Assembly: GCF_026616195.1 (NCBI RefSeq)
Contig: NZ_JANHDH010000006.1
Location: 1-64,000, forward strand
DNA: 64,000 nt
Reading direction: 5' to 3'
Origin: Haloarchaeobius amylolyticus
GTDB lineage: Archaea; Halobacteriota; Halobacteria; Halobacteriales; Natrialbaceae
Of this stretch, positions 1-64,000 are shown in pieces. Positions within the stretch are counted from its first letter, which is position 1. Every line of letters starts with the position of its first letter. The notes below the pieces were generated by a model. It was not told where the DNA came from and ran no database searches. It saw only the letters and a program-made list of their open reading frames with translations. The position numbers and the translations under genes are program-made.

Positions 1-293
1 CCCCACGGCACGGCGATGTTCGCGAACTCGACGAACCAGGTCGTCTGGCCCATCCACAGGAACATCGACTCCAGCGGGTTCCCGTTCGCACCAGCCGCGT
101 GCACCAGGTAGCCGCTCGAATCGAACGGCTTGACGATCTTGTCCCAGCCAGCGTGCAGGAACGCATACCCCATCATGAGCCGCAGCGACAGCACGAACCA
201 CGCACTCAGGCTGTGTGCCTTCCCCGTGACGTGGATACCACCGAGTCTGCTTTCGAACGTGTTGCTTCCGGACTTGAGTTCGTTGGTTGCCAT
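1..293 (-). CDS. DoxX-family membrane protein (partial, N-terminal part only)
   Basis: The gene runs off the left edge of the window; about 97 N-terminal residues are visible, starting at the ATG at 293. The visible part holds a soluble N-terminus of about 28 residues, then a membrane segment (SAWFVLSLRLMMGYAFLHAG) and the start of a second hydrophobic region after an amphipathic linker. The arrangement (short N-terminus, R-L-M-M-G-Y-A-F-L-H-A-G-W-D-K) matches DoxX/DoxD-like small membrane proteins, a family that includes the small subunit of thiosulfate:quinone oxidoreductase. The family is broad and no substrate can be inferred. A TATA-like box lies at 336-342 on the minus strand, with several GAGAAC half-sites just upstream of it, so the gene may be regulated. 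Confidence 0.7.
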   Translation of the reverse strand, partial: MATNELKSGSNTFESRLGGIHVTGKAHSLSAWFVLSLRLMMGYAFLHAGWDKIVKPFDSSGYLVHAAGANGNPLESMFLWMGQTTWFVEFANIAVPW

Positions 294-335
294 TGTGATC
301 GTCCTCTTACACCTGAACAGACGCCCCACCACAAC

Positions 336-342
336 ATATAAA
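336..342 (-). promoter_or_regulatory. TATA box of the DoxX-family gene
   Basis: On the minus strand the sequence CTTTATATG sits about 43-50 bases before the ATG at 293. This places transcription start near 312 and gives a 5' leader of roughly 20 bases. Confidence 0.5.
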
Positions 343-393
343 GAGAACGTAATTCTCGGTTCTACAGAACTGAGAACTGGTACCGCGAGAACT
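343..393. promoter_or_regulatory. Cluster of GAGAAC/GTTCTC half-sites (putative operator)
   Basis: Directly upstream of the DoxX-gene TATA box there are at least five copies of GAGAAC or its complement. GAGAACGTAATTCTC at 343-357 has inverted GAGAA/TTCTC arms, GTTCTACAGAAC at 359-370 is a palindrome with a 3-base centre plus one, and direct copies of GAGAACT lie at 372-378 and 387-393. Position and symmetry suggest an activator or repressor site. No regulator can be named. Confidence 0.35.
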
Positions 394-588
394 GCCCAAA
401 CCGATAGACTGCAGCCACCTCAATGTGCAAGTAGTGTGAGAACAGCCCGCACTGTTGGGGATGTCATTCTACGTATCTGAGAACGGTGTAGAGTCAGGTG
501 AACGCCAGCGAGGAGGGACCGGTGACACTCACGAGCGAAGCGACTGGGTGGGGCGGGACTCGAACTCACTCGTAACGAAGTTGCTCGC

Positions 589-663
589 TGTTCGACTCCC
601 ACAGTCACCGCTCGTGTCCTCACTGACGTTCGGACAACGAGCGGAAGGGGCGGGACTCGAACC
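589..663. repeat. Palindromic unit 1 of the tRNA-derived array
   Basis: The outer arms are TTCGACTCCC and GGGACTCGAA. The inner stem is CCGCTCGT (608-615) with ACGAGCGG (637-644). Bases 608-664 are repeated without change at 851-907. Confidence 0.55.
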
Positions 664-721
664 AGACCGAGACGGTCCGGGGTGCTCGCGTCGCTGCGCT
701 CCCGGGCTGCGGCTCGGAGGG

Positions 722-791
722 CTCGAATCCCTTTCTCGTTCTCATGGCTCCCTATCGGTCGCCAGAGAACGGAAGGGGCGGGACTCGAACC
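722..791. repeat. Palindromic unit 2 of the tRNA-derived array
   Basis: The outer arms are TCGAATCCC and GGGACTCGA (one mismatch). The inner stem is CGTTCTC (737-743) with GAGAACG (765-771). Its inner stem differs in sequence from units 1 and 3 but is also fully self-complementary. Confidence 0.55.
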
Positions 792-831
792 ACGGTCGGA
801 CGTGCTCGCTGACGCTGCGCGAGACCTCCCT

Positions 832-906
832 GATTCGAGTCCCGCAGTCGCCGCTCGTGTCCTCACTGACGTTCGGACAACGAGCGGAAGGGGCGGGACT
901 CGAACC
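832..906. repeat. Palindromic unit 3 of the tRNA-derived array
   Basis: The outer arms are TTCGAGTCCC and GGGACTCGAA, and the inner stem CCGCTCGT (851-858) pairs with ACGAGCGG (880-887). Bases 851-907 are identical to 608-664 over 57 bases, giving a direct repeat with a 243-base offset. The right arm doubles as the T-arm/acceptor 3' end of the tRNA-like gene. Confidence 0.55.
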
Positions 907-972
907 ACGCGAAGCCTTGTATTGTCCGTCGTGGACGACGCCACGACGCGCTCTACCCTGAGCTACCCTTCC
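886..972 (-). pseudogene. Degenerate tRNA-like gene (chimeric tRNA remnant)
   Basis: On the minus strand the ends GGAAGGG and CCCTTCC form a perfect 7-bp acceptor stem, followed by TA and a 4-bp D stem (GCTC/GAGC). The rest is not canonical. The D loop is only six bases. The anticodon-arm region forms CGTCGTGG/CCACGACG with a six-base loop and has no U33. The T stem pairs at only two of five positions (CGTGG against CCCGC). It looks like a true tRNA 5' end joined to a recombined 3' end. No amino-acid identity can be given. Confidence 0.45.
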
Positions 973-1033
973 TCGGCCGTCCCTACTCACCTGACAGCAA
1001 AGTACACATTGGTACGCGCGTCGAATGGAACGG

Positions 1034-1040
1034 TTTTTAT
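1034..1040 (+). promoter_or_regulatory. Promoter box of the XapX-like gene
   Basis: TTTTTAT lies 28-34 bases before the ATG at 1068, the spacing expected for a leaderless haloarchaeal transcript. Confidence 0.5.
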
Positions 1041-1067
1041 CGGCACCCGCCCGAGTGAATTGACGCT

Positions 1068-1268
1068 ATGAACGTGACACAGGTCTTCCTCGCGACGCTC
1101 ACCGGGTTCACCGTGGGCGCACTCTTCAAATTCGTCGAGGTCCCCATCCCGGCGCCGCCGAACCTCGCGGGCGTGATGGGCATCGTCGGCATCTTCCTCG
1201 GGTTCAAGGCGATGTCGGAGACGGGCGTGACGGTCGGCGACGTGATGCAGGCGCTCGGGCTGGCCTGA
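1068..1268 (+). CDS. XapX domain-like small membrane protein
   Basis: This is a 66-residue protein with two hydrophobic segments (about residues 6-24 and 33-48) separated by a proline-rich turn, VPIPAPPNLAGVMGI. That layout, with a P-x-P-A-P-P turn between two helices and a short polar tail, is that of the XapX family of very small bacterial and archaeal membrane proteins, whose role is unknown. The promoter box 28 bases upstream supports the chosen ATG. It is read convergently with the succinate dehydrogenase operon. Confidence 0.65.
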   Translation: MNVTQVFLATLTGFTVGALFKFVEVPIPAPPNLAGVMGIVGIFLGFKAMSETGVTVGDVMQALGLA

Positions 1269-1311
1269 TACCGGGAAAACGAGAGTCAGTCGAATCGCGG
1301 CCCGGGGTCCG

Positions 1312-3153
1312 TCAGTAAGAGCGGACCTTGGGCTCGTACTTCTTGTTCTCGCCCTCGAGGATGACCGGCCGGTAGAAGATGGTCGGTTCGCCCTCGTGCC
1401 ACGAGATGAGCGTGTGCTTGAGCCACTCCTCGTCCTTGCGTTCCTGGTGCTCCGCGCGCCAGTGGGCGCCGCGGAACTCCGTGCGGACGAGCGCGCCGAG
1501 CGTGATGGTCTCGGCGATGTCGATGAGGTTGCGCGTCTCGATGGTGTGCTGGAGGTCGGTGTTGAACGTGCGCGAGGGGTCCTCGACGTACACGTCCTGG
1601 TAGGCCTCGCGGATCTCCCGGATGTCCTTGAGCGCCTGCTTGAGGCCCTCCTCCTCGCGGAAGACGTTGACGTTCTTCGTCATCGTCTTCTGGAGCTTGG
1701 CACGGATCTGGGAGTGCTGGATACCCTCGTCCTTCTCCAGCAGGTGGTCCACGCGGTCGCGCTCGGTTTGCACGGCGGCCTCGACGACGCTGTTGGCGTC
1801 GGTCGCGACCGCTCCGCCGTCGGCGACGGCGTCGGTCTGCGGGCCGGCCATGCCGACCTCGCCCGGCTGGTAGGGCAGTTCGGTCTCGTCGTACTCGATG
1901 TCGCCGCGCTCGCCGGTCTCGATCTCGGCCTCACCGAGGTCGGCGCCGGCGGCGTGGCGGCCGGCGCGGGCGCCGAAGACGATGAGCTCGGGCAGCGCGT
2001 TGCCGCCGAGGCGGTTGGCACCGTGGACGGAGACACACGCGGTCTCGCCGGCCGCGTAGAGGCCGTCGATGCAGGTGTGGCCGTTCTCGTCGGTCTCGAT
2101 ACCACCCATCTCGTAGTGCTGGCCGGGCTTGACCGGCATCGGCTCCTTGAGCCCGTCGACGCCCTCGAAGTCCTCCGCGAGGTGGAGGATGTTCTCGAGG
2201 CGGTCGACGATGCGCTCCTCGCCGAGGTGGCGCATGTCGAGCATGACGTACTCGTCCTCGAAGCCGCGGCCCTCGTTGACCTCGGTCAGCTCGGCGCGCG
2301 AGACGACGTCGCGGGAGGCGAGCTCCCCGTCGTTCTTCGCGTAGCCGTACTCGAACATGAAGCGCTCACCGTCGGCGTTGTAGAGGATACCACCCTCGCC
2401 GCGGACACCCTCGGAGATGAGGACGCCCGTGCTGGGCAGGGTGGTCGGGTGGAACTGGACGAACTCCATGTCCTCCAGCGGGACGCCCGCGCGGTAGGCC
2501 ATCGCGTAGCCGTCACCGGTACAGGCGACCGCGTTGGTCGTGTGGTCGAACGCCTGGCCGGGGCCGCCGGTCGCGAGGATGACCCCGTTGTTGGCCTTGA
2601 AGCCCGCGATCTCGCCGGACTTGACGTCGTAGCCCACGAGGCCGTGACAGCTCCGGTCCTCGGGCGTCTCCTCGTCCGTGACGGCGAGGTTCATCACGTA
2701 CCACTCGTCGTACACCTCGATACCTCGCTTGACGACCTGCTCGTACATCGTGTGGAGCAGGTGGTGGCCCGTCTCGGCACCGGCGTAGGTGGTGCGCGGG
2801 AACGACAGGCCACCGAAGGGGCGCTGGGAGACGCGGCCGTCGTCCTCGCGGGAGAACGGCATGCCCCAGTGTTCGATCTGGAAGACCTCGTCGGGGGCGT
2901 CCTGCGCCAGCGTCTCGATGGCGGGCGCGTCACCGAGGTAGTCCGAGCCCTTCATCGTGTCGTAGGCGTGCAGCTCCCAGTCGTCGCCCTCGCGAAGGGC
3001 CGCGTTGATGCCACCCTCCGCCGCGCCGGTGTGCGAGCGGACCGGGTGGAGTTTCGTGACGATCGCCACGTCTGCACCTTCTTCGTGGGCGGCGATGGCG
3101 GCGCGGAGGCCCGCTCCGCCGCCGCCGACCACGAGCACGTCGTGTTCGTACAT
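1312..3153 (-). CDS. sdhA: Succinate dehydrogenase flavoprotein subunit
   Basis: This 613-residue subunit oxidises succinate to fumarate and passes electrons through covalent FAD to SdhB. The N-terminal dinucleotide-binding motif VVGGGGAGLRAAIAA and the R-S-H-T-G-A-A-E-G-G-I-N segment, whose histidine carries the flavin, are present. The substrate-binding segment HPTTLPSTGVLISEGVRGEG and the C-terminal helical domain ending in PKVRSY are typical. It is the last gene of the sdhCDBA operon, starting 10 bases after sdhB stops. It acts in both the citric acid cycle and the respiratory chain. Confidence 0.97.
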   Translation of the reverse strand: MYEHDVLVVGGGGAGLRAAIAAHEEGADVAIVTKLHPVRSHTGAAEGGINAALREGDDWELHAYDTMKGSDYLGDAPAIETLAQDAPDEVFQIEHWGMPFSREDDGRVSQRPFGGLSFPRTTYAGAETGHHLLHTMYEQVVKRGIEVYDEWYVMNLAVTDEETPEDRSCHGLVGYDVKSGEIAGFKANNGVILATGGPGQAFDHTTNAVACTGDGYAMAYRAGVPLEDMEFVQFHPTTLPSTGVLISEGVRGEGGILYNADGERFMFEYGYAKNDGELASRDVVSRAELTEVNEGRGFEDEYVMLDMRHLGEERIVDRLENILHLAEDFEGVDGLKEPMPVKPGQHYEMGGIETDENGHTCIDGLYAAGETACVSVHGANRLGGNALPELIVFGARAGRHAAGADLGEAEIETGERGDIEYDETELPYQPGEVGMAGPQTDAVADGGAVATDANSVVEAAVQTERDRVDHLLEKDEGIQHSQIRAKLQKTMTKNVNVFREEEGLKQALKDIREIREAYQDVYVEDPSRTFNTDLQHTIETRNLIDIAETITLGALVRTEFRGAHWRAEHQERKDEEWLKHTLISWHEGEPTIFYRPVILEGENKKYEPKVRSY

Positions 3154-3163
3154 TGTTATCGTA

Positions 3164-4039
3164 TCACCAGAATTTCAGGTTCTGCTTGACTGCTTCGCGC
3201 TTGAGCTCCTGGATGTGCTCGGTCAGCGGGATGTCCTTGGGACAGACCTCGGTACAGGAGAACTGGGTCTGGCACCGCCAGACGCCGTGTTCCTGCTCGA
3301 GGATGCGCAGTCGGTGTTCTTTCAGCTCTTCCTCGTTCTCGCGTTCGTCCATGTAGAACCGGTAGGCCTTGTTGATAGCCGCCGGCCCGAGGTACTCGTT
3401 GTCACCGGCCGCGATGTTACACGAGGACATGCATGCACCGCACCAGATGCAACGGGTGGACATCTTGACCTTCTCGCGGTTCTCACGGGTCTGGTGTTGC
3501 TCCTCGCCCGAGGGTACGTCCTCCGACTGGAAATACGGCTCGACCGCGTGCATCTGGTCGTAGAAGTGCTGCATGTCGACGACCAGGTCCTTGACGACCT
3601 CCTGGTGGGGCAGGGGCTCGATGCGGACCGGCTCTTCCATCTCCGAGAGCTGGGTCTTGCAGCACAGGCGCTGGCGGCCGTTGACGAACATCGCGTCGGA
3701 GCCACAGACCGCCTGCCGGCAGGAGTGCCGGAACGTCAGCGACGAGTCGTAGTGGTCCCGGGCGTACATGAGCGCGTCGAGGACGGTCATGCCCTTCCGG
3801 TACGGGACGTAGAAGTCGTCGAAGCGCGGCTCCTGCTTGCCCTCGACCTCGGGGTCGTAGCGGAAGACCTTGAGGTGGACCGCGTTCTCGGCCGCCTCGA
3901 GGTCCTCTTTGGCCTGCTTCTCCGCGTCGCGGAACGCCTTCTTGCGCGCCTTCTCGGCCATCCGCTCGTCCTGGTGCGGCTTGCCGCTCGGTTCGACCTC
4001 GCTCTCTTCCGTCTCCGTGTCTGGCAGTTGCGTACTCAT
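3164..4039 (-). CDS. sdhB: Succinate dehydrogenase iron-sulfur subunit
   Basis: This 291-residue protein carries three iron-sulfur clusters from SdhA to the membrane anchor. A plant-type ferredoxin motif (CRQAVCGSD followed by a later RLCCKT) binds the [2Fe-2S] cluster. The C-terminal half has CIWCGACMSSC and CQTQFSCTEVCPKD for the other clusters. An acidic and basic N-terminal extension of about 45 residues precedes the ferredoxin domain, as in other haloarchaeal SdhB. The ATG at 4039 begins one base after the sdhD stop (TAACATG), so translation is probably coupled. Confidence 0.97.
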   Translation of the reverse strand: MSTQLPDTETEESEVEPSGKPHQDERMAEKARKKAFRDAEKQAKEDLEAAENAVHLKVFRYDPEVEGKQEPRFDDFYVPYRKGMTVLDALMYARDHYDSSLTFRHSCRQAVCGSDAMFVNGRQRLCCKTQLSEMEEPVRIEPLPHQEVVKDLVVDMQHFYDQMHAVEPYFQSEDVPSGEEQHQTRENREKVKMSTRCIWCGACMSSCNIAAGDNEYLGPAAINKAYRFYMDERENEEELKEHRLRILEQEHGVWRCQTQFSCTEVCPKDIPLTEHIQELKREAVKQNLKFW

Positions 4040-4040
4040 G

Positions 4041-4415
4041 TTAGAGGAACCCGTTCATGACGAGTGCGACTCTGGTGCCCTGGACGACCAGCAGCAGGCC
4101 GGCGAGGGCCAGTACGCCCTTGACGGCCGTCTTCGCACTCCCGCTGATGCCCTGGTTGACGAGCGCGTTGTAGACGCCGTTGACGCCGTGGAACGTCGCC
4201 GTCACGAGGAACAGCCACATCGTCGCGAAGTAGCCGAGGTCCTGCATGCGGGCCGTCGTCCCGGCGAAGGTGATCTCGAACGCGTGGTGGTAGAAGTGGA
4301 GCAGGAAGAAGTGGAACGCGAGCACCACCACGAGGAAGGCGGCCGTGATGCGCTGGAACAGCCAGCCCCAGCCGCCGCGCTCGAAGGAGGTCGGTGCGCC
4401 CGCCATCTCAGGCAC
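4041..4415 (-). CDS. sdhD: Succinate dehydrogenase membrane anchor subunit
   Basis: This 124-residue protein has three predicted membrane helices. The first contains the conserved histidines [15 protein letters not shown], and the second follows with [18 protein letters not shown], a likely haem b and quinone-site region. It overlaps the end of sdhC by eight bases and is followed immediately by sdhB. Position and helix pattern identify it as the second anchor subunit; sequence conservation in this family is low. Confidence 0.88.
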
Positions 4416-4839
4416 CCCCCAGTCCCGCCATGAAGGTCGGGACGCTCGCGATGATGATGACGCCCGTCAGCACCAGCGACGCGTAGAACGTCTTGTCCTG
4501 CGATTCGAGCCCGATGCCGAGGTCGACCAGCAGCAAGCGGATGCCGTTGAGGATGTGGAACACGGCGACCGCCAGCAGTCCGACCTCGAGCAGGCGGACG
4601 ACGAAGATGCTCTCGAGCGCCATCAGCGTCGTCGAGTAGACGTCCTCGCCCGCAGCGATTGTACTTGCCGACGCCGACGACGCCTCGATGGCGGTGCTCA
4701 GCACGGCGATGTGGGTGAACAGGTACCCGATGAGAACCCATCCCGTGAACTTGTGGAATATCCACGCCCACATCCCGGCCGAGAACTCCTTCCACCGACT
4801 GAAGTCCTCGATAAGACCGCGATTGTAAGACTGACTCAT
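4408..4839 (-). CDS. sdhC: Succinate dehydrogenase cytochrome b556 subunit
   Basis: This is a 143-residue membrane anchor and the first gene of the operon. Residues 1-20 ([16 protein letters not shown]...) precede a helix with [20 protein letters not shown]; the S/F-H-K-x-T-G motif and the following histidine are typical of SdhC haem ligation and quinone binding. Two further helices follow, the last in the segment [17 protein letters not shown]. The ATG at 4839 is preferred over a possible start at 4896 because haloarchaeal homologues start with this MSQSYNR-like sequence and a TATA-like CTATAA lies about 30 bases upstream of it. Confidence 0.92.
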
Positions 4840-4908
4840 ACTCTCGTCCGGAGGGTTGGATTGTGCAGTTATAGTAGTTACGTAAGCGAGGTACAACGCC
4901 GGTATGTC

Positions 4909-5964
4909 TCAGGCCATCTCGGCGGGGGTGTCCGGCGGTGCGGACTGTTCGCTCTCGACCGCGCGCAGGGTCGACTGGTCGAGCTCGACGAGGTGGCACA
5001 GCGGGTTCCCGGGGTAGACGACCGGGTTCTCGAGGACGCCCACGAGGACGCCCGTGAACGGGGCGTAGATGGGGTCGTTGTCCGTCTTGAACGGGCTGGT
5101 GATGGTGCAGATGCGGTCGCCCTCGTGGACGAGCGACCCGCACTCGAAGTGCATGTCGACGATGCCACCGGCGTCCGCGCGCAGCCACGTCTTCTCGTTG
5201 TGGCCCTCGATGATGGTCCGCCAGCCGGGCCAGCGCACCGACTCCGCCTTCAGCAGCCCGTACTCCGCGAGGACGCTCCGGACGCCGTCGAGGGCGCGGT
5301 CGATGAGGTGGCGCTGGAAGCGGTGGGCCTCGCCCATCTCGATGGTGATGGTCGGGATGCCGACGTCGGAGGCCTCCCGTCGCAGGGTTCCCTCCGGCCC
5401 CTCGCTGGAGATGATGACGTTCGAGGCGAACGCGCGCGCCAGCCGCGACACGTCGGGGTCGTCCATGTCGGCGCGGACGTGGAGCATGTTGGTTCGCCCG
5501 CGGGTCGACGTGTGGAGGTCGACGCCGAGGTCGCAGGGCTCGATGAAGTTCGTGAAGATGCGGTGGGCCATCCGCTTCGCGCTGGTCGAGTCGTCCCGGC
5601 CGGGGAACGACCGGTTGAGGTCGCGATCGTAGATGGGGAGGTAGCGCTGCTGGGCGAGGAAGCCGGGGACGTTCAGCACGGGGAGACAGACGAGACAGCC
5701 GTGCAGTTCGTCCAGCGGCCACTCGTGGGCCACCTCGCGGACGACCTCGATGCCGTTGAGTTCGTCGCCGTGGGCCGCCGCGGAGAGGAAGACGGTCGGC
5801 CCGGGGTGTTCGCCGTTGATGATGGTGACCGGGATGCGGACCGGGTCACCGAGATACGTCTCGCTGATACCGTAGCGGATGTTCGCCGACTCGCCGGGGT
5901 CCACCTTCCCACCGATGTAGGTGAACGCCTCGTTCGTGTCGGTCGAATCCTCCTCGCTGCTCAT
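4909..5964 (-). CDS. Succinylglutamate desuccinylase/aspartoacylase family protein
   Basis: This 351-residue zinc-dependent hydrolase belongs to the M14-like AstE/AspA family. The motif SAAAHGDELNGIE holds the zinc-binding H and E, YDRDLNRSFPG holds the conserved D-L-N-R substrate-binding residues, and DLHTSTRG supplies the third zinc ligand. TITIEMGEAHRF contains the likely catalytic glutamate. A C-terminal beta-rich domain (about residues 250-330, IVDMHFECGSLVHEGDRI) is characteristic of the deacylase subgroup. The substrate is not predictable. It lies just upstream of sdhC on the same strand, with about 70 bases between them that carry the sdh promoter. Confidence 0.85.
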   Translation of the reverse strand: MSSEEDSTDTNEAFTYIGGKVDPGESANIRYGISETYLGDPVRIPVTIINGEHPGPTVFLSAAAHGDELNGIEVVREVAHEWPLDELHGCLVCLPVLNVPGFLAQQRYLPIYDRDLNRSFPGRDDSTSAKRMAHRIFTNFIEPCDLGVDLHTSTRGRTNMLHVRADMDDPDVSRLARAFASNVIISSEGPEGTLRREASDVGIPTITIEMGEAHRFQRHLIDRALDGVRSVLAEYGLLKAESVRWPGWRTIIEGHNEKTWLRADAGGIVDMHFECGSLVHEGDRICTITSPFKTDNDPIYAPFTGVLVGVLENPVVYPGNPLCHLVELDQSTLRAVESEQSAPPDTPAEMA

Positions 5965-6103
5965 ACAGAGTCTCCGGGGGCACGCTATAAAGGCGTGTGC
6001 GTGTCGCCTCGCAGTACAGGTTGCTGGACCGGGTCGCGAATCACGGGCCGGAGCCCAGAATCGTGGGTCGACCATTAAGAGCGTGCCAGTCCTACATCCG
6101 GGT

Positions 6104-6859
6104 ATGGAGGTACGTGAAGCGACCCAAGCGGACGCCGAGACGATTCGAGACATCGCCAGCCGGTCCATGCACGCGTCGTACGAGAGCTTCCTCGACGCCG
6201 AGGTCATCGACCAGGCCATCGCGGAGTGGTACGACCACGAGGAACTCCACGACCAGCTCGACGACGACAACGTCATCCTGCTCGTCGCCGAAGACGGCGG
6301 CGAGGTCGTCGGTTTCTCCCAGAGCGAACTCCTCGCCAGGGAGTCGGTCGATGGGCGCATCACCTGGCTCCACGTCGACCCCGACGCACGCGACCGCGGC
6401 ATCGGCTCGCGGCTGCTCGTCCGCACGCAGGAGGAGTTGCTCGACCACGGGGCTGAGCGCATCTCCAGTGCCGTCCTCGCGGGCAACGAGTTCGGCAACG
6501 AGTTCTACGACGGCCACGGCTACGAGATGGTCGGCGACCGCGTCGTCGAGATCGGCGAGAGCGAGTTCCGCGAGAACGTCTGGCGGAAGGTCGACGGCGA
6601 GGAGGTGCCGGAGTGGGAGACGCTCGACCCCTTCGAGACCGAGGACGGCACGGTCTACGTCAGCTACAGCGAGGCGGCCCGCGGCTCGCAGGGGCCGTTC
6701 TACCAGGCCTACAGCGACGACGACCGCGACCGCAAGTACGGCTGGTTCTGTGGCGCCTGCCAGTCCTTCGAGAACGCGATGAGCACGATGGGCGAGGTCG
6801 TCTGCAACGAGTGCGGGAACCGCCGGAAGCCGACGCGGTGGGACGCCGCCTACCTCTGA
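6104..6859 (+). CDS. GNAT N-acetyltransferase with C-terminal zinc ribbon
   Basis: The protein has 251 residues. Residues 1-150 form a GNAT fold: the acetyl-CoA loop is in WLHVDPDARDRGIGSRLL (R-x-x-G-I-G-S), followed by GNEFGNEFYDGHGYEMVG as the last strand-helix pair. After a linker, the C-terminal 40 residues carry WFCGACQSF and VVCNECGNR, a four-cysteine zinc ribbon, and end in DAAYL. The fusion is probably family-specific in haloarchaea. A promoter-like ATTAAG at 6073-6078 lies 28 bases before the ATG and supports this start. The acetylated substrate is unknown. Confidence 0.8.
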   Translation: MEVREATQADAETIRDIASRSMHASYESFLDAEVIDQAIAEWYDHEELHDQLDDDNVILLVAEDGGEVVGFSQSELLARESVDGRITWLHVDPDARDRGIGSRLLVRTQEELLDHGAERISSAVLAGNEFGNEFYDGHGYEMVGDRVVEIGESEFRENVWRKVDGEEVPEWETLDPFETEDGTVYVSYSEAARGSQGPFYQAYSDDDRDRKYGWFCGACQSFENAMSTMGEVVCNECGNRRKPTRWDAAYL

Positions 6860-6960
6860 ATCCGGTACCGCCGGTGTGTGGCCGCCAGAGGCCTGTTGGC
6901 GACTCACATCCGTCCTCGTGACTGGCAACGTTTTTGGCGTGGGCGTGAGTTGACGGTGGT

Positions 6961-8319
6961 ATGGATGATACTTCTGACAGCGTGCGCGTAGGGGTGCTAA
7001 GCCTTCACAACAGCAAGGAGTCGAAGGCGATCTGCAACGCCGTCGAGGAACTCGGCCACCAGCCGGAGTGGCTGCGCGAGCAGAACACCACGGTCCGTAT
7101 CAAGGAGGGGGGCGTGACCCTGGAGCCGGACGTCGACGTCATCGCGAACCGGATGCTGCTCTCGAACACCGAACAGCCCTGCGAGGAACTCGGACTCGCG
7201 AACACGCTCAACAGCCTCCGACCGATGCTGAACGAGCCGCCGGCGACGCTCCGGGCGACACACAAGATCGCGACCGCCGCTGCGCTGTCGGACAACGGCA
7301 TCCGCGTCCCCGAGGCGTTCCTCGCGCTCGACGGCGAGAACCTCAACGCCGTCCGCGACGAGTTCGGCGAGGAGGCCGTCTACAAGACCGCCATCGGGAC
7401 CCACGGCGGCGGGACCTGGAAGGTCGGCCCCGACGAGCGCGTCAACGCCAAGGTCGGCAACCGCTACGCGTTCCTGCAGAAGCTCATCGACCGCGACGGC
7501 GAGCGCCACCGTGACATCCGCGTCTACGTCGTCGGCGACCAGGTCGTCGGTGCGATGTACCGCTACGCACCGGACAACGACTGGCGGACCAACGTCGCGC
7601 TCGGCGGCGAGGTGCAGGACGCGACCGAGGAACTCCCCGAGAAGGTCCGCAAGATCGCCAAGCGCTCGGCCGACATCGTCGGCCTCGACTACGCCGGCGT
7701 GGACATCGTCGAGGGCGACAACGGCTGGTACGTCCTCGAGGTCAACCCGACGGCCGGGTTCAAGGGCCTCTACCAGGCGACGAACCGCTCGCCGGCGCCG
7801 TACATCGCGAAGCTCGCCATCGAGAAGGCCGGCGGCGACGTCGACGAGGAGCGCGTCCGCGAACTCTCGGCGACGCTCGACGACTCCTGGCCGTCCTGCG
7901 CGCCGCGCGAGCGCACCGAGATGCCCGACAAGCCGGTCGTCGTCGGCTACACCGAGCAGGTCGTCGTCTCCGGGACCTCCGACTCGAAGACCGTTATGGC
8001 GAAGTCCGACACCGGCGCGACCCGCACGTCCATCGACACCGGGCTGGCGGCCGACATCGGCGCCGGGCCCATCAAGTCGGTCATGCGTGTGAAGTCCGGC
8101 AGCCTGAAACAGGGCAAGTCCCGTCCGGTCGTCGACCTCGTGGTCGGCGTCGGCGGCCAGCAGCACACCGTCACCGCCAGCGTCGAGGACCGCAGCCACA
8201 TGGACTACCCGGTGCTCCTCGGCCGTGACATCCTGAAGAACTACCAGGTCGACGTCTCCAAGCGCGCCGACAAGGCGAACGAGGACGAGCGCGAGGAAGA
8301 GGAAGAGGTCCTCGAGTAG
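6961..8319 (+). CDS. RimK-like ATP-grasp ligase fused to a retropepsin-like (RimB-type) protease
   Basis: This 452-residue protein has two enzyme domains. Residues 1 to about 285 are a RimK/LysX-type ATP-grasp ligase: RDIRVYVVG, DYAGVDIVEG (about 243) and LEVNPTAGF (about 259-267), the last with the metal-binding E-x-N. Residues about 325-440 match the retropepsin-like family once called ATP-dependent zinc protease: AKSDTGATRTSID, with the catalytic aspartate near 350, and PVLLGRDIL near 417-425. RimK enzymes add glutamate-like residues to protein or peptide C-termini, and the bacterial RimB protease acts with RimK. Here both activities would lie in one chain. The tail is highly acidic. TTTTTGG at 6931-6937 supports the start. 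A paralogue lies at 40566. Confidence 0.88.
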   Translation: MDDTSDSVRVGVLSLHNSKESKAICNAVEELGHQPEWLREQNTTVRIKEGGVTLEPDVDVIANRMLLSNTEQPCEELGLANTLNSLRPMLNEPPATLRATHKIATAAALSDNGIRVPEAFLALDGENLNAVRDEFGEEAVYKTAIGTHGGGTWKVGPDERVNAKVGNRYAFLQKLIDRDGERHRDIRVYVVGDQVVGAMYRYAPDNDWRTNVALGGEVQDATEELPEKVRKIAKRSADIVGLDYAGVDIVEGDNGWYVLEVNPTAGFKGLYQATNRSPAPYIAKLAIEKAGGDVDEERVRELSATLDDSWPSCAPRERTEMPDKPVVVGYTEQVVVSGTSDSKTVMAKSDTGATRTSIDTGLAADIGAGPIKSVMRVKSGSLKQGKSRPVVDLVVGVGGQQHTVTASVEDRSHMDYPVLLGRDILKNYQVDVSKRADKANEDEREEEEEVLE

Positions 8320-8392
8320 GCCCCGCGTTCGCTCGTTCTGTTCTGCGGCTCTCGCCGGTGTGGTTCGTGCGTCTCGTCCGTGTCTCGCTGTA

Positions 8393-8989
8393 CTACTCCC
8401 CCTCCCCGAGCAGCGGCGGCTCCGCGTCGACCCCGAGCTGGTGCTGGTTGTCGCGCAGGTAGTGGACGCCGCCCGCCACGGTGACCGCGACCGCGAACAG
8501 GCCCGCCCACGCGAGGCCGGGGACCCCGTCGAAGGGGACGAGGCCGAGGCCCGCGAGCGCGGTGAGCGCGAGACAGAGCCCGCCGAGGCCGAGGTAGAAC
8601 TGGCTCCACGAGAGCTCGTTCTCCGGGACGACGTCGAGGTACACGTCGAGGTCGTGGCAGGCATCGGTCAGCGTGATGGTGCCCTGGGACGCGTCGTAGT
8701 CGACGAGGCCCGCGTCGGCGAGTTTCGGCAGGTGCGTCTGGTGGAGCGCGATGTAGACGCGCTTTCGTTCACTCGAGGAGACCATGTCGATGGGCTCGTC
8801 GTTCTCCCACGCTGCGAGCTGGCGCGAGACCTCGCGTTTGGTCGCGGTCTCGTCGTCTTTCTGCAGCAGGTAGTGTAGCGTCTGGCGGCGGCGGCGGTTC
8901 GAGAGGACCTCGAATACCTCCTCCTTCGACGGTCCCGACTCCTCGGACGATTCGTCTGGTAGTGGTGTGATCGCTTGCTTCGTTGCCAT
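8393..8989 (-). CDS. Winged-helix DNA-binding protein with two C-terminal membrane helices
   Basis: This is a protein of about 198 residues. An N-terminal winged-helix region (EEVFEVLSNRRRRQTLHYLL, then TKREVSRQLAAWEN and VYIALHQTHLPKLADAGLVDYD) is of the type common in haloarchaeal regulators of the DUF7344 kind. The C-terminal third has two hydrophobic helices (YLGLGGLCLALTALAGLGLV and LAWAGLFAVAVTVAGGVHYL), so it is probably membrane-anchored. The start at 8989 (or 8998) is preferred to 9043, because the TATA-like box TTAATTAAG at 9048-9056 would put transcription start near 9025. Target genes are unknown. Confidence 0.75.
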   Translation of the reverse strand: MATKQAITPLPDESSEESGPSKEEVFEVLSNRRRRQTLHYLLQKDDETATKREVSRQLAAWENDEPIDMVSSSERKRVYIALHQTHLPKLADAGLVDYDASQGTITLTDACHDLDVYLDVVPENELSWSQFYLGLGGLCLALTALAGLGLVPFDGVPGLAWAGLFAVAVTVAGGVHYLRDNQHQLGVDAEPPLLGEGE

Positions 8990-9047
8990 TGTCCCCATTC
9001 CCCCCTGATAACCGAGTGGGTACGTGACACACAACGCGGCCATAACT

Positions 9048-9056
9048 CTTAATTAA
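9048..9056 (-). promoter_or_regulatory. TATA box of the membrane-anchored HTH gene
   Basis: TTAATTAAG on the minus strand places transcription start near 9025, downstream of the most upstream possible start codon. It therefore decides the start of the gene ending at 8393. Confidence 0.5.
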
Positions 9057-9177
9057 CCGGGTTTAGTATTCCGGGCGGCTGATGGTTCTGCCGTTCCGAG
9101 AATTCGGGTAGGAACGGCGAAACGGATGCTAGGGGACCGTTACCTGCGGTCTGGCTCCTGCCTACCTGTCGTTACGC

Positions 9178-9567
9178 TCACGCCAGCAGCCCGAGCGTCC
9201 CGGTCGCCCAGTCGACGAGCCACAGGGTCACCATCCCGACGGCGATGGTCGCGAGCACGTCCTCGGTCCGCCACGCGACCGCCGCGGCGACCGCGCCGGC
9301 GACGACCTTCGCGGGGTCGTAGGCGAGCGCGAACCCGCCGGTCCCCAGGCCACTTCCCGCAGGACCGACCGTCTCTAGTGCGACGATACTCGGGACCACC
9401 AGCGCCGCGAGCACCGCCGCCGGCACGAGCCGGAGCACGGACTCGACCCGGTCCGGGACGTCCTGGATGCGCCCGAGCAGCAGGATGAACGAGAACCGGA
9501 TGGCGAACGTCCCGACACCGGCGACGACGATGACCGCCCAGACGGCCGCCGAGTCGTACCCCGTCAC
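9178..9567 (-). CDS. azlD: AzlD-family branched-chain amino acid export subunit
   Basis: This 129-residue protein has about four membrane helices. AVIVVAGVGTFAIRFSFILLL at the N-terminus is the AzlD signature (G-x-x-T-F-x-x-R), followed by VLRLVPAAVLAALVVPSI. It starts with GTG at 9567, overlapping the azlC stop in a GTGA junction, so the two are translationally coupled. AzlC and AzlD together form an exporter for branched-chain amino acids or their analogues. Confidence 0.85.
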   Translation of the reverse strand: MTGYDSAAVWAVIVVAGVGTFAIRFSFILLLGRIQDVPDRVESVLRLVPAAVLAALVVPSIVALETVGPAGSGLGTGGFALAYDPAKVVAGAVAAAVAWRTEDVLATIAVGMVTLWLVDWATGTLGLLA

Positions 9568-10310
9568 GGTTCGGCCCCCTCCCGCGCGGCGTCGTGGTCG
9601 CCGCCGGTGTCGGGCTCGGTGTCCGTGTCGCTGCGCCAGTCGTAGAGCGTGCCGACCGTGAGCGCGAGCACGGCCGAGACGACCAGGCCGAGGTCGTAGG
9701 GGAGCGCGGCCGCCGGAATCGCGATGGCCCCCGCGACGAGCGCGACGAGTTCGGTCGTCCGGTCCGAGAGCGCCGGGAACAGCAGGGCCATGAACGTGAG
9801 TGGGATGGCGAACTCGAGCGAGAGCCCGGCGGGGACGCTCGCGCCGAGGGCGACCCCGGCGACGGTCGTGACCTGCCAGACGACCCAGAGGGTGAACGCA
9901 GCACCGAGGTAGTACCACTTCCGGCTGCGCTCCCCGGGGTCGGTCTGGCGGTACTCGGTGACCGAGAGGGCGTACGCCTGGTCGGTGAGGACGTAGGCAC
10001 ACAGCGCCTTCCACCGGAGGGCGAACCGGCGGAAGTGCGGCGCGATGGAGACGCTGTACATCATCATCCGCAGGTTGATGACGAGGACGGTGACGACGAT
10101 GATCGCGAGGGGGGCGTCGCGGCCGAACAGCTCGATCGCGGCCAGCTGGGACGCCCCGGCGAAGACGACGACCGACAACCCGACCGCGTGCAGGGGGTCG
10201 AGCCCGGCCTCGACCGCGCTCACCCCCGCGATGAGCCCGAAGGGGACGATGCCGAGGAGCATCGGGACGACGGCCCGCACCCCGGCGAGCAGGTCCGCGC
10301 GGTTGCTCAC
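9564..10310 (-). CDS. azlC: AzlC-family branched-chain amino acid exporter
   Basis: The protein has 248 residues and about seven to eight membrane helices. VPMLLGIVPFGLIAGVSAVEAGL and VVVFAGASQLAAIELFG are typical AzlC N-terminal segments, and NLRMMMYSVSIAPHFR follows. The start is GTG at 10310, because a strong Shine-Dalgarno sequence GAGGTGA lies about seven bases upstream of it on the minus strand; a TTG at 10391 in the same frame has no such support. The C-terminal 25 residues are acidic and disordered. It is the first gene of the azlCD pair. Confidence 0.88.
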   Translation of the reverse strand: MSNRADLLAGVRAVVPMLLGIVPFGLIAGVSAVEAGLDPLHAVGLSVVVFAGASQLAAIELFGRDAPLAIIVVTVLVINLRMMMYSVSIAPHFRRFALRWKALCAYVLTDQAYALSVTEYRQTDPGERSRKWYYLGAAFTLWVVWQVTTVAGVALGASVPAGLSLEFAIPLTFMALLFPALSDRTTELVALVAGAIAIPAAALPYDLGLVVSAVLALTVGTLYDWRSDTDTEPDTGGDHDAAREGAEP

Positions 10311-10464
10311 CGGTAGGTCACCTCGGTCGGTCCTGCGTGCCGTGCTGGGCGTGGCTGTCGCATCTACTCCGTGGCATCCACCCGACGACAATAGTTCGTC
10401 CGCTTCCGGCGACGGGAGCCGGTATGGCGCGCTTCTTCGGGGGGTCGCTATCGCCCCGGCCGCG

Positions 10465-11037
10465 TCAGTCGACGACCCGCCAGAGGTACCGGCTGGCGTA
10501 GCTCCGGTACGGCCGCCAGCGCTCTGCGGTCTCGACCATCTCGGCCCGCGTCGCCTCGCCGTAGAGTTCCTCCATGCCGCGGCGGATGCCGAGGTCCTCG
10601 ACCGGGAAGACGTCCTCGCGGCCGAGACAGAAGATGAGGAACATCTTCGCCGTCCAGTCGCCGATACCGGTTATCTCGGTGAGTTCGGCCATCACGGTGT
10701 CGTCGTCCAGGGCGTGCAGGCGCTCGACCGAGAGCCCGTCCTCGAAGCGCTCGGCGACGTTCCGGATGTACCGGCGCTTCTGGCTCGACAGCCCCACGTC
10801 CGCCAGCGCGTCCTCGTCGGCCGCGAGCAGGGCCTCGGGCGTCACCGCGAACCGGTCGAACAGGCGCTCGCGGATGGCCGCGGCGGACTCGACCGACAGC
10901 TGCTGGTTCACGATGGAGACGACCAGTCGCTCGAACGGGTCGGGATGCGGTTCGACCGACAGTTCGCCGTGCTCGTCGACCAGCGGCCCGATGTCGGGGT
11001 CTGTACGCAGGAACTCGTGCGGGTCGGCGTCGGACAC
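10465..11037 (-). CDS. DNA-3-methyladenine glycosylase, HhH-GPD (AlkA-like)
   Basis: This 190-residue base-excision repair enzyme removes alkylated purines. The helix-hairpin-helix motif LTEITGIGDWTAKMFLIFCLG is followed by DVFPVEDLGIRRG, in which the aspartate after PVE is the catalytic residue. VSIVNQQLSVESAAAI near residue 40-55 is the conserved substrate-pocket segment of AlkA/MAG enzymes. It starts with GTG at 11037; TTTAATCC about 25-31 bases upstream supports a leaderless transcript. The enzyme lacks the N-terminal domain of E. coli AlkA. Confidence 0.88.
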   Translation of the reverse strand: MSDADPHEFLRTDPDIGPLVDEHGELSVEPHPDPFERLVVSIVNQQLSVESAAAIRERLFDRFAVTPEALLAADEDALADVGLSSQKRRYIRNVAERFEDGLSVERLHALDDDTVMAELTEITGIGDWTAKMFLIFCLGREDVFPVEDLGIRRGMEELYGEATRAEMVETAERWRPYRSYASRYLWRVVD

Positions 11038-11121
11038 GTGCGGTTGCAGGACCCCCGGCGGATTAAAGCACGCGCTGTCGGGCGGCGGCTCCGACGAAGA
11101 GAAGGAACGGTGCGCCTGCCG

Positions 11122-11394
11122 CTACAGCCCGCGACCCTCGATGACCTCGACGAGGACCGCCTTGCCGGCGCTCGTGCTGTCGTCGAACTCTTCGACGCGG
11201 ACCACGACTCGTTCGTCGACGAGTCGCTCGGGGTCGTCGACCCCCTGCACGTACAGTTCGGAGTCGCCGATGCGCAAGAGCGCCTCGCCGTTACGGGCGT
11301 CGCTGACGAACCCGGTCACCTCCTCGCCCTGTCCGAACGAGGGGGTGCGGGTCCGGAAGCCGACGCCGGCCAGCAGTGAGGAGAGCAGGCTCAT
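11122..11394 (-). CDS. Small conserved protein, possible OB-fold
   Basis: This is a 90-residue protein of unknown function. After a short hydrophobic start (MSLLSSLLAGVGFRTRTPSF), the rest alternates short strands: EEVTGFVSDARNGEALLRIG, SELYVQGVD, ERVVVRVEEFD and GKAVLVEVIEGRG. This beta-strand pattern resembles an OB-fold or TRAM-like barrel, though that is only an inference from spacing. Its ATG overlaps the stop of the NhaC gene (ATGA), so the two form a coupled operon. Confidence 0.6.
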   Translation of the reverse strand: MSLLSSLLAGVGFRTRTPSFGQGEEVTGFVSDARNGEALLRIGDSELYVQGVDDPERLVDERVVVRVEEFDDSTSAGKAVLVEVIEGRGL

Positions 11395-12929
11395 ACGCGC
11401 TGCACCTCCGCGGACTGGCGGTCGTGGACGTACTCACGGCCGTAGCCGGTCCACGCGGCGACGATGAACACCGCCACGAGGAACCAGCCGTGGAAGACGT
11501 ACGGCCAGACGCTGACCGGGTTGACGACCATCTCCTGGGTGAACCACGGGATGGACTGGGTCAGGCTCGTCATCGCCCCGTACCCGGCGAGCAGGCCGCC
11601 GCCCCACGGGAAGATGTACCCGAGGGCGGAGGTGTTCGCGTCGAGGATGTTCGCGCGCCGGTAGCCGTTCAGGTTGAAGCGGCCACCGAGCTTCGCGATG
11701 TACGGCGCGATGGCGATCTCGGCCGCGGTGTTGATGGTGATCATCCCGTTGACGAGCGCGGTGCCCATGACCATCGTGACCTCCGCCTTGCGGACCGAGG
11801 TCGCGACGGAGCCGATGAGGAAGTCGAGGATGGCCTCGAAGCCGCCGCCGCGGATCATGATCTCCGCGCCGGCGACGATGAGCAGCGTCAGGACGATGAG
11901 CGGGAAGAACCCGATCGCCCCGTTGTAGAGCGCGCCGCCGACCGCGACGGACTGGTCGGGGCCGGCGATCTGGACGAACGGAAGCCAGGTGAAGCTCGAG
12001 GCCAGGCTCGTCTCGGCGGGCGCGTAGAACACGATGATGTCCGAGACGGTCGAGAGCCCGAGCAGGAGGTTCGCCGTGATGGCGGTCACGAGCCCCCAGG
12101 TGACGGCCTCGACGATGTGCCGGCCGCGGATGGCCGTCCCGATGACCACGCCCATCGAGACGAGGTGGACCAGGCCGACCGCGTTGGCCTGCTCGGCGAG
12201 GCTCGTCCCCGCCCCGGTCACGTCGATACCGGCCATCGACAGGCCGGCGAAGACGTACGCGACGAACGCGAACGCCGCCGCGACGAGCGCGTACTTGAGG
12301 CGCGAGGAGACCACGCCGCCGATGTCTGCGTCCTGCGTGACCGCACTCACGATGGTCGTGTCCGAGACCGGCGCGAGGTTGTCGCCGAACACCGCCCCCG
12401 AGAGGATGGCGGCGAACAGCAGCGTCGGGTTGGCCCCGAGCAGGATGCCGGCCGGGAACACGACGGTCGTGAACGTGATCGCGGTCCCGTAGCCGGTGCC
12501 GATACCGGTCGCGAGCAGCGCGGCGAGCACGAACGTCACCGCCGGGAAGAGGCTGCCGGCGACCCCGGTCACGTCGGCGGCCCAGACGAGGCCGTTCACG
12601 AACTGCCCTGCCTGCAGGACGTTCGCGAACATCCCGGCCCAGAGCCAGGCGACGACCGCGGTCGCGGCCACGCGCTGTGTCATCCCGTCGAAGATGGTGT
12701 CCGCGTAGTCTTTCCACGAGCCCTTCACCAGGAACAGCCCGGCGATGAGGCCGAACAACATCCCGATGACGAGTCCCTGCGTGTCCCCGATGCCGAGCAC
12801 GCCGCTCTGGAAGATGGCCCAGGCGACGAAGACGGCGAGCGGGACCGCACTCGCGGCACGCCCGCCGTAGAACGAGAGCGACGGCGGGTTCGATTCAGCA
12901 CTGTCGTCTAACGATTCCATCTCTGCCAT
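11391..12929 (-). CDS. NhaC-family Na+/H+ antiporter
   Basis: This is a polytopic membrane protein of 512 residues with about twelve helices. ATGIGTGYGTAITFTTVVFPAG and GAVFGDNLAPVSDTTIVSA are hallmark NhaC segments; the aspartates and threonines of GDNLAPVSDT are thought to line the ion pathway. The start is the ATG at 12929, because the TATA-like TTTTATA at 12955-12962 lies about 26-33 bases upstream, giving a leaderless transcript; an upstream GTG at 12950 would lie before transcription start. A role in sodium extrusion and pH balance fits a halophile. Confidence 0.88.
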   Translation of the reverse strand: MAEMESLDDSAESNPPSLSFYGGRAASAVPLAVFVAWAIFQSGVLGIGDTQGLVIGMLFGLIAGLFLVKGSWKDYADTIFDGMTQRVAATAVVAWLWAGMFANVLQAGQFVNGLVWAADVTGVAGSLFPAVTFVLAALLATGIGTGYGTAITFTTVVFPAGILLGANPTLLFAAILSGAVFGDNLAPVSDTTIVSAVTQDADIGGVVSSRLKYALVAAAFAFVAYVFAGLSMAGIDVTGAGTSLAEQANAVGLVHLVSMGVVIGTAIRGRHIVEAVTWGLVTAITANLLLGLSTVSDIIVFYAPAETSLASSFTWLPFVQIAGPDQSVAVGGALYNGAIGFFPLIVLTLLIVAGAEIMIRGGGFEAILDFLIGSVATSVRKAEVTMVMGTALVNGMITINTAAEIAIAPYIAKLGGRFNLNGYRRANILDANTSALGYIFPWGGGLLAGYGAMTSLTQSIPWFTQEMVVNPVSVWPYVFHGWFLVAVFIVAAWTGYGREYVHDRQSAEVQRV

Positions 12930-12954
12930 CGGGCGTGGGGAGATTATCACTCAG

Positions 12955-12962
12955 TATAAAAC
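12955..12962 (-). promoter_or_regulatory. TATA box of the NhaC operon
   Basis: TTTTATAC on the minus strand lies about 26-33 bases before the ATG at 12929 and decides that start. Confidence 0.55.
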
Positions 12963-13230
12963 CACACAAAGTGACTGAGGAATATCTGTGTGTCTTACTG
13001 TTGCTCCCAGTCAGACCCGTCAGAACGGTCGAGGGTGTCCCCTGTGCCAGATTCAGAGCGTGTACTGGATTTCAGAATCCGAATACTTCGGTGCTATCCC
13101 ATAGCGCCCGACCATTCTCGACCCTAATTTTAGCCACGGTCGGGGCGAGCCGGTATCGATTCGAAACAGAGAGAAACAAAGCAGATGGTCGTCGGTGCGG
13201 GCCCGGCGATGGCCCGTCACACCGCCGCGC
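12963..13230. other. Intergenic stretch without recognised features
   Basis: This stretch lies between the NhaC promoter and the 3' end of an acyl-CoA dehydrogenase. It is less GC-rich than its surroundings. No coding pattern, hairpin or repeat stands out. Confidence 0.5.
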
Positions 13231-14382
13231 CTAGAAGCCCTTGCCGAGCAGCTCGCGGGCGATGATGTTCTTCTGGATCTCGGTCGTCCCCTCGTAGATC
13301 TGCGTGATCTTCGCGTCGCGGTAGAACCGCTCGACGGGGAAGTCGTTCACGTAGCCGGCGCCACCGTGGATCTGGACGGCCTCGTCGGCCACGGAGACGG
13401 CGACGTTGGAGGCGAACTCCTTCGCCATCGAGGCGAGCATCGTGATGTCCTCGCCCTGGTCGACGTTCCAGGCGGCCTTGTAGGTCAGGTTGCGCGCCGC
13501 CTCGGTCTTCGTGTGCATCTCGGCGAGCTTGTGCTGGATGGCCTGGAAGTCCGAGATGGGGCGGTCGAACTGCTCGCGCTCCTTGGCGTAGGAGAGGGCG
13601 GCCTCGCTGGCACCCTTCGCGATACCGACGCCCTGTGCGGCGACGGCGGTCCGGGTCTCGTCGAAGAACTGCATCTGCTGGAGGAAGCCCATGCCGCGGG
13701 TCCCGATGAGGTTCTCCTCGGGGACGCGCACGTCGTCGAGGATGAGTTCGGCCGTGTCCGAGGCGCGGATGCCGAGCTTGCCCGTGATCTTCTCGGACTT
13801 GAAGCCGTCGCGGTCGGACTCGACGACGATCTGGCTGAAGCCGTTGTAGCGGCCCTCGGCCTCGGGGTCGGTCTGGCAGAGGACGACGTAGTAGTCGCCG
13901 ATGGACCCGTTCGTGATCCACATCTTGTTGCCGTTGATCACCCACTCGTCGCCGTCCTTCTCGGCCTGCGTGCTCACGGAGGAGACGTCGGAGCCGGTGT
14001 CGGGCTCGGAGATGGCCGCACCCATGATGGCCTCACCGGTCGGGATGGGCTCGAGGAATCGCTCCTTCTGGTCCTCGGTCCCGAACTCCATGATGGCGTC
14101 CGCGCCGAAGGAGGCGGAGGTGAGACAGAGGCCGATACCGGGGTCGACCGCGAACAGCTCCTCGGTGATGAGGGCCGATTCGAGGTTGCCGTAGTCGGCA
14201 CCGCCGTACTCGAACGGGATGTGTGCACCGAGCAGGCCCGCGTCCGCGGCCTTCTCCATGATGTCCCACGGGTACTTCTCCTCGACGTCGTACTCCTGGG
14301 CCACGGGCTCGATCTCGTTCTCCGCGAACCGTCGAACCTCCTCTTTGATCTGTTTCTGCTCGTCTGTAAGGGCGAAGTCCAT
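13231..14382 (-). CDS. Acyl-CoA dehydrogenase
   Basis: This 383-residue FAD enzyme catalyses the first oxidation step of fatty-acid beta-oxidation. The N-terminal helical domain begins [20 protein letters not shown], the FAD-binding segment [18 protein letters not shown] follows, and the C-terminal signature [22 protein letters not shown] contains the likely catalytic glutamate. It is divergent from the fused hydroxyacyl-CoA dehydrogenase/enoyl-CoA hydratase gene, with 116 bases between them. TTTTTAACC about 30 bases upstream of the ATG is a probable promoter. Gene context supports a role in fatty-acid degradation; chain length is not predictable. Confidence 0.94.
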
Positions 14383-14498
14383 AGGAAACTATTAACCGAT
14401 TCAGGGTTAAAAATCTATGTAACCGCTGATAAACTCGAAAAGCGTTTCTGGTTTGGACAGGGGAAACCTTGAAACGGTTGCCAGTTGTCGGTCCGAAC

Positions 14499-16478
14499 AT
14501 GGAGTTAGAGGAAATCAACACTATCACAGTTCTTGGTGCAGGCAACATGGGCCACGGCATCGCGGAGGTCGCGGCCCTCGCAGGCTACGACGTCAACCTG
14601 CGTGACATCAACGACGAGCTCGTCCAGGACGGGTACGACAAGATCGAGTGGAGCCTGAACAAGCTCGCCGAGAAGGAGACCATCACGCAGGACGACGCCG
14701 ACGCCGCCATCGACCGCGTGACACCCATCGTCGACCTCGAGGAGGCGGTCCAGGACACGGACTTCGTCATCGAGGCCATCGTCGAGCGCATGGACATCAA
14801 GAAGGACGTCTGGGGCGAGGTCGACGAGCACGCCCCCGACCACGCCGTCTTCGCGACGAACACCTCCAGCCTCTCCATCTCGGAGATCGCGACCGCGACC
14901 GACCGCGCCGACCAGTTCTGCGGCATGCACTTCTTCAACCCGCCGGTGCGCATGGACCTCGTCGAGGTCATCTCCGGCGCGGAGACGAGCGACGAGACGA
15001 TGGACGTCACCGAGGACCTCGCCGAGGCGATGGGCAAGACGCCCGTCCGCGTCCGCAAGGACGTCCCCGGCTTCATCGTCAACCGCATCCTCGTCCCCCT
15101 GATGAACGAGGCCGCGTGGCTCGTCCACGACGACGTGGCGACCATCGAGGAGGTCGACTCCACGACGAAGTTCGACATCGGCCTCCCGATGGGGAGCTTC
15201 GAACTCGCCGACTACGTCGGCATCGACGTCGGCCACCACGTCCTCGACTACATGCACGACGAGCTCGGCGACAAGTACGAGCCGTGTCCGCTCCTCGTCG
15301 AGAAGGTCGAGGAGGAGAACCTCGGCCAGAAGACCGGCAAGGGCTTCTACGACTACGAGGACGGCGACGGCGCCGACATCCCGATGGACGAGCACAGCGC
15401 GGTCGTCAAGGAGCGCCTGCTCGCGTCGATGGCCAACGAGGTCAGCTACCTCATCGGTGACGACGTGGCCTCCGCGGACGAGATCGACGAGGCCGTCAAG
15501 CTCGGCGGGCGCTTCCCGAAGGGCCCGGCCAAGATGGCCGACGAGTACGGCCTCAACAAGCTCCTCTCCGCCCTGAAGTCGGCCTACGACGAGACCGAGC
15601 ACGCCCGCTACGAGCCCGACGAGCACTTCGAGGGCTTCGTCGAGCAGGGCGGCTTCCGCGGCGGCGCGGGTGCGGAGGCCGACGAGGGCGTAGACTTCGA
15701 CACGCTCAACATCCACTACCCCGGCGACATGGTCGGCCACATCGAGCTCAACCGGCCCCAGCAGATGAACTCCATCTCGCTGGAGCTCATCGAGGAACTC
15801 GACGACGCGCTCGACCTGCTCGAGGACGACGACGACGTGCGCGCCATCCTCATGACCGGCGCGGGCGGCAAGGCGTTCTCCGCCGGTGCCGACTTCATGA
15901 GCATCGCAGGCGGCGGCGCGGACCCGCTGGGTGCGGTCGAACTCTCGAAGTACGGCCAGGAGACCTTCGGCCGCCTCGGGACGACCGAGATGCCGGTCGT
16001 GGCCGCCATCGACGGCTACTGTCTCGGCGGCGGCATGGAGCTGGCGACCTGCGCCGACATGCGCATCGCGACGACCCGCTCGAACTTCGGCCAGCCCGAG
16101 TTCGACCTCGGGCTGCTCCCCGGCTGGGGCGGCACCCAGCGCCTCCAGCGCATCGTCGGCATGGGCCGCGCGAAGGAGATCATCTTCACGACGGACCACT
16201 TCGACGCCGAGACGATGCACGACTTCGGCTTCGTGAACGAGGTCGTCGAGCCCGGTGAGTTCGAGGAGAAGGCCCACGAACTCGCCGCCAAGCTCGCCGG
16301 TGGCCCGCCCATCGCCATGCGCTACACGAAGCGCGCGATGGCCAAGGGCTGGGACGACACCGACGCCGGCCTCGAGATCGAGAGCATGGGCTTCGGCCAC
16401 GTCGTCGGCACCGAGGACGTCCACGAGGGCATCAACGCGTTCTTCGGCGACGACGACCCCGAGTTCGAAGGCAAGTAA
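14499..16478 (+). CDS. Fused 3-hydroxyacyl-CoA dehydrogenase / enoyl-CoA hydratase
   Basis: This 659-residue bifunctional beta-oxidation enzyme has its domains in the order dehydrogenase then hydratase, the reverse of bacterial FadB. Residues 1-290 hold the NAD-binding motif VLGAGNMGHGIAEVAALAG and the active-site segment GMHFFNPPVRMDLVEV. Residues 295-390 are the C-terminal dehydrogenase domain. Residues about 400-659 are a crotonase fold with AFSAGADF, GYCLGGGMELATCADMRIA and LGLLPGWGGTQRL, including the catalytic glutamate region. The ATG at 14499 is chosen over a TTG ten codons upstream. It is divergent from the acyl-CoA dehydrogenase gene and probably co-regulated with it. Confidence 0.95.
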   Translation: MELEEINTITVLGAGNMGHGIAEVAALAGYDVNLRDINDELVQDGYDKIEWSLNKLAEKETITQDDADAAIDRVTPIVDLEEAVQDTDFVIEAIVERMDIKKDVWGEVDEHAPDHAVFATNTSSLSISEIATATDRADQFCGMHFFNPPVRMDLVEVISGAETSDETMDVTEDLAEAMGKTPVRVRKDVPGFIVNRILVPLMNEAAWLVHDDVATIEEVDSTTKFDIGLPMGSFELADYVGIDVGHHVLDYMHDELGDKYEPCPLLVEKVEEENLGQKTGKGFYDYEDGDGADIPMDEHSAVVKERLLASMANEVSYLIGDDVASADEIDEAVKLGGRFPKGPAKMADEYGLNKLLSALKSAYDETEHARYEPDEHFEGFVEQGGFRGGAGAEADEGVDFDTLNIHYPGDMVGHIELNRPQQMNSISLELIEELDDALDLLEDDDDVRAILMTGAGGKAFSAGADFMSIAGGGADPLGAVELSKYGQETFGRLGTTEMPVVAAIDGYCLGGGMELATCADMRIATTRSNFGQPEFDLGLLPGWGGTQRLQRIVGMGRAKEIIFTTDHFDAETMHDFGFVNEVVEPGEFEEKAHELAAKLAGGPPIAMRYTKRAMAKGWDDTDAGLEIESMGFGHVVGTEDVHEGINAFFGDDDPEFEGK

Positions 16479-16564
16479 GCCGCCGGTCGGTTTCGAGTTC
16501 TCTTCTTTCGCGCGAGTGTGCCGCCACAGACAGGACTTTGTCGACCCGGTCCCGAGCCCCGGGT

Positions 16565-16990
16565 ATGTACACCGGGAAGACGGAGCAACCGTGCTGTCTC
16601 TGCGACAACCCGGACACCGCGACCCGCATCGACCTCCCGCCGCGGGCCGTCCCCGAGATGAAGCATTCGGGTCCCATCGCGTGGCGTGACATCGTCGGCG
16701 AGGTCTCCATCCACTTCTGTGCCGACGACTGGGAGCTGGTGCGCGACCTCGTCCTGGACATGGGGATGAGCCCGCTCGGGCGGTGCAACGTCGCCCGTGC
16801 CTCGTTCGACCTCCGCGAGGACTTCGAGGCGCTGTTGAACGACATCCGGGACGAGCCCGACCACGGCCCCGTCGAGCAGCGCATGCTCGAGGAGAGCGAG
16901 GCCGTCCTCGACGACGAGGATGCGACCGACCGGGCGCGCGTCGAGGCCCGGCTCGTCCGGTGGACGCTCGCCGACCGCCTACCCAGTTAG
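16565..16990 (+). CDS. Conserved haloarchaeal protein with N-terminal CxxC pair
   Basis: This 141-residue acidic protein of unknown function starts MYTGKTEQPCCLCDNPDT; the CCLC cluster and a later VSIHFCADDWE suggest a metal site or disulfide. The middle (WELVRDLVLDMGMSPLGRC) is predicted helical, followed by a helical acidic C-terminus. It lies 38 bases before a DICT-domain gene on the same strand, so the two may be co-transcribed. No function is assigned. Confidence 0.6.
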   Translation: MYTGKTEQPCCLCDNPDTATRIDLPPRAVPEMKHSGPIAWRDIVGEVSIHFCADDWELVRDLVLDMGMSPLGRCNVARASFDLREDFEALLNDIRDEPDHGPVEQRMLEESEAVLDDEDATDRARVEARLVRWTLADRLPS

Positions 16991-17028
16991 GGAGAACGGG
17001 CATCCTGTCTGGGGTAGTTCCTGCGCAC

Positions 17029-17757
17029 ATGACACTCCTCGACATCGTCGACCGGGTGCGTCAGCGCGAGAAGACGCTGACGCTCTTCAACCTGCCACCC
17101 GGGTCCTCGCTGGACACCCGGCTCGCGTCGTTCTTCGCCGACCAGAACGTCCGCGTCGAGGTCGACGACACCTCGGCTGAGGCACCGTGCTTCGCCACGC
17201 TGACCGACCCCGACACCCTCTACGCGGCGGTCGACGCGAGCGACCTGCTCGACCTGCTGGACGGCCCGGCGGCCGGCCCGGACGACCTCGGCATCGACGA
17301 TTCGGCCCACGCCGCCCTCCTCGCGCCGCTCAAGGAGACGACGTTCACCAGCTACGACCACGAGAACCTGATGCAGGTCACCCGCGAGATCGAGGACCGC
17401 GCGTTCCGCGTCGGCGAGGGGACGCTCTCGGCGGGCTTCCAGCAGCTCTCGAACTTCGACCACCAGACCGACGTCTACCGACGCCTCGCGACGACCGACC
17501 TCGACCTGCACGTCTTCGGCGAGCCCGACGGCCACGAGGACGTCGAGGGCGTGACGGCCCACGGCCTCGACACCGAGGAGATCCGCAAGACGTGGTTCGT
17601 GGTGTTCGACGGCGGCGGCCGCGACGAACTGAAGAGCGCCCTGCTGGCGGTCGACCGCGGCAACGGCACGTTCTTCGGCACGTGGTCGTACGACCCGGCG
17701 CTCGTCGACGAGGTGTCCGAGTACCTCCTCGCCCACACCGACCACGTCACGCCCTGA
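17029..17757 (+). CDS. DICT-type sensory domain protein
   Basis: This is a 242-residue protein. The region around residues 100-170 has the DICT signature: FTSYDHENLMQVTREIEDRA, then FRVGEGTLSAGFQQLSNF, then VYRRLATTDLDLHVFGEPDG. DICT domains are small-ligand or signal sensors associated with two-component and cyclic-dinucleotide proteins in bacteria and occur as stand-alone proteins in haloarchaea. There is no output domain, so it may act as a partner protein. A HalX response regulator gene follows about 130 bases downstream on the same strand with its own promoter. Confidence 0.8.
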   Translation: MTLLDIVDRVRQREKTLTLFNLPPGSSLDTRLASFFADQNVRVEVDDTSAEAPCFATLTDPDTLYAAVDASDLLDLLDGPAAGPDDLGIDDSAHAALLAPLKETTFTSYDHENLMQVTREIEDRAFRVGEGTLSAGFQQLSNFDHQTDVYRRLATTDLDLHVFGEPDGHEDVEGVTAHGLDTEEIRKTWFVVFDGGGRDELKSALLAVDRGNGTFFGTWSYDPALVDEVSEYLLAHTDHVTP

Positions 17758-17856
17758 CTTCTCGGCTCGACAGGACGACGGTACGGCCGGCGAACCCACA
17801 GACGGGAGTGTATACAATCTGCGAACATACCAGAATAAAGAGGGGTGGGCGCGGCA

Positions 17857-17862
17857 TTTATC
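17857..17862 (+). promoter_or_regulatory. Promoter box of the HalX response regulator
   Basis: TTTATC lies 25-30 bases before the GTG at 17887. This supports a leaderless start at that GTG rather than at the more upstream GTG at 17845. Confidence 0.5.
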
Positions 17863-17886
17863 AACCATAGCCTCCATGGGTCGCAT

Positions 17887-18492
17887 GTGGCAGAAAACGA
17901 CGGTGAAGGGGCTGGAAGCTCATCGGACGGCCTCGAGGTGCTCGTCGTCGACGACGAGTCACGACTGGCGGACCTCTTCGCGGCGTGGCTCACGAGCGAG
18001 TACAACGTCGAAGCGGCGTACGACGGAGAGTCCGCACTCGAACTGATGGAAGAGTCGGTGGAGATCGTCCTGCTGGACCGCCGGATGCCCGGCCTCTCCG
18101 GCGACGAGGTGCTCGAACGTATCCGCGAGGAGGGCTACGACTGTCGCGTCGTGATGGTCACGGCCGTCGACCCGGACTTCGACATCATCGAGATGGGCTT
18201 CGACGACTACCTCGTCAAGCCCGTCTCGAAGGACGAACTGCTCGAAGTCGTCGAGAACGTCACCTCCCGGTCGGACTACGAGAGCGACATCCAGGAGTAC
18301 TACTCGCTCGTCTCGAAGAAGTCGCTGCTCGAATCCGAGAAGTCCGAGCGCGAACTCGAGGACAACGAGGAGTACGCCGAACTCTGCGCCCGCGTCGACG
18401 AACTCCGCGACAGGGTCGACGACGCGGTCTCCGGAATGCATGACCACGACGACTTCGTCGGGGCGTTTCAGGACCTTCCGGGCGGCAGTTAG
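17887..18492 (+). CDS. HalX-domain response regulator
   Basis: This is a protein of about 201 residues. Residues 18-135 form a receiver domain: the acidic pocket VVDDE, the phospho-acceptor aspartate in IVLLDRRMPGLSG (about D64), and YLVKPVSK with the conserved lysine. The rest is a HalX domain, a haloarchaeal helical coiled-coil output (EYYSLVSKKSLLESEKSERE). There is no classical DNA-binding domain. It starts with GTG at 17887. It ends tail-to-tail with a histidine kinase gene, overlapping by four bases. A paralogue with the same layout lies at 61639-62208. Confidence 0.9.
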   Translation: MAENDGEGAGSSSDGLEVLVVDDESRLADLFAAWLTSEYNVEAAYDGESALELMEESVEIVLLDRRMPGLSGDEVLERIREEGYDCRVVMVTAVDPDFDIIEMGFDDYLVKPVSKDELLEVVENVTSRSDYESDIQEYYSLVSKKSLLESEKSERELEDNEEYAELCARVDELRDRVDDAVSGMHDHDDFVGAFQDLPGGS

Positions 18493-20537
18493 GCCGGTTT
18501 CACGTCCGAGAACTCGAACCGAGCTCCCCCCTCCGCACTCTCGACCACCGTGGTCGTCCAGCCGTGAGCGCTCGCTACTTCTCGCACCACCCACAGCCCG
18601 ATACCGAGGCCCTCCTCCGACGTCGTGAACGCCGAGTCGAACGCGTTTTCCCGTATCTCCGCGGGCATCCCCTCGCCGTCGTCGGCGACGTAGAAGCCCG
18701 CCGGTCGGGTGATGTCCGGTTCCTCCGGTTGCTCCCCCTCGGGGAACTCGAACCCGCCGGTGCCGTCGATGGCCAGGTCGTCGCCTGCAACCGAGCCATC
18801 GCCACCGGTCGGTGACAGCAGGCCCACCTCGATGGCGACGGTCCTGCCGCCGTGTTCGACCGCGTTCCGGAACAGGTTCTCGAGCGCGCGCAGGAGCCGC
18901 GACCGGTCGACCGCGATGCGCATGGAGTCGGTGACCGCGAGCGTCGCCTCCTTCGTGTCGACGTTCGACCACGCCTCGCGGACGATGTCCTCGAGGTCGG
19001 TCGGCTCGGTCTCGGTGACGGTCTGTCCCTGCCGGGCGATGGCGAGCACGTCGGCGATGATGTCTTCCATGCGTGCGAGGCCGTCCTCGACGTGGCCGAT
19101 GTACTCCGCGACCGACTCGTCGGTCTGCTCTTCGACCAGGTCGAGGTAGCCCTGTGAGACCCCGAGGGGGTTGCGCAGGTCGTGACTGACGATGCTGGCG
19201 AAGGCGTCGAGGCGTTCGTTCTGGCGCTGGAGTTCCTGCTCGCGCTTCTTCCGTTCCGTGATGTCCCGGATGGCGCCGACGCTGCCGCGGAACTCGCCGT
19301 CCTCGAAGGGCAGGAGTGCGACCTGCACCTCGCCGGGGTAGGTCCGGCCGTCCTTGGTCTGGACGGTGACCTCCTGGGTCTCGCCCTCCATGCGGCGGTC
19401 ACGGACCATCCGGCGGATGCTCTCCGCCCCGGCCTCGACGGACTCGTCGTCGAGGATGATGGAGATGTGCTCGCCGAGCAGGCCCTCCCGCGAGTAGCCC
19501 GTCATCGACAGCATCGCGTCGTTGACCGTCATGAAGTGCCCGTCGGAGTCGAGCACGTACATCCCGTCGCCGACGGTCTCGACGAGCCGCTCGTACCGCC
19601 TGAGGACGCGCTCTTGCTGGTCGATGCGGCCGCGGATGGCGATGGTGTCGAGGACGTGCGAGACGCTGCTCGCGATCTCGCGGACGGCGCTCACCTCCAT
19701 CTCGTCGAACCCGTCGGAGTCGTTCGAGTAGACGCCGAGGATGCCGTACAGTTCGTCCTCGTACGCGAGCGGGGCGATGGCGACCGCGTTGCAGTCGCGC
19801 TCGGTGGCGGTCGCCCGCCACGGGACCGACGCCTCGTGGCCCGGGATGTCGTTGACGACCTGCAGCTCGCGGCTGCGCAGTGCCCGGTCGATGACCGACT
19901 GGCGGCCGGAGCGCCCGACCGGGAAGGTCATGCTGATGGGCCAGTCGCCGGTCTCGCTCGCGGCGACCCACGGGACGACCTGTCGCTCGCCGCGGTCGTA
20001 CTCGCCGACCCAGGCGAACTGGTACCGACCGCCGAGCGTGAGCTGCTCGCAGACCGCCTCCTCGATGTCCATCGGCGAGGAGGCGTCGACCAGCGACCGC
20101 TTCACGTCGCGGACGATGTCCTCGGGGCGACTGCCCCCCGGCGGGGAGCCGTCGCGGGGACTGCGGACCACCGAGTTGGCGACCCAGCCGGCGAAGGCGT
20201 CGTCGGAGCCGGCCGTCCCGATCTCGTCGAGGAAGTCGACGACCTCCATGACGGCGACGCCGTCCCCTCGCTGGGTGTGGTACTCGGAGAGGACGAGCAG
20301 GGGGAGGTCGGGGTGCCGTTCGCGCGTCGCCTGGAAGATGGCCGGGGAGTCCATCGCGGTCGTGTCGTCGGTGACGATGCAGTCGAGCGAGCCGTCGTCG
20401 AGGTGGTCGATGATACCGTCGAAGCCCGCCGCCGTCAGCACGTCGACGTTGGGGTAGGACCACTCCAGCGGGGCTGCGAGACGCTGGCGCAACTCGGCGT
20501 CGTTACTGATGACGAGGACGGTGTTCGTTGTGCTCAT
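18489..20537 (-). CDS. Sensor histidine kinase with receiver-like, GAF and PAS domains
   Basis: This 682-residue soluble kinase has four parts. Residues 1-120 are a receiver-like domain (VLVISNDAELRQRL). Residues about 150-315 are a GAF domain of the bacterio-opsin activator type (FAWVGEYDRGERQVVPWVA). Residues about 320-440 are a PAS domain (GDGMYVLDSDGHFMTVNDAM). Residues about 440-682 form the kinase core: H-box IVSHDLRNPL with H452, N-box ENLFRNAVEHGG, G1 DDGEGMP and G2 LGIGLWVV. All catalytic motifs are intact. It has no membrane segments, so it probably senses a cytoplasmic cue. It converges on a HalX regulator gene, its likely partner. TTTATCC at 20629-20634 gives a leader of about 70 bases. 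Confidence 0.92.
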   Translation of the reverse strand: MSTTNTVLVISNDAELRQRLAAPLEWSYPNVDVLTAAGFDGIIDHLDDGSLDCIVTDDTTAMDSPAIFQATRERHPDLPLLVLSEYHTQRGDGVAVMEVVDFLDEIGTAGSDDAFAGWVANSVVRSPRDGSPPGGSRPEDIVRDVKRSLVDASSPMDIEEAVCEQLTLGGRYQFAWVGEYDRGERQVVPWVAASETGDWPISMTFPVGRSGRQSVIDRALRSRELQVVNDIPGHEASVPWRATATERDCNAVAIAPLAYEDELYGILGVYSNDSDGFDEMEVSAVREIASSVSHVLDTIAIRGRIDQQERVLRRYERLVETVGDGMYVLDSDGHFMTVNDAMLSMTGYSREGLLGEHISIILDDESVEAGAESIRRMVRDRRMEGETQEVTVQTKDGRTYPGEVQVALLPFEDGEFRGSVGAIRDITERKKREQELQRQNERLDAFASIVSHDLRNPLGVSQGYLDLVEEQTDESVAEYIGHVEDGLARMEDIIADVLAIARQGQTVTETEPTDLEDIVREAWSNVDTKEATLAVTDSMRIAVDRSRLLRALENLFRNAVEHGGRTVAIEVGLLSPTGGDGSVAGDDLAIDGTGGFEFPEGEQPEEPDITRPAGFYVADDGEGMPAEIRENAFDSAFTTSEEGLGIGLWVVREVASAHGWTTTVVESAEGGARFEFSDVKPA

Positions 20538-20681
20538 CGACTGCGGTACACCTCGGCACGGACCGACGACTGTTCAGAGTATCCCCACGCGGACATCGAG
20601 AGTGTTGTCGCAGATGTTCGCTGGTTCGGATAAAGACGCTTGTGGTTAGCGGGGTCTGCGCCGGTGAGTCGGCCGCCGTGG

Positions 20682-21830
20682 TCAGGCCTGGCGGTAGACG
20701 AGGTTGCGCTGGATGGCGTTGGCGCCCTCGTAGATGACCGGGATGCGCACGTCGCGGTAGACCCGGGCGATGCGACGCTCGTCGAGGACGGACCGGCCGC
20801 CGTGGAGTTGCATGCCCTTCTCGGCGTTGTGGGTCGCCGTCTCGGTCGCCTTCGTCTTGGCCATCGCCGCCCAGTAGCCCGCGTTCTGGCCGGACTCGAC
20901 CTTCTCGCAGGCCCGCCAGGTGAGCGACCGCGCGGACTCGAACTCGATGAGCATGTCGGCGAGGTCGTGCTGGACCGACTGGAAGTCGCTGACCTTGCGC
21001 CCGAACTCCTCGCGGTCGTGGACGAAGTCCCACGCCTCCTCGATGGCGGCCGCGGCGAGGCCGAGGCCGTGGCCGGCGACGACGACCCGACCGTGGTTGA
21101 AGAACTCGGCGAGCATCATGAAGCCGTTGCCCTCGTAGCCGATGAGGTTCTCCTCGGGGATGCGGCAGTCGTCGAAGGTGATGTGGGCCTGCTTGGACGC
21201 CCGGAAGCCCATCTTCTCGGGGATGTGCTCGGCCTCGTACCCGTCGGTGTCGGTCGGGACGATGAACATCGAGTGGTTCCCGTAGCGGTTGTCCGGGTTG
21301 TCACCGGTCCGGGCGTAGACGGTCACCCAGTCGGCCTCGACGCCGTTGCCGATCCAGTACTTCTCGCCGTTGAGGACGTACTCGTCGCCCTCTTTCTCGG
21401 CGGTGGTCTGCATGCCGGCGAGGTCGCTCCCCGTCTCGGGTTCGGAGACCGCGAGCCCCGAGAGCTGTTCGCCCTCCGCGACCGGTCGGATGTACTGCTC
21501 TTTCTGCTCCTCGTTGCCGTACTCGTAGGTTATCTCGCAGCCGAAGCTCGCCAGCTGGAGCGTGAGCGCGATGCCGGCGTCGGCGCGGTAGAACTCCTCG
21601 GTGATGGCGAGGATCTGCGGGAGCGAGAGGCCGCGGCCGCCGTACTCCTCGGGGATGTCCTGGGCGACCAGCCCCGCCTCCTGCCCGGCCTCGAGGATGT
21701 CGGTCGGGTACTCGCCCGACTGGAAGTACTCCTGGGCGTTGGGTTCGATGTGCTCGGCCGCGAACTCGCGGGCTTCCTGCTTGATGTCGAGCGCGTCCTC
21801 GGGGACGATGGAGTCGTCGAGAAGGTCCAT
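20682..21830 (-). CDS. Acyl-CoA dehydrogenase
   Basis: This 382-residue enzyme is a second, distinct copy in the window. The FAD-binding segment SGLAVSEPETGSDLAGMQTT and the C-terminal VIYEGANAIQRNLVYRQA (catalytic-glutamate region) are present. The sequence differs clearly from the copy at 13231, so substrate range probably differs. A TATATG box lies about 23-29 bases upstream of the ATG at 21830, favouring a leaderless transcript from this start. Confidence 0.93.
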   Translation of the reverse strand: MDLLDDSIVPEDALDIKQEAREFAAEHIEPNAQEYFQSGEYPTDILEAGQEAGLVAQDIPEEYGGRGLSLPQILAITEEFYRADAGIALTLQLASFGCEITYEYGNEEQKEQYIRPVAEGEQLSGLAVSEPETGSDLAGMQTTAEKEGDEYVLNGEKYWIGNGVEADWVTVYARTGDNPDNRYGNHSMFIVPTDTDGYEAEHIPEKMGFRASKQAHITFDDCRIPEENLIGYEGNGFMMLAEFFNHGRVVVAGHGLGLAAAAIEEAWDFVHDREEFGRKVSDFQSVQHDLADMLIEFESARSLTWRACEKVESGQNAGYWAAMAKTKATETATHNAEKGMQLHGGRSVLDERRIARVYRDVRIPVIYEGANAIQRNLVYRQA

Positions 21831-21909
21831 GGTCCGGCTTCGACCCGTGGGCCCATATACCGTTTGGCGAGGTGAACGACTGGCCGCTTTCGTCAGCCTG
21901 TGGGCCCCC

Positions 21910-23451
21910 TCAGAGGCCCCGCCGGGTCCGGCGCACCTGGTAGGCCGTCCCGTCGAAGACGAACCGCCGGCGCCGGGCCCGTTCGAGGCCGACGGCGCCG
22001 AGGGCGCGCTGGACGACCCGGGGCGACGTCTGGAGGTACACCGCCGAGAGCGAGTCGTCCGCGCGCAGGTACGTGAGCGTGTTCCGCAGCCCGTCGAGTT
22101 GCATGACCTGCTCCAGGATGAGCGTCTCGTCGGGACGGTCGCCGGTGTCTCCGACGCGTGTACACTCGAGGAGCGGGTCGTCGGGGCGACGGCGCCGGGA
22201 CAGCACGAGGTACGTCTCGCCGTCGCGGTCGGTGTCCTCGACGTGGTTCGTGGGGGTGAGGTCGGCGTCGCCGCCGGCGAGAGACAGCAGCGCCGCGAGG
22301 CAGGTGGACCCCCTCTCGCGCTCGACCTTCCCGAATCGGACGGCGTAGGTCCCCGGTCGTAGCCCCGGCAGCCCCAGTGTCCCCGACCCCGTCCCGAGGA
22401 CGCCGGCATCGGCACCGAGCGCGAGGGTCCGGGTCGCGGGCCACCCCGGCGTGAGGGGGTCGTACTGCCGTGTGACGCCGGCGGGCGGCCTGATGGGCAC
22501 CCAGCGCTCGTCCTGCCGCCGGTACAGCTGGAGCCGCGTCGGCCTGACCGTGCCCTCGCCGTAGCGCTGCAGCGTCACGTCGACCGTCTCCGGCAGCTCG
22601 ATGCGCTCCTGGGCCGGCGCGAGGAACGCCTCGGCCCCGGCCTCGCGAGCCTGGTGGAACCACGCGGCCGAACAGTCCGGCAGGGACGGGACGAGGCCGC
22701 CGGGGAAGGGGTTCGCGTCGCCGGCGAAGACCGACTCGCGTGCCTGGGCTTGCTCCGGGTTCCACACGGAGATGCCGAACGAGAGGTTCGGGACGGCCGA
22801 CTCGAAGCGGTAGACGCCCGGCTGGAGGCAGGTGTCGCTCCCGGGGTCGGTCAGGACCAGATACTCGCGCCCGACCGTCTGGTCGCTCTCGATGGTCACC
22901 TCGATACCGTCCACGTCGGTCGGTATCGCGTCCGTCGCCAGCCAGCAGCCGTCCTCGGGGTCGGCGGGGCGGACCGACGCGAAGCGCTCGTCGCGCAGGG
23001 GGACGAGTACCAGTTGCGGGCGCTCGACCATCGTGTCGGCGTCGCTCAGGTCGTCCCCGGGCCGACGGCCGACCAGCCCGTCGAAGGGCACCAGCCCCGG
23101 GAACTGGAACTCGCCCCCGCTCGGGAAGGTGTTCGTCACGCCGACCCAGAGCCGCGGCGGGGTCCCCGTCGAGCCGTCGCCGGTGAACCCGACGGTCGCG
23201 GAGAGACCGTCCTGCCCGTCGGTGACGTCGCCGACGGCCAGCCGCCGTGGCGGTCCCTCGACGAGCGAGAAGGCCGTCTGCGACGGCTCCGTCGGTGGTG
23301 ACGCGGAGACCTGCGGCTCCCGCTCGGTCGCCGTCGTCTCGACGCGGAACGGCTCCCGGGTCTGGCGGTCAACCACCTCCCCCAGTCCGTTGCACCCCGC
23401 GAGCGCGGACAGCGACCCGGTGAGCCCGGCGAGGAGCGCGCGTCGCTTCAC
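21910..23451 (-). CDS. Tat lipoprotein of unknown function, tandem family copy 1
   Basis: This 513-residue exported protein starts with GTG. The N-terminus MKRRALLAGLTGSLSALAGC has a twin arginine, a short hydrophobic stretch and a lipobox ending at C20, so it is a Tat-exported, lipid-anchored protein. The mature part has three repeated themes shared with its three neighbours: RLWVGVTN, a CW...CLQPGVYRF pair, LPDCSAAWFH, and a C-terminal helix LILEQVMQLDGLRNTL. Four cysteines in the mature part match copies 2 and 3; a fifth (LLECTR) is unique. It is the last gene of the tandem set. No known domain is recognised. Confidence 0.85.
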   Translation of the reverse strand: MKRRALLAGLTGSLSALAGCNGLGEVVDRQTREPFRVETTATEREPQVSASPPTEPSQTAFSLVEGPPRRLAVGDVTDGQDGLSATVGFTGDGSTGTPPRLWVGVTNTFPSGGEFQFPGLVPFDGLVGRRPGDDLSDADTMVERPQLVLVPLRDERFASVRPADPEDGCWLATDAIPTDVDGIEVTIESDQTVGREYLVLTDPGSDTCLQPGVYRFESAVPNLSFGISVWNPEQAQARESVFAGDANPFPGGLVPSLPDCSAAWFHQAREAGAEAFLAPAQERIELPETVDVTLQRYGEGTVRPTRLQLYRRQDERWVPIRPPAGVTRQYDPLTPGWPATRTLALGADAGVLGTGSGTLGLPGLRPGTYAVRFGKVERERGSTCLAALLSLAGGDADLTPTNHVEDTDRDGETYLVLSRRRRPDDPLLECTRVGDTGDRPDETLILEQVMQLDGLRNTLTYLRADDSLSAVYLQTSPRVVQRALGAVGLERARRRRFVFDGTAYQVRRTRRGL

Positions 23452-23536
23452 GGTTCGTCCCTACTTCGGGCCGGCGAGACTACTGTCTTCGGGAGGCGGG
23501 TATCCACGATGCGGGGGCGCTACAGGGGCCGAGAAC

Positions 23537-25081
23537 TCACTTGTCCGCCGGCACCTGCGCCCGGTACGTGGCCCCGTCGAAGGTGAAGGTGACCGGCCCG
23601 CGCCGGGTGTGCTCCCCGGACCCGGTGTCCGGCGCCGACGCCGGGCCGAGCACCTCTGCCACCGCCCCGGTGGTCGTGGTCAGCCGGACCCGCGAGAGAC
23701 GCTGATCGGCGTGGAGGAACGCCAGCGTGTCCCGGAGCGCCTGGCGCTGGAACACCTGTTCGAGGAGGAAGGTGGTCTCCGGTGCTGCGGCCGGCGCCCG
23801 GCCGACCGCGATGGTCGCCCGGTCCTCGTCGGGTTGCGGCGCGCTGCTGGTCGGACCCGCCTCGACCGACAGCACGCCTCCGTCCCGGCTGGTCCGGGTC
23901 ACGAAGTCGGAGGGGGTGAGCGACACCGGGTCGCCGGTGACCTGCACCATGGCAGTCACACAGCGCGTCGTCTCCACGTCGCGGTAGGCCCCGAACAGCA
24001 CGGCGTACCGGCCCGAGCGAAGCCCGGGCAGCGTCTCCCGGGAGTCGACGAACGCCGGTTCGACCCCGAGCCGGAGGGTCCGGCGGGCGGTCTGGCCCGG
24101 GAACAGCGCGGTCGGTCGCGGCTCGCGACTCGGCGGGAGCAACGCGACCCACTCACCGTCGACCAGTCTGAACACCTGCACCGCGGTCGGGACGACGCGC
24201 TGGTCGCTCAGGTCGTGCAGGGTCACCCGGAGCGTGACGGGGGTCTCGACCGCCTCGCTGGTCGGTTCGAGGTAGACCTCGCGCTCGCCCTCGTGGAACC
24301 AGTGCGTCGCACAGGCCGGCAGGTCCGGGACCGCCGTGCCCCTGAACCGCGACTCCGGCGGCGGGTCCGGTTTCCACACCGAGACGGTGAACGTTCCCCC
24401 GTATCGGTCCTCGCGGAAGCGGTAGACGCCGGGGACCAGGCAGTCGCCCGTGGCCGGCGAGACGAGGTCGTACGCCCGGCCCACGCGCTCACCGGGGTAG
24501 AGTTCGACGTGCTCCTCATCGGCCGGCGGGGAGAACTCGTCGGCGACCCGCCAGCACGTCTCGTTGTCGGCGGCCCAGTCGGTCTCGAAGCGGTCGCCGT
24601 CAGCTGGCAGGAGCAGGAGCCGGGGCGGTCCGGACGCGATGCCCGACGCGGTGGCGGTCGGGCCGTTCGTCCGGGCCTCGTAGCTCCCGACGAGGTCGCC
24701 GACCGGGGCCGAGCCATCGAACCGGAACTCGGCCGGAATCGGGCCACGGTTCGCCACCTCGACCCAGAGCCGGGCCGGGTGCTCGGGCGTCGCGTCGGCC
24801 GCGAACCCGACGCGAAGGGCGAGGTGGTCCTCGGCGGTCCCCACGTCGGCGACCGCGAACTGGATGGCCGTCTCGCCGAGTTCGGAGACCGCCCGGGGAC
24901 GGAGACGGTCGGGTCGGGACGAATCGAGGACGCCGGGCTCGCCCGTGGTCGCGGTCGTCGTGGTCGCCACGGAGAAGGGCCGCCGCGTCTGGGTCTCCGC
25001 GACCCCGCCCCCGAACCCGTTACAGCCAGCCAGCGCTGTCAGGGCGCCGGTGACGCTGCCGAGCAGGGTCCGTCGTCGCAC
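23537..25081 (-). CDS. Tat lipoprotein of unknown function, tandem family copy 2
   Basis: This 514-residue paralogue starts with GTG at 25081, giving VRRRTLLGSVTGALTALAGC with the lipobox cysteine at 20; an ATG five codons upstream (25096) is possible. Family motifs are RLWVEVANRG, ETCWRVADEF, CLVPGVYRF, LPACATHWFHEGE, VVPTAVQVFRL, LFPGQTARRTLRLG, LPGLRSGRYAVLFG, and the C-terminal FLLEQVFQRQALRDTLAFLH followed by VRLTTTTGAVAEVLG. The leader before the start resembles that of copy 3 over about 35 bases, which marks a tandem duplication. Its job outside the cell is unknown. Confidence 0.85.
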   Translation of the reverse strand: MRRRTLLGSVTGALTALAGCNGFGGGVAETQTRRPFSVATTTTATTGEPGVLDSSRPDRLRPRAVSELGETAIQFAVADVGTAEDHLALRVGFAADATPEHPARLWVEVANRGPIPAEFRFDGSAPVGDLVGSYEARTNGPTATASGIASGPPRLLLLPADGDRFETDWAADNETCWRVADEFSPPADEEHVELYPGERVGRAYDLVSPATGDCLVPGVYRFREDRYGGTFTVSVWKPDPPPESRFRGTAVPDLPACATHWFHEGEREVYLEPTSEAVETPVTLRVTLHDLSDQRVVPTAVQVFRLVDGEWVALLPPSREPRPTALFPGQTARRTLRLGVEPAFVDSRETLPGLRSGRYAVLFGAYRDVETTRCVTAMVQVTGDPVSLTPSDFVTRTSRDGGVLSVEAGPTSSAPQPDEDRATIAVGRAPAAAPETTFLLEQVFQRQALRDTLAFLHADQRLSRVRLTTTTGAVAEVLGPASAPDTGSGEHTRRGPVTFTFDGATYRAQVPADK

Positions 25082-25129
25082 GGTCGGTACGAGCATCGGG
25101 GCGCGACACAATCGTTCTTCGGGTGGTGC

Positions 25130-26662
25130 TCACGCCCGGCGCACGAACTCGTAGGTGACGCCGTCGTAGGCGACCGCGAGAGACTGCGCGGACTCCCCGA
25201 GCACCTGCGCGACCGCCCCGGTCGTCGTGGTGAGCCGGACCCTGTCGAGGGGCTCGTCGCTGGCCGTCTGCTTCTCGTGGATGAACGCCAGCGTGTCCCG
25301 GAGCGCCTGGCGCTGGAACACCTGTTCGAGGACGAGGGTTGTCTGCGGGTCACGCCCGGGCGCCCGGGAGAGTTCGACCGTCTCGCGGTCCGCCTCCGGA
25401 ATCGAGTCGCGCCCCGGCGGGGCCGCCTCGACGACGAGGGTGCCGGACTCGGTTCCCCTGGCTGGCGGCCCGACGAACGGTGAGGGCGAGAGCGACACGG
25501 GCGACCCGGCCGTCACGTCCAGCAGGGCCGCGAGGCAGGTCACCGTCTCCAGGTCGCGGGACGCCCCGAAGGAGACGGCGTAGCGGCCGGACCGCAGCCC
25601 CGGCAGTGCGGTCCGGTCGACGATGGCCCGCGGGTCGCCGCCGACCCGGAGCGTCCGCGTCTCGGTCTGGCCGGGGAACAGCGCGGTCGGTGGGTCGGAC
25701 CGCGGTGGCGGCAGCAACGGCACCCACCCGCCGTCGACCAGTCTGAACACGCGGGTCGCCGTCGGGACGACGCGCTGGTCGCCCAGGTCGTACAGCGTGT
25801 ACCGGATCGGGACGGGCGTCGTGGCTGCCTCGGCGGACGGTTCGAGGAACACCTCGCCGTCGGTCTCGTGGAACCACCGCGTCGCACAGCCCGGGAGTTC
25901 GGGGACCGTCACGTCGCCGAACCGCGAGGGCGGGGGCTGGTGTGGGTCCCAGACCGAGACGACGAACGTCGCGTCGACCGAGTCGTCGCGGAACCGGTAG
26001 ACGCCGGGCACCAGACACTCGGCGTCCTTCGGGGTCACGATGTCGTACACCCGGTCCGTGGTTTCGCCGGGGGCCAGCTCGACCGACTCCGTGACCTCGG
26101 GCGGGTCGAAGGCCGAGGGGAAGCGCCAGCACTGCGCGCTCGCCCAGGACCACGCCACGTCGAACCGCCGGTCGTTCGTCGGCACGAGCAGCAACCGTGG
26201 GCCGTCGCTTCCGGCTTCGTCGCCGTTCCCGCCGCCACCGGCGGGTGCGGCCGGGCCGGTCGTCGGTGCCTCGTACGTCCCGACGTGGGCCCCGAAGGGC
26301 GCGACGCCGTCGAACTCGACCGTGGTCGCCGTCTCACCGACGTTGGTGGCGGTCACCCGCACCCGGGGTGGGTTGGCCGGCGTCCCGTCCGCGACGAAGC
26401 CGACGCTGTAGCCGAGACTGTCGGCCGCAGCCTCGACGCCCGCGACCGCCAGCTGGACCGGCGCGTCGCCGAGAGTCGAGACCGCCCGGGTTCGGAGGCT
26501 GTCGACCTCGTCTTCCGTCTCGGCAGACCCGTCGGGTGTCGTCGGCACCGAGAACGGCTCGCGGGTGCCGGTCCTGCCTCGTGCGTCCTCGCCGAGACCG
26601 TTACAGCCGGCGAGGGCGCTGAGGCTCCCGGTGATGCCCGCGAGCAGGGTCCGTCGTCGCAC
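25130..26662 (-). CDS. Tat lipoprotein of unknown function, tandem family copy 3
   Basis: This 510-residue paralogue starts with GTG at 26662 (VRRRTLLAGITGSLSALAGC); no ATG lies in frame nearby. It is the closest relative of copy 2: both share FQRQALRDTLAF near the C-terminus, LTTTTGAVAQVLG, CLVPGVYRF and the CAT-WFHE segment. Mature cysteines are at the same four places as in copies 1 and 2. It ends 48 bases before copy 2, and that junction (stop codon, ACCCGAAGAAC, then the next start) repeats the junction between copies 4 and 3. Function is unknown. Confidence 0.85.
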   Translation of the reverse strand: MRRRTLLAGITGSLSALAGCNGLGEDARGRTGTREPFSVPTTPDGSAETEDEVDSLRTRAVSTLGDAPVQLAVAGVEAAADSLGYSVGFVADGTPANPPRVRVTATNVGETATTVEFDGVAPFGAHVGTYEAPTTGPAAPAGGGGNGDEAGSDGPRLLLVPTNDRRFDVAWSWASAQCWRFPSAFDPPEVTESVELAPGETTDRVYDIVTPKDAECLVPGVYRFRDDSVDATFVVSVWDPHQPPPSRFGDVTVPELPGCATRWFHETDGEVFLEPSAEAATTPVPIRYTLYDLGDQRVVPTATRVFRLVDGGWVPLLPPPRSDPPTALFPGQTETRTLRVGGDPRAIVDRTALPGLRSGRYAVSFGASRDLETVTCLAALLDVTAGSPVSLSPSPFVGPPARGTESGTLVVEAAPPGRDSIPEADRETVELSRAPGRDPQTTLVLEQVFQRQALRDTLAFIHEKQTASDEPLDRVRLTTTTGAVAQVLGESAQSLAVAYDGVTYEFVRRA

Positions 26663-26708
26663 GATAGTCGTGCATGGGGTCGCGAGACGATTGTTCTTCG
26701 GGTCGTGT

Positions 26709-28223
26709 TCACGTGTCGCGTGCCAGTTGGTACCCGACTCCGTCGTAGGTGAAGCGCACGCCGGACTCGTCACCGGTGACCCCGAACCGGTCGAGCCACC
26801 GGGCGGTCCGGCCCACACGCTCTGCCGACGTGGTGAGGACGACCCGGGCGAGCGTTTCGTCGTGCAGGAACCCGAGGGTGTCGCGGAGGGCGGGTACCTG
26901 CAGCACCTGCTCCCGGAGGAGGTGACCGGTCGGAGGGCCGTCCGCCTCGTCGAGGCGCGAGACGACGAGCCCGTCGCCCGACTCGTCGTGGTGGGCCACG
27001 CGCAGTTCCTTCCCCTCGCGGCCGACCCGCTTCGCGCCCGGGGTCGGGGCCAGCGGGGCCGGGTCGCCGACGAGTTCGACCAGTGCGGCCTCCGAGGCCA
27101 GCCGGGTCGAGGTGCCGCGTGGGTCGACCTCGACGCGACCGTGCTCGACGGCGTAGCGGCCCGGGCCGAGGCCACCGGCCGCGAAGGTCGCGGCGCCGTC
27201 GAGGTCGCCCACGTCGGGGGCCGTCGTCCCGTTCGTCAACCGCCCCCGGATGGTGTGGGACTCGCCGGGGCGGACCCTGACGGTCTCCTCGGGGAGGCGG
27301 CGCGGCGCGACGTAGTGCCAGTGCCCGTCGTGGAGTTTGAACAGCCGCCAGCCCGCCTCGCGGATGGTGAACGCCGCGTTCGCGTAGCTGACGAACGTCA
27401 ACGAGAGGCGACCGTCAGAGAGCTGGAGTCGCTCGGCGCTCGGCTTCATGTAGATGGCGGCGTCTGGCTGGTTCCGGTGGTACCAGTCCGTGACGGACAC
27501 GTCGGGCAGGTCGGGGACCTCCTCGCCGACGAACCGGGACTGGCCGACCCTGTTCTCCCGCGGGTCGAACACCGAGAGGGTGAAGCCGCCGAACTCGTCC
27601 CCGGCGAACCGGTACTGGCCGGTCGGCAGGCAGGCGTCCTGGTCCGCGGGCGTGACGAGTGCGTACTCGCGGCCCAGGGTGTCGCCGGGGCCGAGCTGTT
27701 CGCTGGCGGCCTGCTGGGCGGTCGGCGGCTCGTAGGTGGGGCTGGCGCGCCAGCAGTCCCCGGCGCGTTCGACGAAGCGCGTCGGCTCCCCGTCGGGGAC
27801 CGGCCGGAGCGCGATGCGCGCCCCGGTCTCCGGGTCGACGCCCCGGAGCGAACTCACCGGTGGCTCCTCGCCCACGCGCAGGCCGCGCGAGGAGGAGCCC
27901 TCGTTGGTGAGGCCGACCCAGAGACGGATGGGCGAGGCGATGGTCGCGGCACTGGTGAAGCCGACGGTCACCGCGAGCCGGTCGTCGGTCTGGGGTTCGA
28001 GCGCGACCAGCAACCGGAGCGAGCCGATGCCCTTGTGGGTGACCGGCTGGGCGCGGGCGAGGTCGCCCGGGTCGAGGGTCGCCCGGTCGGCTGGCAGGTC
28101 GGTGGTCCGGGTCCGGCGCGCCACGTCGAAGGGCTCCCTCGTCGGGCGGTCGAGGGCGTCGAGGCCGTTACAGCCGGCCAGCAGACTCGTCGTGAGGGTA
28201 CCGAGAAGTGCGCGCCGGCGCAT
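26709..28223 (-). CDS. Tat lipoprotein of unknown function, tandem family copy 4 (divergent)
   Basis: This 504-residue protein is the first gene of the tandem set in transcription order and the most divergent. MRRRALLGTLTTSLLAGC gives the Tat and lipobox region with the lipid cysteine at 18. It keeps RLWVGLTN, GDCWRASPTYEPP, CLPTGQYRF, WYHRN in place of WFHE, and LLREQVLQVPALRDTLGFLH. It keeps the first two mature cysteines but lacks the third and fourth found in the other three copies, which suggests that these form a disulfide lost as a pair. Function is unknown. Confidence 0.85.
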   Translation of the reverse strand: MRRRALLGTLTTSLLAGCNGLDALDRPTREPFDVARRTRTTDLPADRATLDPGDLARAQPVTHKGIGSLRLLVALEPQTDDRLAVTVGFTSAATIASPIRLWVGLTNEGSSSRGLRVGEEPPVSSLRGVDPETGARIALRPVPDGEPTRFVERAGDCWRASPTYEPPTAQQAASEQLGPGDTLGREYALVTPADQDACLPTGQYRFAGDEFGGFTLSVFDPRENRVGQSRFVGEEVPDLPDVSVTDWYHRNQPDAAIYMKPSAERLQLSDGRLSLTFVSYANAAFTIREAGWRLFKLHDGHWHYVAPRRLPEETVRVRPGESHTIRGRLTNGTTAPDVGDLDGAATFAAGGLGPGRYAVEHGRVEVDPRGTSTRLASEAALVELVGDPAPLAPTPGAKRVGREGKELRVAHHDESGDGLVVSRLDEADGPPTGHLLREQVLQVPALRDTLGFLHDETLARVVLTTSAERVGRTARWLDRFGVTGDESGVRFTYDGVGYQLARDT

Positions 28224-28307
28224 ACGGTTGCTGTGGACGGGTGCGACAAGTAGCTTTCAGTAGCTGCAATCGGGCCGAGCGTGGGGGGAAGACGAAGGGA
28301 GGGCGCC

Positions 28308-29987
<1,680 letters not shown>

Positions 29988-30079
29988 ACCGGCCTGTTCG
30001 GAGGGAATCATAATGATATTTGCTCACAGGCAACATCCCCCGGTTGCTCGGCCCGCGAGGACCCGGCCGGACGAAGGTA

Positions 30080-30086
30080 TTTTATC
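30080..30086 (+). promoter_or_regulatory. Promoter box of the zinc-ribbon membrane protein
   Basis: TTTTATC lies 27-33 bases before the ATG at 30113, consistent with a leaderless transcript. Confidence 0.45.
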
Positions 30087-30112
30087 CCGTGGTGACAAGA
30101 ACTCGAAAATAG

Positions 30113-31363
30113 ATGGTTTCCGAGGGTGGGAACGACCCGCGAGACGCGCCGACATGCGAGGACTGTGGCGCGTCGGTCGGCCGCGACGACAACTTCTGTA
30201 CGACCTGTGGGGCTGCACTCGCCGGGGGGAGTCGTGCCCAGCCGACCGACGACTGGGCCTGGGGCCTCGACGGCGACGGAGCCGGGGCCGGCCCCGAGTT
30301 CGGGTCGGCGACCTGGGACGACGAGGGTGGAGACGCGGACCCGGTGGGAGAGTGGGAGGATTCGACCGCCGGAGAGCCGGCCGGCGACCCACAGCCGGAG
30401 GGGTCCACCACCACCCCGCCACGACCGCCGGATTCCGAGGACAGCGCCGAGACTCCTGACGCGGCAGCCAGCACGGCGAGTTCGCCCCGCGACGACGACC
30501 TCGCGAAGTGGCAGAAACGCTGCCCGGACTGCGGCGCCGTCCTCGTCTCGCAGGCCGTCAAGTGCACGAACTGCGGTGCGACACAGCCCGACGCAGCGTC
30601 GGGGACGCCGGACACCGGCCGGGAATCAACCTCGACGACCCGCGACTGGCCCCACGCCGACGCCCGTCCCGACGAGTCGTTGGGCACCGGTTCCGGGCCC
30701 GGTGAGTCCCGGCACGTCACCGACGCGGGCAAGGGCGAGGTCCAGTACGAGCGCGAGCGGGCCCGGGACCGGAACAGGGGACAGACCCGGGCCGACCAGC
30801 CCGCACCCGAACCGCGGGACGCCCCCCGCGAACACGAGGCGTCGGCGTACCCGGACCGGGGCCGGCGCGACCGCGGGAGCCGACCCCGGCGACCGCCGGA
30901 CCGGTCCGAGCACTGGATCGAGGACATCGGTCGAGAGCCGCCGGCCGAGGGCTGGGGCGGGAAGCTCGCGGGGGCGGGCAAACCCGGCCAGAAGCAGCGG
31001 TCTGTCCAGCGCGGCGAGCGCCCCTTCGAGCCCGAGCCCCCGAGCGAGAACTGGTGGCTCGGCGTGTTGCTCCCGGCCAGCCTGACCCTCCTCGGGCTGT
31101 TCGTCGGCCTCTCCCAGCAGCCCGACCTGCTGGCGCAGGGCTACCTGCCGTGGACCGGCGACGCCTTCGGCGTCTTCGAGGTCGCCGCGGCCCTCACCCC
31201 GACGCTGGCCCCCTTCGCGCTCTACTTCGACCGGAAGTTCCTGCGCCAGACCACGGGCTGGCTCCCCTCGAAGGCGTTCTTCCTCGTGGCGGTCCCGTAC
31301 CTGAACCTGCTCGTGACCGCCATCTACCTCTGGAAGCGCGACCGGTACGTCGACACGCTCTGA
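30113..31363 (+). CDS. Double zinc-ribbon protein with disordered linker and C-terminal membrane helices
   Basis: This 416-residue protein has an N-terminal zinc ribbon (CEDCGASVGRDDNFCTTCG, residues about 15-33) and a second one near residue 140 (CPDCGAVLVSQAVKCTNCG). Between and after them lie long Pro/Gly/Asp/Arg-rich disordered stretches. The last 110 residues hold two or three hydrophobic helices (WWLGVLLPASLTLLGLFVGL, AAALTPTLAPFALYF, AFFLVAVPYLNLLVTAIYLW). The layout suggests a membrane-tethered scaffold with cytoplasmic zinc ribbons. No function is recognised. Confidence 0.75.
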   Translation: MVSEGGNDPRDAPTCEDCGASVGRDDNFCTTCGAALAGGSRAQPTDDWAWGLDGDGAGAGPEFGSATWDDEGGDADPVGEWEDSTAGEPAGDPQPEGSTTTPPRPPDSEDSAETPDAAASTASSPRDDDLAKWQKRCPDCGAVLVSQAVKCTNCGATQPDAASGTPDTGRESTSTTRDWPHADARPDESLGTGSGPGESRHVTDAGKGEVQYERERARDRNRGQTRADQPAPEPRDAPREHEASAYPDRGRRDRGSRPRRPPDRSEHWIEDIGREPPAEGWGGKLAGAGKPGQKQRSVQRGERPFEPEPPSENWWLGVLLPASLTLLGLFVGLSQQPDLLAQGYLPWTGDAFGVFEVAAALTPTLAPFALYFDRKFLRQTTGWLPSKAFFLVAVPYLNLLVTAIYLWKRDRYVDTL

Positions 31364-31439
31364 GTCGGCTGTCCGGTCGTTCCCCGTCCGTCTGGCCGGT
31401 CCCCGAACTGTTACGTCCCACGACCGCACAGGTCCCGCC

Positions 31440-32237
31440 ATGTACCTCGCAGACCAGACCTGGCCGGACCTCGGTGAGTACGTCGCCGAAGAGTCCGTCG
31501 CCGTGGTCCCGCTCGGTTCGACCGAACAGCACGGCCCGCACCTCCCGCTGAGCACCGACCACACGATAGCCGAGGGGCTCGCCCGCGAGGCTGCCGACCG
31601 AACCGGCTTCCTCTGTACGCCCACCATCGACATCGGCGTCAGCACCCACCACCTGCAGTTCCACGGGACGATGTCGGTCGACCCGCCCCAGTTCCGCGAC
31701 TACGTCGAGAGCTTCTCGCGCAACCTCACCCGCCACGGCATCGACCGCATCGTCTACGTCAACGCCCACGGCGGCAACATGCAGCACCTGCGCGAGGTCG
31801 GCCGTCGGCTCCGGGAGGACCGCGACGCCTACGCGGTCGAGTGGATGTGGGACGAGTCCATCCCGGACCTCGTGGACGACCTGTTCGAGCACAACGGCCC
31901 CCACGGCGGGCCGAAGGAGACCGCGATGATGCTCCACCTCGACCCGGAGCACGTGAAGGCGGACAAACTGGCGGAGGCGCGCGACGGCGGGCGGGTCCAC
32001 CTCGAAGACGGCGACCCGACCATCCACGGCGCCCGGAACTACTACGACGCCATCGACAACTCCCCGAACGGGGTGTTCGGCGACCAGACCGACGCCACCG
32101 CCGAGAAGGGCGAGGAACTGTTCGAGGCCGCCACCGAGCAACTGGTCGCGCTGCTCGAGTGGCTCGACGAGAAGCCCTTCGACGACCTGATGGCGAAACC
32201 CCACGTCGACCCGCAACCCGGCAGCCGTCGGGAGTGA
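31440..32237 (+). CDS. Creatininase-family amidohydrolase
   Basis: The protein has 265 residues. The metal-binding signature VPLGSTEQHGPHLPLSTDH holds the glutamate, histidine and aspartate ligands, and VNAHGGN and PHGGPKETAMM carry further conserved residues of the creatininase fold. In archaea this family includes the ArfB formamide hydrolase of riboflavin/F420 synthesis, and many members are unassigned, so the substrate is left open. It is followed 60 bases later by the M29 aminopeptidase gene on the same strand. Confidence 0.85.
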   Translation: MYLADQTWPDLGEYVAEESVAVVPLGSTEQHGPHLPLSTDHTIAEGLAREAADRTGFLCTPTIDIGVSTHHLQFHGTMSVDPPQFRDYVESFSRNLTRHGIDRIVYVNAHGGNMQHLREVGRRLREDRDAYAVEWMWDESIPDLVDDLFEHNGPHGGPKETAMMLHLDPEHVKADKLAEARDGGRVHLEDGDPTIHGARNYYDAIDNSPNGVFGDQTDATAEKGEELFEAATEQLVALLEWLDEKPFDDLMAKPHVDPQPGSRRE

Positions 32238-32265
32238 CACCGGCAAATTCCACCACCCTTTCGAA

Positions 32266-32277
32266 ACGAATATTCGT
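32266..32277 (+). promoter_or_regulatory. Palindromic TATA box of the aminopeptidase gene
   Basis: ACGAATATTCGT is a perfect 12-base palindrome with the AT core about 27 bases before the ATG at 32298. It overlaps the expected TATA position, so it could be both TATA box and operator. Confidence 0.4.
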
Positions 32278-32297
32278 GCGTTGACGAATGACGAGGT

Positions 32298-33389
32298 ATG
32301 GACGAACGAGTGCGTGAACACGCACGGATTCTCGTCGAGAAGTGCACCGACATCCAGCAGGGCGACTGCGTCGCCATCAACGCGCCGGCCGAGGCCGAGG
32401 ACCTCGCCGTCGCCATCGCGGAGCGCCTCGGCGAGAAGGGCGCCCACCCGACGACCAACGTCAGCCTCCCGGCCGTCCAGCGTGCCTACATGCTCGCGGC
32501 CGACGAGGACGACTTCGAGACGCCCGCCCACATCCAGGCGATGGCGGAGAACACGGACGCCTTCATCTCGGTCAAGGGCTCCCAGAACATGTTCGAGACG
32601 AGCGACGTGCCCCCGGCGAAGAACCAGGCCCGCGCGAAGCACATGAAGCCCATCCAGGAGGCCTACATGGACTCGAAGTGGGTCGTCACGCAGTACCCCT
32701 GCGCCGGCGACGCCCAGAAGGCCGAGATGAGTACTCCGGCGTACGAGGACTTCGTCTGGGGCGCCATCAACAAGGACTGGGACGAACAGCACGAGTTCCA
32801 GGAGAACATGGTCGAGATCCTCGACGACGCCTCGGAGGTCCGCATCGTCTCCGGCGAGACCACCGACGTCACGATGTCCGTCGCGGGCAACCACGCCATC
32901 AACGACACCGCCGAGAACAACATGCCCGGCGGCGAGGTGTTCACCGCTCCCGTCCCCGACAGCGTCGAGGGCGAGGTGCTGTTCGACAAGCCGCTGATGG
33001 CCCAGGGCCGCGAGGTCACCGGTGTCTGGCTCAAGTTCGAGGAGGGCGAGGTCGTCGAGCACTCCGCCGAGAAGAACGAGGAGGTCCTGACCGCCCAGCT
33101 GAACACCGACGAGGGTTCGAAGCGCCTCGGCGAACTGGGCATCGGGATGAACCGCGACATCGACCGGTTCACCTACAACATGCTGTTCGACGAGAAGATG
33201 GGCGACACCGTCCACATGGCCATCGGACGCGCCTACGAGGAGAACGTCGGCGAGGACAACGAGCAGAACCAGTCCGTCGTCCACACCGACATGATCGTGG
33301 ACATGAGCGAGGACTCGTTCATCGAGGTCGACGGGGAAGTCGTACAGCGCAACGGGACGTTCAGGTTCGAAGACGGGTTCGAGGGGTAG
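32298..33389 (+). CDS. Aminopeptidase, M29 family (AmpS/thermophilic type)
   Basis: This 363-residue two-metal aminopeptidase starts MDERVREHARILVEKCTDIQQGD, as in M29 enzymes. NNMPGGEVFTAPV holds the first metal-ligand glutamate region; EVLTAQLNTDEGSKRLGELG and the GMN, HMAIG, and VVHTDMIVDM segments supply the remaining ligands. It probably acts in cytoplasmic peptide turnover. A run of hairpins follows the stop codon. Confidence 0.92.
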   Translation: MDERVREHARILVEKCTDIQQGDCVAINAPAEAEDLAVAIAERLGEKGAHPTTNVSLPAVQRAYMLAADEDDFETPAHIQAMAENTDAFISVKGSQNMFETSDVPPAKNQARAKHMKPIQEAYMDSKWVVTQYPCAGDAQKAEMSTPAYEDFVWGAINKDWDEQHEFQENMVEILDDASEVRIVSGETTDVTMSVAGNHAINDTAENNMPGGEVFTAPVPDSVEGEVLFDKPLMAQGREVTGVWLKFEEGEVVEHSAEKNEEVLTAQLNTDEGSKRLGELGIGMNRDIDRFTYNMLFDEKMGDTVHMAIGRAYEENVGEDNEQNQSVVHTDMIVDMSEDSFIEVDGEVVQRNGTFRFEDGFEG

Positions 33390-33390
33390 G

Positions 33391-33417
33391 GAGGTTCTGA
33401 GCGGAGCGAAGAACCTC
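33391..33417 (+). terminator. Hairpin just after the aminopeptidase gene
   Basis: GAGGTTCT and AGAACCTC form a perfect 8-bp stem with an 11-base loop, starting one base after the stop codon. It has no T-run behind it, so it may stabilise the mRNA end rather than terminate transcription. Confidence 0.4.
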
Positions 33418-33447
33418 GGGAGCGAGCGGCGGAGCCGCGAGCAGTAG

Positions 33448-33474
33448 GGAGACGCGACCGCAGGGAGCGTCTCC
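33448..33474 (+). terminator. Second hairpin downstream of the aminopeptidase gene
   Basis: GGAGACGC and GCGTCTCC form a perfect 8-bp stem with an 11-base loop, the same geometry as the hairpin at 33391. Between them lies a shorter GCGGCGGAGCCGC inverted repeat. Confidence 0.35.
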
Positions 33475-33860
33475 AAGTCCGAACGGGGAGCGGAACAAGA
33501 ACCTCGAATTCTGGACGAGAACCCTCTATTCGAAACCCCGGACCAGCGACTGTCTCGGGTCGGACTGCTTCGGTCCAACTCGTTTCGCCCACCCCAACGT
33601 GACACGCGAACAGAACTGATTCTTCAGTTCTCGGACTGCCAACCGTGACAGCACAGGAGCAGCGCGACCTCGAGTGACCGGACGAATACACAACCAGTAT
33701 CTGTCACTTCGTCGATTCGGGCACACGTTTTTGTGGTCTCCAATCCGAACAATAGTGAAGAGTCCTTCGGCCGAATCCGGCTCGGCTACCGGCGTCTATT
33801 GTGAGAACCAGTACCGTCATTCGACTGTCCTAGTGCTCCACACCGATTCGTTCGGCAACA
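33475..33860. other. Intergenic stretch upstream of the chemotaxis transducer
   Basis: This 385-base stretch is AT-richer than the genes around it and holds no convincing gene; a 63-codon open frame at 33674-33865 has no recognisable product or halophilic codon pattern. The palindrome TTCGGCCGAA lies near 33767. The promoter of the downstream transducer follows. Confidence 0.45.
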
Positions 33861-33884
33861 TATAAAATTTCAGAAACTTATACG
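33861..33884 (+). promoter_or_regulatory. Tandem TATA boxes of the chemotaxis transducer
   Basis: TATAAAATTT at 33861-33870 and CTTATAC at about 33878-33884 precede the ATG at 33910. The second gives a leaderless transcript; the first would give a leader of about 20 bases. Confidence 0.45.
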
Positions 33885-33909
33885 GTGGCGCAGGTGTAGT
33901 GCGTACTCG

Positions 33910-36312
33910 ATGGGAGCACTATCACGACTGCTGCCGGGGCGACTCAGGAGCAGCTACGCCGCGAAGTTCTTCGTGGCGCTGTTGCTGGTCACGGTGGTCT
34001 CGGGGTCCATCGCCGCGTACGTGTACGTCAACGCGGGCGATGCGCTACAGGAGGAGACGGAGGAGGAGCTGACGACGACCGCGGCGTTACAGAGCAGCCA
34101 GCTCGACGAGTGGTTCGGGTCGATGACCAGCAAGACGCGGTCGGTCGGGGCGACCGTCGCGACGGTGAGCAACCGCGACGACGCCTACGGCCGCATCCAG
34201 GACGAGTTGCGCGGGACCATCCAGCGTAACCCGCACGTCACCGCGGCGTTCCTCGTCGAGGAGGACGACGGTGACGTCATCCTGAAGCAGGGTGGCCGCC
34301 GCGCGATGCAGAACGAGTCGACGCTCAAACAGCCCGTCACGAGTCGGGTCACGCAGTTGACGGGGGACGACTCACAGGAGATCGAGATCTCGGACGCCTT
34401 CCTCTTCGACGAGGGCAGCCAGGGTGCGGGTGGGGCTCCGCACGTCCTCTTCGTCACGGAGGTCCAGGGCAAGGAGAACCAGGCCGTCGTGCTGGTCGCG
34501 AACATGCAGACGCTCGGGCAGGACATGCTCCAGAACCCCGAGGGTGGGCAGACGGTCGTCACGAACGACCAGCAGGAGGTTGTGATGTCCACCGAGGAGG
34601 GGACGGCCCTCCTCGGGGTTGACGGGATGAGCCTGCCGGGCGAGGAGAAGGGCTTCGCGTCCAGTATGGAGGACGGGAACACGTCGATGGCCGTGAGTTA
34701 CGCGGCCGCGAACGAGATGCCGTGGACGGTGTCGGCGCGCGTCCCGACCAGCGAGGCGTACGCCCTCCAGCAGGCCATCTCGAACCAGATGCTCGTGCTG
34801 GTCGGGGTCGTCGTCGCCAGCATGGGCCTCATCGGGCTGACGCTGGGGCGCAACACCATCCTCTCGGTCCGGATGCTGTCGAACTCGGCACGCGAGCTCC
34901 AGTCGGGGAACCTGGACGCCGACGTGCCGACCGACCGCGCCGACGAGATCGGAGACCTCGGACGGGCGTTCGATGAGATGCGCGCGTCGCTGAAGACCCG
35001 TATCGAGGAGGTCGAGGTGGCCCGGAACGAGGCCGAGCAGGCCCGCCGCGAGTCCGAGCGTCTGAGCAACCACCTGGAACGCAAGGCCGACGAGTACCAG
35101 GAGACGATGGCGAGCGTGGCCGAGGGTGACCTCACGCAGCGCCTGGACCCGCAGAGCGAGTCCCGCGCGATGCACGCGGTCGCCGCCTCGTGCAACGAGA
35201 TGCTGGACGAGTTCGAGACGGCCGTCGGCGAGACGAAGGCGTTCGCCGCGGAGGTCCGGGCCGCCAGCGAGACCGCGGCCGACTCCGCGACCGAGGTGCG
35301 GGCCGCCAGCGAACAGGTGACCGAGTCCGTCCAGGAGATCTCGGTGGGGGCGGACCGCCAGCACGACAACCTCGCCTCGGTCAACAGCGAGATGGAGAGC
35401 CTCTCGACCACGACCGAGGAGATCGCCGCGACGACCAACGACGTGGCCGACGTGGCCGAGCGCACCGCACAGGCCGGCCGGGCCGGGCAGGATGCCGCCC
35501 AGGCCGCCATCGCGGGGATGGCCGAGATACAGGACGAATCCGAGGCGGCGGTCGACGCGATGGACACCCTCGAAGCGGAGATGGCCGAGATCGACGAACT
35601 GGTCGAGTTCATCTCCGACGTGGCCAAGCAGACGAACATGCTCGCGCTGAACGCCAACATCGAGGCGTCGCGCGGGAGCGGCGGTGGCGACGGCGACGGC
35701 TTCGCCGTGGTCGCGAAGCAGGTCAAGGAACTCGCGACCGACACGAAGGAGGCGGCCGAGGACGTCGAGGAGCGCCTCGAACGCATCCGGGCCGAGACCG
35801 ACCGGACCGCGACCGAGGTCCGCCGGACGAAGCAGAAGGTCGCCGCGAATGCCGACAGCGTCCGCGAGGCTGCGGCGGCGCTCGAACAGATCGCCGAGAA
35901 CGCCGACCGGACGAACGACGGGGTACAGGAGATCTCCGCGGCGAGCCAGCAGCAGGCCGCCTCGACCGAGGAGGTCGTCGCGATGGTGGAGGAGGCGACC
36001 GCCATCTCCCAGCAGACCAGTGCCGAGGCCGAGACGGTGGCCGCGGCCGCCGAGGAGCAGACCGCGAACCTGACGGACGTCTCCTCGCGCGTCGAACAGC
36101 TCGCCTCGCGGGCCCGCGCACTCTCCGAGACGGTCGACACCTTCGAGGTCGCCGAGTCCGAGAAAGCGGTCGACACGGACGTCGCCGAGCTCGAGGTCGT
36201 CGAGGCGACCGGCGGGACGGGACAGCAGGCACAGGACGGGGCGGAACCGACCAGCGACGACGAGGGCGGCGACGAGTGGGCGGACCGCTTCCAGCCGGCC
36301 GACTTCGAGTAG
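33910..36312 (+). CDS. Methyl-accepting chemotaxis transducer
   Basis: This 800-residue membrane receptor has a first membrane helix at about residues 18-38 (AAKFFVALLLVTVVSGSIAAY) and an extracellular sensor of about 250 residues, probably a Cache domain (SSQLDEWFGSMTSKTRSVGA). A second membrane helix at about 294-313 is followed by HAMP (RMLSNSARELQSGNLDADVP) and a long coiled-coil signalling domain. The CheA/CheW-binding hairpin tip reads AKQTNMLALNANIEASRGSG. Gln/Glu-rich stretches such as STTTEEIAATTNDV are likely methylation sites. The ligand is unknown. No other che genes lie nearby. Confidence 0.95.
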   Translation: MGALSRLLPGRLRSSYAAKFFVALLLVTVVSGSIAAYVYVNAGDALQEETEEELTTTAALQSSQLDEWFGSMTSKTRSVGATVATVSNRDDAYGRIQDELRGTIQRNPHVTAAFLVEEDDGDVILKQGGRRAMQNESTLKQPVTSRVTQLTGDDSQEIEISDAFLFDEGSQGAGGAPHVLFVTEVQGKENQAVVLVANMQTLGQDMLQNPEGGQTVVTNDQQEVVMSTEEGTALLGVDGMSLPGEEKGFASSMEDGNTSMAVSYAAANEMPWTVSARVPTSEAYALQQAISNQMLVLVGVVVASMGLIGLTLGRNTILSVRMLSNSARELQSGNLDADVPTDRADEIGDLGRAFDEMRASLKTRIEEVEVARNEAEQARRESERLSNHLERKADEYQETMASVAEGDLTQRLDPQSESRAMHAVAASCNEMLDEFETAVGETKAFAAEVRAASETAADSATEVRAASEQVTESVQEISVGADRQHDNLASVNSEMESLSTTTEEIAATTNDVADVAERTAQAGRAGQDAAQAAIAGMAEIQDESEAAVDAMDTLEAEMAEIDELVEFISDVAKQTNMLALNANIEASRGSGGGDGDGFAVVAKQVKELATDTKEAAEDVEERLERIRAETDRTATEVRRTKQKVAANADSVREAAAALEQIAENADRTNDGVQEISAASQQQAASTEEVVAMVEEATAISQQTSAEAETVAAAAEEQTANLTDVSSRVEQLASRARALSETVDTFEVAESEKAVDTDVAELEVVEATGGTGQQAQDGAEPTSDDEGGDEWADRFQPADFE

Positions 36313-36357
36313 GCACGGTCCCTGGACTCACCTTCTCGAACCTCTTTCCTGGCGTCG

Positions 36358-37029
36358 TCAGCCCAGGTAGTAACTCACAGCGATGCCCTCCCCGACCGGC
36401 AGGACCACCGTCTCGAAGTCGTCGTCGTTCCTGACGGCATGGAGGTAGTCGTAGATGCCCTGGGTGTGCTCGTTGACGTCGTCCGGGTCGGACTCCTCGT
36501 CCGCGACCATCTCGAGCAGTTTGTCGAACTCGATGGGGCCGGCGGTCATCGCGTTGTCCGCGACGACGACGGCGCCGGGGGCGAGCTTCGGTCGCACGGC
36601 CTCGAACGCCTCCCGGTAGCGGTGTTTCTGGTGGTCGACGAGCACGCAGTCGAAGGGGCCGTCGTAGCGCTCGATGGCGTCGAGGGCGTCGCCGTGTTCG
36701 TAACTGGCGAGGTGGTCGACGCCCCCGCGGGTGAGGAACTCGCGGGCCTGGTCGAGTTCGTCCGCGTCGAACTCGGTTAGCACGACCTGCCCGTCGTCCG
36801 GGAGTGCCTGCGCCCACCAGTACGCCGAGTAGCCGAAGCCGGAGCCGAACTCGAAGACCCGCCTGGCGTCGACCATCCGGGCGAGCATCCGGAGCAGGCC
36901 GCCGACCTCCGGGCCGACGTGGGGGAACCCCTCCGCCTCGGCGTAGTAGTCCATCTCACGGGCGAGGTCGTCCGGTTCCGGGGCGGTGGCGGCGACGAAT
37001 CGGGCGATGTCGTCCGACGGGATGTCCAT
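36358..37029 (-). CDS. O-methyltransferase, class I SAM-dependent
   Basis: This is a 223-residue enzyme of the catechol/caffeoyl-CoA O-methyltransferase type. The SAM-binding motif is in VFEFGSGFGYSAYWWAQAL, followed by VVLTEFDADELDQA (ribose-binding acidic residue) and FDCVLVDHQKHRYREAFEAV, whose D-H-x-K positions match metal and substrate residues of this family. VVADNAM is the further metal-binding motif. CTTAGG about 27 bases before the ATG supports the start. The substrate is not predictable. Confidence 0.87.
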   Translation of the reverse strand: MDIPSDDIARFVAATAPEPDDLAREMDYYAEAEGFPHVGPEVGGLLRMLARMVDARRVFEFGSGFGYSAYWWAQALPDDGQVVLTEFDADELDQAREFLTRGGVDHLASYEHGDALDAIERYDGPFDCVLVDHQKHRYREAFEAVRPKLAPGAVVVADNAMTAGPIEFDKLLEMVADEESDPDDVNEHTQGIYDYLHAVRNDDDFETVVLPVGEGIAVSYYLG

Positions 37030-37076
37030 GCCGGGTGGTGGTCGCGCGGGCCACCTAAGCGTTTCCTGCGGACGAC

Positions 37077-38210
37077 TCAGAGGGCGGGCCGGTCGATCGC
37101 GAAACCGTCGACGGGCAGGTCGGTCTCGCCGTGGAGCGCGAGGTCGGCCAGCGCCTCGCCGATGGCACTCGAGAACTTGAAGCCGTGCCCCGAGAAACCG
37201 GCGGCGACGACCACATCGGGCCGGTCCGGCAGCGTGTCGACCACGAAGTCCATGTCGGGCGTGTTCGTGAACATGCACGTCGAGAGCCCCATCGTCGGCC
37301 CGTCGGCGGCCGGGAAGTGCTCGGTCAGGACCGCCCGGAGTGCCTGCTCGTCCCGGCGGGTCGGGGCTGCCACGTCGTCGGGGTCGACGTCCTCGTGCAG
37401 ATGGCGATAGACGCCGACCTTCATCCCGGGGCGGTCGTACCGCGGGAAGCCGTAGTACTCCGCGCCGTCGTCGGATTCGGTGACGAAGACGGGGAAGGTC
37501 TCGGGCGTGAAGTCCGCGGGCTCGGGCGGCTGGAACCAGCCCAGCACCTGTCGCTCGGGGACCGCGGTCCCGTCCAACTCCGGCAGGAGGTCGCCCGCCC
37601 ATGCGCCGGCGGCGAGCACGAGCGAGTCGGCCGCGTACTCCCCGCGGTCGGTCTCGACCCGGACGCCGTCCTCCCCGGCGCTCCAGTCGGTGACCTGCTC
37701 GCGGGCGTGAACCGTCCCTCCTTCCGACTGGGCGCGCTCGACGTGGGCGATGACGGATTGCTCACAGTCGAGGAACCCCCCGTCGGGCTGGTAGAGCGCG
37801 TCGTAGTCGTCGGGGACGCCGTAGCCCGGGAATCGCTGGTTCAGTTCCGCGCCGGTCATGGAGTCGTAGGGGAGGTCGTGTTCCTCGCAGGCCTGCCGGG
37901 CGTTCGCCACGAGGTCGCCGTCGGCCGGGGCGGCACAGACCGACCCCGTGACGTGGAGCAGGTCCCGACCCGTCTCGGCCTCGAGCTCCCGCCAGTTCTC
38001 GTAGGCGCGCTCGACCAGGGGAACGTAGTCGGGGTGCTCGTGGTACGCCTTCCGGATGATGCGGGTCGAGCCGTGCGAGGAGCCCTTCGCGTGTGGCACG
38101 TCGAAGCGTTCGATGCCCAGCACGTCGACGCCGCGCGAGGCGAGGTGGGCACAGGCCGCGCTCCCCATCCCGCCGACGCCGACGACGATGACGTCGTACT
38201 GTTCGGTCAT
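37077..38210 (-). CDS. SolA-like FAD oxidase (N-methyltryptophan oxidase/monomeric sarcosine oxidase family)
   Basis: This is a 377-residue flavoenzyme. The N-terminal motif VVGVGGMGSAACAHLASRGVD binds FAD, and KGSSHGSTRIIRKAYHEHPDYVP is the conserved MSOX/SolA segment. GLSTCMFTNTPDMDFVVDT contains the cysteine that links covalently to flavin in the family, and AGFSGHGFKFSSAIGEALA is the C-terminal FAD segment. It oxidises a secondary amino acid; the exact substrate is uncertain. It is followed by the O-methyltransferase gene 47 bases downstream on the same strand. Confidence 0.88.
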   Translation of the reverse strand: MTEQYDVIVVGVGGMGSAACAHLASRGVDVLGIERFDVPHAKGSSHGSTRIIRKAYHEHPDYVPLVERAYENWRELEAETGRDLLHVTGSVCAAPADGDLVANARQACEEHDLPYDSMTGAELNQRFPGYGVPDDYDALYQPDGGFLDCEQSVIAHVERAQSEGGTVHAREQVTDWSAGEDGVRVETDRGEYAADSLVLAAGAWAGDLLPELDGTAVPERQVLGWFQPPEPADFTPETFPVFVTESDDGAEYYGFPRYDRPGMKVGVYRHLHEDVDPDDVAAPTRRDEQALRAVLTEHFPAADGPTMGLSTCMFTNTPDMDFVVDTLPDRPDVVVAAGFSGHGFKFSSAIGEALADLALHGETDLPVDGFAIDRPAL

Positions 38211-38276
38211 TGGCGATGCTGTCGGGAGGCTGGCGCAAAAGGGTGCCGGCGTGTCGGGCCGGTCGTCGGCGCTGCC

Positions 38277-39230
38277 CTACCGGAACCGCCCGACGGGATA
38301 GCCGACCTTCTCGGGTTCGGCCTGGAAGCGCTGGACGATCTCGTCGTAGAGTTCGTTCCGGGTCGACTGCATCCGCTTGGGGTGGACGAGGTAGCGCACG
38401 CGGAGCACGACCCACGTCTGCTCCATCCGGACGTTCACCGTCGGGCGGTCGCTGACCTCCAGTTCGACCGGCGTGTCGTCGAGTTTGCGCCGGTAGCGCT
38501 GGGTCCGGGCGGCCATCTCGTCGCCGAGGTACTCGTCGGTGACCTCGCGCATCGTCTCCTTCACGAAGTCGAGGTCGGTCTCGTAGGAGACCTGCACCTC
38601 CAGTTCGTTCCAGACGAACGGGAAGTCGTCGATGGCGTAGTTGAACACCTGTGCGGAGAGCACCTTGCTGTTCGGCACGGTGACCACCCGGCCGGAGGGC
38701 TGGTGGGTGCTCACGAGGTCACCCTGGACCTCCCACAGCGTCGTGACGAGGAAGTCCACGTCGATGACGTCGCCCCGGGCGTCGTCGATGCGGATGCGGT
38801 CGCCGACCTGGTACGGCCGCACCGCCATGATGTACACCCAGCCCAGCAGCGAGGAGAGGGGCTGCTGGAGCGCGAAGGTGACCGCGAAGCCGACGATACC
38901 GAGCGAGAACAGCACGCCGACCCACTGGCCGGTGAAGACGCCGGCGACGGCGATGGCGGCCGCGACGATGAACGAGAGTCGGACGACGTTTCGCACGTCG
39001 TGGCGGCGGCGCTTGTCGCGGACGATGCGCGAGAGGCCGAGGCTCGCGAGCAGGTAGAGGCCGTAGGCCGCCCCGGCGATGGTGATCGAGAGCAGTCCCT
39101 TCTCCACCCACGGGATGAGTTTCGTGTCCGGCGTCCCCGGCAGCGCCGGCCAGACGGCGTCGACGAAACTGAAGCCGAGGAAGGCGACGAAGGCGATGGC
39201 GAGGACGAGGTACCCGAGACGACGTTTCAC
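38277..39230 (-). CDS. Small-conductance mechanosensitive channel (MscS family)
   Basis: This 317-residue membrane protein starts with GTG. Four hydrophobic segments occur in residues 1-165: LGYLVLAIAFVAFLGFSFVD, SITIAGAAYGLYLLASL, LSFIVAAAIAVAGVF, and the pore-lining VLFSLGIVGFAVTFALQQPLSSLLGWVYI. The cytoplasmic beta domain begins with PYQVGDRIRIDDARGDVIDVDFLVT and VVTVPNSKVLSAQVFNY, both characteristic of MscS. It releases solutes on hypo-osmotic shock, important for a halophile. It is divergent from the dUTPase-like gene. Confidence 0.93.
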   Translation of the reverse strand: MKRRLGYLVLAIAFVAFLGFSFVDAVWPALPGTPDTKLIPWVEKGLLSITIAGAAYGLYLLASLGLSRIVRDKRRRHDVRNVVRLSFIVAAAIAVAGVFTGQWVGVLFSLGIVGFAVTFALQQPLSSLLGWVYIMAVRPYQVGDRIRIDDARGDVIDVDFLVTTLWEVQGDLVSTHQPSGRVVTVPNSKVLSAQVFNYAIDDFPFVWNELEVQVSYETDLDFVKETMREVTDEYLGDEMAARTQRYRRKLDDTPVELEVSDRPTVNVRMEQTWVVLRVRYLVHPKRMQSTRNELYDEIVQRFQAEPEKVGYPVGRFR

Positions 39231-39307
39231 GGGGAGGCAATCGACAGCCCCTCACAAAACCGTTGTGCCACGTCGCCTTTTTTGGAGTGGCCCTCGAATG
39301 GGGCCGT

Positions 39308-39799
39308 ATGTCCCAGGACATCGTCGAACGTGTAGACGGACTGGTCCACCCGGAGACGCAGGTTCGCGACCACGGCATCGACCTGACCGTGGGCGCCATC
39401 CACGAGGTCGTCGGGCCGGGGCGCATCGACTTCGGCGAGAACGAACTCGAGGAGGCCGAGTTCGAGCCCCACGAGCTGACGACCCGGAACCCCGACGACG
39501 ACTACCAGTGGTGGGACCTCGACGCGGGGCAGTACGTCGTCCAGTACAACGAGTTCATGGTCGACGAGGGCGAGGCTCGCCTGCTCCTCCAGCCCCGGAA
39601 CAAGCTCATGGCCCGGGGGGCCTCGCACCCGACGGTGACCATCGGCGACCACCTGCCCCTGATGCCCCTGTCGGTCGGCGGTGCCGGCCTGAAGGTCAAG
39701 GAGAACGCCCGCATCTCGACGCTCGTCCCGGTCCACGCCGGCCCCGGCGCGCTCGGCGACGAACCGCTCGACGACGAGACGACCGTCGTCGAGGAGTAA
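39308..39799 (+). CDS. dUTPase / dCTP deaminase-like protein
   Basis: This 163-residue protein of the trimeric dUTPase/dCTP-deaminase fold has QVRDHGIDLTVGAIHEVVGPG, with the conserved H/N-G-x-D-L motif, LLQPRNKLMARG, with the conserved R-N-K/S-x-x-R/A-x-G motif, and KVKENARISTLVPVH near the end. The YNEFM strand lies between. It probably keeps dUTP low. It lacks several family segments, so catalytic type cannot be fixed; another pyrimidine nucleotidase is possible. TTTTTTGG about 25-30 bases upstream supports the ATG at 39308. Confidence 0.75.
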   Translation: MSQDIVERVDGLVHPETQVRDHGIDLTVGAIHEVVGPGRIDFGENELEEAEFEPHELTTRNPDDDYQWWDLDAGQYVVQYNEFMVDEGEARLLLQPRNKLMARGASHPTVTIGDHLPLMPLSVGGAGLKVKENARISTLVPVHAGPGALGDEPLDDETTVVEE

Positions 39800-39910
39800 C
39801 CACCGCCACCTCCTTTCGCGGCCGGCGTTCTGCTCGGCAACCGCGCCGTGTGCCCCGGTACCAACCATTAAGCCCTCTTCTCCCGAACTATCACACGGGT
39901 GTTACTCCCA

Positions 39911-40504
39911 ATGAGTGCAAAGAAAATCCTGCTGCTGGCCGGTGACTTCGTCGAGGACTACGAGATAATGGTGCCCTTCCAGGCGCTCCAGGCGGTGGGC
40001 CACGAGGTCCACGCGGTCTGTCCCGAGAAGACAGCCGAGGACTCGGTGAAGACCGCCGTCCACGACTTCCGGGGGGACCAGACCTACCTCGAGACTCGCG
40101 GGCACGACTTCGCGCTGAACGCGACGTTCGCCGACATCGACCCCGCCGACTACGACGCGCTGGTCGTACCCGGCGGGCGCGCGCCGGAGTACCTCCGGAA
40201 CTACGAGGAGGTCATCTCGGCGGTCCAGCACTTCTTCGAGGCCGAGAAGCCGGTCGCCTGCATCTGTCACGGCGCACAGATCCTCGCGGCCGCCGACGTC
40301 ATCGAGGGCTACGGCTGCACCGCCTACCCCGCCCTGAAGTACGACGTCGAGGCGGCCGGCGGCGAGTGGCACGACGGCGTCACGACCGACGGGAACCTCG
40401 TGACGGCGCAGGCCTGGCCGGACCACCCCGAGTGGCTCTCGCAGTTCCTCGACGTGCTCGGCACCGAGGTAACGCACCGGGAACCCGTCACCGCGGACGA
40501 CTGA
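39911..40504 (+). CDS. DJ-1/PfpI family protein
   Basis: This 197-residue protein has the fold of class I glutamine amidotransferase-like proteins. [21 protein letters not shown] contains the conserved glutamate region, and [19 protein letters not shown] holds the nucleophilic cysteine in a tight turn with the adjacent histidine. [13 protein letters not shown] is the other active-site loop. The family includes deglycases, chaperones and peptidase-like proteins, so the role is open; stress protection is likely. It is followed 61 bases later by the second ligase-protease fusion gene. Confidence 0.88.
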
Positions 40505-40539
40505 GTGCGGCCACAGTACCCACGGGACGCGGCGAACTG

Positions 40540-40546
40540 ATATATC
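40540..40546 (+). promoter_or_regulatory. TATA box of the second ligase-protease fusion gene
   Basis: ATATATC lies 20-26 bases before the ATG at 40566, giving a leaderless or nearly leaderless transcript. Confidence 0.45.
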
Positions 40547-40565
40547 CGCCCGGCGTATCTCTGTC

Positions 40566-41885
40566 ATGGAGACAGGGTCCCGGGCTCCCGCTGTCGGTGT
40601 TCTCAGCCTTCACAGCAGCAAGGAGACCAAAGCCATCTGCAACGCCCTCGTCGCCCTCGGCGCCGACGCCGAGTGGCTTCGCGAGGAGAACACGGCCATC
40701 CGGATACGAGACGGCGAGGTCGACCTCGACCCGCCGGTCGACGTGGTGGTGAACCGACTGTTGCTCTCGAAGGCGGACGCACCACTCGAGGAGCTGTGCC
40801 TGGCGAACCGGCTCGCGCACCTGCGGCCGACGCTCAACCACCCGGAGGACGTCATGACGGCGCTCGACAAGTACGCGACCGCCATCGTCCTCGCCCAACA
40901 CGGCATCCCGGTGCCGGACGCGCTGCTGGCGCTCGATTACGACGAGTTCAACGAGTCGCTCCAGGCCTTCGGCGAGAAGGCCGTCTACAAGACCGCCATC
41001 GGGACGAACGGGGCCGGCACCTGGCTCGTCGAGACCGACGAGCAGAAGACCCCGACGGTCGGCATGAAGCAGGCGTTCCTCCAGGAGTACGTCGAGACCA
41101 CGGGCGAGCGCCACCGCGACATGCGGGTGTACGTCGTCGGCGACGAGGTCGTCGGGGCGATGTTCCGGTACGCGCCGCCGGGCGACTGGCGGACCAACGT
41201 CGCTCTCGGCGGCGAGGTCGAGGACGCCGGCGACGCCCTCACCGACGAGGTCGCCCGCATCGCGCTCGACGCGACCCGGGTGCTCGACCTCGACTACGCC
41301 GGCGTCGACCTGGTCGAGGGGCCGGACGGCTGGTGCATCCTCGAGGTCAACCCGACCGCCGGGTTCAGGGGGCTCTACGAGGCGACGGGGCGCTCGCCGG
41401 CGCCCTACATCGCGAAACTGGCCATCGAGGCGGCCGGCGGGACGGTCGACGACGAGCGCGTCGCCGAACTCGCCGCGACGCTCGACGATTCCATCCCCGC
41501 CTGCGCGCCGCTGGCGGTCACGGATGGGGCGGAACCCGCCACCGTCGGCTACATCGAGGAGGTGACCGTCATCGGGACGAGCGGGGCCGAGACCATCTAC
41601 GCGAAGTCCGACACCGGTGCGGGCCGGACCAGCATCGACACCCGACTCGCGGCCGCCATCGGGGCCGGGCCGGTCCGGAACAGCATCCGAATCAAGTCCG
41701 GGAGCCTGAAGGCCGGTCGCGTCCGCCCCATGGTCGACGTGGTGGTCGACCTCGGCGGCGAGCGCCACACGGTCCAGGCCAGCGTCGAGGACCGCAGCCA
41801 CATGGAACACCCCGTCCTGCTGGGGCGAGACGTGCTCCAGTACTATCACGTGGACATCAACTCCCGCGCCGACGGGAGCGCCTGA
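40566..41885 (+). CDS. RimK-like ATP-grasp ligase fused to a retropepsin-like protease, second copy
   Basis: This 439-residue paralogue of the protein at 6961 has the same two-domain order. Ligase: VGVLSLHSSKETKAICNALV, RDMRVYVVGDEVVGAMFRYAP, DYAGVDLVEGPDG, LEVNPTAGFRGLYEATGRSP. Protease: IYAKSDTGAGRTSIDTRLAA, with the catalytic aspartate near 349, and PVLLGRDVLQYYHVDINSRAD. Unlike the first copy it lacks the long acidic C-terminal tail. RimK-type ligases add amino acids, often glutamate, to a protein or peptide; retropepsin-like RimB proteins act with RimK in bacteria. The substrate here is unknown. Confidence 0.88.
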   Translation: METGSRAPAVGVLSLHSSKETKAICNALVALGADAEWLREENTAIRIRDGEVDLDPPVDVVVNRLLLSKADAPLEELCLANRLAHLRPTLNHPEDVMTALDKYATAIVLAQHGIPVPDALLALDYDEFNESLQAFGEKAVYKTAIGTNGAGTWLVETDEQKTPTVGMKQAFLQEYVETTGERHRDMRVYVVGDEVVGAMFRYAPPGDWRTNVALGGEVEDAGDALTDEVARIALDATRVLDLDYAGVDLVEGPDGWCILEVNPTAGFRGLYEATGRSPAPYIAKLAIEAAGGTVDDERVAELAATLDDSIPACAPLAVTDGAEPATVGYIEEVTVIGTSGAETIYAKSDTGAGRTSIDTRLAAAIGAGPVRNSIRIKSGSLKAGRVRPMVDVVVDLGGERHTVQASVEDRSHMEHPVLLGRDVLQYYHVDINSRADGSA

Positions 41886-42026
41886 GGAAGCTAACCGCCA
41901 GCAGGCGGCCGGGTGACTCCCCTACAGGGCGGACATTTCGTTACCCGGTGGTGACAGGGTGACTAGGTGTTGTTTTCGTCACCCGGGACCGCGCAAGCTA
42001 TACCGTGTCACACCCTATCTATGTGC

Positions 42027-42389
42027 ATGGATACCGGCGGGAGGGACGACATGGATCCCTTCTTCGAGGAGTTCGAGAGGTTGTTCAGCGACGCTCTGGG
42101 GGGTCGCTTCGATAGCAGCGGCTGGCTCTCCGACAGGATTCTCTGGAGCGTATACCAGGAAGAGAACGTGATCTTCGTCGTGGCGGACGTGCCCGGCGGG
42201 GTCGACCGGGAGGACATCGCCATCCGATGTACGGGTCGGACCGCGTCGCTACGGGTGAGTCACCCGTACGCCGGCGAGTGGTCGGTCTCGTTGCCGACCA
42301 CCGTCGAGACGAGTCCGGTCAGCACCCGCTACAGCAACGGCGTGCTGGAACTCGTCTTCGAGAAGGCACCGACCGTCACGGTCGAGTAG
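42027..42389 (+). CDS. Hsp20/alpha-crystallin-like protein
   Basis: This is a protein of about 120 residues. A short N-terminus (MDPFFEEFERLFSDALGG) resembles small heat-shock proteins, followed by one alpha-crystallin-like beta sandwich: VYQEENVIFVVADVPGGVDREDIAIRCTG, SLRVSHPYAGEWSVSLP and RYSNGVLELVFEKAP. The start is placed at 42027, with 42021 possible, because CTATAC lies about 25 bases upstream. It lacks the C-terminal I-x-I tail, so it may not oligomerise in the usual way. Confidence 0.75.
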   Translation: MDTGGRDDMDPFFEEFERLFSDALGGRFDSSGWLSDRILWSVYQEENVIFVVADVPGGVDREDIAIRCTGRTASLRVSHPYAGEWSVSLPTTVETSPVSTRYSNGVLELVFEKAPTVTVE

Positions 42390-42456
42390 CGCCACGTCTC
42401 TTCTCTCGTCACGACCCGGTGAGCCGACGGCTCGCGTGGGTGGCAGGACTCCCGAC

Positions 42457-42495
42457 GGTGCTACCGCACCGGGTGGCGGTGCTACCGCACCGGGT
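42457..42495. repeat. 21-base tandem duplication at the stop codon of the BtpA gene
   Basis: GGTGCTACCGCACCGGGT occurs at 42457-42474 and again at 42478-42495, a 21-base period. The second copy overlaps the last codons and stop of the minus-strand BtpA-family gene. Confidence 0.6.
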
Positions 42496-43294
42496 CGGCC
42501 GCCGCCACGAGCGCCGCGACTCGCTCCTCGGCGACCGGGTTCGTGGTCTCGCCGCCGTCCTTGAGCGCGGTCCCGACGATGACGCCGTCGGCCAGGTCGA
42601 GGGTCTGGGCGACGCTCGACTGGGTGACGCCGCTGCCGACGAACAGGGGGACCTCGGGGAACTCCTCGTCGAGCAACGTCCTCGCGTCCTCCAGCACGGT
42701 GTGGGAGGTCGGGTCGCCCGTCCCGCTCCCCGAGACGATGATGCCGTCGGCGAGGCCGCGCTCGCAGGCGTCGGCCAGTTCCTCCTTGAGGGGTCGGTCG
42801 CCCAGCGAGGTGGCGTGCTTGACGCCCACGTCGACGAGGACGGCCACGTCGGCGTCGAGCCGGTCGCGCAGCCGCAGGGTCTCGTGGGCCTGCCCCTGCA
42901 GGAGCCCCTGGTCGGTGACGGTCGCACCGACGTGGACGTTGACACGGACGAAGTCGGCGTCGACCGCGGCCGCGATGGAGAGGGCGGCGTCGGCGTCGTT
43001 CCGCAAGACGTTCACGCCGACCGGCACGTCGACCGCGTCGACCAGTTCCTGGCAGAGGGCGGCCATCTGGGCGACCACGTGCTTTGGCACGTCGTCGGGG
43101 TAGAACGGGGCGTCGCCGAAGTTCTCGACCATGATGGCGTCGACGCCGCCGGCTTCGAGGGCGCGGGCGTCGGCGAGCATGGTTTCGCGGATGGCCTCGC
43201 GGTCGCCGTCGAACCGGGGCGCGCCCGGCAGGGGCGGCAGGTGGACCATACCGACGACCGGCTTCGCGGTACCGAAGAGGGACTCGCAGTGCAT
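42482..43294 (-). CDS. BtpA/SgcQ family TIM-barrel protein
   Basis: This 270-residue protein matches the BtpA family. VVGMVHLPPLPGAPRFDGD at the N-terminus is diagnostic, followed by GGVDAIMVENFGDAPFY, PVGVNVLRNDADAALSIAAA and GIIVSGSGTGDPTSHTVLED. BtpA was named for a role in photosystem I stability in cyanobacteria; archaeal members have no established substrate but belong to a phosphate-binding barrel superfamily. TTTATC at 43319-43324 lies about 25-30 bases upstream of the ATG. Confidence 0.88.
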   Translation of the reverse strand: MHCESLFGTAKPVVGMVHLPPLPGAPRFDGDREAIRETMLADARALEAGGVDAIMVENFGDAPFYPDDVPKHVVAQMAALCQELVDAVDVPVGVNVLRNDADAALSIAAAVDADFVRVNVHVGATVTDQGLLQGQAHETLRLRDRLDADVAVLVDVGVKHATSLGDRPLKEELADACERGLADGIIVSGSGTGDPTSHTVLEDARTLLDEEFPEVPLFVGSGVTQSSVAQTLDLADGVIVGTALKDGGETTNPVAEERVAALVAAADPVR

Positions 43295-43424
43295 GTCCCG
43301 CGGTTGCGCGGCCACCGCGATAAACGACGCCTTTCTGCGTCTGCTGGCCGGGCGGGTCGTCCCACTACCGGCAAAGGCGGCTGTCTCCGGCACGGGTTTT
43401 TGAGGGGCCGGCCAACCCCGGGCA

Positions 43425-44507
43425 ATGAGCGACCTCTTCAGTTCCCTCTCGATACGCCAGACGACGGTCCCGAACCGCGTGATGGTCTCCCCGATGTGCC
43501 AGTACTCCTGCGAGTTCGACGGGCTGGCGACGGACTGGCACGAGCAACACCTGGGCAGCCGGGCCGTCGGCGGTGCCGGCATCGTGATGACCGAGGCGAC
43601 CGCGGTCACCCCGGAAGGACGCATCTCGCCGCGCGACCTCGGCATCTGGAGCCAGGAGCACGCCGACGCCCTCGCGCCCATCACCCAGTTCATGCGCAGC
43701 CAGGGCTCGGTTCCGGCCATCCAGCTCGCCCACGCCGGCCACAAGGGGACGAAGACCCCGCCCTGGGAGGGCTCGGAGCCGGTCCAGCCCGGCGAGGGCG
43801 GCTGGGTCGCGCCCTCGCCCTCGGCCGAGGCGTACCCCTACGACGACGACAAGCAGGTCGAGACGATGTCGACCGGGGCGGTCGAGCAACTGGTCGACGA
43901 CTTCGCGCGGGCCGCCGAACTCGCGCTCGACGCGGGCTTCGAGATCGCCGAGGTCCACGCCGCCCACGGTTACCTGCTCCACGAGTTCCTCTCACCGGTG
44001 ACGAACCGGCGCGAGGACCGCTACGGCGGCGACTTCGAGGACCGGACCAGGGTCGTCCGCGAGGTCACCGAGGCGGTCAGGCAGGTGTGGCCCGACGAGA
44101 AGCCCGTCTTCGTGCGTGTCTCCGCCACGGACTGGCTCCCCGACCGCGAGTCTTGGGACGTCGACCAGACGGCCCGGCTCGCCGGCGACCTCACCGAGCT
44201 GGGCGCGGACCTCGTCGACGTGTCCGCGGGCGGGCTCCACCCCGACCAGCAGCTCCCCGACACCGGCCCGAACTACCAGGTCCCCTTCGCGGAGCGCGTC
44301 GGGGCAGAGACCGACGCCCTCGTCGGCGCGGTCGGTGGCATCACGAACGGCCAGCAGGCCGACGCCCTCATCCGGAACGGCCGGGCCGACCTCGCCATTG
44401 TCGGCCGCCAGCACCTTCGGGACCCCTACTTCACGCTGCACGCCGCCGAGGAACTGGGACGCGAGGACGCGGTCGAGTGGCCCGTGCAGTACCGGCGGGC
44501 GGTGTAG
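43425..44507 (+). CDS. NADH:flavin oxidoreductase, Old Yellow Enzyme family (YqjM-like)
   Basis: This 360-residue FMN enzyme has MVSPMCQYSCEFDGLATDWH with the YqjM-type redox cysteine and tyrosine, AIQLAHAGHKG, FEIAEVHAAHGYLLHEFLSP, NRREDRYGGDFEDRTR and GRQHLRDPYF near the C-terminus, all typical of the family. The enzyme reduces activated double bonds of unsaturated carbonyls. It is monocistronic by position: divergent from the BtpA gene and followed by an acyl-CoA synthetase gene with its own leader. TTTTTG 23-28 bases upstream supports the ATG. Confidence 0.93.
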   Translation: MSDLFSSLSIRQTTVPNRVMVSPMCQYSCEFDGLATDWHEQHLGSRAVGGAGIVMTEATAVTPEGRISPRDLGIWSQEHADALAPITQFMRSQGSVPAIQLAHAGHKGTKTPPWEGSEPVQPGEGGWVAPSPSAEAYPYDDDKQVETMSTGAVEQLVDDFARAAELALDAGFEIAEVHAAHGYLLHEFLSPVTNRREDRYGGDFEDRTRVVREVTEAVRQVWPDEKPVFVRVSATDWLPDRESWDVDQTARLAGDLTELGADLVDVSAGGLHPDQQLPDTGPNYQVPFAERVGAETDALVGAVGGITNGQQADALIRNGRADLAIVGRQHLRDPYFTLHAAEELGREDAVEWPVQYRRAV

Positions 44508-44606
44508 GACCGACCGACAGCCCCCGACACGATTCCCGGGGTCGTTTCAGACCCGTGATTATCCGGGTCAACTATCATTACACTCTCGGGAGAAGTGCGA
44601 ACCGTC

Positions 44607-46271
44607 ATGCCTGTCGATGGCCACAACCTCTCGGACTACGAGGCACGGCGCGAGAACTTCTCCTGGGACGATATCTACGCGGAGGCCGACTGGGACGCCC
44701 CGGAACGACTGAACATCGCCCACGAGGTCTGCGACCGCCACGCCGAGGACCGGTCGCGGGTCGCGCTCTACTACGTGGGAACCGACGGGGAGTCGGAGAC
44801 CCTGTCGTTCTGGGAGCTCCGGGACCGCTCGAACCAGTTCGCGAACGTCCTCGACGACCTCGTGGACCAGGGCGACCGCGTCTTCTCGTACATGCCGCGG
44901 GTGCCAGAGCACTACATCGCGCTCGTCGGGACACTCAAGACCGGCGCGGTGTGGGGGTCGGTGAACGAGCGCTTCGGGCCCGACGGCATCTCCTACCGGC
45001 TCGACGACTGCGACGCGAAGGTGGTCGTCACGACCGCCGAGAACCGCGACACCATCGACCGGGCCCTCGAAGACGCGCCCTCGGTCGAGCACGTCATCGT
45101 CCTCTCCGAGGACGGCCGGGGCATCCGGCAGGGCGACATCAGTTTCCGCGCCGCCGTCGAGGAGGCGAGCCGGGAGTACGAGCCCGCAGAGACCGGGGGC
45201 GAGGACGACGCCCTGCTCTACTACACCAGCGGGACGACCGGGCTCGCGAAGGGCGTCCAGCACAGGCACCGGTGGGTCGCCGGCGTCGCCGCCACCCAGC
45301 GGTTCGCGGTCGACCTCCAGCCCGACGACCTCTACTGGTCGACCGGTGACCTGGGCTGGCTCACCGGGCCCATCAACACCCTCGGCGCGTGGTTCTGGGG
45401 TGCGAGCCTGTTCACCTACGAGGGCGAGTTCGACCCCGAGACGTGGGCCGAGTTGCTCGACGAGTACCCCATCTCGGTGCTGTTCTCGGTCCCGACCGCC
45501 TACCGGATGCTCCGGGCCAACGAGGAGGTGCTGGACGGGACCTCGCTGGACCTGCGCCACGCGCTCTCCATCGGGGAACCGCTTTCGGGTGGGGTCGTGG
45601 AGTGGGCCGAGGACCGCCTCGGCGTGACCGTCCACGACACCTACGGCCAGACCGAGACGGGCAACATGATCATCAACAACTACCCGACGATGGAGGTCAA
45701 GCCCGGCAGCATGGGCCGGCCCCTGCCCGGCATCGAGGCCGCGGTCGTGGACCCCGAGACGGGGGAGGAACTGGAACCGGGCGAGACCGGCGAGATCGCC
45801 CAGCGCGGGGACTACCCCTGCTTCTTCGCGGGCTACTGGCAGAAGCCCGAACAGACCGAGGACTGCTTCGTCAACGACTGGTACCTGTCGGGGGACCTCG
45901 CGCACGTCGACGAGGACGGCTACTTCTGGTTCGAGGGCCGCGCCGACGACGTCATCCTCTCCTCCGGCTACCGCATCGGCCCCTTCGAGGTCGAGTCCTC
46001 GCTGGGTGAACACCCCGCCGTCGCGGAGGCCGCGGTCGTCCCCAAGCCCCACGAGGAGCGCGGCAACATCGTGAAGGCCTACGTCGTCCTGACCGACGAG
46101 TACGATGGGTCCGAGGCGCTGGCCTCGGAACTGCAGGACCACGTCAAGGAGGAGCTCTCGGCCCACGAGTACCCGCGTGAGATCGAGTTCGTCGACGAAC
46201 TGCCGAAGACGGTGACCGGGAAGATCCGCCGGACCGAGCTGCGGGACCGGACCGAGGACCCGACGGCCTGA
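44607..46271 (+). CDS. Acyl-CoA synthetase, acetyl-CoA synthetase-like (AMP-forming)
   Basis: This 554-residue enzyme has the motifs LLYYTSGTTGLAKGVQHRHR (ATP binding), YWSTGDLGWLTG, VHDTYGQTETGNMI (A5), WYLSGDLAHVDEDGYFWF (A7), ADDVILSSGYRIGPFEVES (A8), and TVTGKIRRTELR with the C-terminal lysine. The arrangement is that of acetyl-, propionyl- or medium-chain acyl-CoA synthetases. The ATG at 44607 is chosen over a start four codons upstream. The final codons lie within a 16-base tandem repeat. Confidence 0.9.
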   Translation: MPVDGHNLSDYEARRENFSWDDIYAEADWDAPERLNIAHEVCDRHAEDRSRVALYYVGTDGESETLSFWELRDRSNQFANVLDDLVDQGDRVFSYMPRVPEHYIALVGTLKTGAVWGSVNERFGPDGISYRLDDCDAKVVVTTAENRDTIDRALEDAPSVEHVIVLSEDGRGIRQGDISFRAAVEEASREYEPAETGGEDDALLYYTSGTTGLAKGVQHRHRWVAGVAATQRFAVDLQPDDLYWSTGDLGWLTGPINTLGAWFWGASLFTYEGEFDPETWAELLDEYPISVLFSVPTAYRMLRANEEVLDGTSLDLRHALSIGEPLSGGVVEWAEDRLGVTVHDTYGQTETGNMIINNYPTMEVKPGSMGRPLPGIEAAVVDPETGEELEPGETGEIAQRGDYPCFFAGYWQKPEQTEDCFVNDWYLSGDLAHVDEDGYFWFEGRADDVILSSGYRIGPFEVESSLGEHPAVAEAAVVPKPHEERGNIVKAYVVLTDEYDGSEALASELQDHVKEELSAHEYPREIEFVDELPKTVTGKIRRTELRDRTEDPTA

Positions 46272-46317
46272 GGACCCGACGGCCTGAGGACCCGACGGCC
46301 TGAGGACCCGACGGCCC
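46254..46317. repeat. Four tandem copies of a 16-base unit across a stop codon
   Basis: GAGGACCCGACGGCCT repeats at 46254, 46270 and 46286, with a fourth copy (last base changed) at 46302-46317. The first copy codes for the last residues of the acyl-CoA synthetase; its stop codon TGA (46269-46271) spans the junction with the second copy. Confidence 0.75.
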
Positions 46318-46344
46318 GCCGGCTCTCTGGCGAGTCGCCTCTGC

Positions 46345-46350
46345 AAAAAA
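46345..46350 (-). terminator. T6 tract downstream of the small membrane protein gene
   Basis: TTTTTT on the minus strand begins 13 bases after the stop of the gene at 46363-46662. Archaeal termination often uses such T tracts. Confidence 0.4.
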
Positions 46351-46362
46351 CCGCTATCTCTC

Positions 46363-46662
46363 CTATTCGTCCGTGCGTTCTATCGCGTCGACCTGCTTCT
46401 GCTGGACCGTCATCGCGCCCACCGTCCCGCCGAGGACGAACAGCAACAGGGCTGCCAGCAGGGCGAACGGCGGGAACAGCACCATCACGAGCAGGACACC
46501 TCCGAACCCGGCGAGGACCGTCGCCTGGACCAGTTTCGACGTCCTCGCCCGTGCCAGATACACCGGGAACAGCAGGATGCCCATGACGACCGATACGAAC
46601 TCGGCGAGTCCCCCCAGAACTCGTCGTACTCCAGTGGTGCGCGACCCCCCAAATTGTCGCAT
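46363..46662 (-). CDS. Small membrane protein of unknown function
   Basis: This 99-residue protein has three hydrophobic segments: LGGLAEFVSVVMGILLFPVYLA, LVQATVLAGFGGVLLVMVLF and LLAALLLFVLGGTVGAM. The C-terminus is polar (QQKQVDAIERTDE). A TATA-like TTTATA at 46665-46671 lies only 3-9 bases before the ATG at 46662, so the transcript may start inside this frame and the real start may be the ATG at 46584, giving a 73-residue protein. No family is recognised. Confidence 0.6.
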   Translation of the reverse strand: MRQFGGSRTTGVRRVLGGLAEFVSVVMGILLFPVYLARARTSKLVQATVLAGFGGVLLVMVLFPPFALLAALLLFVLGGTVGAMTVQQKQVDAIERTDE

Positions 46663-46782
46663 GGTATAAATCTAAGCGACACCGGTTTATCTCGTTTTCC
46701 CGGGGATGTGCAGGTGTTTCGCGGGTAAGACGGTGAGCCGCGGGAACTTACCTCCCAGTAAGCGAGAGTGTTCGAGCGCGGC

Positions 46783-47346
46783 CTACTCGTCCGTCCACTT
46801 GATGGAGCAACCCTGCGACGGCTGCCACTCAAGGTCGACCGCCTCGCCGGCCAGCATGGCGTCGATGGCCTCCCGGATGTGGAAGCGCGTCGGCTCGGCG
46901 TCGGGGTTCATCGCGTCGTCGAGGCGACCCTGGTAGACCAGTCTGAACTCGCCGTCCTCGCGCTCGAAGAGGAACGGGTCGGGCGTGCAGACCGCGCCGT
47001 AGGCCCGGGCGACCTCCTGGCTCTCGTCGCGGAGGTAGGCGTCGTACTGGATGCGGCCCTCCTCGGTCCACTCCTGCATGGCCTCGAAGGAGTCGTCGGG
47101 GTATTCCTCGGCATCGTTCGGGTTGATGCCGACGACGGCCACCTCGTCGTACTCCGCGGCCAGGTCGTTCAGCAGGTCGAACTTGGCCTGGGCGTACGGA
47201 CAGTGGTTGCACGTGAACACGACCAGCAGGCCCTCGTAGTCGCTGAAGTCGTCGAGGGAGTACGTCTCGCCGTCGACGCCGGGGAGCTCGAACGCGGGTG
47301 CGGCGTCGCCCTTCTGCATCTCGGTGTCGGATTCGAGCAGAACCAT
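46783..47346 (-). CDS. Thioredoxin-fold redoxin (AhpC/TSA-like)
   Basis: This 187-residue protein has FELPGVDGETYSLDDFSDYEG, then LLVVFTCNHCPYAQAKFDLL with a C-N-H-C active site, and GINPNDAEEYPDDSFEAMQEW, the signature of a common thioredoxin-like subfamily with AhpC/TSA features. YGAVCTPDPFLFERE contains the cis-proline region. It probably reduces thiols or peroxides in the cytoplasm. There is no signal peptide. Confidence 0.88.
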   Translation of the reverse strand: MVLLESDTEMQKGDAAPAFELPGVDGETYSLDDFSDYEGLLVVFTCNHCPYAQAKFDLLNDLAAEYDEVAVVGINPNDAEEYPDDSFEAMQEWTEEGRIQYDAYLRDESQEVARAYGAVCTPDPFLFEREDGEFRLVYQGRLDDAMNPDAEPTRFHIREAIDAMLAGEAVDLEWQPSQGCSIKWTDE

Positions 47347-47453
47347 GCGAGAGGGTAGTCGGGCGCGGTGTTAGTGGTTTTCGCTCGGCGAGCCCCGCCC
47401 GCGTTTCCGTATCAGGAGAAAGATACTTCGTCCCGTGGTCCGCGTGCTAGTGC

Positions 47454-47861
47454 ATGGCAGAGCGCGCGTCGCGGTTCGCACCGAAGCGGTTCGCCGTCGC
47501 CCTGGTCACGGTCGTACTCGGGGCGGTGCTCGGGATGGAGTACATCCCGCTGGTCGGGACGTACGTCGGCACGCTGCTCGGGGCGTTCGTCGCCGGGCTC
47601 GCGGTCGACGAGAAGCCGACGCTGGAGGCCGGCGTCGCCGCGGTCGTCGCCGTCTTCGGCGTCAGCCTGGCGGCGACGATCATCGGCGAGGGCATCGTGG
47701 CGGCCATCATCGCCCTCATCACGGTGAACCCGCAGACGCTCGGCATCGCCGCCGCCCTGAGCTTCGGTGCCGGCAGCCTCGGCGCCCACTTCGGGAACGA
47801 CCTCCGCGACGGCCTCACCCGGCCGGTCGACGAGTCCGGGCGGCTCCCCGACGACAGATAG
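47454..47861 (+). CDS. Membrane protein of unknown function (DUF5518-like)
   Basis: This 135-residue protein has about four hydrophobic helices: FAVALVTVVLGAVLGMEYIPL, GTLLGAFVAGLAV, VAAVVAVFGVSLAATIIGEGIVAAIIALI and GIAAALSFGAGSLGAHFG. The glycine-rich pattern resembles haloarchaeal DUF5518 proteins, an uncertain match. The promoter-like AGATAC about 28 bases upstream supports the ATG. It is followed 63 bases later by a secreted subtilase gene on the same strand. Confidence 0.6.
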   Translation: MAERASRFAPKRFAVALVTVVLGAVLGMEYIPLVGTYVGTLLGAFVAGLAVDEKPTLEAGVAAVVAVFGVSLAATIIGEGIVAAIIALITVNPQTLGIAAALSFGAGSLGAHFGNDLRDGLTRPVDESGRLPDDR

Positions 47862-47924
47862 CGACCACGCAGGTACGATACCCATGTTCTGGAACCCACG
47901 CGAACGCACCACGGGAGGTCGACG

Positions 47925-49175
47925 ATGACCGGGATGGACACCGGCGGCTGGTCCCGCCGCGACCTGCTGAAGAGCGCCGCGACCGGCGGCGTCCTCGCCG
48001 GCCTCGGGGCCGTCGTGCTCGACCAGATGAAGCGGTACATCGTCGGGGCGCGCGAGCCGGACGCCGCGACCGCCGCGGCCTCCGTCTCCGACGTGCGCCA
48101 CGAACGCATCGAACTCGGCGGCGACTCCCCACTGACGCTCGTCGTGGGCGCCTACTCCGACGCGAGCAGCCAGTCCCTGCGCGCTCGCGAGGACGTGGCC
48201 TTCGTCCAGCGCGACCGGAAACTGACGCTGTACTCCGCCCCTGACGGGGGCGCCAGCGACCGCACCGCAGGTAATCAGGTCCTCCCGTGGGGCATCGACC
48301 GCGTCGACGCCGACGTGGCCCACGCCGAGGGCGCGACGGGCGAGGACGTCGACGTCGGCATCATCGACGGCGGCATCGACCCGACCCACCCCGACCTCGA
48401 GGCGAACATCGCGGACCCGTCGGTCGAGGGGAACCACCGGGCGTGGGTCGACTGCCGGGGCGACGGCTGTGACCACCCCTGGGCGGACGACGGCGACCAC
48501 GGCACCCACGTCGCGGGGACCGTCGCCGCCGGGGACGGCGACAGTGGCGTCGTCGGGGTCGCCCCCGACGCGACCCTGCACGCGCTGAAGGTCTGCGGGG
48601 GCGGTGGCGGCTGTCGCACCTCGGACATCGTCGGGGCCATCCGCCACGCCGCCGACGAGGGCTGGGACGTGGTGAACCTGAGCCTCGGCTCCCCGCGGGA
48701 GTCGCCGGCGCTCCAGGCCGCCGGCGAGTACGCCCGCGAGAAGGGCGTCGTGCTGGTCGCGGCGGCCGGCAACCGCGGGCAGCCCGACTCGGTGGGCTAC
48801 CCCGCGGCCTACGAGGAGTTCGTCGCCGTCTCCGCGACGACCATCGACGACGACATCGCCTCGTTCTCCTCGACCGGCCCGGAGGTCGACATCGCGGCCC
48901 CCGGCAAGAGCATCTGTTCGCCCGTCAGGGACGGCCACCGGACCCTCGACGGGACCTCGATGGCGGCCCCGCACGTGACCGGCGCGGTCGCCCAGCTGGT
49001 GGCCGCCGGATACTCCCCCGAGGAGGTCCGGGACCGGCTGACGGGGACCGCCGAGGACCTCGGCAGGTCCGGCGACGAGCAGGGCGCCGGGCTGCTCGAC
49101 GTGGCGGCCTCGCTGGACTACGACTCCGGCGACGACGGCACCGGCGACGGGACGAGCTGTCCCGCCGGCGAGTGA
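47925..49175 (+). CDS. Subtilisin-like serine peptidase (S8), Tat-exported
   Basis: This 416-residue protein has a Tat signal at residues 9-35 (SRRDLLKSAATGGVLAGLGA). A prodomain of about 90 residues precedes the catalytic domain, as in halolysins. The catalytic triad sits in VGIIDGGIDPTHPDLE (D about 148), DDGDHGTHVAGTVAAG (H about 192) and LDGTSMAAPHVTGAVA (S about 345); the oxyanion asparagine is in VAAAGNRGQ. The domain ends near residue 400 and no C-terminal extension such as a PPC domain follows. Confidence 0.93.
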   Translation: MTGMDTGGWSRRDLLKSAATGGVLAGLGAVVLDQMKRYIVGAREPDAATAAASVSDVRHERIELGGDSPLTLVVGAYSDASSQSLRAREDVAFVQRDRKLTLYSAPDGGASDRTAGNQVLPWGIDRVDADVAHAEGATGEDVDVGIIDGGIDPTHPDLEANIADPSVEGNHRAWVDCRGDGCDHPWADDGDHGTHVAGTVAAGDGDSGVVGVAPDATLHALKVCGGGGGCRTSDIVGAIRHAADEGWDVVNLSLGSPRESPALQAAGEYAREKGVVLVAAAGNRGQPDSVGYPAAYEEFVAVSATTIDDDIASFSSTGPEVDIAAPGKSICSPVRDGHRTLDGTSMAAPHVTGAVAQLVAAGYSPEEVRDRLTGTAEDLGRSGDEQGAGLLDVAASLDYDSGDDGTGDGTSCPAGE

Positions 49176-49231
49176 ACGCTTGCTGTCTCCGGGGGTCCAC
49201 TCTTATTACCCACCATCCCGAGGGTTCGCGT

Positions 49232-49759
49232 ATGCCCGAACTCACCATCTCCCCCGAACAGCGCGAGTTCCTCGAATCGTTGCGAACCGAGATACAGGAC
49301 GAGGTCCGCTACGGCCACGTCAGACCGCAGGACGCGCTCCAGTACCTCATCGACCACTACGACGGGGACGACATCGACCTCGAGATGGAGGCCACCGGGG
49401 ACTCCCCGGCCCAGACCGAGGAGGCCGACTGGTCCGACGACGGCGAGACGGAGCAGGAGGCGGCCGAGGCGGTGGAGGCGGCCGAATCGGAGGACGAGGC
49501 CGAGGCGGAGAGCGAGGACGCCGGCAGCGACGACGCGGCGGAGACGGCCGAGGCCGACGGCGGCGCGACCACGTCCTCGACCCCCGATAGCGGCGAGGAC
49601 CGCCTCAACGCGATGATGAACCTGATGGACACCCACGACGACAAGTGGCGCGAGGCGTCGAAGGAGGACGCCCGGTACGAGGTCGACATGCCGGACGGGA
49701 CGACCGAGTACGTCCAGACCAAGGACGACGTGCGGGCCCACCTGTTCAAGAACTACTGA
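49232..49759 (+). CDS. Acidic protein with disordered central region
   Basis: This is a 175-residue protein of unknown function. A helical N-terminus (ISPEQREFLESLRTEIQDEV and LQYLIDHYDGDD) is followed by about 70 residues of Glu/Ala/Asp-rich disorder, then a C-terminal segment NAMMNLMDTHDDKWREASKE and VDMPDGTTEYVQTKDDVRAH. The ends are probably folded and the middle is a linker. TCTTATTAC about 28 bases upstream supports the ATG at 49232. Confidence 0.65.
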   Translation: MPELTISPEQREFLESLRTEIQDEVRYGHVRPQDALQYLIDHYDGDDIDLEMEATGDSPAQTEEADWSDDGETEQEAAEAVEAAESEDEAEAESEDAGSDDAAETAEADGGATTSSTPDSGEDRLNAMMNLMDTHDDKWREASKEDARYEVDMPDGTTEYVQTKDDVRAHLFKNY

Positions 49760-49821
49760 GCCGCGGTGCGGCCAGCCCGCGAGCCCCCTCGAGAAGCGGG
49801 TGCCAGCACCTGTCAGGCGGG

Positions 49822-49827
49822 TTTATC
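49822..49827 (+). promoter_or_regulatory. Promoter box of the gene at 49852
   Basis: TTTATC lies 25-30 bases before the ATG at 49852, matching the leaderless pattern of this window. Confidence 0.4.
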
Positions 49828-49851
49828 TCCTCGGCGAGCGATGTGTTACCC

Positions 49852-50673
49852 ATGGGATTCTTCCAGCGTCTGAGCCTTGGCTGGCGCCTCGCCATGGACA
49901 GCCTCGGCGTCCTCCGCCGTGACCCCGAACTCGCGGTGTTCCCCCTCGTCGGGGGCCTCGCGGGTGCGGTGTACCTCGCGCTGCTCCTCGGCGGGGCGGC
50001 GCTCGTCGTCGGCACCGACCCCGGCATCCTCGCCTGGGTCGTGCTGTTCGTCCTCTACCTCGGGTCGACGTTCATCGCCTCGTTCTTCACCGCCGGGCTG
50101 ATGCACGAGGCCCGGGCGTCGATGGAGGGTCGCGAACCCTCGCTCGCGGGCGGCCTCCGGGCCGCCTGGCGCAACGCCGGCACCATCTTCGCGTGGGCGT
50201 CCATCGCCGCGACCGTGGGCGTCCTCCTGCAGGTCATCCGCAGCGACGAGGGCGTCCTCGGCGACATCCTCGCGGGCATCCTCAGCGTCGGCTGGAGCAT
50301 CCTGACGTACTTCGTCGTCCCCGTCATCGTCTTCGAGGACGTGTCTGTCACCGAGGCCATCCGGCGCAGCGGTGACACCTTCAAGCGCACCTGGGGCGAG
50401 ACCGCGGGGGCGCACTTCGGCGTCGGCCTCGTGAGCATCCTGTTCACGCTGGTCGGCCTCGGGCTGGCCGCCGGCGTGTTCGTCCTCGTCGGCGGGTCGC
50501 CGGTCGGCTTCCTCGGCGCGGTCGCGTTCGCCGTACTGGTCGTCCTCGTGACGGTCCTGTTCGGCCAGACCCTCACCGGCATCGCCAAGACCGCCCTCTA
50601 CGTGTTCGCGACCGAGGGCCGCGAGCCCGAGGGCTTCGAGAACGTCGACTTCGCCCACGCCCGGGCCCGGTAG
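49852..50673 (+). CDS. Multi-pass membrane protein of unknown function (DUF6159-like)
   Basis: This 273-residue protein has six or more helices. MGFFQRLSLGWRLAMDSLGVLRRDPELAVFPLVGG is a typical N-terminus for the DUF6159-like group, and FEDVSVTEAIRRSGDTFKRTWGE is the conserved cytoplasmic loop that leads into a long helix pair. Its biological role is unknown. The chosen ATG is supported by the TTTATC box 25-30 bases upstream. Confidence 0.72.
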   Translation: MGFFQRLSLGWRLAMDSLGVLRRDPELAVFPLVGGLAGAVYLALLLGGAALVVGTDPGILAWVVLFVLYLGSTFIASFFTAGLMHEARASMEGREPSLAGGLRAAWRNAGTIFAWASIAATVGVLLQVIRSDEGVLGDILAGILSVGWSILTYFVVPVIVFEDVSVTEAIRRSGDTFKRTWGETAGAHFGVGLVSILFTLVGLGLAAGVFVLVGGSPVGFLGAVAFAVLVVLVTVLFGQTLTGIAKTALYVFATEGREPEGFENVDFAHARAR

Positions 50674-50762
50674 GCCCGCGGCGTCCCGGCGCCGGCCACC
50701 GACCCCGGCGAACCACGACGGGGAAGAAACGCTTTTGACACACCCACGTGCTGTGTGGTAGT

Positions 50763-51251
50763 ATGAGCGCACGGGACGACCTGCTCGACCTGCTGCTGGA
50801 GAACGCCCGTCACACGACGGCGGACCTCGCCCGGATGACCGACATGACCGAGGAAGAGGTAGCAGCGGCGATCGCAGACCTCGAGGACGAGGGCGTCGTC
50901 CGTGGCTACCAGGCCATCGTCGACTGGGACGAGACGGACCGCGAGGTCGTCCGCGCGACGGTCGAGCTCAACGTCACCCTCGACCGCGAGACGAGCTACC
51001 AGGACATCGCAGAGCGCATCGCGCGCTTCCCGCAGGTGAAGACCCTGCGCCTGGTCAGCGGCGACTACGACTTCCTGATGGAGGTCGAGGACGAGTCGAT
51101 GCACGACGTCTCCATCTTCATCTCGGAGAAGGTCGCACCCGTGCCCGAGGTCACCCAGACGGTCACCCACTACGTCATGACGACGTACAAGGACCGTGGG
51201 GTCACGTTCGGTGACGGCGACGACGACGACCGCCTCTCCGTCTCACCGTGA
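50763..51251 (+). CDS. Lrp/AsnC family transcription regulator
   Basis: This is a 162-residue protein. Residues 1-50 form a winged-helix DNA-binding domain (LLDLLLENARHTTADLARMTDMTEEEVAAAI), and residues about 60-145 form a RAM effector-binding domain (RIARFPQVKTLRLVSGDYDFLMEV). The C-terminus is acidic. TTTTGAC about 28 bases upstream supports the ATG. It overlaps the start of the downstream aminotransferase gene (GTGA), so it may regulate that gene and respond to the amino acid involved. Confidence 0.92.
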   Translation: MSARDDLLDLLLENARHTTADLARMTDMTEEEVAAAIADLEDEGVVRGYQAIVDWDETDREVVRATVELNVTLDRETSYQDIAERIARFPQVKTLRLVSGDYDFLMEVEDESMHDVSIFISEKVAPVPEVTQTVTHYVMTTYKDRGVTFGDGDDDDRLSVSP

Positions 51252-52396
51252 CGATGAAGGTCTCAGACAGGGTGTCCTCGGTCCCACCGTCGGGTATCCG
51301 CAAGTTCTTCGAACTCGCCGAGGAGCGCGACGACGTCATCTCGCTGGGTGTCGGTGAGCCCGACTTCTCCGCGCCGTGGGCGGCCCGCGACGCGGCCATC
51401 GACGCCCTCGAACGCGGGAAGACCAGCTACACCGCCAACCGGGGCAAGCGCGAGCTGCGCGAGGAGATAGCCCGCCACGTCGCCGACCGGTACGACCAGC
51501 ACTACGACCCCGACGAGGAGATACTCGTCACGACCGGGGTCAGCGAGGGCGTCGACGTGGCCCTCCGCGCGCTGGTCGACCCCGGTGACACCGTGGCCGT
51601 CGTCGAACCGGCGTACATCTCCTACGTCCCCGGCGTCATCTTCGCCGGCGGGGAACCCCTTCGCATCCAGACGAAGGAGGAAGACGAGTTCAAGTTGACC
51701 CGCGAGGCACTGGCATCGGCCGGCGCCGCCGACGCGGACCTGCTGATGCTCTGTTACCCGAACAACCCGACCGGGGCCGTGATGACGAAGGCCGACCTCG
51801 AACCCATCGCCGAGTTCGCCCGCGAGCACGACCTGACGGTCATCTCCGACGAGATCTACGCCGACCTCCAGTACGAGAACGACCACACCTCCATCGCCAC
51901 CCTCGACGGGATGCGCGAGCGCACCGTCGTCTTCAACGGCTTCTCGAAGGCCTACGCGATGACTGGCCTGCGCCTCGGCTACGCGATGGCCCCGCCGGAG
52001 GCCATCGCCGCGATGAACCGCATCCACCAGTACGTCATGCTGTCCGCACCGACGACCGCCCAGCACGCCGCACTGGAGGCGCTGCGGAGCTGTGACGACG
52101 AGGTCGAGTACATGCTGAGCCAGTACGACCGCCGCCGGCGGTTCGTCCTCTCCCGGTTCGAGGAGATGGGCATCGACTGCTTCCGGGCGCGTGGCGCCTT
52201 CTACGTCTTCCCGGAGGTGCCCGACGGCTACACCTCCGAGGGCTTCGCCGAGGCACTGCTGAAGGAACAGGGCGTCGCGGCGGTCCCGGGTAGCGCCTTC
52301 GGGGAGAGCGGCGAGGGGCACCTGCGCGTCTCCTACGCGACCGGCCTCGACGACCTGCGCGAGGCGATGGACCGCATCGAGGCGTTCATCCAGTAG
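51248..52396 (+). CDS. Class I/II aminotransferase (PLP-dependent)
   Basis: This 382-residue protein has SLGVGEPDFSAPWAARDAAI, SYTANRGKRELREEIA, TTGVSEGVDVALRAL and LCYPNNPTGAVMTKADL, with the PLP lysine in VFNGFSKAYAMTGLRLGYAM and an arginine in LRVSYATGLDDL that binds the substrate carboxylate. This pattern is that of aspartate/tyrosine/branched-chain transaminases; the exact substrate is unclear. It may start with GTG at 51248, overlapping the lrp-like stop, or with ATG at 51254. Confidence 0.93.
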   Translation: MTMKVSDRVSSVPPSGIRKFFELAEERDDVISLGVGEPDFSAPWAARDAAIDALERGKTSYTANRGKRELREEIARHVADRYDQHYDPDEEILVTTGVSEGVDVALRALVDPGDTVAVVEPAYISYVPGVIFAGGEPLRIQTKEEDEFKLTREALASAGAADADLLMLCYPNNPTGAVMTKADLEPIAEFAREHDLTVISDEIYADLQYENDHTSIATLDGMRERTVVFNGFSKAYAMTGLRLGYAMAPPEAIAAMNRIHQYVMLSAPTTAQHAALEALRSCDDEVEYMLSQYDRRRRFVLSRFEEMGIDCFRARGAFYVFPEVPDGYTSEGFAEALLKEQGVAAVPGSAFGESGEGHLRVSYATGLDDLREAMDRIEAFIQ

Positions 52397-52475
52397 TCGC
52401 GCCGGTCCGGTACCGGCCCCTCGATTCCTCTCACGGACCCAACCGTTATCCGCTCGACCAGCGATTGCGCGAACG

Positions 52476-52973
52476 ATGTCGAAGTCTCCGGGACGATACG
52501 GGACGCGGGTGCCAGAGAAGACCGTAGCGATACTCTCGACCTTCGAAGGGCGGTCCGGGGTGGCCCACCTGTCGGCGGGGCTGCTCGCCTGTCTGGTCTG
52601 GGCGGGTGGCTCCGTACTCCTCGGCGAGGTGGGGTCACTCGTCGCATTCGCGACCGCCGGTGTCGGCTGTGGTCTCGTCCTCGGCGTCGCGTTCACGCGG
52701 GCGCTCGGTGGGCCGGTGTTGAACCTGCTCGCGAGCCTGTTCTGTCCGGGACTCCTCGCCGGAACCGGGACAGTTGCGGGGGTGTTCCCCGTCGCGATGC
52801 TCTACCGGCTCGACGTGGAACTCGCCCTCGTCCTCCCGTCGTTCCTCGTCACGCTGGGATGCATGCTCGCGTGGTTCTCGGTGCTCGGCCCGGACAGGAT
52901 AGAGGGGTGGTCACGTCGGCACCTGCCCGCAGCCTTCCTGACTACGGCGACGGACACCTCTCCCTCCGAGTAG
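52476..52973 (+). CDS. Membrane protein of unknown function
   Basis: This 165-residue protein has four hydrophobic helices: GLLACLVWAGGSVLLGEVGSL, FATAGVGCGLVLGVAFT, LNLLASLFCPGLLAGTGTVAG and ALVLPSFLVTLGCMLAWFSVL. The ends are polar. The family is not recognised. It is monocistronic by spacing, and TTATCC about 28 bases upstream of the ATG is a plausible promoter. Confidence 0.6.
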   Translation: MSKSPGRYGTRVPEKTVAILSTFEGRSGVAHLSAGLLACLVWAGGSVLLGEVGSLVAFATAGVGCGLVLGVAFTRALGGPVLNLLASLFCPGLLAGTGTVAGVFPVAMLYRLDVELALVLPSFLVTLGCMLAWFSVLGPDRIEGWSRRHLPAAFLTTATDTSPSE

Positions 52974-53043
52974 CCATCCGCATGGCAGCCCACCAGCTAT
53001 CCTCGGGCGTGCTTTCAATAGTTGCCGCCCCATTGACCGAGGC

Positions 53044-53445
53044 ATGACAACCCTACTCGTCGGCACCGACCAGGAGGCGACGAGTCACCGGCTCTGTGAC
53101 TACCTCGAGGACCGCATCGAGACGGTCGAGACGCTGCACGTCGTCAACTCACTCAAGGGTGGCAACGACGACGCGAAGGTCGCGGCGGGGCAGGCCGCCC
53201 TCGACGTGTTCACCGACCGCTTCGGTGACCGGATCGCGGTCGAGACCCACCAGTACACCCGGGGCAACGACGCCACGGCCGACCTGCTGACGGCGGCCCG
53301 CGAGTTCGACGTGGCCGAGGTGGTCCTCGGCATCGACCAGAAGCGCACGCAGGTGAACAAGCTCATCTTCGGGAGCGTCGCCCAGGCCGTCCTGTTGCAG
53401 ACGGACCGGCCGGTCGTCGGCGTCCCGCTCCCGCCGGAGGACTGA
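53044..53445 (+). CDS. Universal stress protein (UspA family)
   Basis: This is a 133-residue single-domain protein. TLLVGTDQEATSHRLCDYL starts the Usp fold; AEVVLGIDQKRTQVNKLIFGSVAQAVLLQ and RPVVGVPLPPED end it. The classical G-2x-G-9x-G(S/T) nucleotide-binding motif is only partly present, so ATP binding is doubtful. It is followed two bases later by a membrane-protein gene and then a cytochrome oxidase subunit I gene, suggesting a respiratory or stress operon. Confidence 0.8.
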   Translation: MTTLLVGTDQEATSHRLCDYLEDRIETVETLHVVNSLKGGNDDAKVAAGQAALDVFTDRFGDRIAVETHQYTRGNDATADLLTAAREFDVAEVVLGIDQKRTQVNKLIFGSVAQAVLLQTDRPVVGVPLPPED

Positions 53446-53447
53446 CC

Positions 53448-53918
53448 ATGGCGGCCACCAACAACGGGTCGGAGACGGTGCCGGCGCCGGTCGCGGCCAT
53501 CGCGGGCGGGCTGGCCGGCGTCACCGTGATGTCGGTCCTGTTCGTCGTCTTCGAGGTCCAGACACGGACGCAGATGGAGCTGTTCCAGGTCGTCGCCCGG
53601 TTCGCGGGCGTCCCCGGCCGGGTGTACGTCGGGTTCGCGCTGTTCGTGGTCGCGGGGACGGTCGCGTGGCCGCTCCTGTTCGTCGCGCTGGAGACCTACG
53701 TCCCGCTGGAGCTCGACCCCGCGGCGGCCGGGATGGGCTTTGCCACCGTCCTCTGGCTCGCCTTCGTCGTCACCGGCCGCGGGTCGCTCACGGGCGCCAT
53801 CCTGCTCGTGTACGCGGTGTCGACGCTCATCGCCCACCTCGCCTACGGCTTCACCCTCGGAGCCGTCTACGCCCACCTCACGGGAATCAGACACACCCAC
53901 TCGTCGACGCCGACCTGA
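53448..53918 (+). CDS. Four-helix membrane protein next to cytochrome oxidase subunit I
   Basis: This 156-residue protein has four helices: APVAAIAGGLAGVTVMSVLF, VGFALFVVAGTVAWPLLFVAL, GMGFATVLWLAFVVTG and SLTGAILLVYAVSTLIAHLAYG. The C-terminus is polar with a HTH-rich tail. It sits between a UspA-like gene and the cytochrome oxidase subunit I gene, so it could be an accessory membrane protein of the oxidase, but no known subunit is recognised. Confidence 0.6.
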   Translation: MAATNNGSETVPAPVAAIAGGLAGVTVMSVLFVVFEVQTRTQMELFQVVARFAGVPGRVYVGFALFVVAGTVAWPLLFVALETYVPLELDPAAAGMGFATVLWLAFVVTGRGSLTGAILLVYAVSTLIAHLAYGFTLGAVYAHLTGIRHTHSSTPT

Positions 53919-53978
53919 AGGGGTTCCCGACCTGCCTTGGCGCCGCCTATTTCCGGCTGTTCCGTGAAGGTCCTGCCA

Positions 53979-55748
53979 ATGGCCTCCCCGCTCGCGTCCG
54001 GGCTCGTCCTCGGAATCCTGGCGGTTCTCGTGCTCGTGCTCGTCGCCGTGGTCGTCGGTCGTCGCTTCGAGGACACGCGATTCGGCGGGACACGGCTCCT
54101 CGCGGACGGGGGCTACCTCACCGGGACGAGTCGGCTCACGAACAAGCCGACTGGTCTCATCCGCTGGCTGACGACGGTCGACCACAAGGACATCGGCATC
54201 CTCTACCTCGTGTTCGGGACCGTCGCGGCGCTGTGGGGCGGGATGGACGCGATGATGATGCGGACCGAACTCGTCACCGCCCAGGTCGACGTGTGGAACA
54301 CGGAGACGTACAACCAGCTCTTCACGACCCACGGGCTGACGATGCTGTTCTTCTTCGCGACGCCCGTGTTCACCGGCATCGGGAACTACGTCCTCCCCCT
54401 GCTCATCGGCGCGGACGACATGGCGTTCCCGCGCATCAACGCCATCGCGTTCTGGCTGCTGCCGCCGGCGCTGTTGCTGGTCCGGGCGGGCCTCGTCACG
54501 GACGTCGTCGGGAAGGCGCTGGTGGCGGTCGGGCTGCCGGCAGCGGCCCTGCTGGAACTCGTCCCGCCGGCCGTCGGCTGGACCATGTACGTCCCGATGT
54601 CCCAGTCCTCGGCCATCCCGGGGCACGTGAACCCGCAGGTGTCGACGATGCTCCTCGGGTTGCACCTGAGCGGCGTGGCGACCACCATGGCCGCCATCAA
54701 CTTCGTCGTCACCATCTTCACCGAACGCCCCGACGAGGTCGGCTGGGACCGCCTCGACATCTTCTCGTGGGCGCTCCTGACGACGAGTGCCATCATCATC
54801 TTCGCGTTCCCGCTGCTGGGGAGTACGCTCGTGATGTTGCTGCTGGACCGGACCGTCGAGACGACGTTCTTCACGGTGAACGGGGGCGGCCCGATGCTGT
54901 TCCAGCACCTGTTCTGGTTCTTCGGCCACCCCGAGGTGTACATCCTCGTGCTGCCCGCGTTCGGGCTGGTCAGTTTCATCCTCCCGAAGTTCTGCGGCCG
55001 CAAACTGTTCGGGTTCAGGTTCATCGTCTACTCGACGCTCGCCATCGGCGTGTTGAGCTTCGGCGTCTGGGCGCACCACATGTTCGCGACCGGGGCCGAC
55101 CCGCGGGTCAAGGCGTCGTTCATGGTCGTCTCGGTCGCCATCGCGGTCCCCTCCGCGGTGAAGACCTTCAACTGGATCACGACGATGTGGAACGGGCGGG
55201 TCCGGCTCACCGCCCCGATGCTGTTCTGCATCGGCAGCATCGCCCTGTTCATCGTCGGCGGCGTCACCGGCGTCTTCCTCGCCTCGATTCCGGTCGACCT
55301 GCTGCTCCACGGGACCTACTACGTCGTCGGCCACTTCCACCTCATCATCGTCGGCATCATCCCGTTCTCGATGTTCGCGGCCAGCTACTACTGGTACCCC
55401 CTCATCACCGGGCGGCTCTACAACGAGCGCCTCGCCAGGGTCCACGCCTGGCTCAGCATCGTCGGCGTCGCCCTCACCTTCGTCCCCCTGCTCGTCATCG
55501 GGTACGCCGGCCTCCCGCGTCGCTACGCCTCCTACCCGGTGGGGTACGAACCCCTCCAGCAGGTCGCCACGGTCGGCGCCTACCTCATCGGGGTCGGCGT
55601 CATCCTCTGGCTCTACAACATGCTGAACTCGCTGCGGACCGGCCCCCGCGTGAGACAGGCCGACGTCTGGAACCTCGAGGAGACCGACCAGTTCACCCGG
55701 GAGTGGCAGTGGTTCGAGGAGCAACTGGAGAAGCGGCGGGAGGACTGA
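53979..55748 (+). CDS. Cytochrome c oxidase subunit I (haem-copper oxidase)
   Basis: This 589-residue subunit of the terminal oxidase has about 12-14 helices. Haem a and a3/CuB ligands are present: FTTHGLTMLFFFATP, FWFFGHPEVYILVLPAFGLV (CuB histidine, cross-linked tyrosine and D-channel glutamate), WAHHMFATGADPR (two histidines) and VGHFHLIIVG. IAVPSAVKTFNWITTMW carries the K-channel lysine. This is an A-type oxidase. No subunit II or III gene lies next to it, so they are elsewhere or the subunit is solitary. The ATG at 53979 is chosen over a start 14 codons upstream. Confidence 0.93.
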   Translation: MASPLASGLVLGILAVLVLVLVAVVVGRRFEDTRFGGTRLLADGGYLTGTSRLTNKPTGLIRWLTTVDHKDIGILYLVFGTVAALWGGMDAMMMRTELVTAQVDVWNTETYNQLFTTHGLTMLFFFATPVFTGIGNYVLPLLIGADDMAFPRINAIAFWLLPPALLLVRAGLVTDVVGKALVAVGLPAAALLELVPPAVGWTMYVPMSQSSAIPGHVNPQVSTMLLGLHLSGVATTMAAINFVVTIFTERPDEVGWDRLDIFSWALLTTSAIIIFAFPLLGSTLVMLLLDRTVETTFFTVNGGGPMLFQHLFWFFGHPEVYILVLPAFGLVSFILPKFCGRKLFGFRFIVYSTLAIGVLSFGVWAHHMFATGADPRVKASFMVVSVAIAVPSAVKTFNWITTMWNGRVRLTAPMLFCIGSIALFIVGGVTGVFLASIPVDLLLHGTYYVVGHFHLIIVGIIPFSMFAASYYWYPLITGRLYNERLARVHAWLSIVGVALTFVPLLVIGYAGLPRRYASYPVGYEPLQQVATVGAYLIGVGVILWLYNMLNSLRTGPRVRQADVWNLEETDQFTREWQWFEEQLEKRRED

Positions 55749-55838
55749 CGGGGGTCGCCGCATCCCCACCGATACCCCTGTGTCACGAGATGACAGGGGA
55801 GAGGAAGCTACTTCTCCGCTGGCGGCCATCCTGTATCC

Positions 55839-57029
55839 ATGCCCGACTACCGCCCGCTCTCCGAGGAGGATCGGGAGACCTTCCACGCGTACACGAGCTA
55901 CGCGTTCCGGCCCCACGAGGAGCCGGACGAGTTCGACCCCGAGGAGGACCACTGGGACCTCGGGGCGAACCGCGCCATCTACGACGGCGACGAGCCGCTC
56001 GCGGTCTGCCGACACTACTGGTTCGAGACGACGTGGCGCGGCGTCGACATCGAGTTGCCCGGCCTCTCCGCGGTCGCCTCACCGCCCGAGCACCGCCACG
56101 GCGGCAACGTCCGCCAGTTGCTCCTCGACTCACTGCAGGAGTACCGCGAACGCGGTGACCCGCTCTCCGCGCTCTGGCCGTTCAAGTACGCGTTCTACCA
56201 CAAGTACGGCTGGGACACCACGAACCACCGGGGCGAACTCGAGTTCGACCCCGCGGTCCTCGAACCCATCGTGGCCGACCTCGACGACGAGGGGAGCTTC
56301 CGCCGGCTCGACGGCGGCGACTGGGAGGCGGTCGATGCGGTCCACCGCGAACTGACCGCCGGCGAGGACTTCGCCATCAGGCGCTCCGAGGGCTGGTGGC
56401 GCCACCGCTGGTTCGAGGGCTGGGACCAGGACCCCTACGTCTACGGCTGGGAGCGCGACGGCGAGATCGCGGGCTACGTCAACTACAAGGTCGAAGACGG
56501 CGACGACGGTCGCACGTTCGCGGCCTGGGAGCTCGGCGCCGTCGACCACGAGGCGTACCTGCACTGCCTGCGGTTCATCTACTCGCACGACTCGCAGGTC
56601 TCGACGGTCACCCTGCACACCGGGACCGACGCCCTGCTGCTCGACCTCGTCGACGACCCCCAGAACGTCACCGTGACGGAGAAGACCGGGCCCATGGTCC
56701 GGGTCGTGGACGTGGTCGACGCGCTGGAGACCATGCCCTACCCGTCGGAATTAGAGACGGGTCTCGTCCTCGCGGTCGAGGACTCGCTCGCCGACTGGAA
56801 CGACGACCGGTTCGAACTCACCGTCGAAGATGGCGAGGGGACCTGCACGCCGACCGACGCGAGCCCCGACGTGACCCTCGACATCGCGGCGCTCTCCCAG
56901 CTCGTCATCGGCTACGCGCCGCTTTCACGGCTGCTGAAGACCGCCGACATCGAGGCCGACGAGCACGTCCGGGAGGACCTCGCGGCGCTGTTCCCGCCGC
57001 GGAACGTCTTCCTCCGGGACTTCTTCTGA
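55839..57029 (+). CDS. GNAT acetyltransferase, Eis-like
   Basis: The 396-residue protein has three parts like mycobacterial Eis. Residues 1-150 are a GNAT fold with SAVASPPEHRHGGNVRQLLLDSL (acetyl-CoA loop). Residues about 150-285 are a second, degenerate GNAT-like fold with DPYVYGWERDGEIAGYVNY. A C-terminal SCP2-like domain ends in FPPRNVFLRDFF, whose terminal carboxylate is used in catalysis by Eis. The substrate in archaea is unknown; Eis acetylates amines. Confidence 0.85.
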   Translation: MPDYRPLSEEDRETFHAYTSYAFRPHEEPDEFDPEEDHWDLGANRAIYDGDEPLAVCRHYWFETTWRGVDIELPGLSAVASPPEHRHGGNVRQLLLDSLQEYRERGDPLSALWPFKYAFYHKYGWDTTNHRGELEFDPAVLEPIVADLDDEGSFRRLDGGDWEAVDAVHRELTAGEDFAIRRSEGWWRHRWFEGWDQDPYVYGWERDGEIAGYVNYKVEDGDDGRTFAAWELGAVDHEAYLHCLRFIYSHDSQVSTVTLHTGTDALLLDLVDDPQNVTVTEKTGPMVRVVDVVDALETMPYPSELETGLVLAVEDSLADWNDDRFELTVEDGEGTCTPTDASPDVTLDIAALSQLVIGYAPLSRLLKTADIEADEHVREDLAALFPPRNVFLRDFF

Positions 57030-57058
57030 GGGCTTCGTGGTCGACGCCATCGACCACG

Positions 57059-58207
57059 CTAGGCCACGTTCTGCTCGTCGTGCAACTCGCCGGCCTCGAA
57101 GCGGTCACTCGATAGCGCGCCGATGTCGACCAGCGACGCCTCGCCGTCGAGGACGAGTTCGGCGACGAGCTGCCCGACCGCGGGCGCGTGCTGGAACCCG
57201 TGCCCGGAGAACCCGATGGCGTTGACGAACCCGGGTATCGTCTCCTCGACGATGGGGTGGTGGTCGGGCGTGACGGCGTACAGGCCGGCCCACCCGCGCT
57301 TGATGCGCGTCTCGGGGCCGAAGTAGCCCGCGTAGTCGGCGGCGTGTTCGACCGCCTCGATCATCCAGTCGAGGTCGGCGTTCCCGTCGAACCCGTCGGG
57401 GTCCACGTCGGGGTCCTCGTCGGCGAAGTGGCCGCCGACGATGGCGCTACCCTCGCGCTCGGGGCGGAAGTACGAGCCCGTGTCGAGGTCGATGGTGAGT
57501 GGGACCTCGTCCGGGACCGGCGTCTCCGGGTCGACCACGGCGACCTGCCGGCGGCGAGGAGCGACCGGCAGGTCGAGCCCGGCCAGCTCCGCGATGCGGC
57601 CCGCCCAGGGGCCGGCCGCGTTCACCACGAAGTCGGCGTCGAGGCGCCCGTCGTCGGTCTCGACGCCGACGACCGCGCCGTCTCGCGTCTCGATGGCCGT
57701 GACAGCGGTCTTGGTGCGGACCTCGGCGCCGGCCTCGGTCGCGGCCTGCGAGAACCCCTGGAGGGCTAGGTGCGGGTCCGCGAAGCCGTCGTCCGGGCAG
57801 AACGTCGCGGCCTGGAACGGCTCGACGTCGAGTTCCGGGCAGACCTCGGCGGCCTCCGCCGGGGTGAGGAACCGACTGTCGACCCCCTCCTCCTGTTGCA
57901 TGGCGACGTTCGCCTCGAACGCCGCGGCCGTCTCTTCCTCGCGTGCGAGCAGGAGGTACCCCGACCGCCGGTAGGCGATGTCGACGCCGAACTCGTCCGC
58001 GAACGACTCCCAGACCCGGACGCTCTCGCGCGATAGCTGGACGTTGACCCGGGTCGAGAACTGGTGTCTGATGCCGCCCGCCGACCGTTCGGTGCTGCCC
58101 GCACCGATGCTGCCCTTCTCGCAGACGACCACGTCGGCCCCGCGGTCGGCCAGCGAGTACGCGGAGGCGAGCCCCACGATTCCGCCACCGATGACGACTA
58201 CGTTCAT
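57059..58207 (-). CDS. FAD-dependent amino-acid oxidoreductase (DAO family)
   Basis: This is a 382-residue protein of the D-amino acid/glycine/sarcosine oxidase fold. VVVIGGGIVGLASAYSLADRG binds FAD, GAGSTERSAGGIRHQFST is the flavin/substrate-contact segment, and GWAGLYAVTPDHHPIVEE and AIGFSGHGFQHAPAVGQL are the typical C-terminal elements. It is divergent from an ornithine cyclodeaminase-family gene 95 bases away; together they suggest catabolism of an amino acid with a shared control region. The substrate is unknown. Confidence 0.88.
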   Translation of the reverse strand: MNVVVIGGGIVGLASAYSLADRGADVVVCEKGSIGAGSTERSAGGIRHQFSTRVNVQLSRESVRVWESFADEFGVDIAYRRSGYLLLAREEETAAAFEANVAMQQEEGVDSRFLTPAEAAEVCPELDVEPFQAATFCPDDGFADPHLALQGFSQAATEAGAEVRTKTAVTAIETRDGAVVGVETDDGRLDADFVVNAAGPWAGRIAELAGLDLPVAPRRRQVAVVDPETPVPDEVPLTIDLDTGSYFRPEREGSAIVGGHFADEDPDVDPDGFDGNADLDWMIEAVEHAADYAGYFGPETRIKRGWAGLYAVTPDHHPIVEETIPGFVNAIGFSGHGFQHAPAVGQLVAELVLDGEASLVDIGALSSDRFEAGELHDEQNVA

Positions 58208-58302
58208 GGCCGAACCACGTGGTGCCGGTTGTTAACCGTTGCCGACCCGGCGGTCCGGACCGACCACCCAGAACTAACCCCGCCGGGGTCGTGTCTCGAC
58301 CC

Positions 58303-59277
58303 ATGGTTCGCATCCTCTCCGACGCAGACGTCGACGCGCTGCTCGACCTCGGCGACCTCCTCGACGTGGTCGAGACGGCCTTCCGCAAGCAGGCGGCGGG
58401 CGCGGTCGAACGCCCGCCCAGACCGCACTTCCCAGTCGGGACCGGCCTCGACGCCGACGCGCCCGAGGACCCCCTCGGGACGGGACTGACGATGCCGGCG
58501 TACCTCCACGGCGACGACACCTACGCGACCAAGCTCGCCAGCGTCCACGAGGGCAACGCCGACCGCGGGCTCCCGACCGTGAACGCCCAGATCGCCGTGA
58601 CCGACGCGGCGACCGGCCAGCCCGTCGCCTACATGGCCGGGACGCGGGTGACCAACGCCCGGACCGGCTGCATCGGCGGGAACGCGGTCCGCCACCTGAC
58701 CGAGGGACCCGTCTCGCTCGCGGTGTTCGGCGCCGGGACACAGGCGCGCTGGCAGACCCGGGCCATCGCGGCCGCGACCGACATCGACTCGGTCGCGGTC
58801 TACTCCCCCAGCGACTCCCGGGAGGCGTGTGCCGCGGACCTCGGGGACGAACTCGACGCGTCCGTCCGGGCCGCCGACTCCCCGGCCGACGCGCTCTCGG
58901 GTGCCAGCGTGGTCGTCACGGCCACGACCAGTACCGAACCCGTGCTCGACGCCGCCGACCTCGCCGACGGGACCCTCGTCGTGGCGGTCGGGGCGTACAC
59001 GTCCGAGATGTGCGAACTCGACGCCGAGACGGTCGCCCGGGCGGGGCGCATCTACGCCGACGTACCCGAGGAAGCCGTGGAGACGGGCGACCTGCAGAAT
59101 CGCGTCTCCGCCGACGACTGCCGTCCCCTCGCGGCCGCCTTCGACGACCAGCCGGTCGGGGCCGACGAGGTGGTCGTCGTCGAGAGCGTCGGGTCGGCCG
59201 TCCTCGACGCCGCGACCGCCGGCTGGCTGGTCGAGCGCGCCGCCGAGAACGGGGTCGGGGAGGCGGTCTCGCTCTGA
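58303..59277 (+). CDS. Ornithine cyclodeaminase / mu-crystallin family protein
   Basis: This 324-residue NAD(P)-dependent enzyme has GDDTYATKLASVHEGNADRG, with the conserved K that contacts the substrate, GTRVTNARTGCIGGNAVRHL, and VSLAVFGAGTQARWQTRAIA, a Rossmann motif. SVVVTATTSTEPVLDAADL and VAVGAYTSEMCELD follow. The family includes ornithine cyclodeaminase, alanine dehydrogenase and imine reductases, so the exact reaction is uncertain. It is divergent from an FAD amino-acid oxidase gene and may act on its imino-acid product. Confidence 0.87.
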   Translation: MVRILSDADVDALLDLGDLLDVVETAFRKQAAGAVERPPRPHFPVGTGLDADAPEDPLGTGLTMPAYLHGDDTYATKLASVHEGNADRGLPTVNAQIAVTDAATGQPVAYMAGTRVTNARTGCIGGNAVRHLTEGPVSLAVFGAGTQARWQTRAIAAATDIDSVAVYSPSDSREACAADLGDELDASVRAADSPADALSGASVVVTATTSTEPVLDAADLADGTLVVAVGAYTSEMCELDAETVARAGRIYADVPEEAVETGDLQNRVSADDCRPLAAAFDDQPVGADEVVVVESVGSAVLDAATAGWLVERAAENGVGEAVSL

Positions 59278-59306
59278 CCTGCGGGGGCACGAATCGGCCA
59301 CGAAAC

Positions 59307-59315
59307 GTATATAGG
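59307..59315 (+). promoter_or_regulatory. TATA box of the degenerate histidine kinase gene
   Basis: GTATATAGG lies about 95 bases before the ATG at 59407, which gives a 5' leader of roughly 70 bases. That is unusual here, where most genes appear leaderless. Confidence 0.45.
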
Positions 59316-59406
59316 GTTATTGCGTAGTACGGCACAGTCGCCGAGCCATGCATGCGTCACCCTCGACAGGTCGTGCACGATTCTCGACACACCGGGTGGT
59401 CGACGC

Positions 59407-61266
59407 ATGAACGACGGCACACGCACGACGGGACGGTCGCTTCCCATCCTCGACCGTGTCGGTGACGCCTTCTTCGCGCTCGACACCGGCTGGCGCTTCA
59501 CGTACATCAACGACCGCGCCGAGTCGCTGCTCAAGCGCTCGCGGAAGGACCTCATCGGCCGGGTCATGTGGGACGAGTTCCCCGAGACGGTCGAGACGCA
59601 GTTCCCCGAGGGCTTCCACCAGGCGATGGAGACCCAGGAACCCGTCTCCTTCGAGGTGTACCACCACCCCCTCGACACCTGGTTCGAGGCGCGAGCCTAC
59701 CCCTCCCCCTCCGGGCTCTCGGTCTACCTCCGGGACATCACCGACCGGAAGGACCGCGAGAACGAACTCGCCCAGCACGCCCGCGTGGTCGAGGCGGTCC
59801 ACGACGGCGTCATCACGGTCGACGACCAGAACCGCATCGCCAGCGTGAACGAGGCCATCGAGACCTCGCTCGGGGCGACGCGGGACGAACTCGTCGGCGA
59901 ACCCATCCGCCGGCTCCCCGAACTCGCCTCCATCAACGCCGAGGGCGCGATGGCGATGGGCGAGGCCATCGGGAAGATACAGTCCGGCAACGCCCGTCAC
60001 TCCCGGTTCGAACTCGAGTTCACCAACGCCGAGGGCGAGCAACGCGTCGGCGAGATGCGCATGGTCGCCCTCGGCGAGGGCCAGGCCAGCGTCGCCGGCG
60101 TCATCCGGGACGTGACCGAGCAACGCGAGTACGAGCGCATGGTCGGCTCGCTGCACGAGGTCACGCGCTGGCTGTTCCAGGCCGAGGACGCCGCCGAGAT
60201 CTGCTCCGTGGCGGTCCACGCCGCCGGCGAGATGCTCGACCTGCCGATCAGCGGCGTCTGGCTCATCAACGACGAGGAGGGCGTCCTCGACCCGATGGCC
60301 GCCACGATGGACGCCCACACCGAACTCGGCGGGCTCCCGCAGTTCTACGAGGGCGAGGGGCTGATCTGGGACGTCTACCGCGAGGGCGAGGCGCGCGTGT
60401 TCGACGACCTCTCCGAGGTGGAGGGCGTCTACAACCCGAACACGCCCCTCGAGAGCGAGATTATCGTCCCAATCGGCCCCCACGGCGTCATGATGACCGG
60501 GTCGCTCCAGCCCGACGGCTTCGACGAGACCGACCTCGAACTCATGTCGCTGCTGGCGTCGAACACCGAGGCCGCCCTCGACCGCGCCGACCGCGAGAAA
60601 CTGCTCCAGGAGCGCAAGCAGAGCCTCGCCCGCCAGTCCGAGCGCCTGCGGGCCGTGGCGAACATCCTCTCGGACGACCTCCAGCGCCACCTCGACACGG
60701 TAGCGAGCGAGTTCGCGGGCGAGGAGGAAGCGGGCGCCGCGGAGACGCTCGGGCGCGCCGAAGAGCTGGTCGACGACATCCTCGAGTTCGCCCGCGACCA
60801 GACCTCCATCGGCTCGCGCTCCTCGGTCGACTTCGAGAGCGCACTGGCCGACGCGCTCGACGCCTCCATCGCCGAGGACATGACGGTCTACCTCGAGTTC
60901 GAGGGCCGCCTCCGGGCCGAGCGCGACCGCTTCGTCCACATGCTCGAGACGGTCTTCAACGACATCACCGCCCGCGCCGGGGACGACGAGGCGACGGTCC
61001 GCATCGGCCCCATCGAGGACGACGCGACGGGCCGACCGACCGGCTTCTACATCCTCGACGACGCCGAGAAGATCCCCGAGACCGAGTTCGACCGGGTGTT
61101 CGAGCCCGCGACGACCGACGAGTCCGACGCGGTCGGCCTCGGCCTCGCCGTGGCCCGGGAGATCGCCGAGGCCCACGGCTGGGAGGTCGACGTCTCGACC
61201 GGGCAGGCCGGGGGCACGCAGTTCTCGCTGACCGGGCTGGTGACCTTCGAGGTCACGCGCCAGTGA
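59407..61266 (+). CDS. PAS/GAF histidine kinase-like protein with degenerate catalytic core
   Basis: The 619-residue protein has two PAS domains (about residues 10-115, DRVGDAFFALDTGWRFTYIN, and 120-245, VVEAVHDGVITVDDQNRIAS), a GAF domain (about 250-400, LHEVTRWLFQAEDAAEICSV) and a kinase-like end. The H-box reads ILSDDLQRHL: an aspartate (about residue 423) replaces the phospho-acceptor histidine. The N-box is ETVFNDITARAG, so N is replaced by D. The G1 box is DDAEKIP instead of DDGEGMP. VGLGLAVAREI remains of G2. It is probably a pseudokinase, acting as a sensor or partner. It converges on the HalX regulator at 61639. Confidence 0.85.
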   Translation: MNDGTRTTGRSLPILDRVGDAFFALDTGWRFTYINDRAESLLKRSRKDLIGRVMWDEFPETVETQFPEGFHQAMETQEPVSFEVYHHPLDTWFEARAYPSPSGLSVYLRDITDRKDRENELAQHARVVEAVHDGVITVDDQNRIASVNEAIETSLGATRDELVGEPIRRLPELASINAEGAMAMGEAIGKIQSGNARHSRFELEFTNAEGEQRVGEMRMVALGEGQASVAGVIRDVTEQREYERMVGSLHEVTRWLFQAEDAAEICSVAVHAAGEMLDLPISGVWLINDEEGVLDPMAATMDAHTELGGLPQFYEGEGLIWDVYREGEARVFDDLSEVEGVYNPNTPLESEIIVPIGPHGVMMTGSLQPDGFDETDLELMSLLASNTEAALDRADREKLLQERKQSLARQSERLRAVANILSDDLQRHLDTVASEFAGEEEAGAAETLGRAEELVDDILEFARDQTSIGSRSSVDFESALADALDASIAEDMTVYLEFEGRLRAERDRFVHMLETVFNDITARAGDDEATVRIGPIEDDATGRPTGFYILDDAEKIPETEFDRVFEPATTDESDAVGLGLAVAREIAEAHGWEVDVSTGQAGGTQFSLTGLVTFEVTRQ

Positions 61267-61272
61267 CCGACG

Positions 61273-61575
61273 ATGCCCGCCGCTGACGACCAGTCGACTG
61301 CGGAGGCCACCCCTCGCCCCTGGGAGTACGTGCTGGGGTTCCTCACCATCCCGGCGCTGACCGCGGCGGTGCTCGTCGGTGCGGTCGTCCTCACCCCCGG
61401 AGCCCCGTTCTCGTGTGGCTTCGTTCCCACCCGTGCCCCCTGGCTCTGTGACTGGCTGACCGCGTTCCGGGGGAACGTCCTCCTGCTCGCACTCCTCGTC
61501 TTCGGGGGGACCACCTGCCTCGCGATGGTCGTCGGGTACTCGCGGGTCCTGCTCGCCGAACTTCTGGACCGGTAA
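61273..61575 (+). CDS. Small two-helix membrane protein
   Basis: This 100-residue protein has two hydrophobic helices, YVLGFLTIPALTAAVLVGAVVL and NVLLLALLVFGGTTCLAMVVGY, separated by a loop with two cysteines (FSCGFVPTRAPWLCDW) that may form a disulfide outside the membrane. It starts six bases after the stop of the histidine kinase-like gene, so the two are probably co-transcribed. No family is recognised. Confidence 0.62.
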   Translation: MPAADDQSTAEATPRPWEYVLGFLTIPALTAAVLVGAVVLTPGAPFSCGFVPTRAPWLCDWLTAFRGNVLLLALLVFGGTTCLAMVVGYSRVLLAELLDR

Positions 61576-61638
61576 GGCGAGTCTGGCCAGTACCTATGCG
61601 ATAGTGGTCGTACACCGCCCGTGACGGGAGAACGGGGT

Positions 61639-62208
61639 CTAGTCGGTCCGCGCCAGATCCTGGCACACGCGCCGGTAGGCGTCGTGGTCCGAGAGTTCGG
61701 TGATGGTCTCGTCGATCTGTGCCCGCATCACGTGCAGGCGGTCCTCCAGCCGGGCGTACTTCTCCGACGCCCGGAGTTCGGCCTCGGTCTTCTGGGAGTC
61801 CAGCAGCGCCTTCTTCGAGGCGAGCGCGAAGAACTCCTGTATCTGCTCGTCGTAGGTCGAGCGCAACAGGAGCTGGTCGATGGTGTCCAGCAGGTCCGCC
61901 TTCGAGACGGGCTTGACGAGGTAGTCGTCGAAGCCCATCTGGATGATGTCGAAGTCGGGTTCGACCGCCGTGACCATCGCGATGCGCGTGTCGAGTTCGC
62001 GGTCGCGGATGGTCGAGAGGACCTCGTCGCCGGAGAGGCCGGGCATCCGGCGGTCGAGCAGGACGATGTCGACCTCCTCGGAGATGGCCTCCAGGGCCTG
62101 CTGGCCGTTGTACGCGGTCTTGACAGTACAGGCGTCCCTGAGCCACGCCGCGTAGAGGTTCGCGAGGTCGGGTTCGTCCTCGACGATGAGTGCGGTCGGT
62201 TCGGCCAT
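61639..62208 (-). CDS. HalX-domain response regulator, second copy
   Basis: This is a 189-residue protein: receiver domain residues 1-120 (IVEDEPDLANLYAAWL, phospho-acceptor D52 in IVLLDRRMPGLSG, YLVKPVSKADLL) and a HalX domain (EFFALASKKALLDSQKTEAE). It is a close paralogue of the protein at 17887. TATA-like CTTATATCGG at 62258-62267 gives a leader of about 25 bases. It lies tail-to-tail with a degenerate histidine kinase-like gene and its small downstream membrane protein. Confidence 0.9.
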   Translation of the reverse strand: MAEPTALIVEDEPDLANLYAAWLRDACTVKTAYNGQQALEAISEEVDIVLLDRRMPGLSGDEVLSTIRDRELDTRIAMVTAVEPDFDIIQMGFDDYLVKPVSKADLLDTIDQLLLRSTYDEQIQEFFALASKKALLDSQKTEAELRASEKYARLEDRLHVMRAQIDETITELSDHDAYRRVCQDLARTD

Positions 62209-62257
62209 CTCACCGCCACCCCGGTGGTCGTCGCATCAGTGAACGTTTGCTACTTCC

Positions 62258-62267
62258 GATATAAGTA
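62258..62267 (-). promoter_or_regulatory. TATA box of the second HalX response regulator
   Basis: CTTATATCGG on the minus strand lies about 50-60 bases before the ATG at 62208. Confidence 0.45.
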
Positions 62268-62353
62268 GGTACCGGGCGGGTCCCCGGCGCCGTCACCGGT
62301 ATCGCCGTCGTCGGTATCGTCGCCTCGCCGTCGCCGCAGTCGTCACCTCGGCG

Positions 62354-64000
62354 TTACGTCATCTCGCGGTCGATGACACGCCGCAGGTCGGCGACGTCGT
62401 CGGCGTCGTACCGCAGGTCGGTCCACGAGACCGCGAGGTCGAGCGCACCGTCGCGGGTACCCGAGCCGATGTGTTCGACCGGGGCGACGCCCTCGAAGGC
62501 CTCGCGGACCGCGTCGGGGTCGGTCGTCTGGACCAGGGCACGGCCGGGCTGCTCGTGGAACAGCAGCCCGGTCTGCTCGGCCCGAGGTTTGATACCGCCG
62601 TTCTCGGGGAGCTCGACCGACAGGCCGGCGTCCGCGTGGACCATCTCGGCCAGCGCGACGGCGAGGCCGCCGTGGCTCACGTCGTGGACCGCGGCGACGT
62701 GGTCGGCGTCGGCCACGTCCGCGAGCGTACCGACGAATTCGGCCGGGTTCGTGGGGAGTTCGGGGAAGGCGTCGCTCCCGCCGATCCGGGCGAGGTACTC
62801 CGAGCCGCCGAGGCGGAACTCGTCGCCCGCCGAGAGCGTCCGGTCGCCGACGAGCAGCAGGTCGCCCTCGGGGGCGGCGTGCATCGGCGGCGCCTCGTAG
62901 CCCTCCTTCGTGCCGACCATCATGAGCGTCGGCGTCGGCGGGATGGGCCCCGAGGGCGAGTCGTTGTACAGCGATACGTTCCCGCCGACGACCGGCACGG
63001 AGAGGTCGGCGCACATCTCGGCGAGGCCGTCGACGATACCCTTGAAGCCGCCGTACACGTCGGGTTTCTCCGGGTTGCCGCCGTTGAGGCAGTCGACCGC
63101 CGCGAGTGGGGTCGCACCCTTCGCGGCGATGTTGGTCGCGTTCTCCAGTGCGACCGCGCGGGCACCGTCGAAGGGGGCGCACTCGGTCCAGAGCGGGTCC
63201 GAACCGGCCGAGAGCGCGAGGCCCTGGCCGGCCTCGCGGACGGCGACCAGTGCCGCGTCGTCACCGGGGCGGACGCTCGTCCGGTTGCCGACCTCGTGGT
63301 CGTACTGGCGGTAGACCCAGCGCTTGGAGGCGGTGGTCGGGCTGCCGACCACGGCCTCGAACGCCTCGGGCAGGTCGGCCTCGGGCAGGTCGGTCTCCGG
63401 GACCGTCGGCTCCTCGTGGGGCAGGTCGTTCATCGGCGCACCCTCGCCGAGGTACTCCGCGTCGACCGCGACGACCTCCTCGCCGTCGAACGTACAGACG
63501 TAGTCGCCGTCGGTCACCTCGCCGATGACCGAGCAGCCGAGGTCGAAGCGCTCTGCGACCTCGCGCACGCGGTCGACGTTCTCCTCGCGCACCTCGTAGC
63601 ACATGCGCTCCTGGGACTCCGCGAGGAGGATCTCCAGCGCGTTCATGTTCGGCTCGCGCTGGTGGACGCGTTCGAGCTCGATGTGCGCACCCAGGCCACC
63701 CTTGGCGACCAGTTCGCTGGAGGCACCGCCGAGCCCGGCCGCACCGAGGTCGCGTGCGGACTCGACGAGCCCCTCCTCGACGAGGACCTCGTTGGCCTCG
63801 ATGAGCAGTTTCTCGGTGTAGGGGTCGCCCACCTGGACCGCGGGGCGGTCCTCGGTCTCGGCGTCCTCGCTCAGGTCCTCGCTGGCGAAGGAGGCGCCGC
63901 CGAGGCCGTCCCGGCCGGTTCCGTTCCCCACGAGGACGAGCTTGTTGCCCGGCTCCTGGGCCTCGGCCGTGACGAGGCGGTCGGCGTCCAGCAGACCGAC
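62354..64000 (-). CDS. purL: Phosphoribosylformylglycinamidine synthase subunit PurL (partial)
   Basis: The N-terminal part lies beyond the right edge; about 548 residues are visible. PurL is the ATP-dependent synthetase subunit in step four of purine synthesis, using ammonia from PurQ with PurS as a partner. VQVGDPYTEKLLIEANEVL is typical, as are GGFKGIVDGLAEMC, VVGGNVSLYNDS and AVHDVSHGGLAVALAEM. The C-terminus ends LRRVIDREMT. It is the small archaeal/Gram-positive type without the fused glutaminase domain. Confidence 0.93.
   Translation of the reverse strand, partial: VGLLDADRLVTAEAQEPGNKLVLVGNGTGRDGLGGASFASEDLSEDAETEDRPAVQVGDPYTEKLLIEANEVLVEEGLVESARDLGAAGLGGASSELVAKGGLGAHIELERVHQREPNMNALEILLAESQERMCYEVREENVDRVREVAERFDLGCSVIGEVTDGDYVCTFDGEEVVAVDAEYLGEGAPMNDLPHEEPTVPETDLPEADLPEAFEAVVGSPTTASKRWVYRQYDHEVGNRTSVRPGDDAALVAVREAGQGLALSAGSDPLWTECAPFDGARAVALENATNIAAKGATPLAAVDCLNGGNPEKPDVYGGFKGIVDGLAEMCADLSVPVVGGNVSLYNDSPSGPIPPTPTLMMVGTKEGYEAPPMHAAPEGDLLLVGDRTLSAGDEFRLGGSEYLARIGGSDAFPELPTNPAEFVGTLADVADADHVAAVHDVSHGGLAVALAEMVHADAGLSVELPENGGIKPRAEQTGLLFHEQPGRALVQTTDPDAVREAFEGVAPVEHIGSGTRDGALDLAVSWTDLRYDADDVADLRRVIDREMT

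Follow-up and report, generated by a model that had tools for sequence, protein, structure and literature searches.

Tandem cassettes behind haloarchaeal tRNA genes, probably a family of very small non-coding mobile elements

We find that an array of alternating T-arm sequences in a haloarchaeal genome consists of three consecutive palindromic cassettes, and that cassettes of the same anatomy lie behind tRNA genes in many other Halobacteria. The array is best explained, and in our judgement probably so, as the product of three successive insertions of tiny non-coding mobile cassettes (about 75-160 bases), members of a Halobacteria-wide family that targets T-arm-like DNA, usually at a tRNA 3' end. 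The DNA analysed (hereafter the window) is the initial 64 kb of contig C6 in a haloarchaeal genome of 4.6 Mb.

Anatomy of the array

The array occupies positions 546-885 of the window on the minus strand, with a tRNA-like gene standing directly in front of it, without a gap. Read along the minus strand, the cassettes follow one another in the order 885-771, 770-643 and 642-546.

886..972, minus strand: tRNA-like host gene with acceptor stem GGAAGGG/CCCTTCC, a tRNA D-arm, a hairpin where the anticodon arm would stand, and a T-arm containing a bulged U (RF00005 score, relatives, alignment)
771..885, minus strand: cassette 1, with hp1 at 853-885, reverse T-arm at 832-845, core A at 790-833 and forward copy at 771-790 (sequence, fold, core A pattern match)
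643..770, minus strand: cassette 2, with hp1 at 738-770, reverse T-arm at 720-733, core B at 662-719 and forward copy at 643-662 (sequence, fold)
546..642, minus strand: cassette 3, with hp1 at 610-642, reverse T-arm at 590-602, core C at 566-589 and forward copy at 546-565 (sequence, fold, core C family)

Every cassette is thus built of four parts in constant order. It opens with a hairpin, hp1; a T-arm copy in reverse orientation comes next, then the core, and last a forward copy of the host tRNA 3' end spanning the T-loop to the discriminator. The stem of hp1 is strong and closed by a GAAC..GTGA motif; it is identical in cassettes 1 and 3, and cassette 2 has a diverged GACC..ATGA form. The cores belong to three conserved types, each enclosing a variable hairpin, and the window contains one of each: core A (TCAGGGAG..GACCGTGG), core B (GAGCCGCAGCCCGG..CCCCGGACCGTCTCGGT) and core C (AGCGA..GAGTGA). 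The forward copy, comprising T-arm and acceptor strand, reads GTTCGAGTCCCGCCCCTTCC, and the far end of the array reads CCCCACCC. Cassette 2 is 87% identical to an element behind a tRNA-Lys gene on contig C3 of the same genome.

The first-pass annotation had described T-arm sequences of alternating orientation, and our mapping agrees, with four forward and three reverse copies between 546 and 905. In plus coordinates, the GGGACTCGAA-type copies, which are the tRNA 3' end on the minus strand, lie at 546-565, 643-662, 771-790 and 886-905, and the reverse T-arm copies at 590-602, 720-733 and 832-845. The repeated part does reach into a tRNA acceptor end, as had been proposed, running through the acceptor 3' strand CCCTTCC, and one ordinary integration event is indeed insufficient for such a set. 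The claim of a constant gap of 48-50 bases with variable spacers also holds, with one exception. A near-constant gap is present from each reverse copy to the next GGGACTCGAA core (49, 46 and 49 bases) and a variable one from each forward copy to its palindrome partner (24, 57 and 41), but the palindrome that folds is the variable-gap pair, while the constant gap contains hp1. The predicted fold of each cassette consists of hp1 and a long hairpin pairing the reverse with the forward T-arm.

The tRNA-like host gene family

The array abuts the gene at 886-972, which had been regarded as degenerate. We see no decay in it; on sequence comparison, it is a member of a conserved haloarchaeal family of tRNA-like genes. 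It scores 39.6 bits with the Rfam tRNA model RF00005 in a genome search (gathering threshold 29; relatives 43-44 bits), despite which an Rfam scan of window positions 1-3000 listed nothing, no tRNA included. Relatives were detected in 87 of 292 Halobacteria genomes and 26 of 77 genera; many of these matches cover only the 3' part, and nearly all flanks then read hold the whole gene. The loci of the family are the window gene (886-972, minus strand), L219 and L221-L250.

Family members share an identical acceptor stem (GGAAGGG/CCCTTCC), the tRNA D-arm and a T-arm with the bulged U, the latter preceded by GGCTTC or a close variant. Where a tRNA has its anticodon arm, they carry one or two hairpins of variable length and sequence, and the genes measure 83-142 bases in all. 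The host gene reaches the cloverleaf score of a canonical tRNA, and a 7-base anticodon loop on a 5-bp stem and an unbulged T-stem are lacking throughout the family. Many of the genes have T/A-rich, promoter-like sequence ahead of them, and several carry cassettes while others are bare. A member is present in G190, presumed to be Haloferax; genus names of the numbered genomes rest on matches to named loci. The published list for H. volcanii holds 52 tRNA genes, a typical archaeal set (PMC2584109).

Placement and distribution of the cassettes

A search of the window's own genome with the array returned several other matches, the strongest all in tRNA flanks. Reading these and other flanks, we found the same anatomy, always on the tRNA strand, 3' of tRNAs for Leu, Gly, Glu, Lys, Ser, Val, Asp, Met, Arg, Thr and others. 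Similar units, which the first-pass annotation had suggested seeking elsewhere, are therefore abundant in this and related genomes, each with the 3' end of the tRNA in front of it. The single intact source tRNA that it had envisaged does not exist, since every unit copies its own host.

This host specificity was quantified in three genomes of the genus by scoring copies that match at least 12 of the 14 bases of the T-stem 3' strand plus acceptor strand within 400 bases. Such copies are found downstream of 62 of 124 tRNAs and upstream of only one of the 124, and downstream T-arm copies of non-host tRNAs amount to 0.3%. The identity between copy and host has sharp limits: it begins at T-loop position 54 and drops at the tRNA 3' end. 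The outcome is a direct repeat matched to the host, about 19-21 bp long and running from the T-loop to the discriminator.

Core A sites lie just 3' of an intact tRNA in 30 of the 34 cases in the first set read and in 57 of 60 in the second; the host tRNAs are of very diverse identity, with the matching end copied in most cases. The remaining four sites of the first set are L190, behind a tRNA 3' fragment, and three copies at a protein gene; the remaining three of the second are behind a bare tRNA 3' fragment. Core C sites L096 and L098 also follow tRNA 3' fragments, beside integrase-like sequence read by eye. The cassettes found after a tRNA 3' fragment only (L096, L098, L190, L288, L298 and L304) probably mark the distal boundary of an integrative element that entered between a tRNA and its cassette.

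By pattern search, core A is present in 80 of 145 Halobacteria genomes and 40 of 59 genera, with up to 15 copies per genome. Core C with both T-arm ends occurs in 26 of 391 Halobacteria genomes; in the named collection its genera are Haloferax, Halogeometricum, Halobellus, Halohasta, Halonotius and Halorubrum. Reversed-pattern controls gave no matches in either the 391 or the 145 genomes, ruling out chance palindromes. Seven bacterial matches to core C have no tRNA beside them and seem fortuitous. Neither core A nor core C is found in IMG/VR, and nothing in a phage collection resembles the region, which speaks against a viral carrier. The cassette family, of palindromes roughly 100 bases long, is widespread in salt-loving archaea and apparently undescribed; the open-access literature yielded no published description of it or of the tRNA-like gene family.

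Several further arrangements were seen along the way. A longer core insert with two extra hairpins (GCGCGGTTCG..CGAGAACCGCG and CGAACGGCG..GCCGTGAGC) is common to cores behind different tRNAs, as if modules had been exchanged (L035, L044, L138, L144, L131 and L136). A simpler relative of the cassette, whose inverted repeat takes in the acceptor strand and not the T-loop and which ends in GGGACTCC plus the host end, is found in the flanks of tRNA-Ala and tRNA-Arg(GCG) of the window's genome and of tRNA-Arg(TCT) of G215 (L032, L061, L058, L151). At locus L069 (G000:C3:597345-599400), additional tRNA genes of unusual character (Lys, Lys, Gly, Glu, Ala) are clustered, separated by cassettes, on a 754-kb contig that may be extrachromosomal. 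At L171 (G215:C2:909038-926601), atypical tRNA genes (Arg, Asn, Asp, Gln, Glu, Gly, Leu, Lys, Pro, Ser, Thr, Tyr) are densely packed within 17 kb, perhaps the tRNA array of a provirus or plasmid.

Origin of the cassettes and relation to known systems

A sign of insertion comes from genome G064, the only known case outside tRNA genes. Three cassettes with a 102-bp period stand there where a protein gene ends; the last codons of the gene, GGTTCGAGCCGGTCTGAGC, resemble a T-arm, and this 19-bp sequence is directly repeated in four identical copies. The orthologous gene in G182 and G392 has an empty site; these relatives are 76-78% identical, and the absence is inferred across species. Related species likewise differ in cassette presence, number and core type, and within one species no movement between strains was seen. 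Among orthologues of the genus, tRNA-Gln(TTG) is followed by a cassette only in G328, with no clean empty site for comparison as the downstream flanks are too diverged to align, and three species differ at tRNA-Ser(CGA), where the core is of type C, B or A and two of them share one hp1. Behind tRNA-Ser(CGA) of Haloferax there are one or two cassettes with hp1 reshuffled: between H. elongans and H. larsenii the two hp1 modules have traded places in front of the same two cores. An inverted core follows tRNA-Val(CAC) in the window's own genome. Tandem repeats can also grow through unequal crossing-over, without transposition.

Inner core stems vary freely in sequence and keep their pairing (224 of 248 pairs Watson-Crick across 56 distinct stems). 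The reverse arm tracks the host: its mean match is 6.23 of 9, compared with 5.42, and exceeds the value in every one of 10,000 permutations. Outer-arm bulges occur in 17-27% of hairpins in the larger sets and in as many as about half of those in the first set. Of 83 elements, 59 fold better as the tRNA strand than as the complementary one, although control stretches are biased likewise, less strongly, and the purine-rich internal loops of the tRNA strand indicate that one strand is favoured for folding.

Such conservation and strand bias could also reflect a cellular role, and we considered an element working at the RNA level, in which hp1 and the T-arm hairpin of a read-through tRNA transcript would serve in 3'-trailer processing, termination or regulation, the inverted T-arm sequestering the copied tRNA end and so avoiding competition in tRNA folding. 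The constant location on the tRNA strand and the better fold of that strand speak for it, as does an excess of G.T over A.C pairs of 20 to 4 in the first outer-arm set, mostly at one recurrent position. This excess is missing in the inner stems (6 to 4) and in the larger outer-arm sets (12 to 8 and 4 to 3); because G.T pairs hardly exceed A.C mismatches in these sets, nothing points to the tolerance of wobble pairs seen in RNA helices, and with near parity everywhere but once the counts are a weak means of deciding between RNA and DNA. About half of the tRNAs are without a cassette, orthologous tRNAs differ, and the protein-gene insertion, empty in relatives, argues for insertion at the DNA level over a tRNA-specific RNA function. 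We therefore regard an RNA-level origin as improbable and infer that the hairpin acts as DNA.

Spread without any dedicated enzyme, the palindromes being moved and multiplied by replication template switching and by recombination through T-arm sequence common to tRNAs, would account for the exchange and inversion of core modules, for a reverse arm that follows the host, and for the finding that every core ends in such common T-arm sequence (core A sites read). The precise anatomy including hp1 is hard to obtain in this way, as is a whole cassette at a protein gene offering merely a short T-arm-like match, and we consider this origin unlikely too. Several independent nested integrations of tRNA-targeting viruses or plasmids, of which only the ends remain, are far-fetched as a source of the arrays. 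It is true that tRNA 3' ends are usual att sites (PMC9897764, PMC3119063) and that several cassettes follow a tRNA 3' fragment, some beside the integrase-like sequence. However, remnants would not all be expected to retain hp1, the reverse T-arm and shared cores in one fixed order across 40 genera; this conserved anatomy already contradicts such a reading, and the integrative elements beside L096, L098 and L190 do not end in a core.

Under the preferred reading of repeated cassette insertion, a putative enzyme acting in trans would cut or recombine T-arm-like DNA (GGTTCRANTCC), and the target from T-loop to tRNA end, about 20 bp, would be duplicated, leaving the tRNA intact. Later cassettes would enter at the copied ends or recombine through them, and such recombination would allow arrays to grow and shrink and hp1 and core modules to be reshuffled. 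The hairpin, with its purine-rich internal loops and bulges on the tRNA strand, would be the recognition structure at the DNA level; its host-matched reverse arm may stem from template-switch correction of imperfect palindromes or may have a part in target choice. Neither a mobilising enzyme nor an autonomous relative was found, and no larger autonomous element with the same ends was seen. Tyrosine integrases are possible mobilisers, although at the protein-gene locus duplication of the target is a better fit than attP exchange.

The nearest described elements are SMR-A and the PATEs of Haloquadratum (PMC3119063). SMR-A of Haloquadratum walsbyi shares with the cassettes a length of about 110 bp, a palindromic and gene-less structure, many copies, a strong target preference and a haloarchaeal host, with no mobiliser identified for either. 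Its own terminal inverted repeats, insertion without target duplication and targeting of IS605/PATE palindromes (PMC3119063) set it apart from cassettes whose inverted arm follows the host, which have 19-21 bp direct repeats, and whose core A sites are mostly behind intact tRNAs in both sets. PATEs, of IS605 type, are also non-coding haloarchaeal elements with near-terminal palindromes, and neither the target duplication nor the tRNA targeting of the cassettes has been described for them (PMC3119063). Viruses and plasmids integrated by tyrosine integrases resemble the cassettes in using the tRNA 3' end, leaving it intact and producing a direct repeat, whereas they bring an integrase, kilobases of cargo and one repeat; the cassettes are gene-less, at 75-160 bp too small for an integrase gene, carry a reverse copy and form arrays.

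Casposon and CRISPR-type Cas1 insertion takes place at tRNA 3' ends or the leader and duplicates 14-37 bp of target, a likeness in both target and duplication. Cas1 (PF01867) is found in two of eight cassette-carrying genomes and absent from the other six, including the most copy-rich one. A Cas1 or casposase mobiliser is thus unsupported and a Cas1-type enzyme not needed, although one may possibly have acted earlier or from outside.

Integron gene cassettes have a hairpin end site of variable terminal structure with bulged bases, and are added in tandem at one entry site. The haloarchaeal cassettes may be compared with them in layout and possible working, not in membership, and differ in being gene-less, with host-matched arms and many entry sites. 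A doubtful but conceivable extension is an archaeal recombination system that recognises the tRNA-strand hairpin of a gene-less cassette as folded single-stranded DNA, the reverse T-arm helping to choose the target via base pairing. If true, tRNA 3' ends would be the archaeal counterpart of the integron entry site, with self-assembling cassette arrays.

Over half of the haloarchaeal genomes sampled carry cassettes, which follow a large fraction of the tRNA genes. They bear on how tRNA ends came to be preferred by incoming foreign DNA, on the content of the intervals downstream of archaeal tRNA genes, and on annotation errors in which extra T-arms are taken for tRNA fragments. The host gene of the window in turn reveals a conserved tRNA-like gene without a normal anticodon arm. 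Haloferax carries cassettes and is genetically tractable, and both their mobility and the enzyme are therefore directly testable.

Follow-up and report, generated by a model that had tools for sequence, protein, structure and literature searches.

The 64,000-nucleotide stretch of Haloarchaeobius amylolyticus DNA analysed here (the window) encodes a 452-residue fusion of a RimK-family ligase and a retropepsin (copy A; positions 6961 to 8319, forward strand), a protein type that is near-universal in its order of haloarchaea. On balance, this fusion probably acts as a haloarchaeal poly-alpha-glutamate writer-eraser, working together with an AstE-like hydrolase.

In the proposed mechanism, the RimK-family domain would use ATP to add alpha-linked glutamate residues singly to a glutamate-ended acceptor, the foremost candidate being the -EE tail of the fusion itself. 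The retropepsin domain would work as a dimer, to which each chain contributes its D350, and would cut glutamate chains longer than about five residues and leave a short stub, and the AstE-like M14 metallohydrolase would strip the remaining stub glutamates or process the released oligoglutamate. Glutamylation is the presumed chemistry, the chain-length rule would be carried over to the fusion from Pseudomonas RimB, and the AstE-like enzyme is assigned a putative role as a deglutamylase from its gene context; the ligase domain could also add a different amino acid, or its substrate could be a small molecule, as in the case of MptN and CofF. If the tail is indeed the acceptor, a single chain would unite writer, eraser and acceptor and take the place of the RimK/RimB/RpsF trio. 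The AstE-like family would also supply a candidate for the 'reset' protease, which was postulated in work on Pseudomonas because RimB cannot remove the last glutamate residues and which is still to be found (PMC7343187). The proposal makes a near-universal haloarchaeal enzyme testable and points to poly-glutamylation without bS6, the only well-known protein acceptor; haloarchaea may have a self-contained glutamate-chain system of their own.

Domain architecture, conserved residues and spread of the fusion

The initial annotation placed a RimK-type ligase and a RimB-type protease in one polypeptide, and both domains exceed their Pfam cut-offs in copy A: RimK (PF08443) at residues 100-271 (E 2e-23; 83 bits against a cut-off of 21) and PF05618 at residues 374-435 (E 2e-10; 41.2 bits against a cut-off of 27). 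The ligase half is a RimK/LysX-type pre-ATP-grasp and ATP-grasp region (residues 8-291; positions 6982 to 7833, forward strand) containing the Mg/ATP residues D248, E260 and N262 and the glutamate-site residues S14, R64, S68 and R187. Its description as RimK-type holds at the level of the family, with 160.5 bits to TIGR00768 (RimK family alpha-L-glutamate ligase) against a cut-off of 143.4, but not at the level of the RimK equivalog (NF007764), to which it scores 63.9 bits against a cut-off of 331. The MptN and LysX equivalogs score higher than RimK (130 and 121 bits), also below their respective cut-offs of 350 and 276. In an AlphaFold2 model, the RimK half matches RimK and ArgX structures with a Z score of approximately 27 over 268-278 residues, within a range of 24-28 for RimK, ArgX and LysX structures. 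A fold search with the full-length model of copy A listed ATP-grasp matches alone and thus bears on the ligase half.

The retropepsin is C-terminal to the ligase, a compact RimB/RloA-like domain (approximately residues 326-436; positions 7936 to 8268, forward strand) in which around 30 residues of bacterial RimB are missing. Profile-profile alignment (hhalign) of this half with RimB and retropepsin sequences gave 94.8% probability and E 5e-8, pairing the DTGA, the R of RPV, the DR and the LLGR motifs. The RimB equivalog (NF052261) gave no match to copy A at E 0.1, the RloA models matched at 30-41 bits, below their cut-offs, and the C-terminal domain had a pLDDT of approximately 30-40 in two AlphaFold2 models, for which the alignment was probably too shallow. 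Assignment to the retropepsin family is based on PF05618, the profile-profile alignment and DTGA, R388, R411 and GRD, which nearly all of the 115 fusions in the alignment described below retain. The active-site aspartate, previously placed at about residue 350, is exactly D350 within DTGA, the putative catalytic residue, and the LLGRD motif is present at 419-423. With both domains and D350 confirmed, the original observation is real and its residue numbers are correct. The metal site that was to be modelled is given up for the protease: RimB is an aspartic retropepsin despite the name 'zinc protease' of PF05618 and offers no such site, and a metal-dependent protease is not supported in view of the DTG motif and of the insensitivity of RimB to EDTA and phenanthroline (PMC11957791).

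Residue conservation was counted over an alignment of 115 haloarchaeal fusions. The ATP/Mg residues D248, E260 and N262 are conserved in 114 of these, with one gap, R64 and R187 in all 115, S14 in 112 and S68 in 107. Residues S14, R64, S68, R187 and N262 correspond to S7, R64, S68, R189 and N262 of P. aeruginosa RimK, which touch the poly-glutamate chain; R8 of RimK is not conserved and is leucine in the fusion, and R64 is not specific, since it is common to the genome's own LysX/ArgX-like protein. In the retropepsin domain, D350 is present in 113/115 fusions, accompanied by K348 (109/115), R388 (110/115) and R411 (114/115), which match K46, R114 and R137 of RloA by position, the spacing of 23 between R114 and R137 being exactly preserved. 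These RloA residues coordinate poly-glutamate, with the strongest loss of cleavage resulting from R114A and R137A. Judged by alignment, the poly-glutamate-contacting residues of RloA and RimK are largely conserved in the fusion.

The taxonomic spread, which the initial annotation proposed to map, comprises 122 of 146 haloarchaeal genomes (one order), in which the fusion is nearly always full length and identity is mostly 45-84%. This distribution rules out a fresh fusion, a frameshift or an assembly artefact. Viral horizontal spread was also rejected, two scans of viral contigs having returned no relatives.

Several genomes carry two copies, including this one, in which a second fused paralog of 439 residues (copy B; positions 40566 to 41885, forward strand) is present on the same 65-kb contig. 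Copy B is 62% identical to copy A and retains DTGA and PF05618 (31.5 bits; cut-off 27), and at its locus in the window it has neither a glutamate tail nor an adjacent AstE gene. A DJ-1/PfpI gene (39899 to 40504) and an MscS-type mechanosensitive channel (38277 to 39230, reverse strand) are situated just upstream of copy B. In five paralogs of the 115-fusion alignment the D-x-G motif was lost and the ligase residues were retained, indicating that the two activities are separable. A degenerate retropepsin motif (DP.., DTTA) with retained ligase residues characterises the secondary paralogs L145, L146, L147, L148 and L150 (and L154), several of which are without a glutamate tail.

The wider phylum contains shorter, separate PF05618 proteins, chiefly in family f10 (Methanosarcinaceae-like), which is taken to be Methanosarcinaceae on the basis of a Methanosarcina acetivorans control and of genome properties. 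A divergent PF05618-like family of approximately 180 residues, covering profile positions 25-138 and not adjoining RimK, is present in families f10, f26 and f18 (methanogen-related; L115-L122). Lone, short retropepsin-like reading frames (approximately 105-125 residues; L167:3992-4366 and L168:4001-4318), which are 38-42% identical to the C-terminal domain of the fusion, are found on haloarchaeal megaplasmids. In a Haladaptatus plasmid copy (L171), the downstream AstE-family gene is a different one, and a gene of the glutamate-cysteine ligase family lies nearby.

The AstE-like partner and its gene neighbourhood

Head-to-head with the fusion is a gene for an AstE/AspA-type M14 hydrolase (positions 4909 to 5964, reverse strand; PF24827, 162 bits against a cut-off of 25), which keeps the zinc and substrate motifs HGDE, DLHT and DLNR conserved in the alignment of AstE proteins from the gene triads described below. 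An AstE-like homologue was found in the flank of 74 of 97 fusion loci, which are related and not independent, and was upstream and divergent in 73. The gap between the two genes is 100-200 bases in most families; Natrialbaceae and this genome have one or two intervening genes, here a GNAT acetyltransferase with a DUF5816 C-terminus (positions 6104 to 6859, forward strand), which is near many fusions without being universal. The sdh genes beyond the AstE-like gene are also syntenic, and the AstE-like gene is still beside the fusion at the sdh-less loci L140, L124 and L151, the last being a divergent paralog.

The association extends to genomes in which the components are separate. Genes rimB, rimK and astE are adjacent in all seven loci examined in full from the Methanosarcinaceae-like family f10 (L108-L114), and the same trio occurs in Salinivibrio, Vibrio europaeus, V. 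nigripulchritudo and the cyanobacterium Acaryochloris; it is absent at the lone rimK of Allocoleopsis, and no AstE-like gene is beside the Thioclava hybrid (L163). This genome has 12 AstE-family matches, so chance adjacency at a single locus is not negligible, and the case for association is made by the repeated adjacency of AstE across different arrangements and phyla. Given the separate but adjacent trios, the fusion behaves like the Rosetta-stone form of a wider three-part module. A literature search found no paper describing the rimB-rimK-astE triad.

Relationships among AstE proteins were taken from pairwise scores alone, because the tree had long branches and unsettled bootstrap support. 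The AstE-like protein of the window scores 206 against a gammaproteobacterial triad member and 201 against a Methanosarcinaceae triad member, versus at most 142 against the other paralogs of its genome, except L179 (394), a close relative of the triad AstE group.

The Vibrionaceae triads (L161, L162, L189 and L169, the last on a Vibrio nigripulchritudo plasmid) are flanked by MscS, magnesium transporters and UspA, and ectoine biosynthesis genes are beside the triad of L169; a link of these triads to osmotic stress is possible. The MscS association was itself discarded as support, as it was seen in Vibrionaceae triads and near copy B and is not general in archaea.

The AstE-family enzymes are classically N-acyl-amino-acid hydrolases, and this context fits a different explanation, in which the product of the ligase would be an alpha-glutamyl oligopeptide, N-acylated or free, that might serve as a compatible solute or counter-ion. 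The retropepsin would then shorten this oligopeptide, and the AstE/AspA-type enzyme would deacylate or recycle its units. A parallel is the metabolism of NAA and NAAG in mammals, which involves a GNAT, a RimK-like ligase, a peptidase and an aspartoacylase. The aspartoacylase-type partner, the GNAT near this and many other fusions and the salt-stress genes at Vibrionaceae triads (MscS, magnesium transporters and, once, ectoine genes) make such a small-molecule cycle a serious alternative, if an unlikely one. It is also favoured by the stimulation of RimK synthesis of free poly-alpha-glutamate by RimB, and by MptN and CofF, which are RimK-family ligases that build coenzyme side chains. However, a cycle of this kind leaves the conserved, encoded -EE tail unexplained, the GNAT is missing from some loci, archaeal fusions have no conserved MscS neighbour, and the conserved residues are those that contact poly-glutamate chains, not short peptides.

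The encoded glutamate tail and candidate acceptors

Copy A ends in an encoded glutamate tail, KANEDEREEEEEVLE (positions 8272 to 8316, forward strand), with mixed GAG and GAA codons and the terminal residues EEEEEVLE. A C-terminal -EE is present in 88/115 fusions versus 6/904 (0.7%) of the neighbouring proteins at the same loci, and in none of eleven neighbouring gene families. Terminal glutamate occurs in 90% of fusions versus 19% of neighbours, and a run of at least four glutamates within the last 12 residues in 65% versus 0/900. The commonest run length is four (49/116 fusions), while six or more were found in 8/116. Both glutamate codons are used in 74 of 77 runs, which ruled out microsatellite slippage as the origin of the tail, and pure runs are fewer than random (3 observed versus approximately 14 expected); together these point to selection on the protein rather than slippage. 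The tail tends to accompany an AstE neighbour (Fisher p 0.0006) and an intact protease motif (p 0.017), both values being uncorrected for relatedness.

These observations bear on whether the tail could reflect ordinary halophilic acidity, with the two domains joined merely for co-expression. Haloarchaeal proteins are acidic, the tail or protease motif is missing in some paralogs and the fusions of family f34 have no glutamate tail. Against this, the frequency of -EE in fusions relative to their neighbours, the codon mixture with its shortage of pure runs and the usual persistence of -EE across families with varying linkers make chance acidity of the tail unlikely, and the explanation as a whole very improbable.

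The bacterial-type target is excluded, since bS6 (RpsF, PF01250) was found in none of the eight archaeal genomes searched, namely this one and seven of Methanosarcinaceae, with 10 bacterial controls positive, in agreement with the earlier statement that archaea have no RpsF. RimK proper (NF007764 at 1e-60) had no match in haloarchaeal genomes and was found in family f10 only. There, the loci L108-L114 encode a canonical RimK (approximately 450-480 bits to NF007764), probably acquired from bacteria, inside the rimB-rimK-astE cluster; as bS6 is absent from these archaea, even a true RimK there has to act on something other than S6.

One possibility, by analogy with RimK and RpsF, is that the fusion glutamylates and trims another glutamate-ended haloarchaeal protein, in which case the acidic tail of the fusion would be only a docking element or inhibitory pseudosubstrate. 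This explanation is in keeping with the known activity of RimK on a protein C-terminus and with the structures in which ArgX and LysX hold the protein LysW, which ends in glutamate. A search of this genome for four glutamate codons preceding a stop or TGG gave only two matches, a MogA-like protein (L186) and an ABC permease (L187); both proteins end in EEEE and are possible trans acceptors. Modification in trans is nonetheless doubtful, as no conserved candidate acceptor protein was found for the fusion and bS6 is absent.

The glutamate tail suggests that the fusion is its own acceptor. Pseudomonas RimB requires six contiguous glutamates, or five counting the encoded terminal glutamate, and leaves approximately four; the encoded tail, usually of two to five glutamates, therefore looks like a primer below the RimB cleavage threshold. 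It is tentatively proposed that the fusion is a self-substrate enzyme in which the ligase would extend its own -EE/EEEE tail, usually below the known threshold when encoded, the retropepsin would trim it and the AstE-like M14 enzyme would reset it. If the tail is the acceptor, this would be an unusual modification enzyme encoding writer, eraser and substrate. The suggestion of the initial annotation that a reversible protein-tagging enzyme acts on an unknown target is thus partly supported: such an activity is plausible from the sequence features, and the target is possibly the enzyme itself, given its encoded tail.

Comparison with known writer-eraser systems

In Pseudomonas, RimK adds glutamate to the C-terminus of RpsF, which ends in DNADE in P. 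fluorescens, and RimB, a retropepsin, removes it. The same two activities are predicted for the fusion, in which the poly-glutamate-contacting residues are conserved, and the product of about four glutamates and the glutamate-ended acceptor of Pseudomonas can be likened to its tail. The Pseudomonas system differs in having separate genes, bS6 as acceptor, regulation by RimA and c-di-GMP, and no described AstE. The RloABC system of P. aeruginosa, which has a role in osmotic stress, encodes a poly-glutamate-cutting retropepsin, whose K46, R114 and R137 have conserved equivalents in the fusion, with an ATP-grasp protein, but is secreted, is encoded by separate genes and includes an inactive transglutaminase partner. 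LysX and ArgX, which act on LysW, as well as MptN and CofF, belong to the RimK family like the ligase half, but have no retropepsin domain. The clusters of Methanosarcinaceae, Vibrionaceae and cyanobacteria (L108-L114, L161, L162, L169, L188 and L189) contain the same three components in adjacent genes, as three separate proteins in which no glutamate tail was seen and with a canonical RimK in those scored, namely L108 and a further 12 f10 genomes.

The closest counterparts are the bacterial RimBK hybrids published in 2025 in a survey confined to bacteria, which include Desulfotalea psychrophila DP2392 and proteins of many Flavobacteriales and Rhodobacterales; their protease is active on poly-glutamate, and RpsF glutamylation was not seen (PMC11957791). 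Like the haloarchaeal fusion, they have the RimK-type ligase and the RimB-type retropepsin in one chain. A writer-eraser hybrid is therefore not new as such (PMC11957791), and the haloarchaeal protein is a separate variant of a known concept. In RimBK the RimB domain is N-terminal, whereas the haloarchaeal retropepsin is C-terminal. The Thioclava hybrid, for example, has PF05618 at residues 8-142 and RimK at residues 258-443, its ligase half has the RimK-specific Rimk_N domain, which the haloarchaeal fusion is without, and it has neither an AstE neighbour nor a glutamate tail. No earlier description was found of the conserved AstE partner and the encoded acceptor-like tail, which are new to the haloarchaeal variant together with its archaeal order of ligase then retropepsin and its conservation across a whole order.
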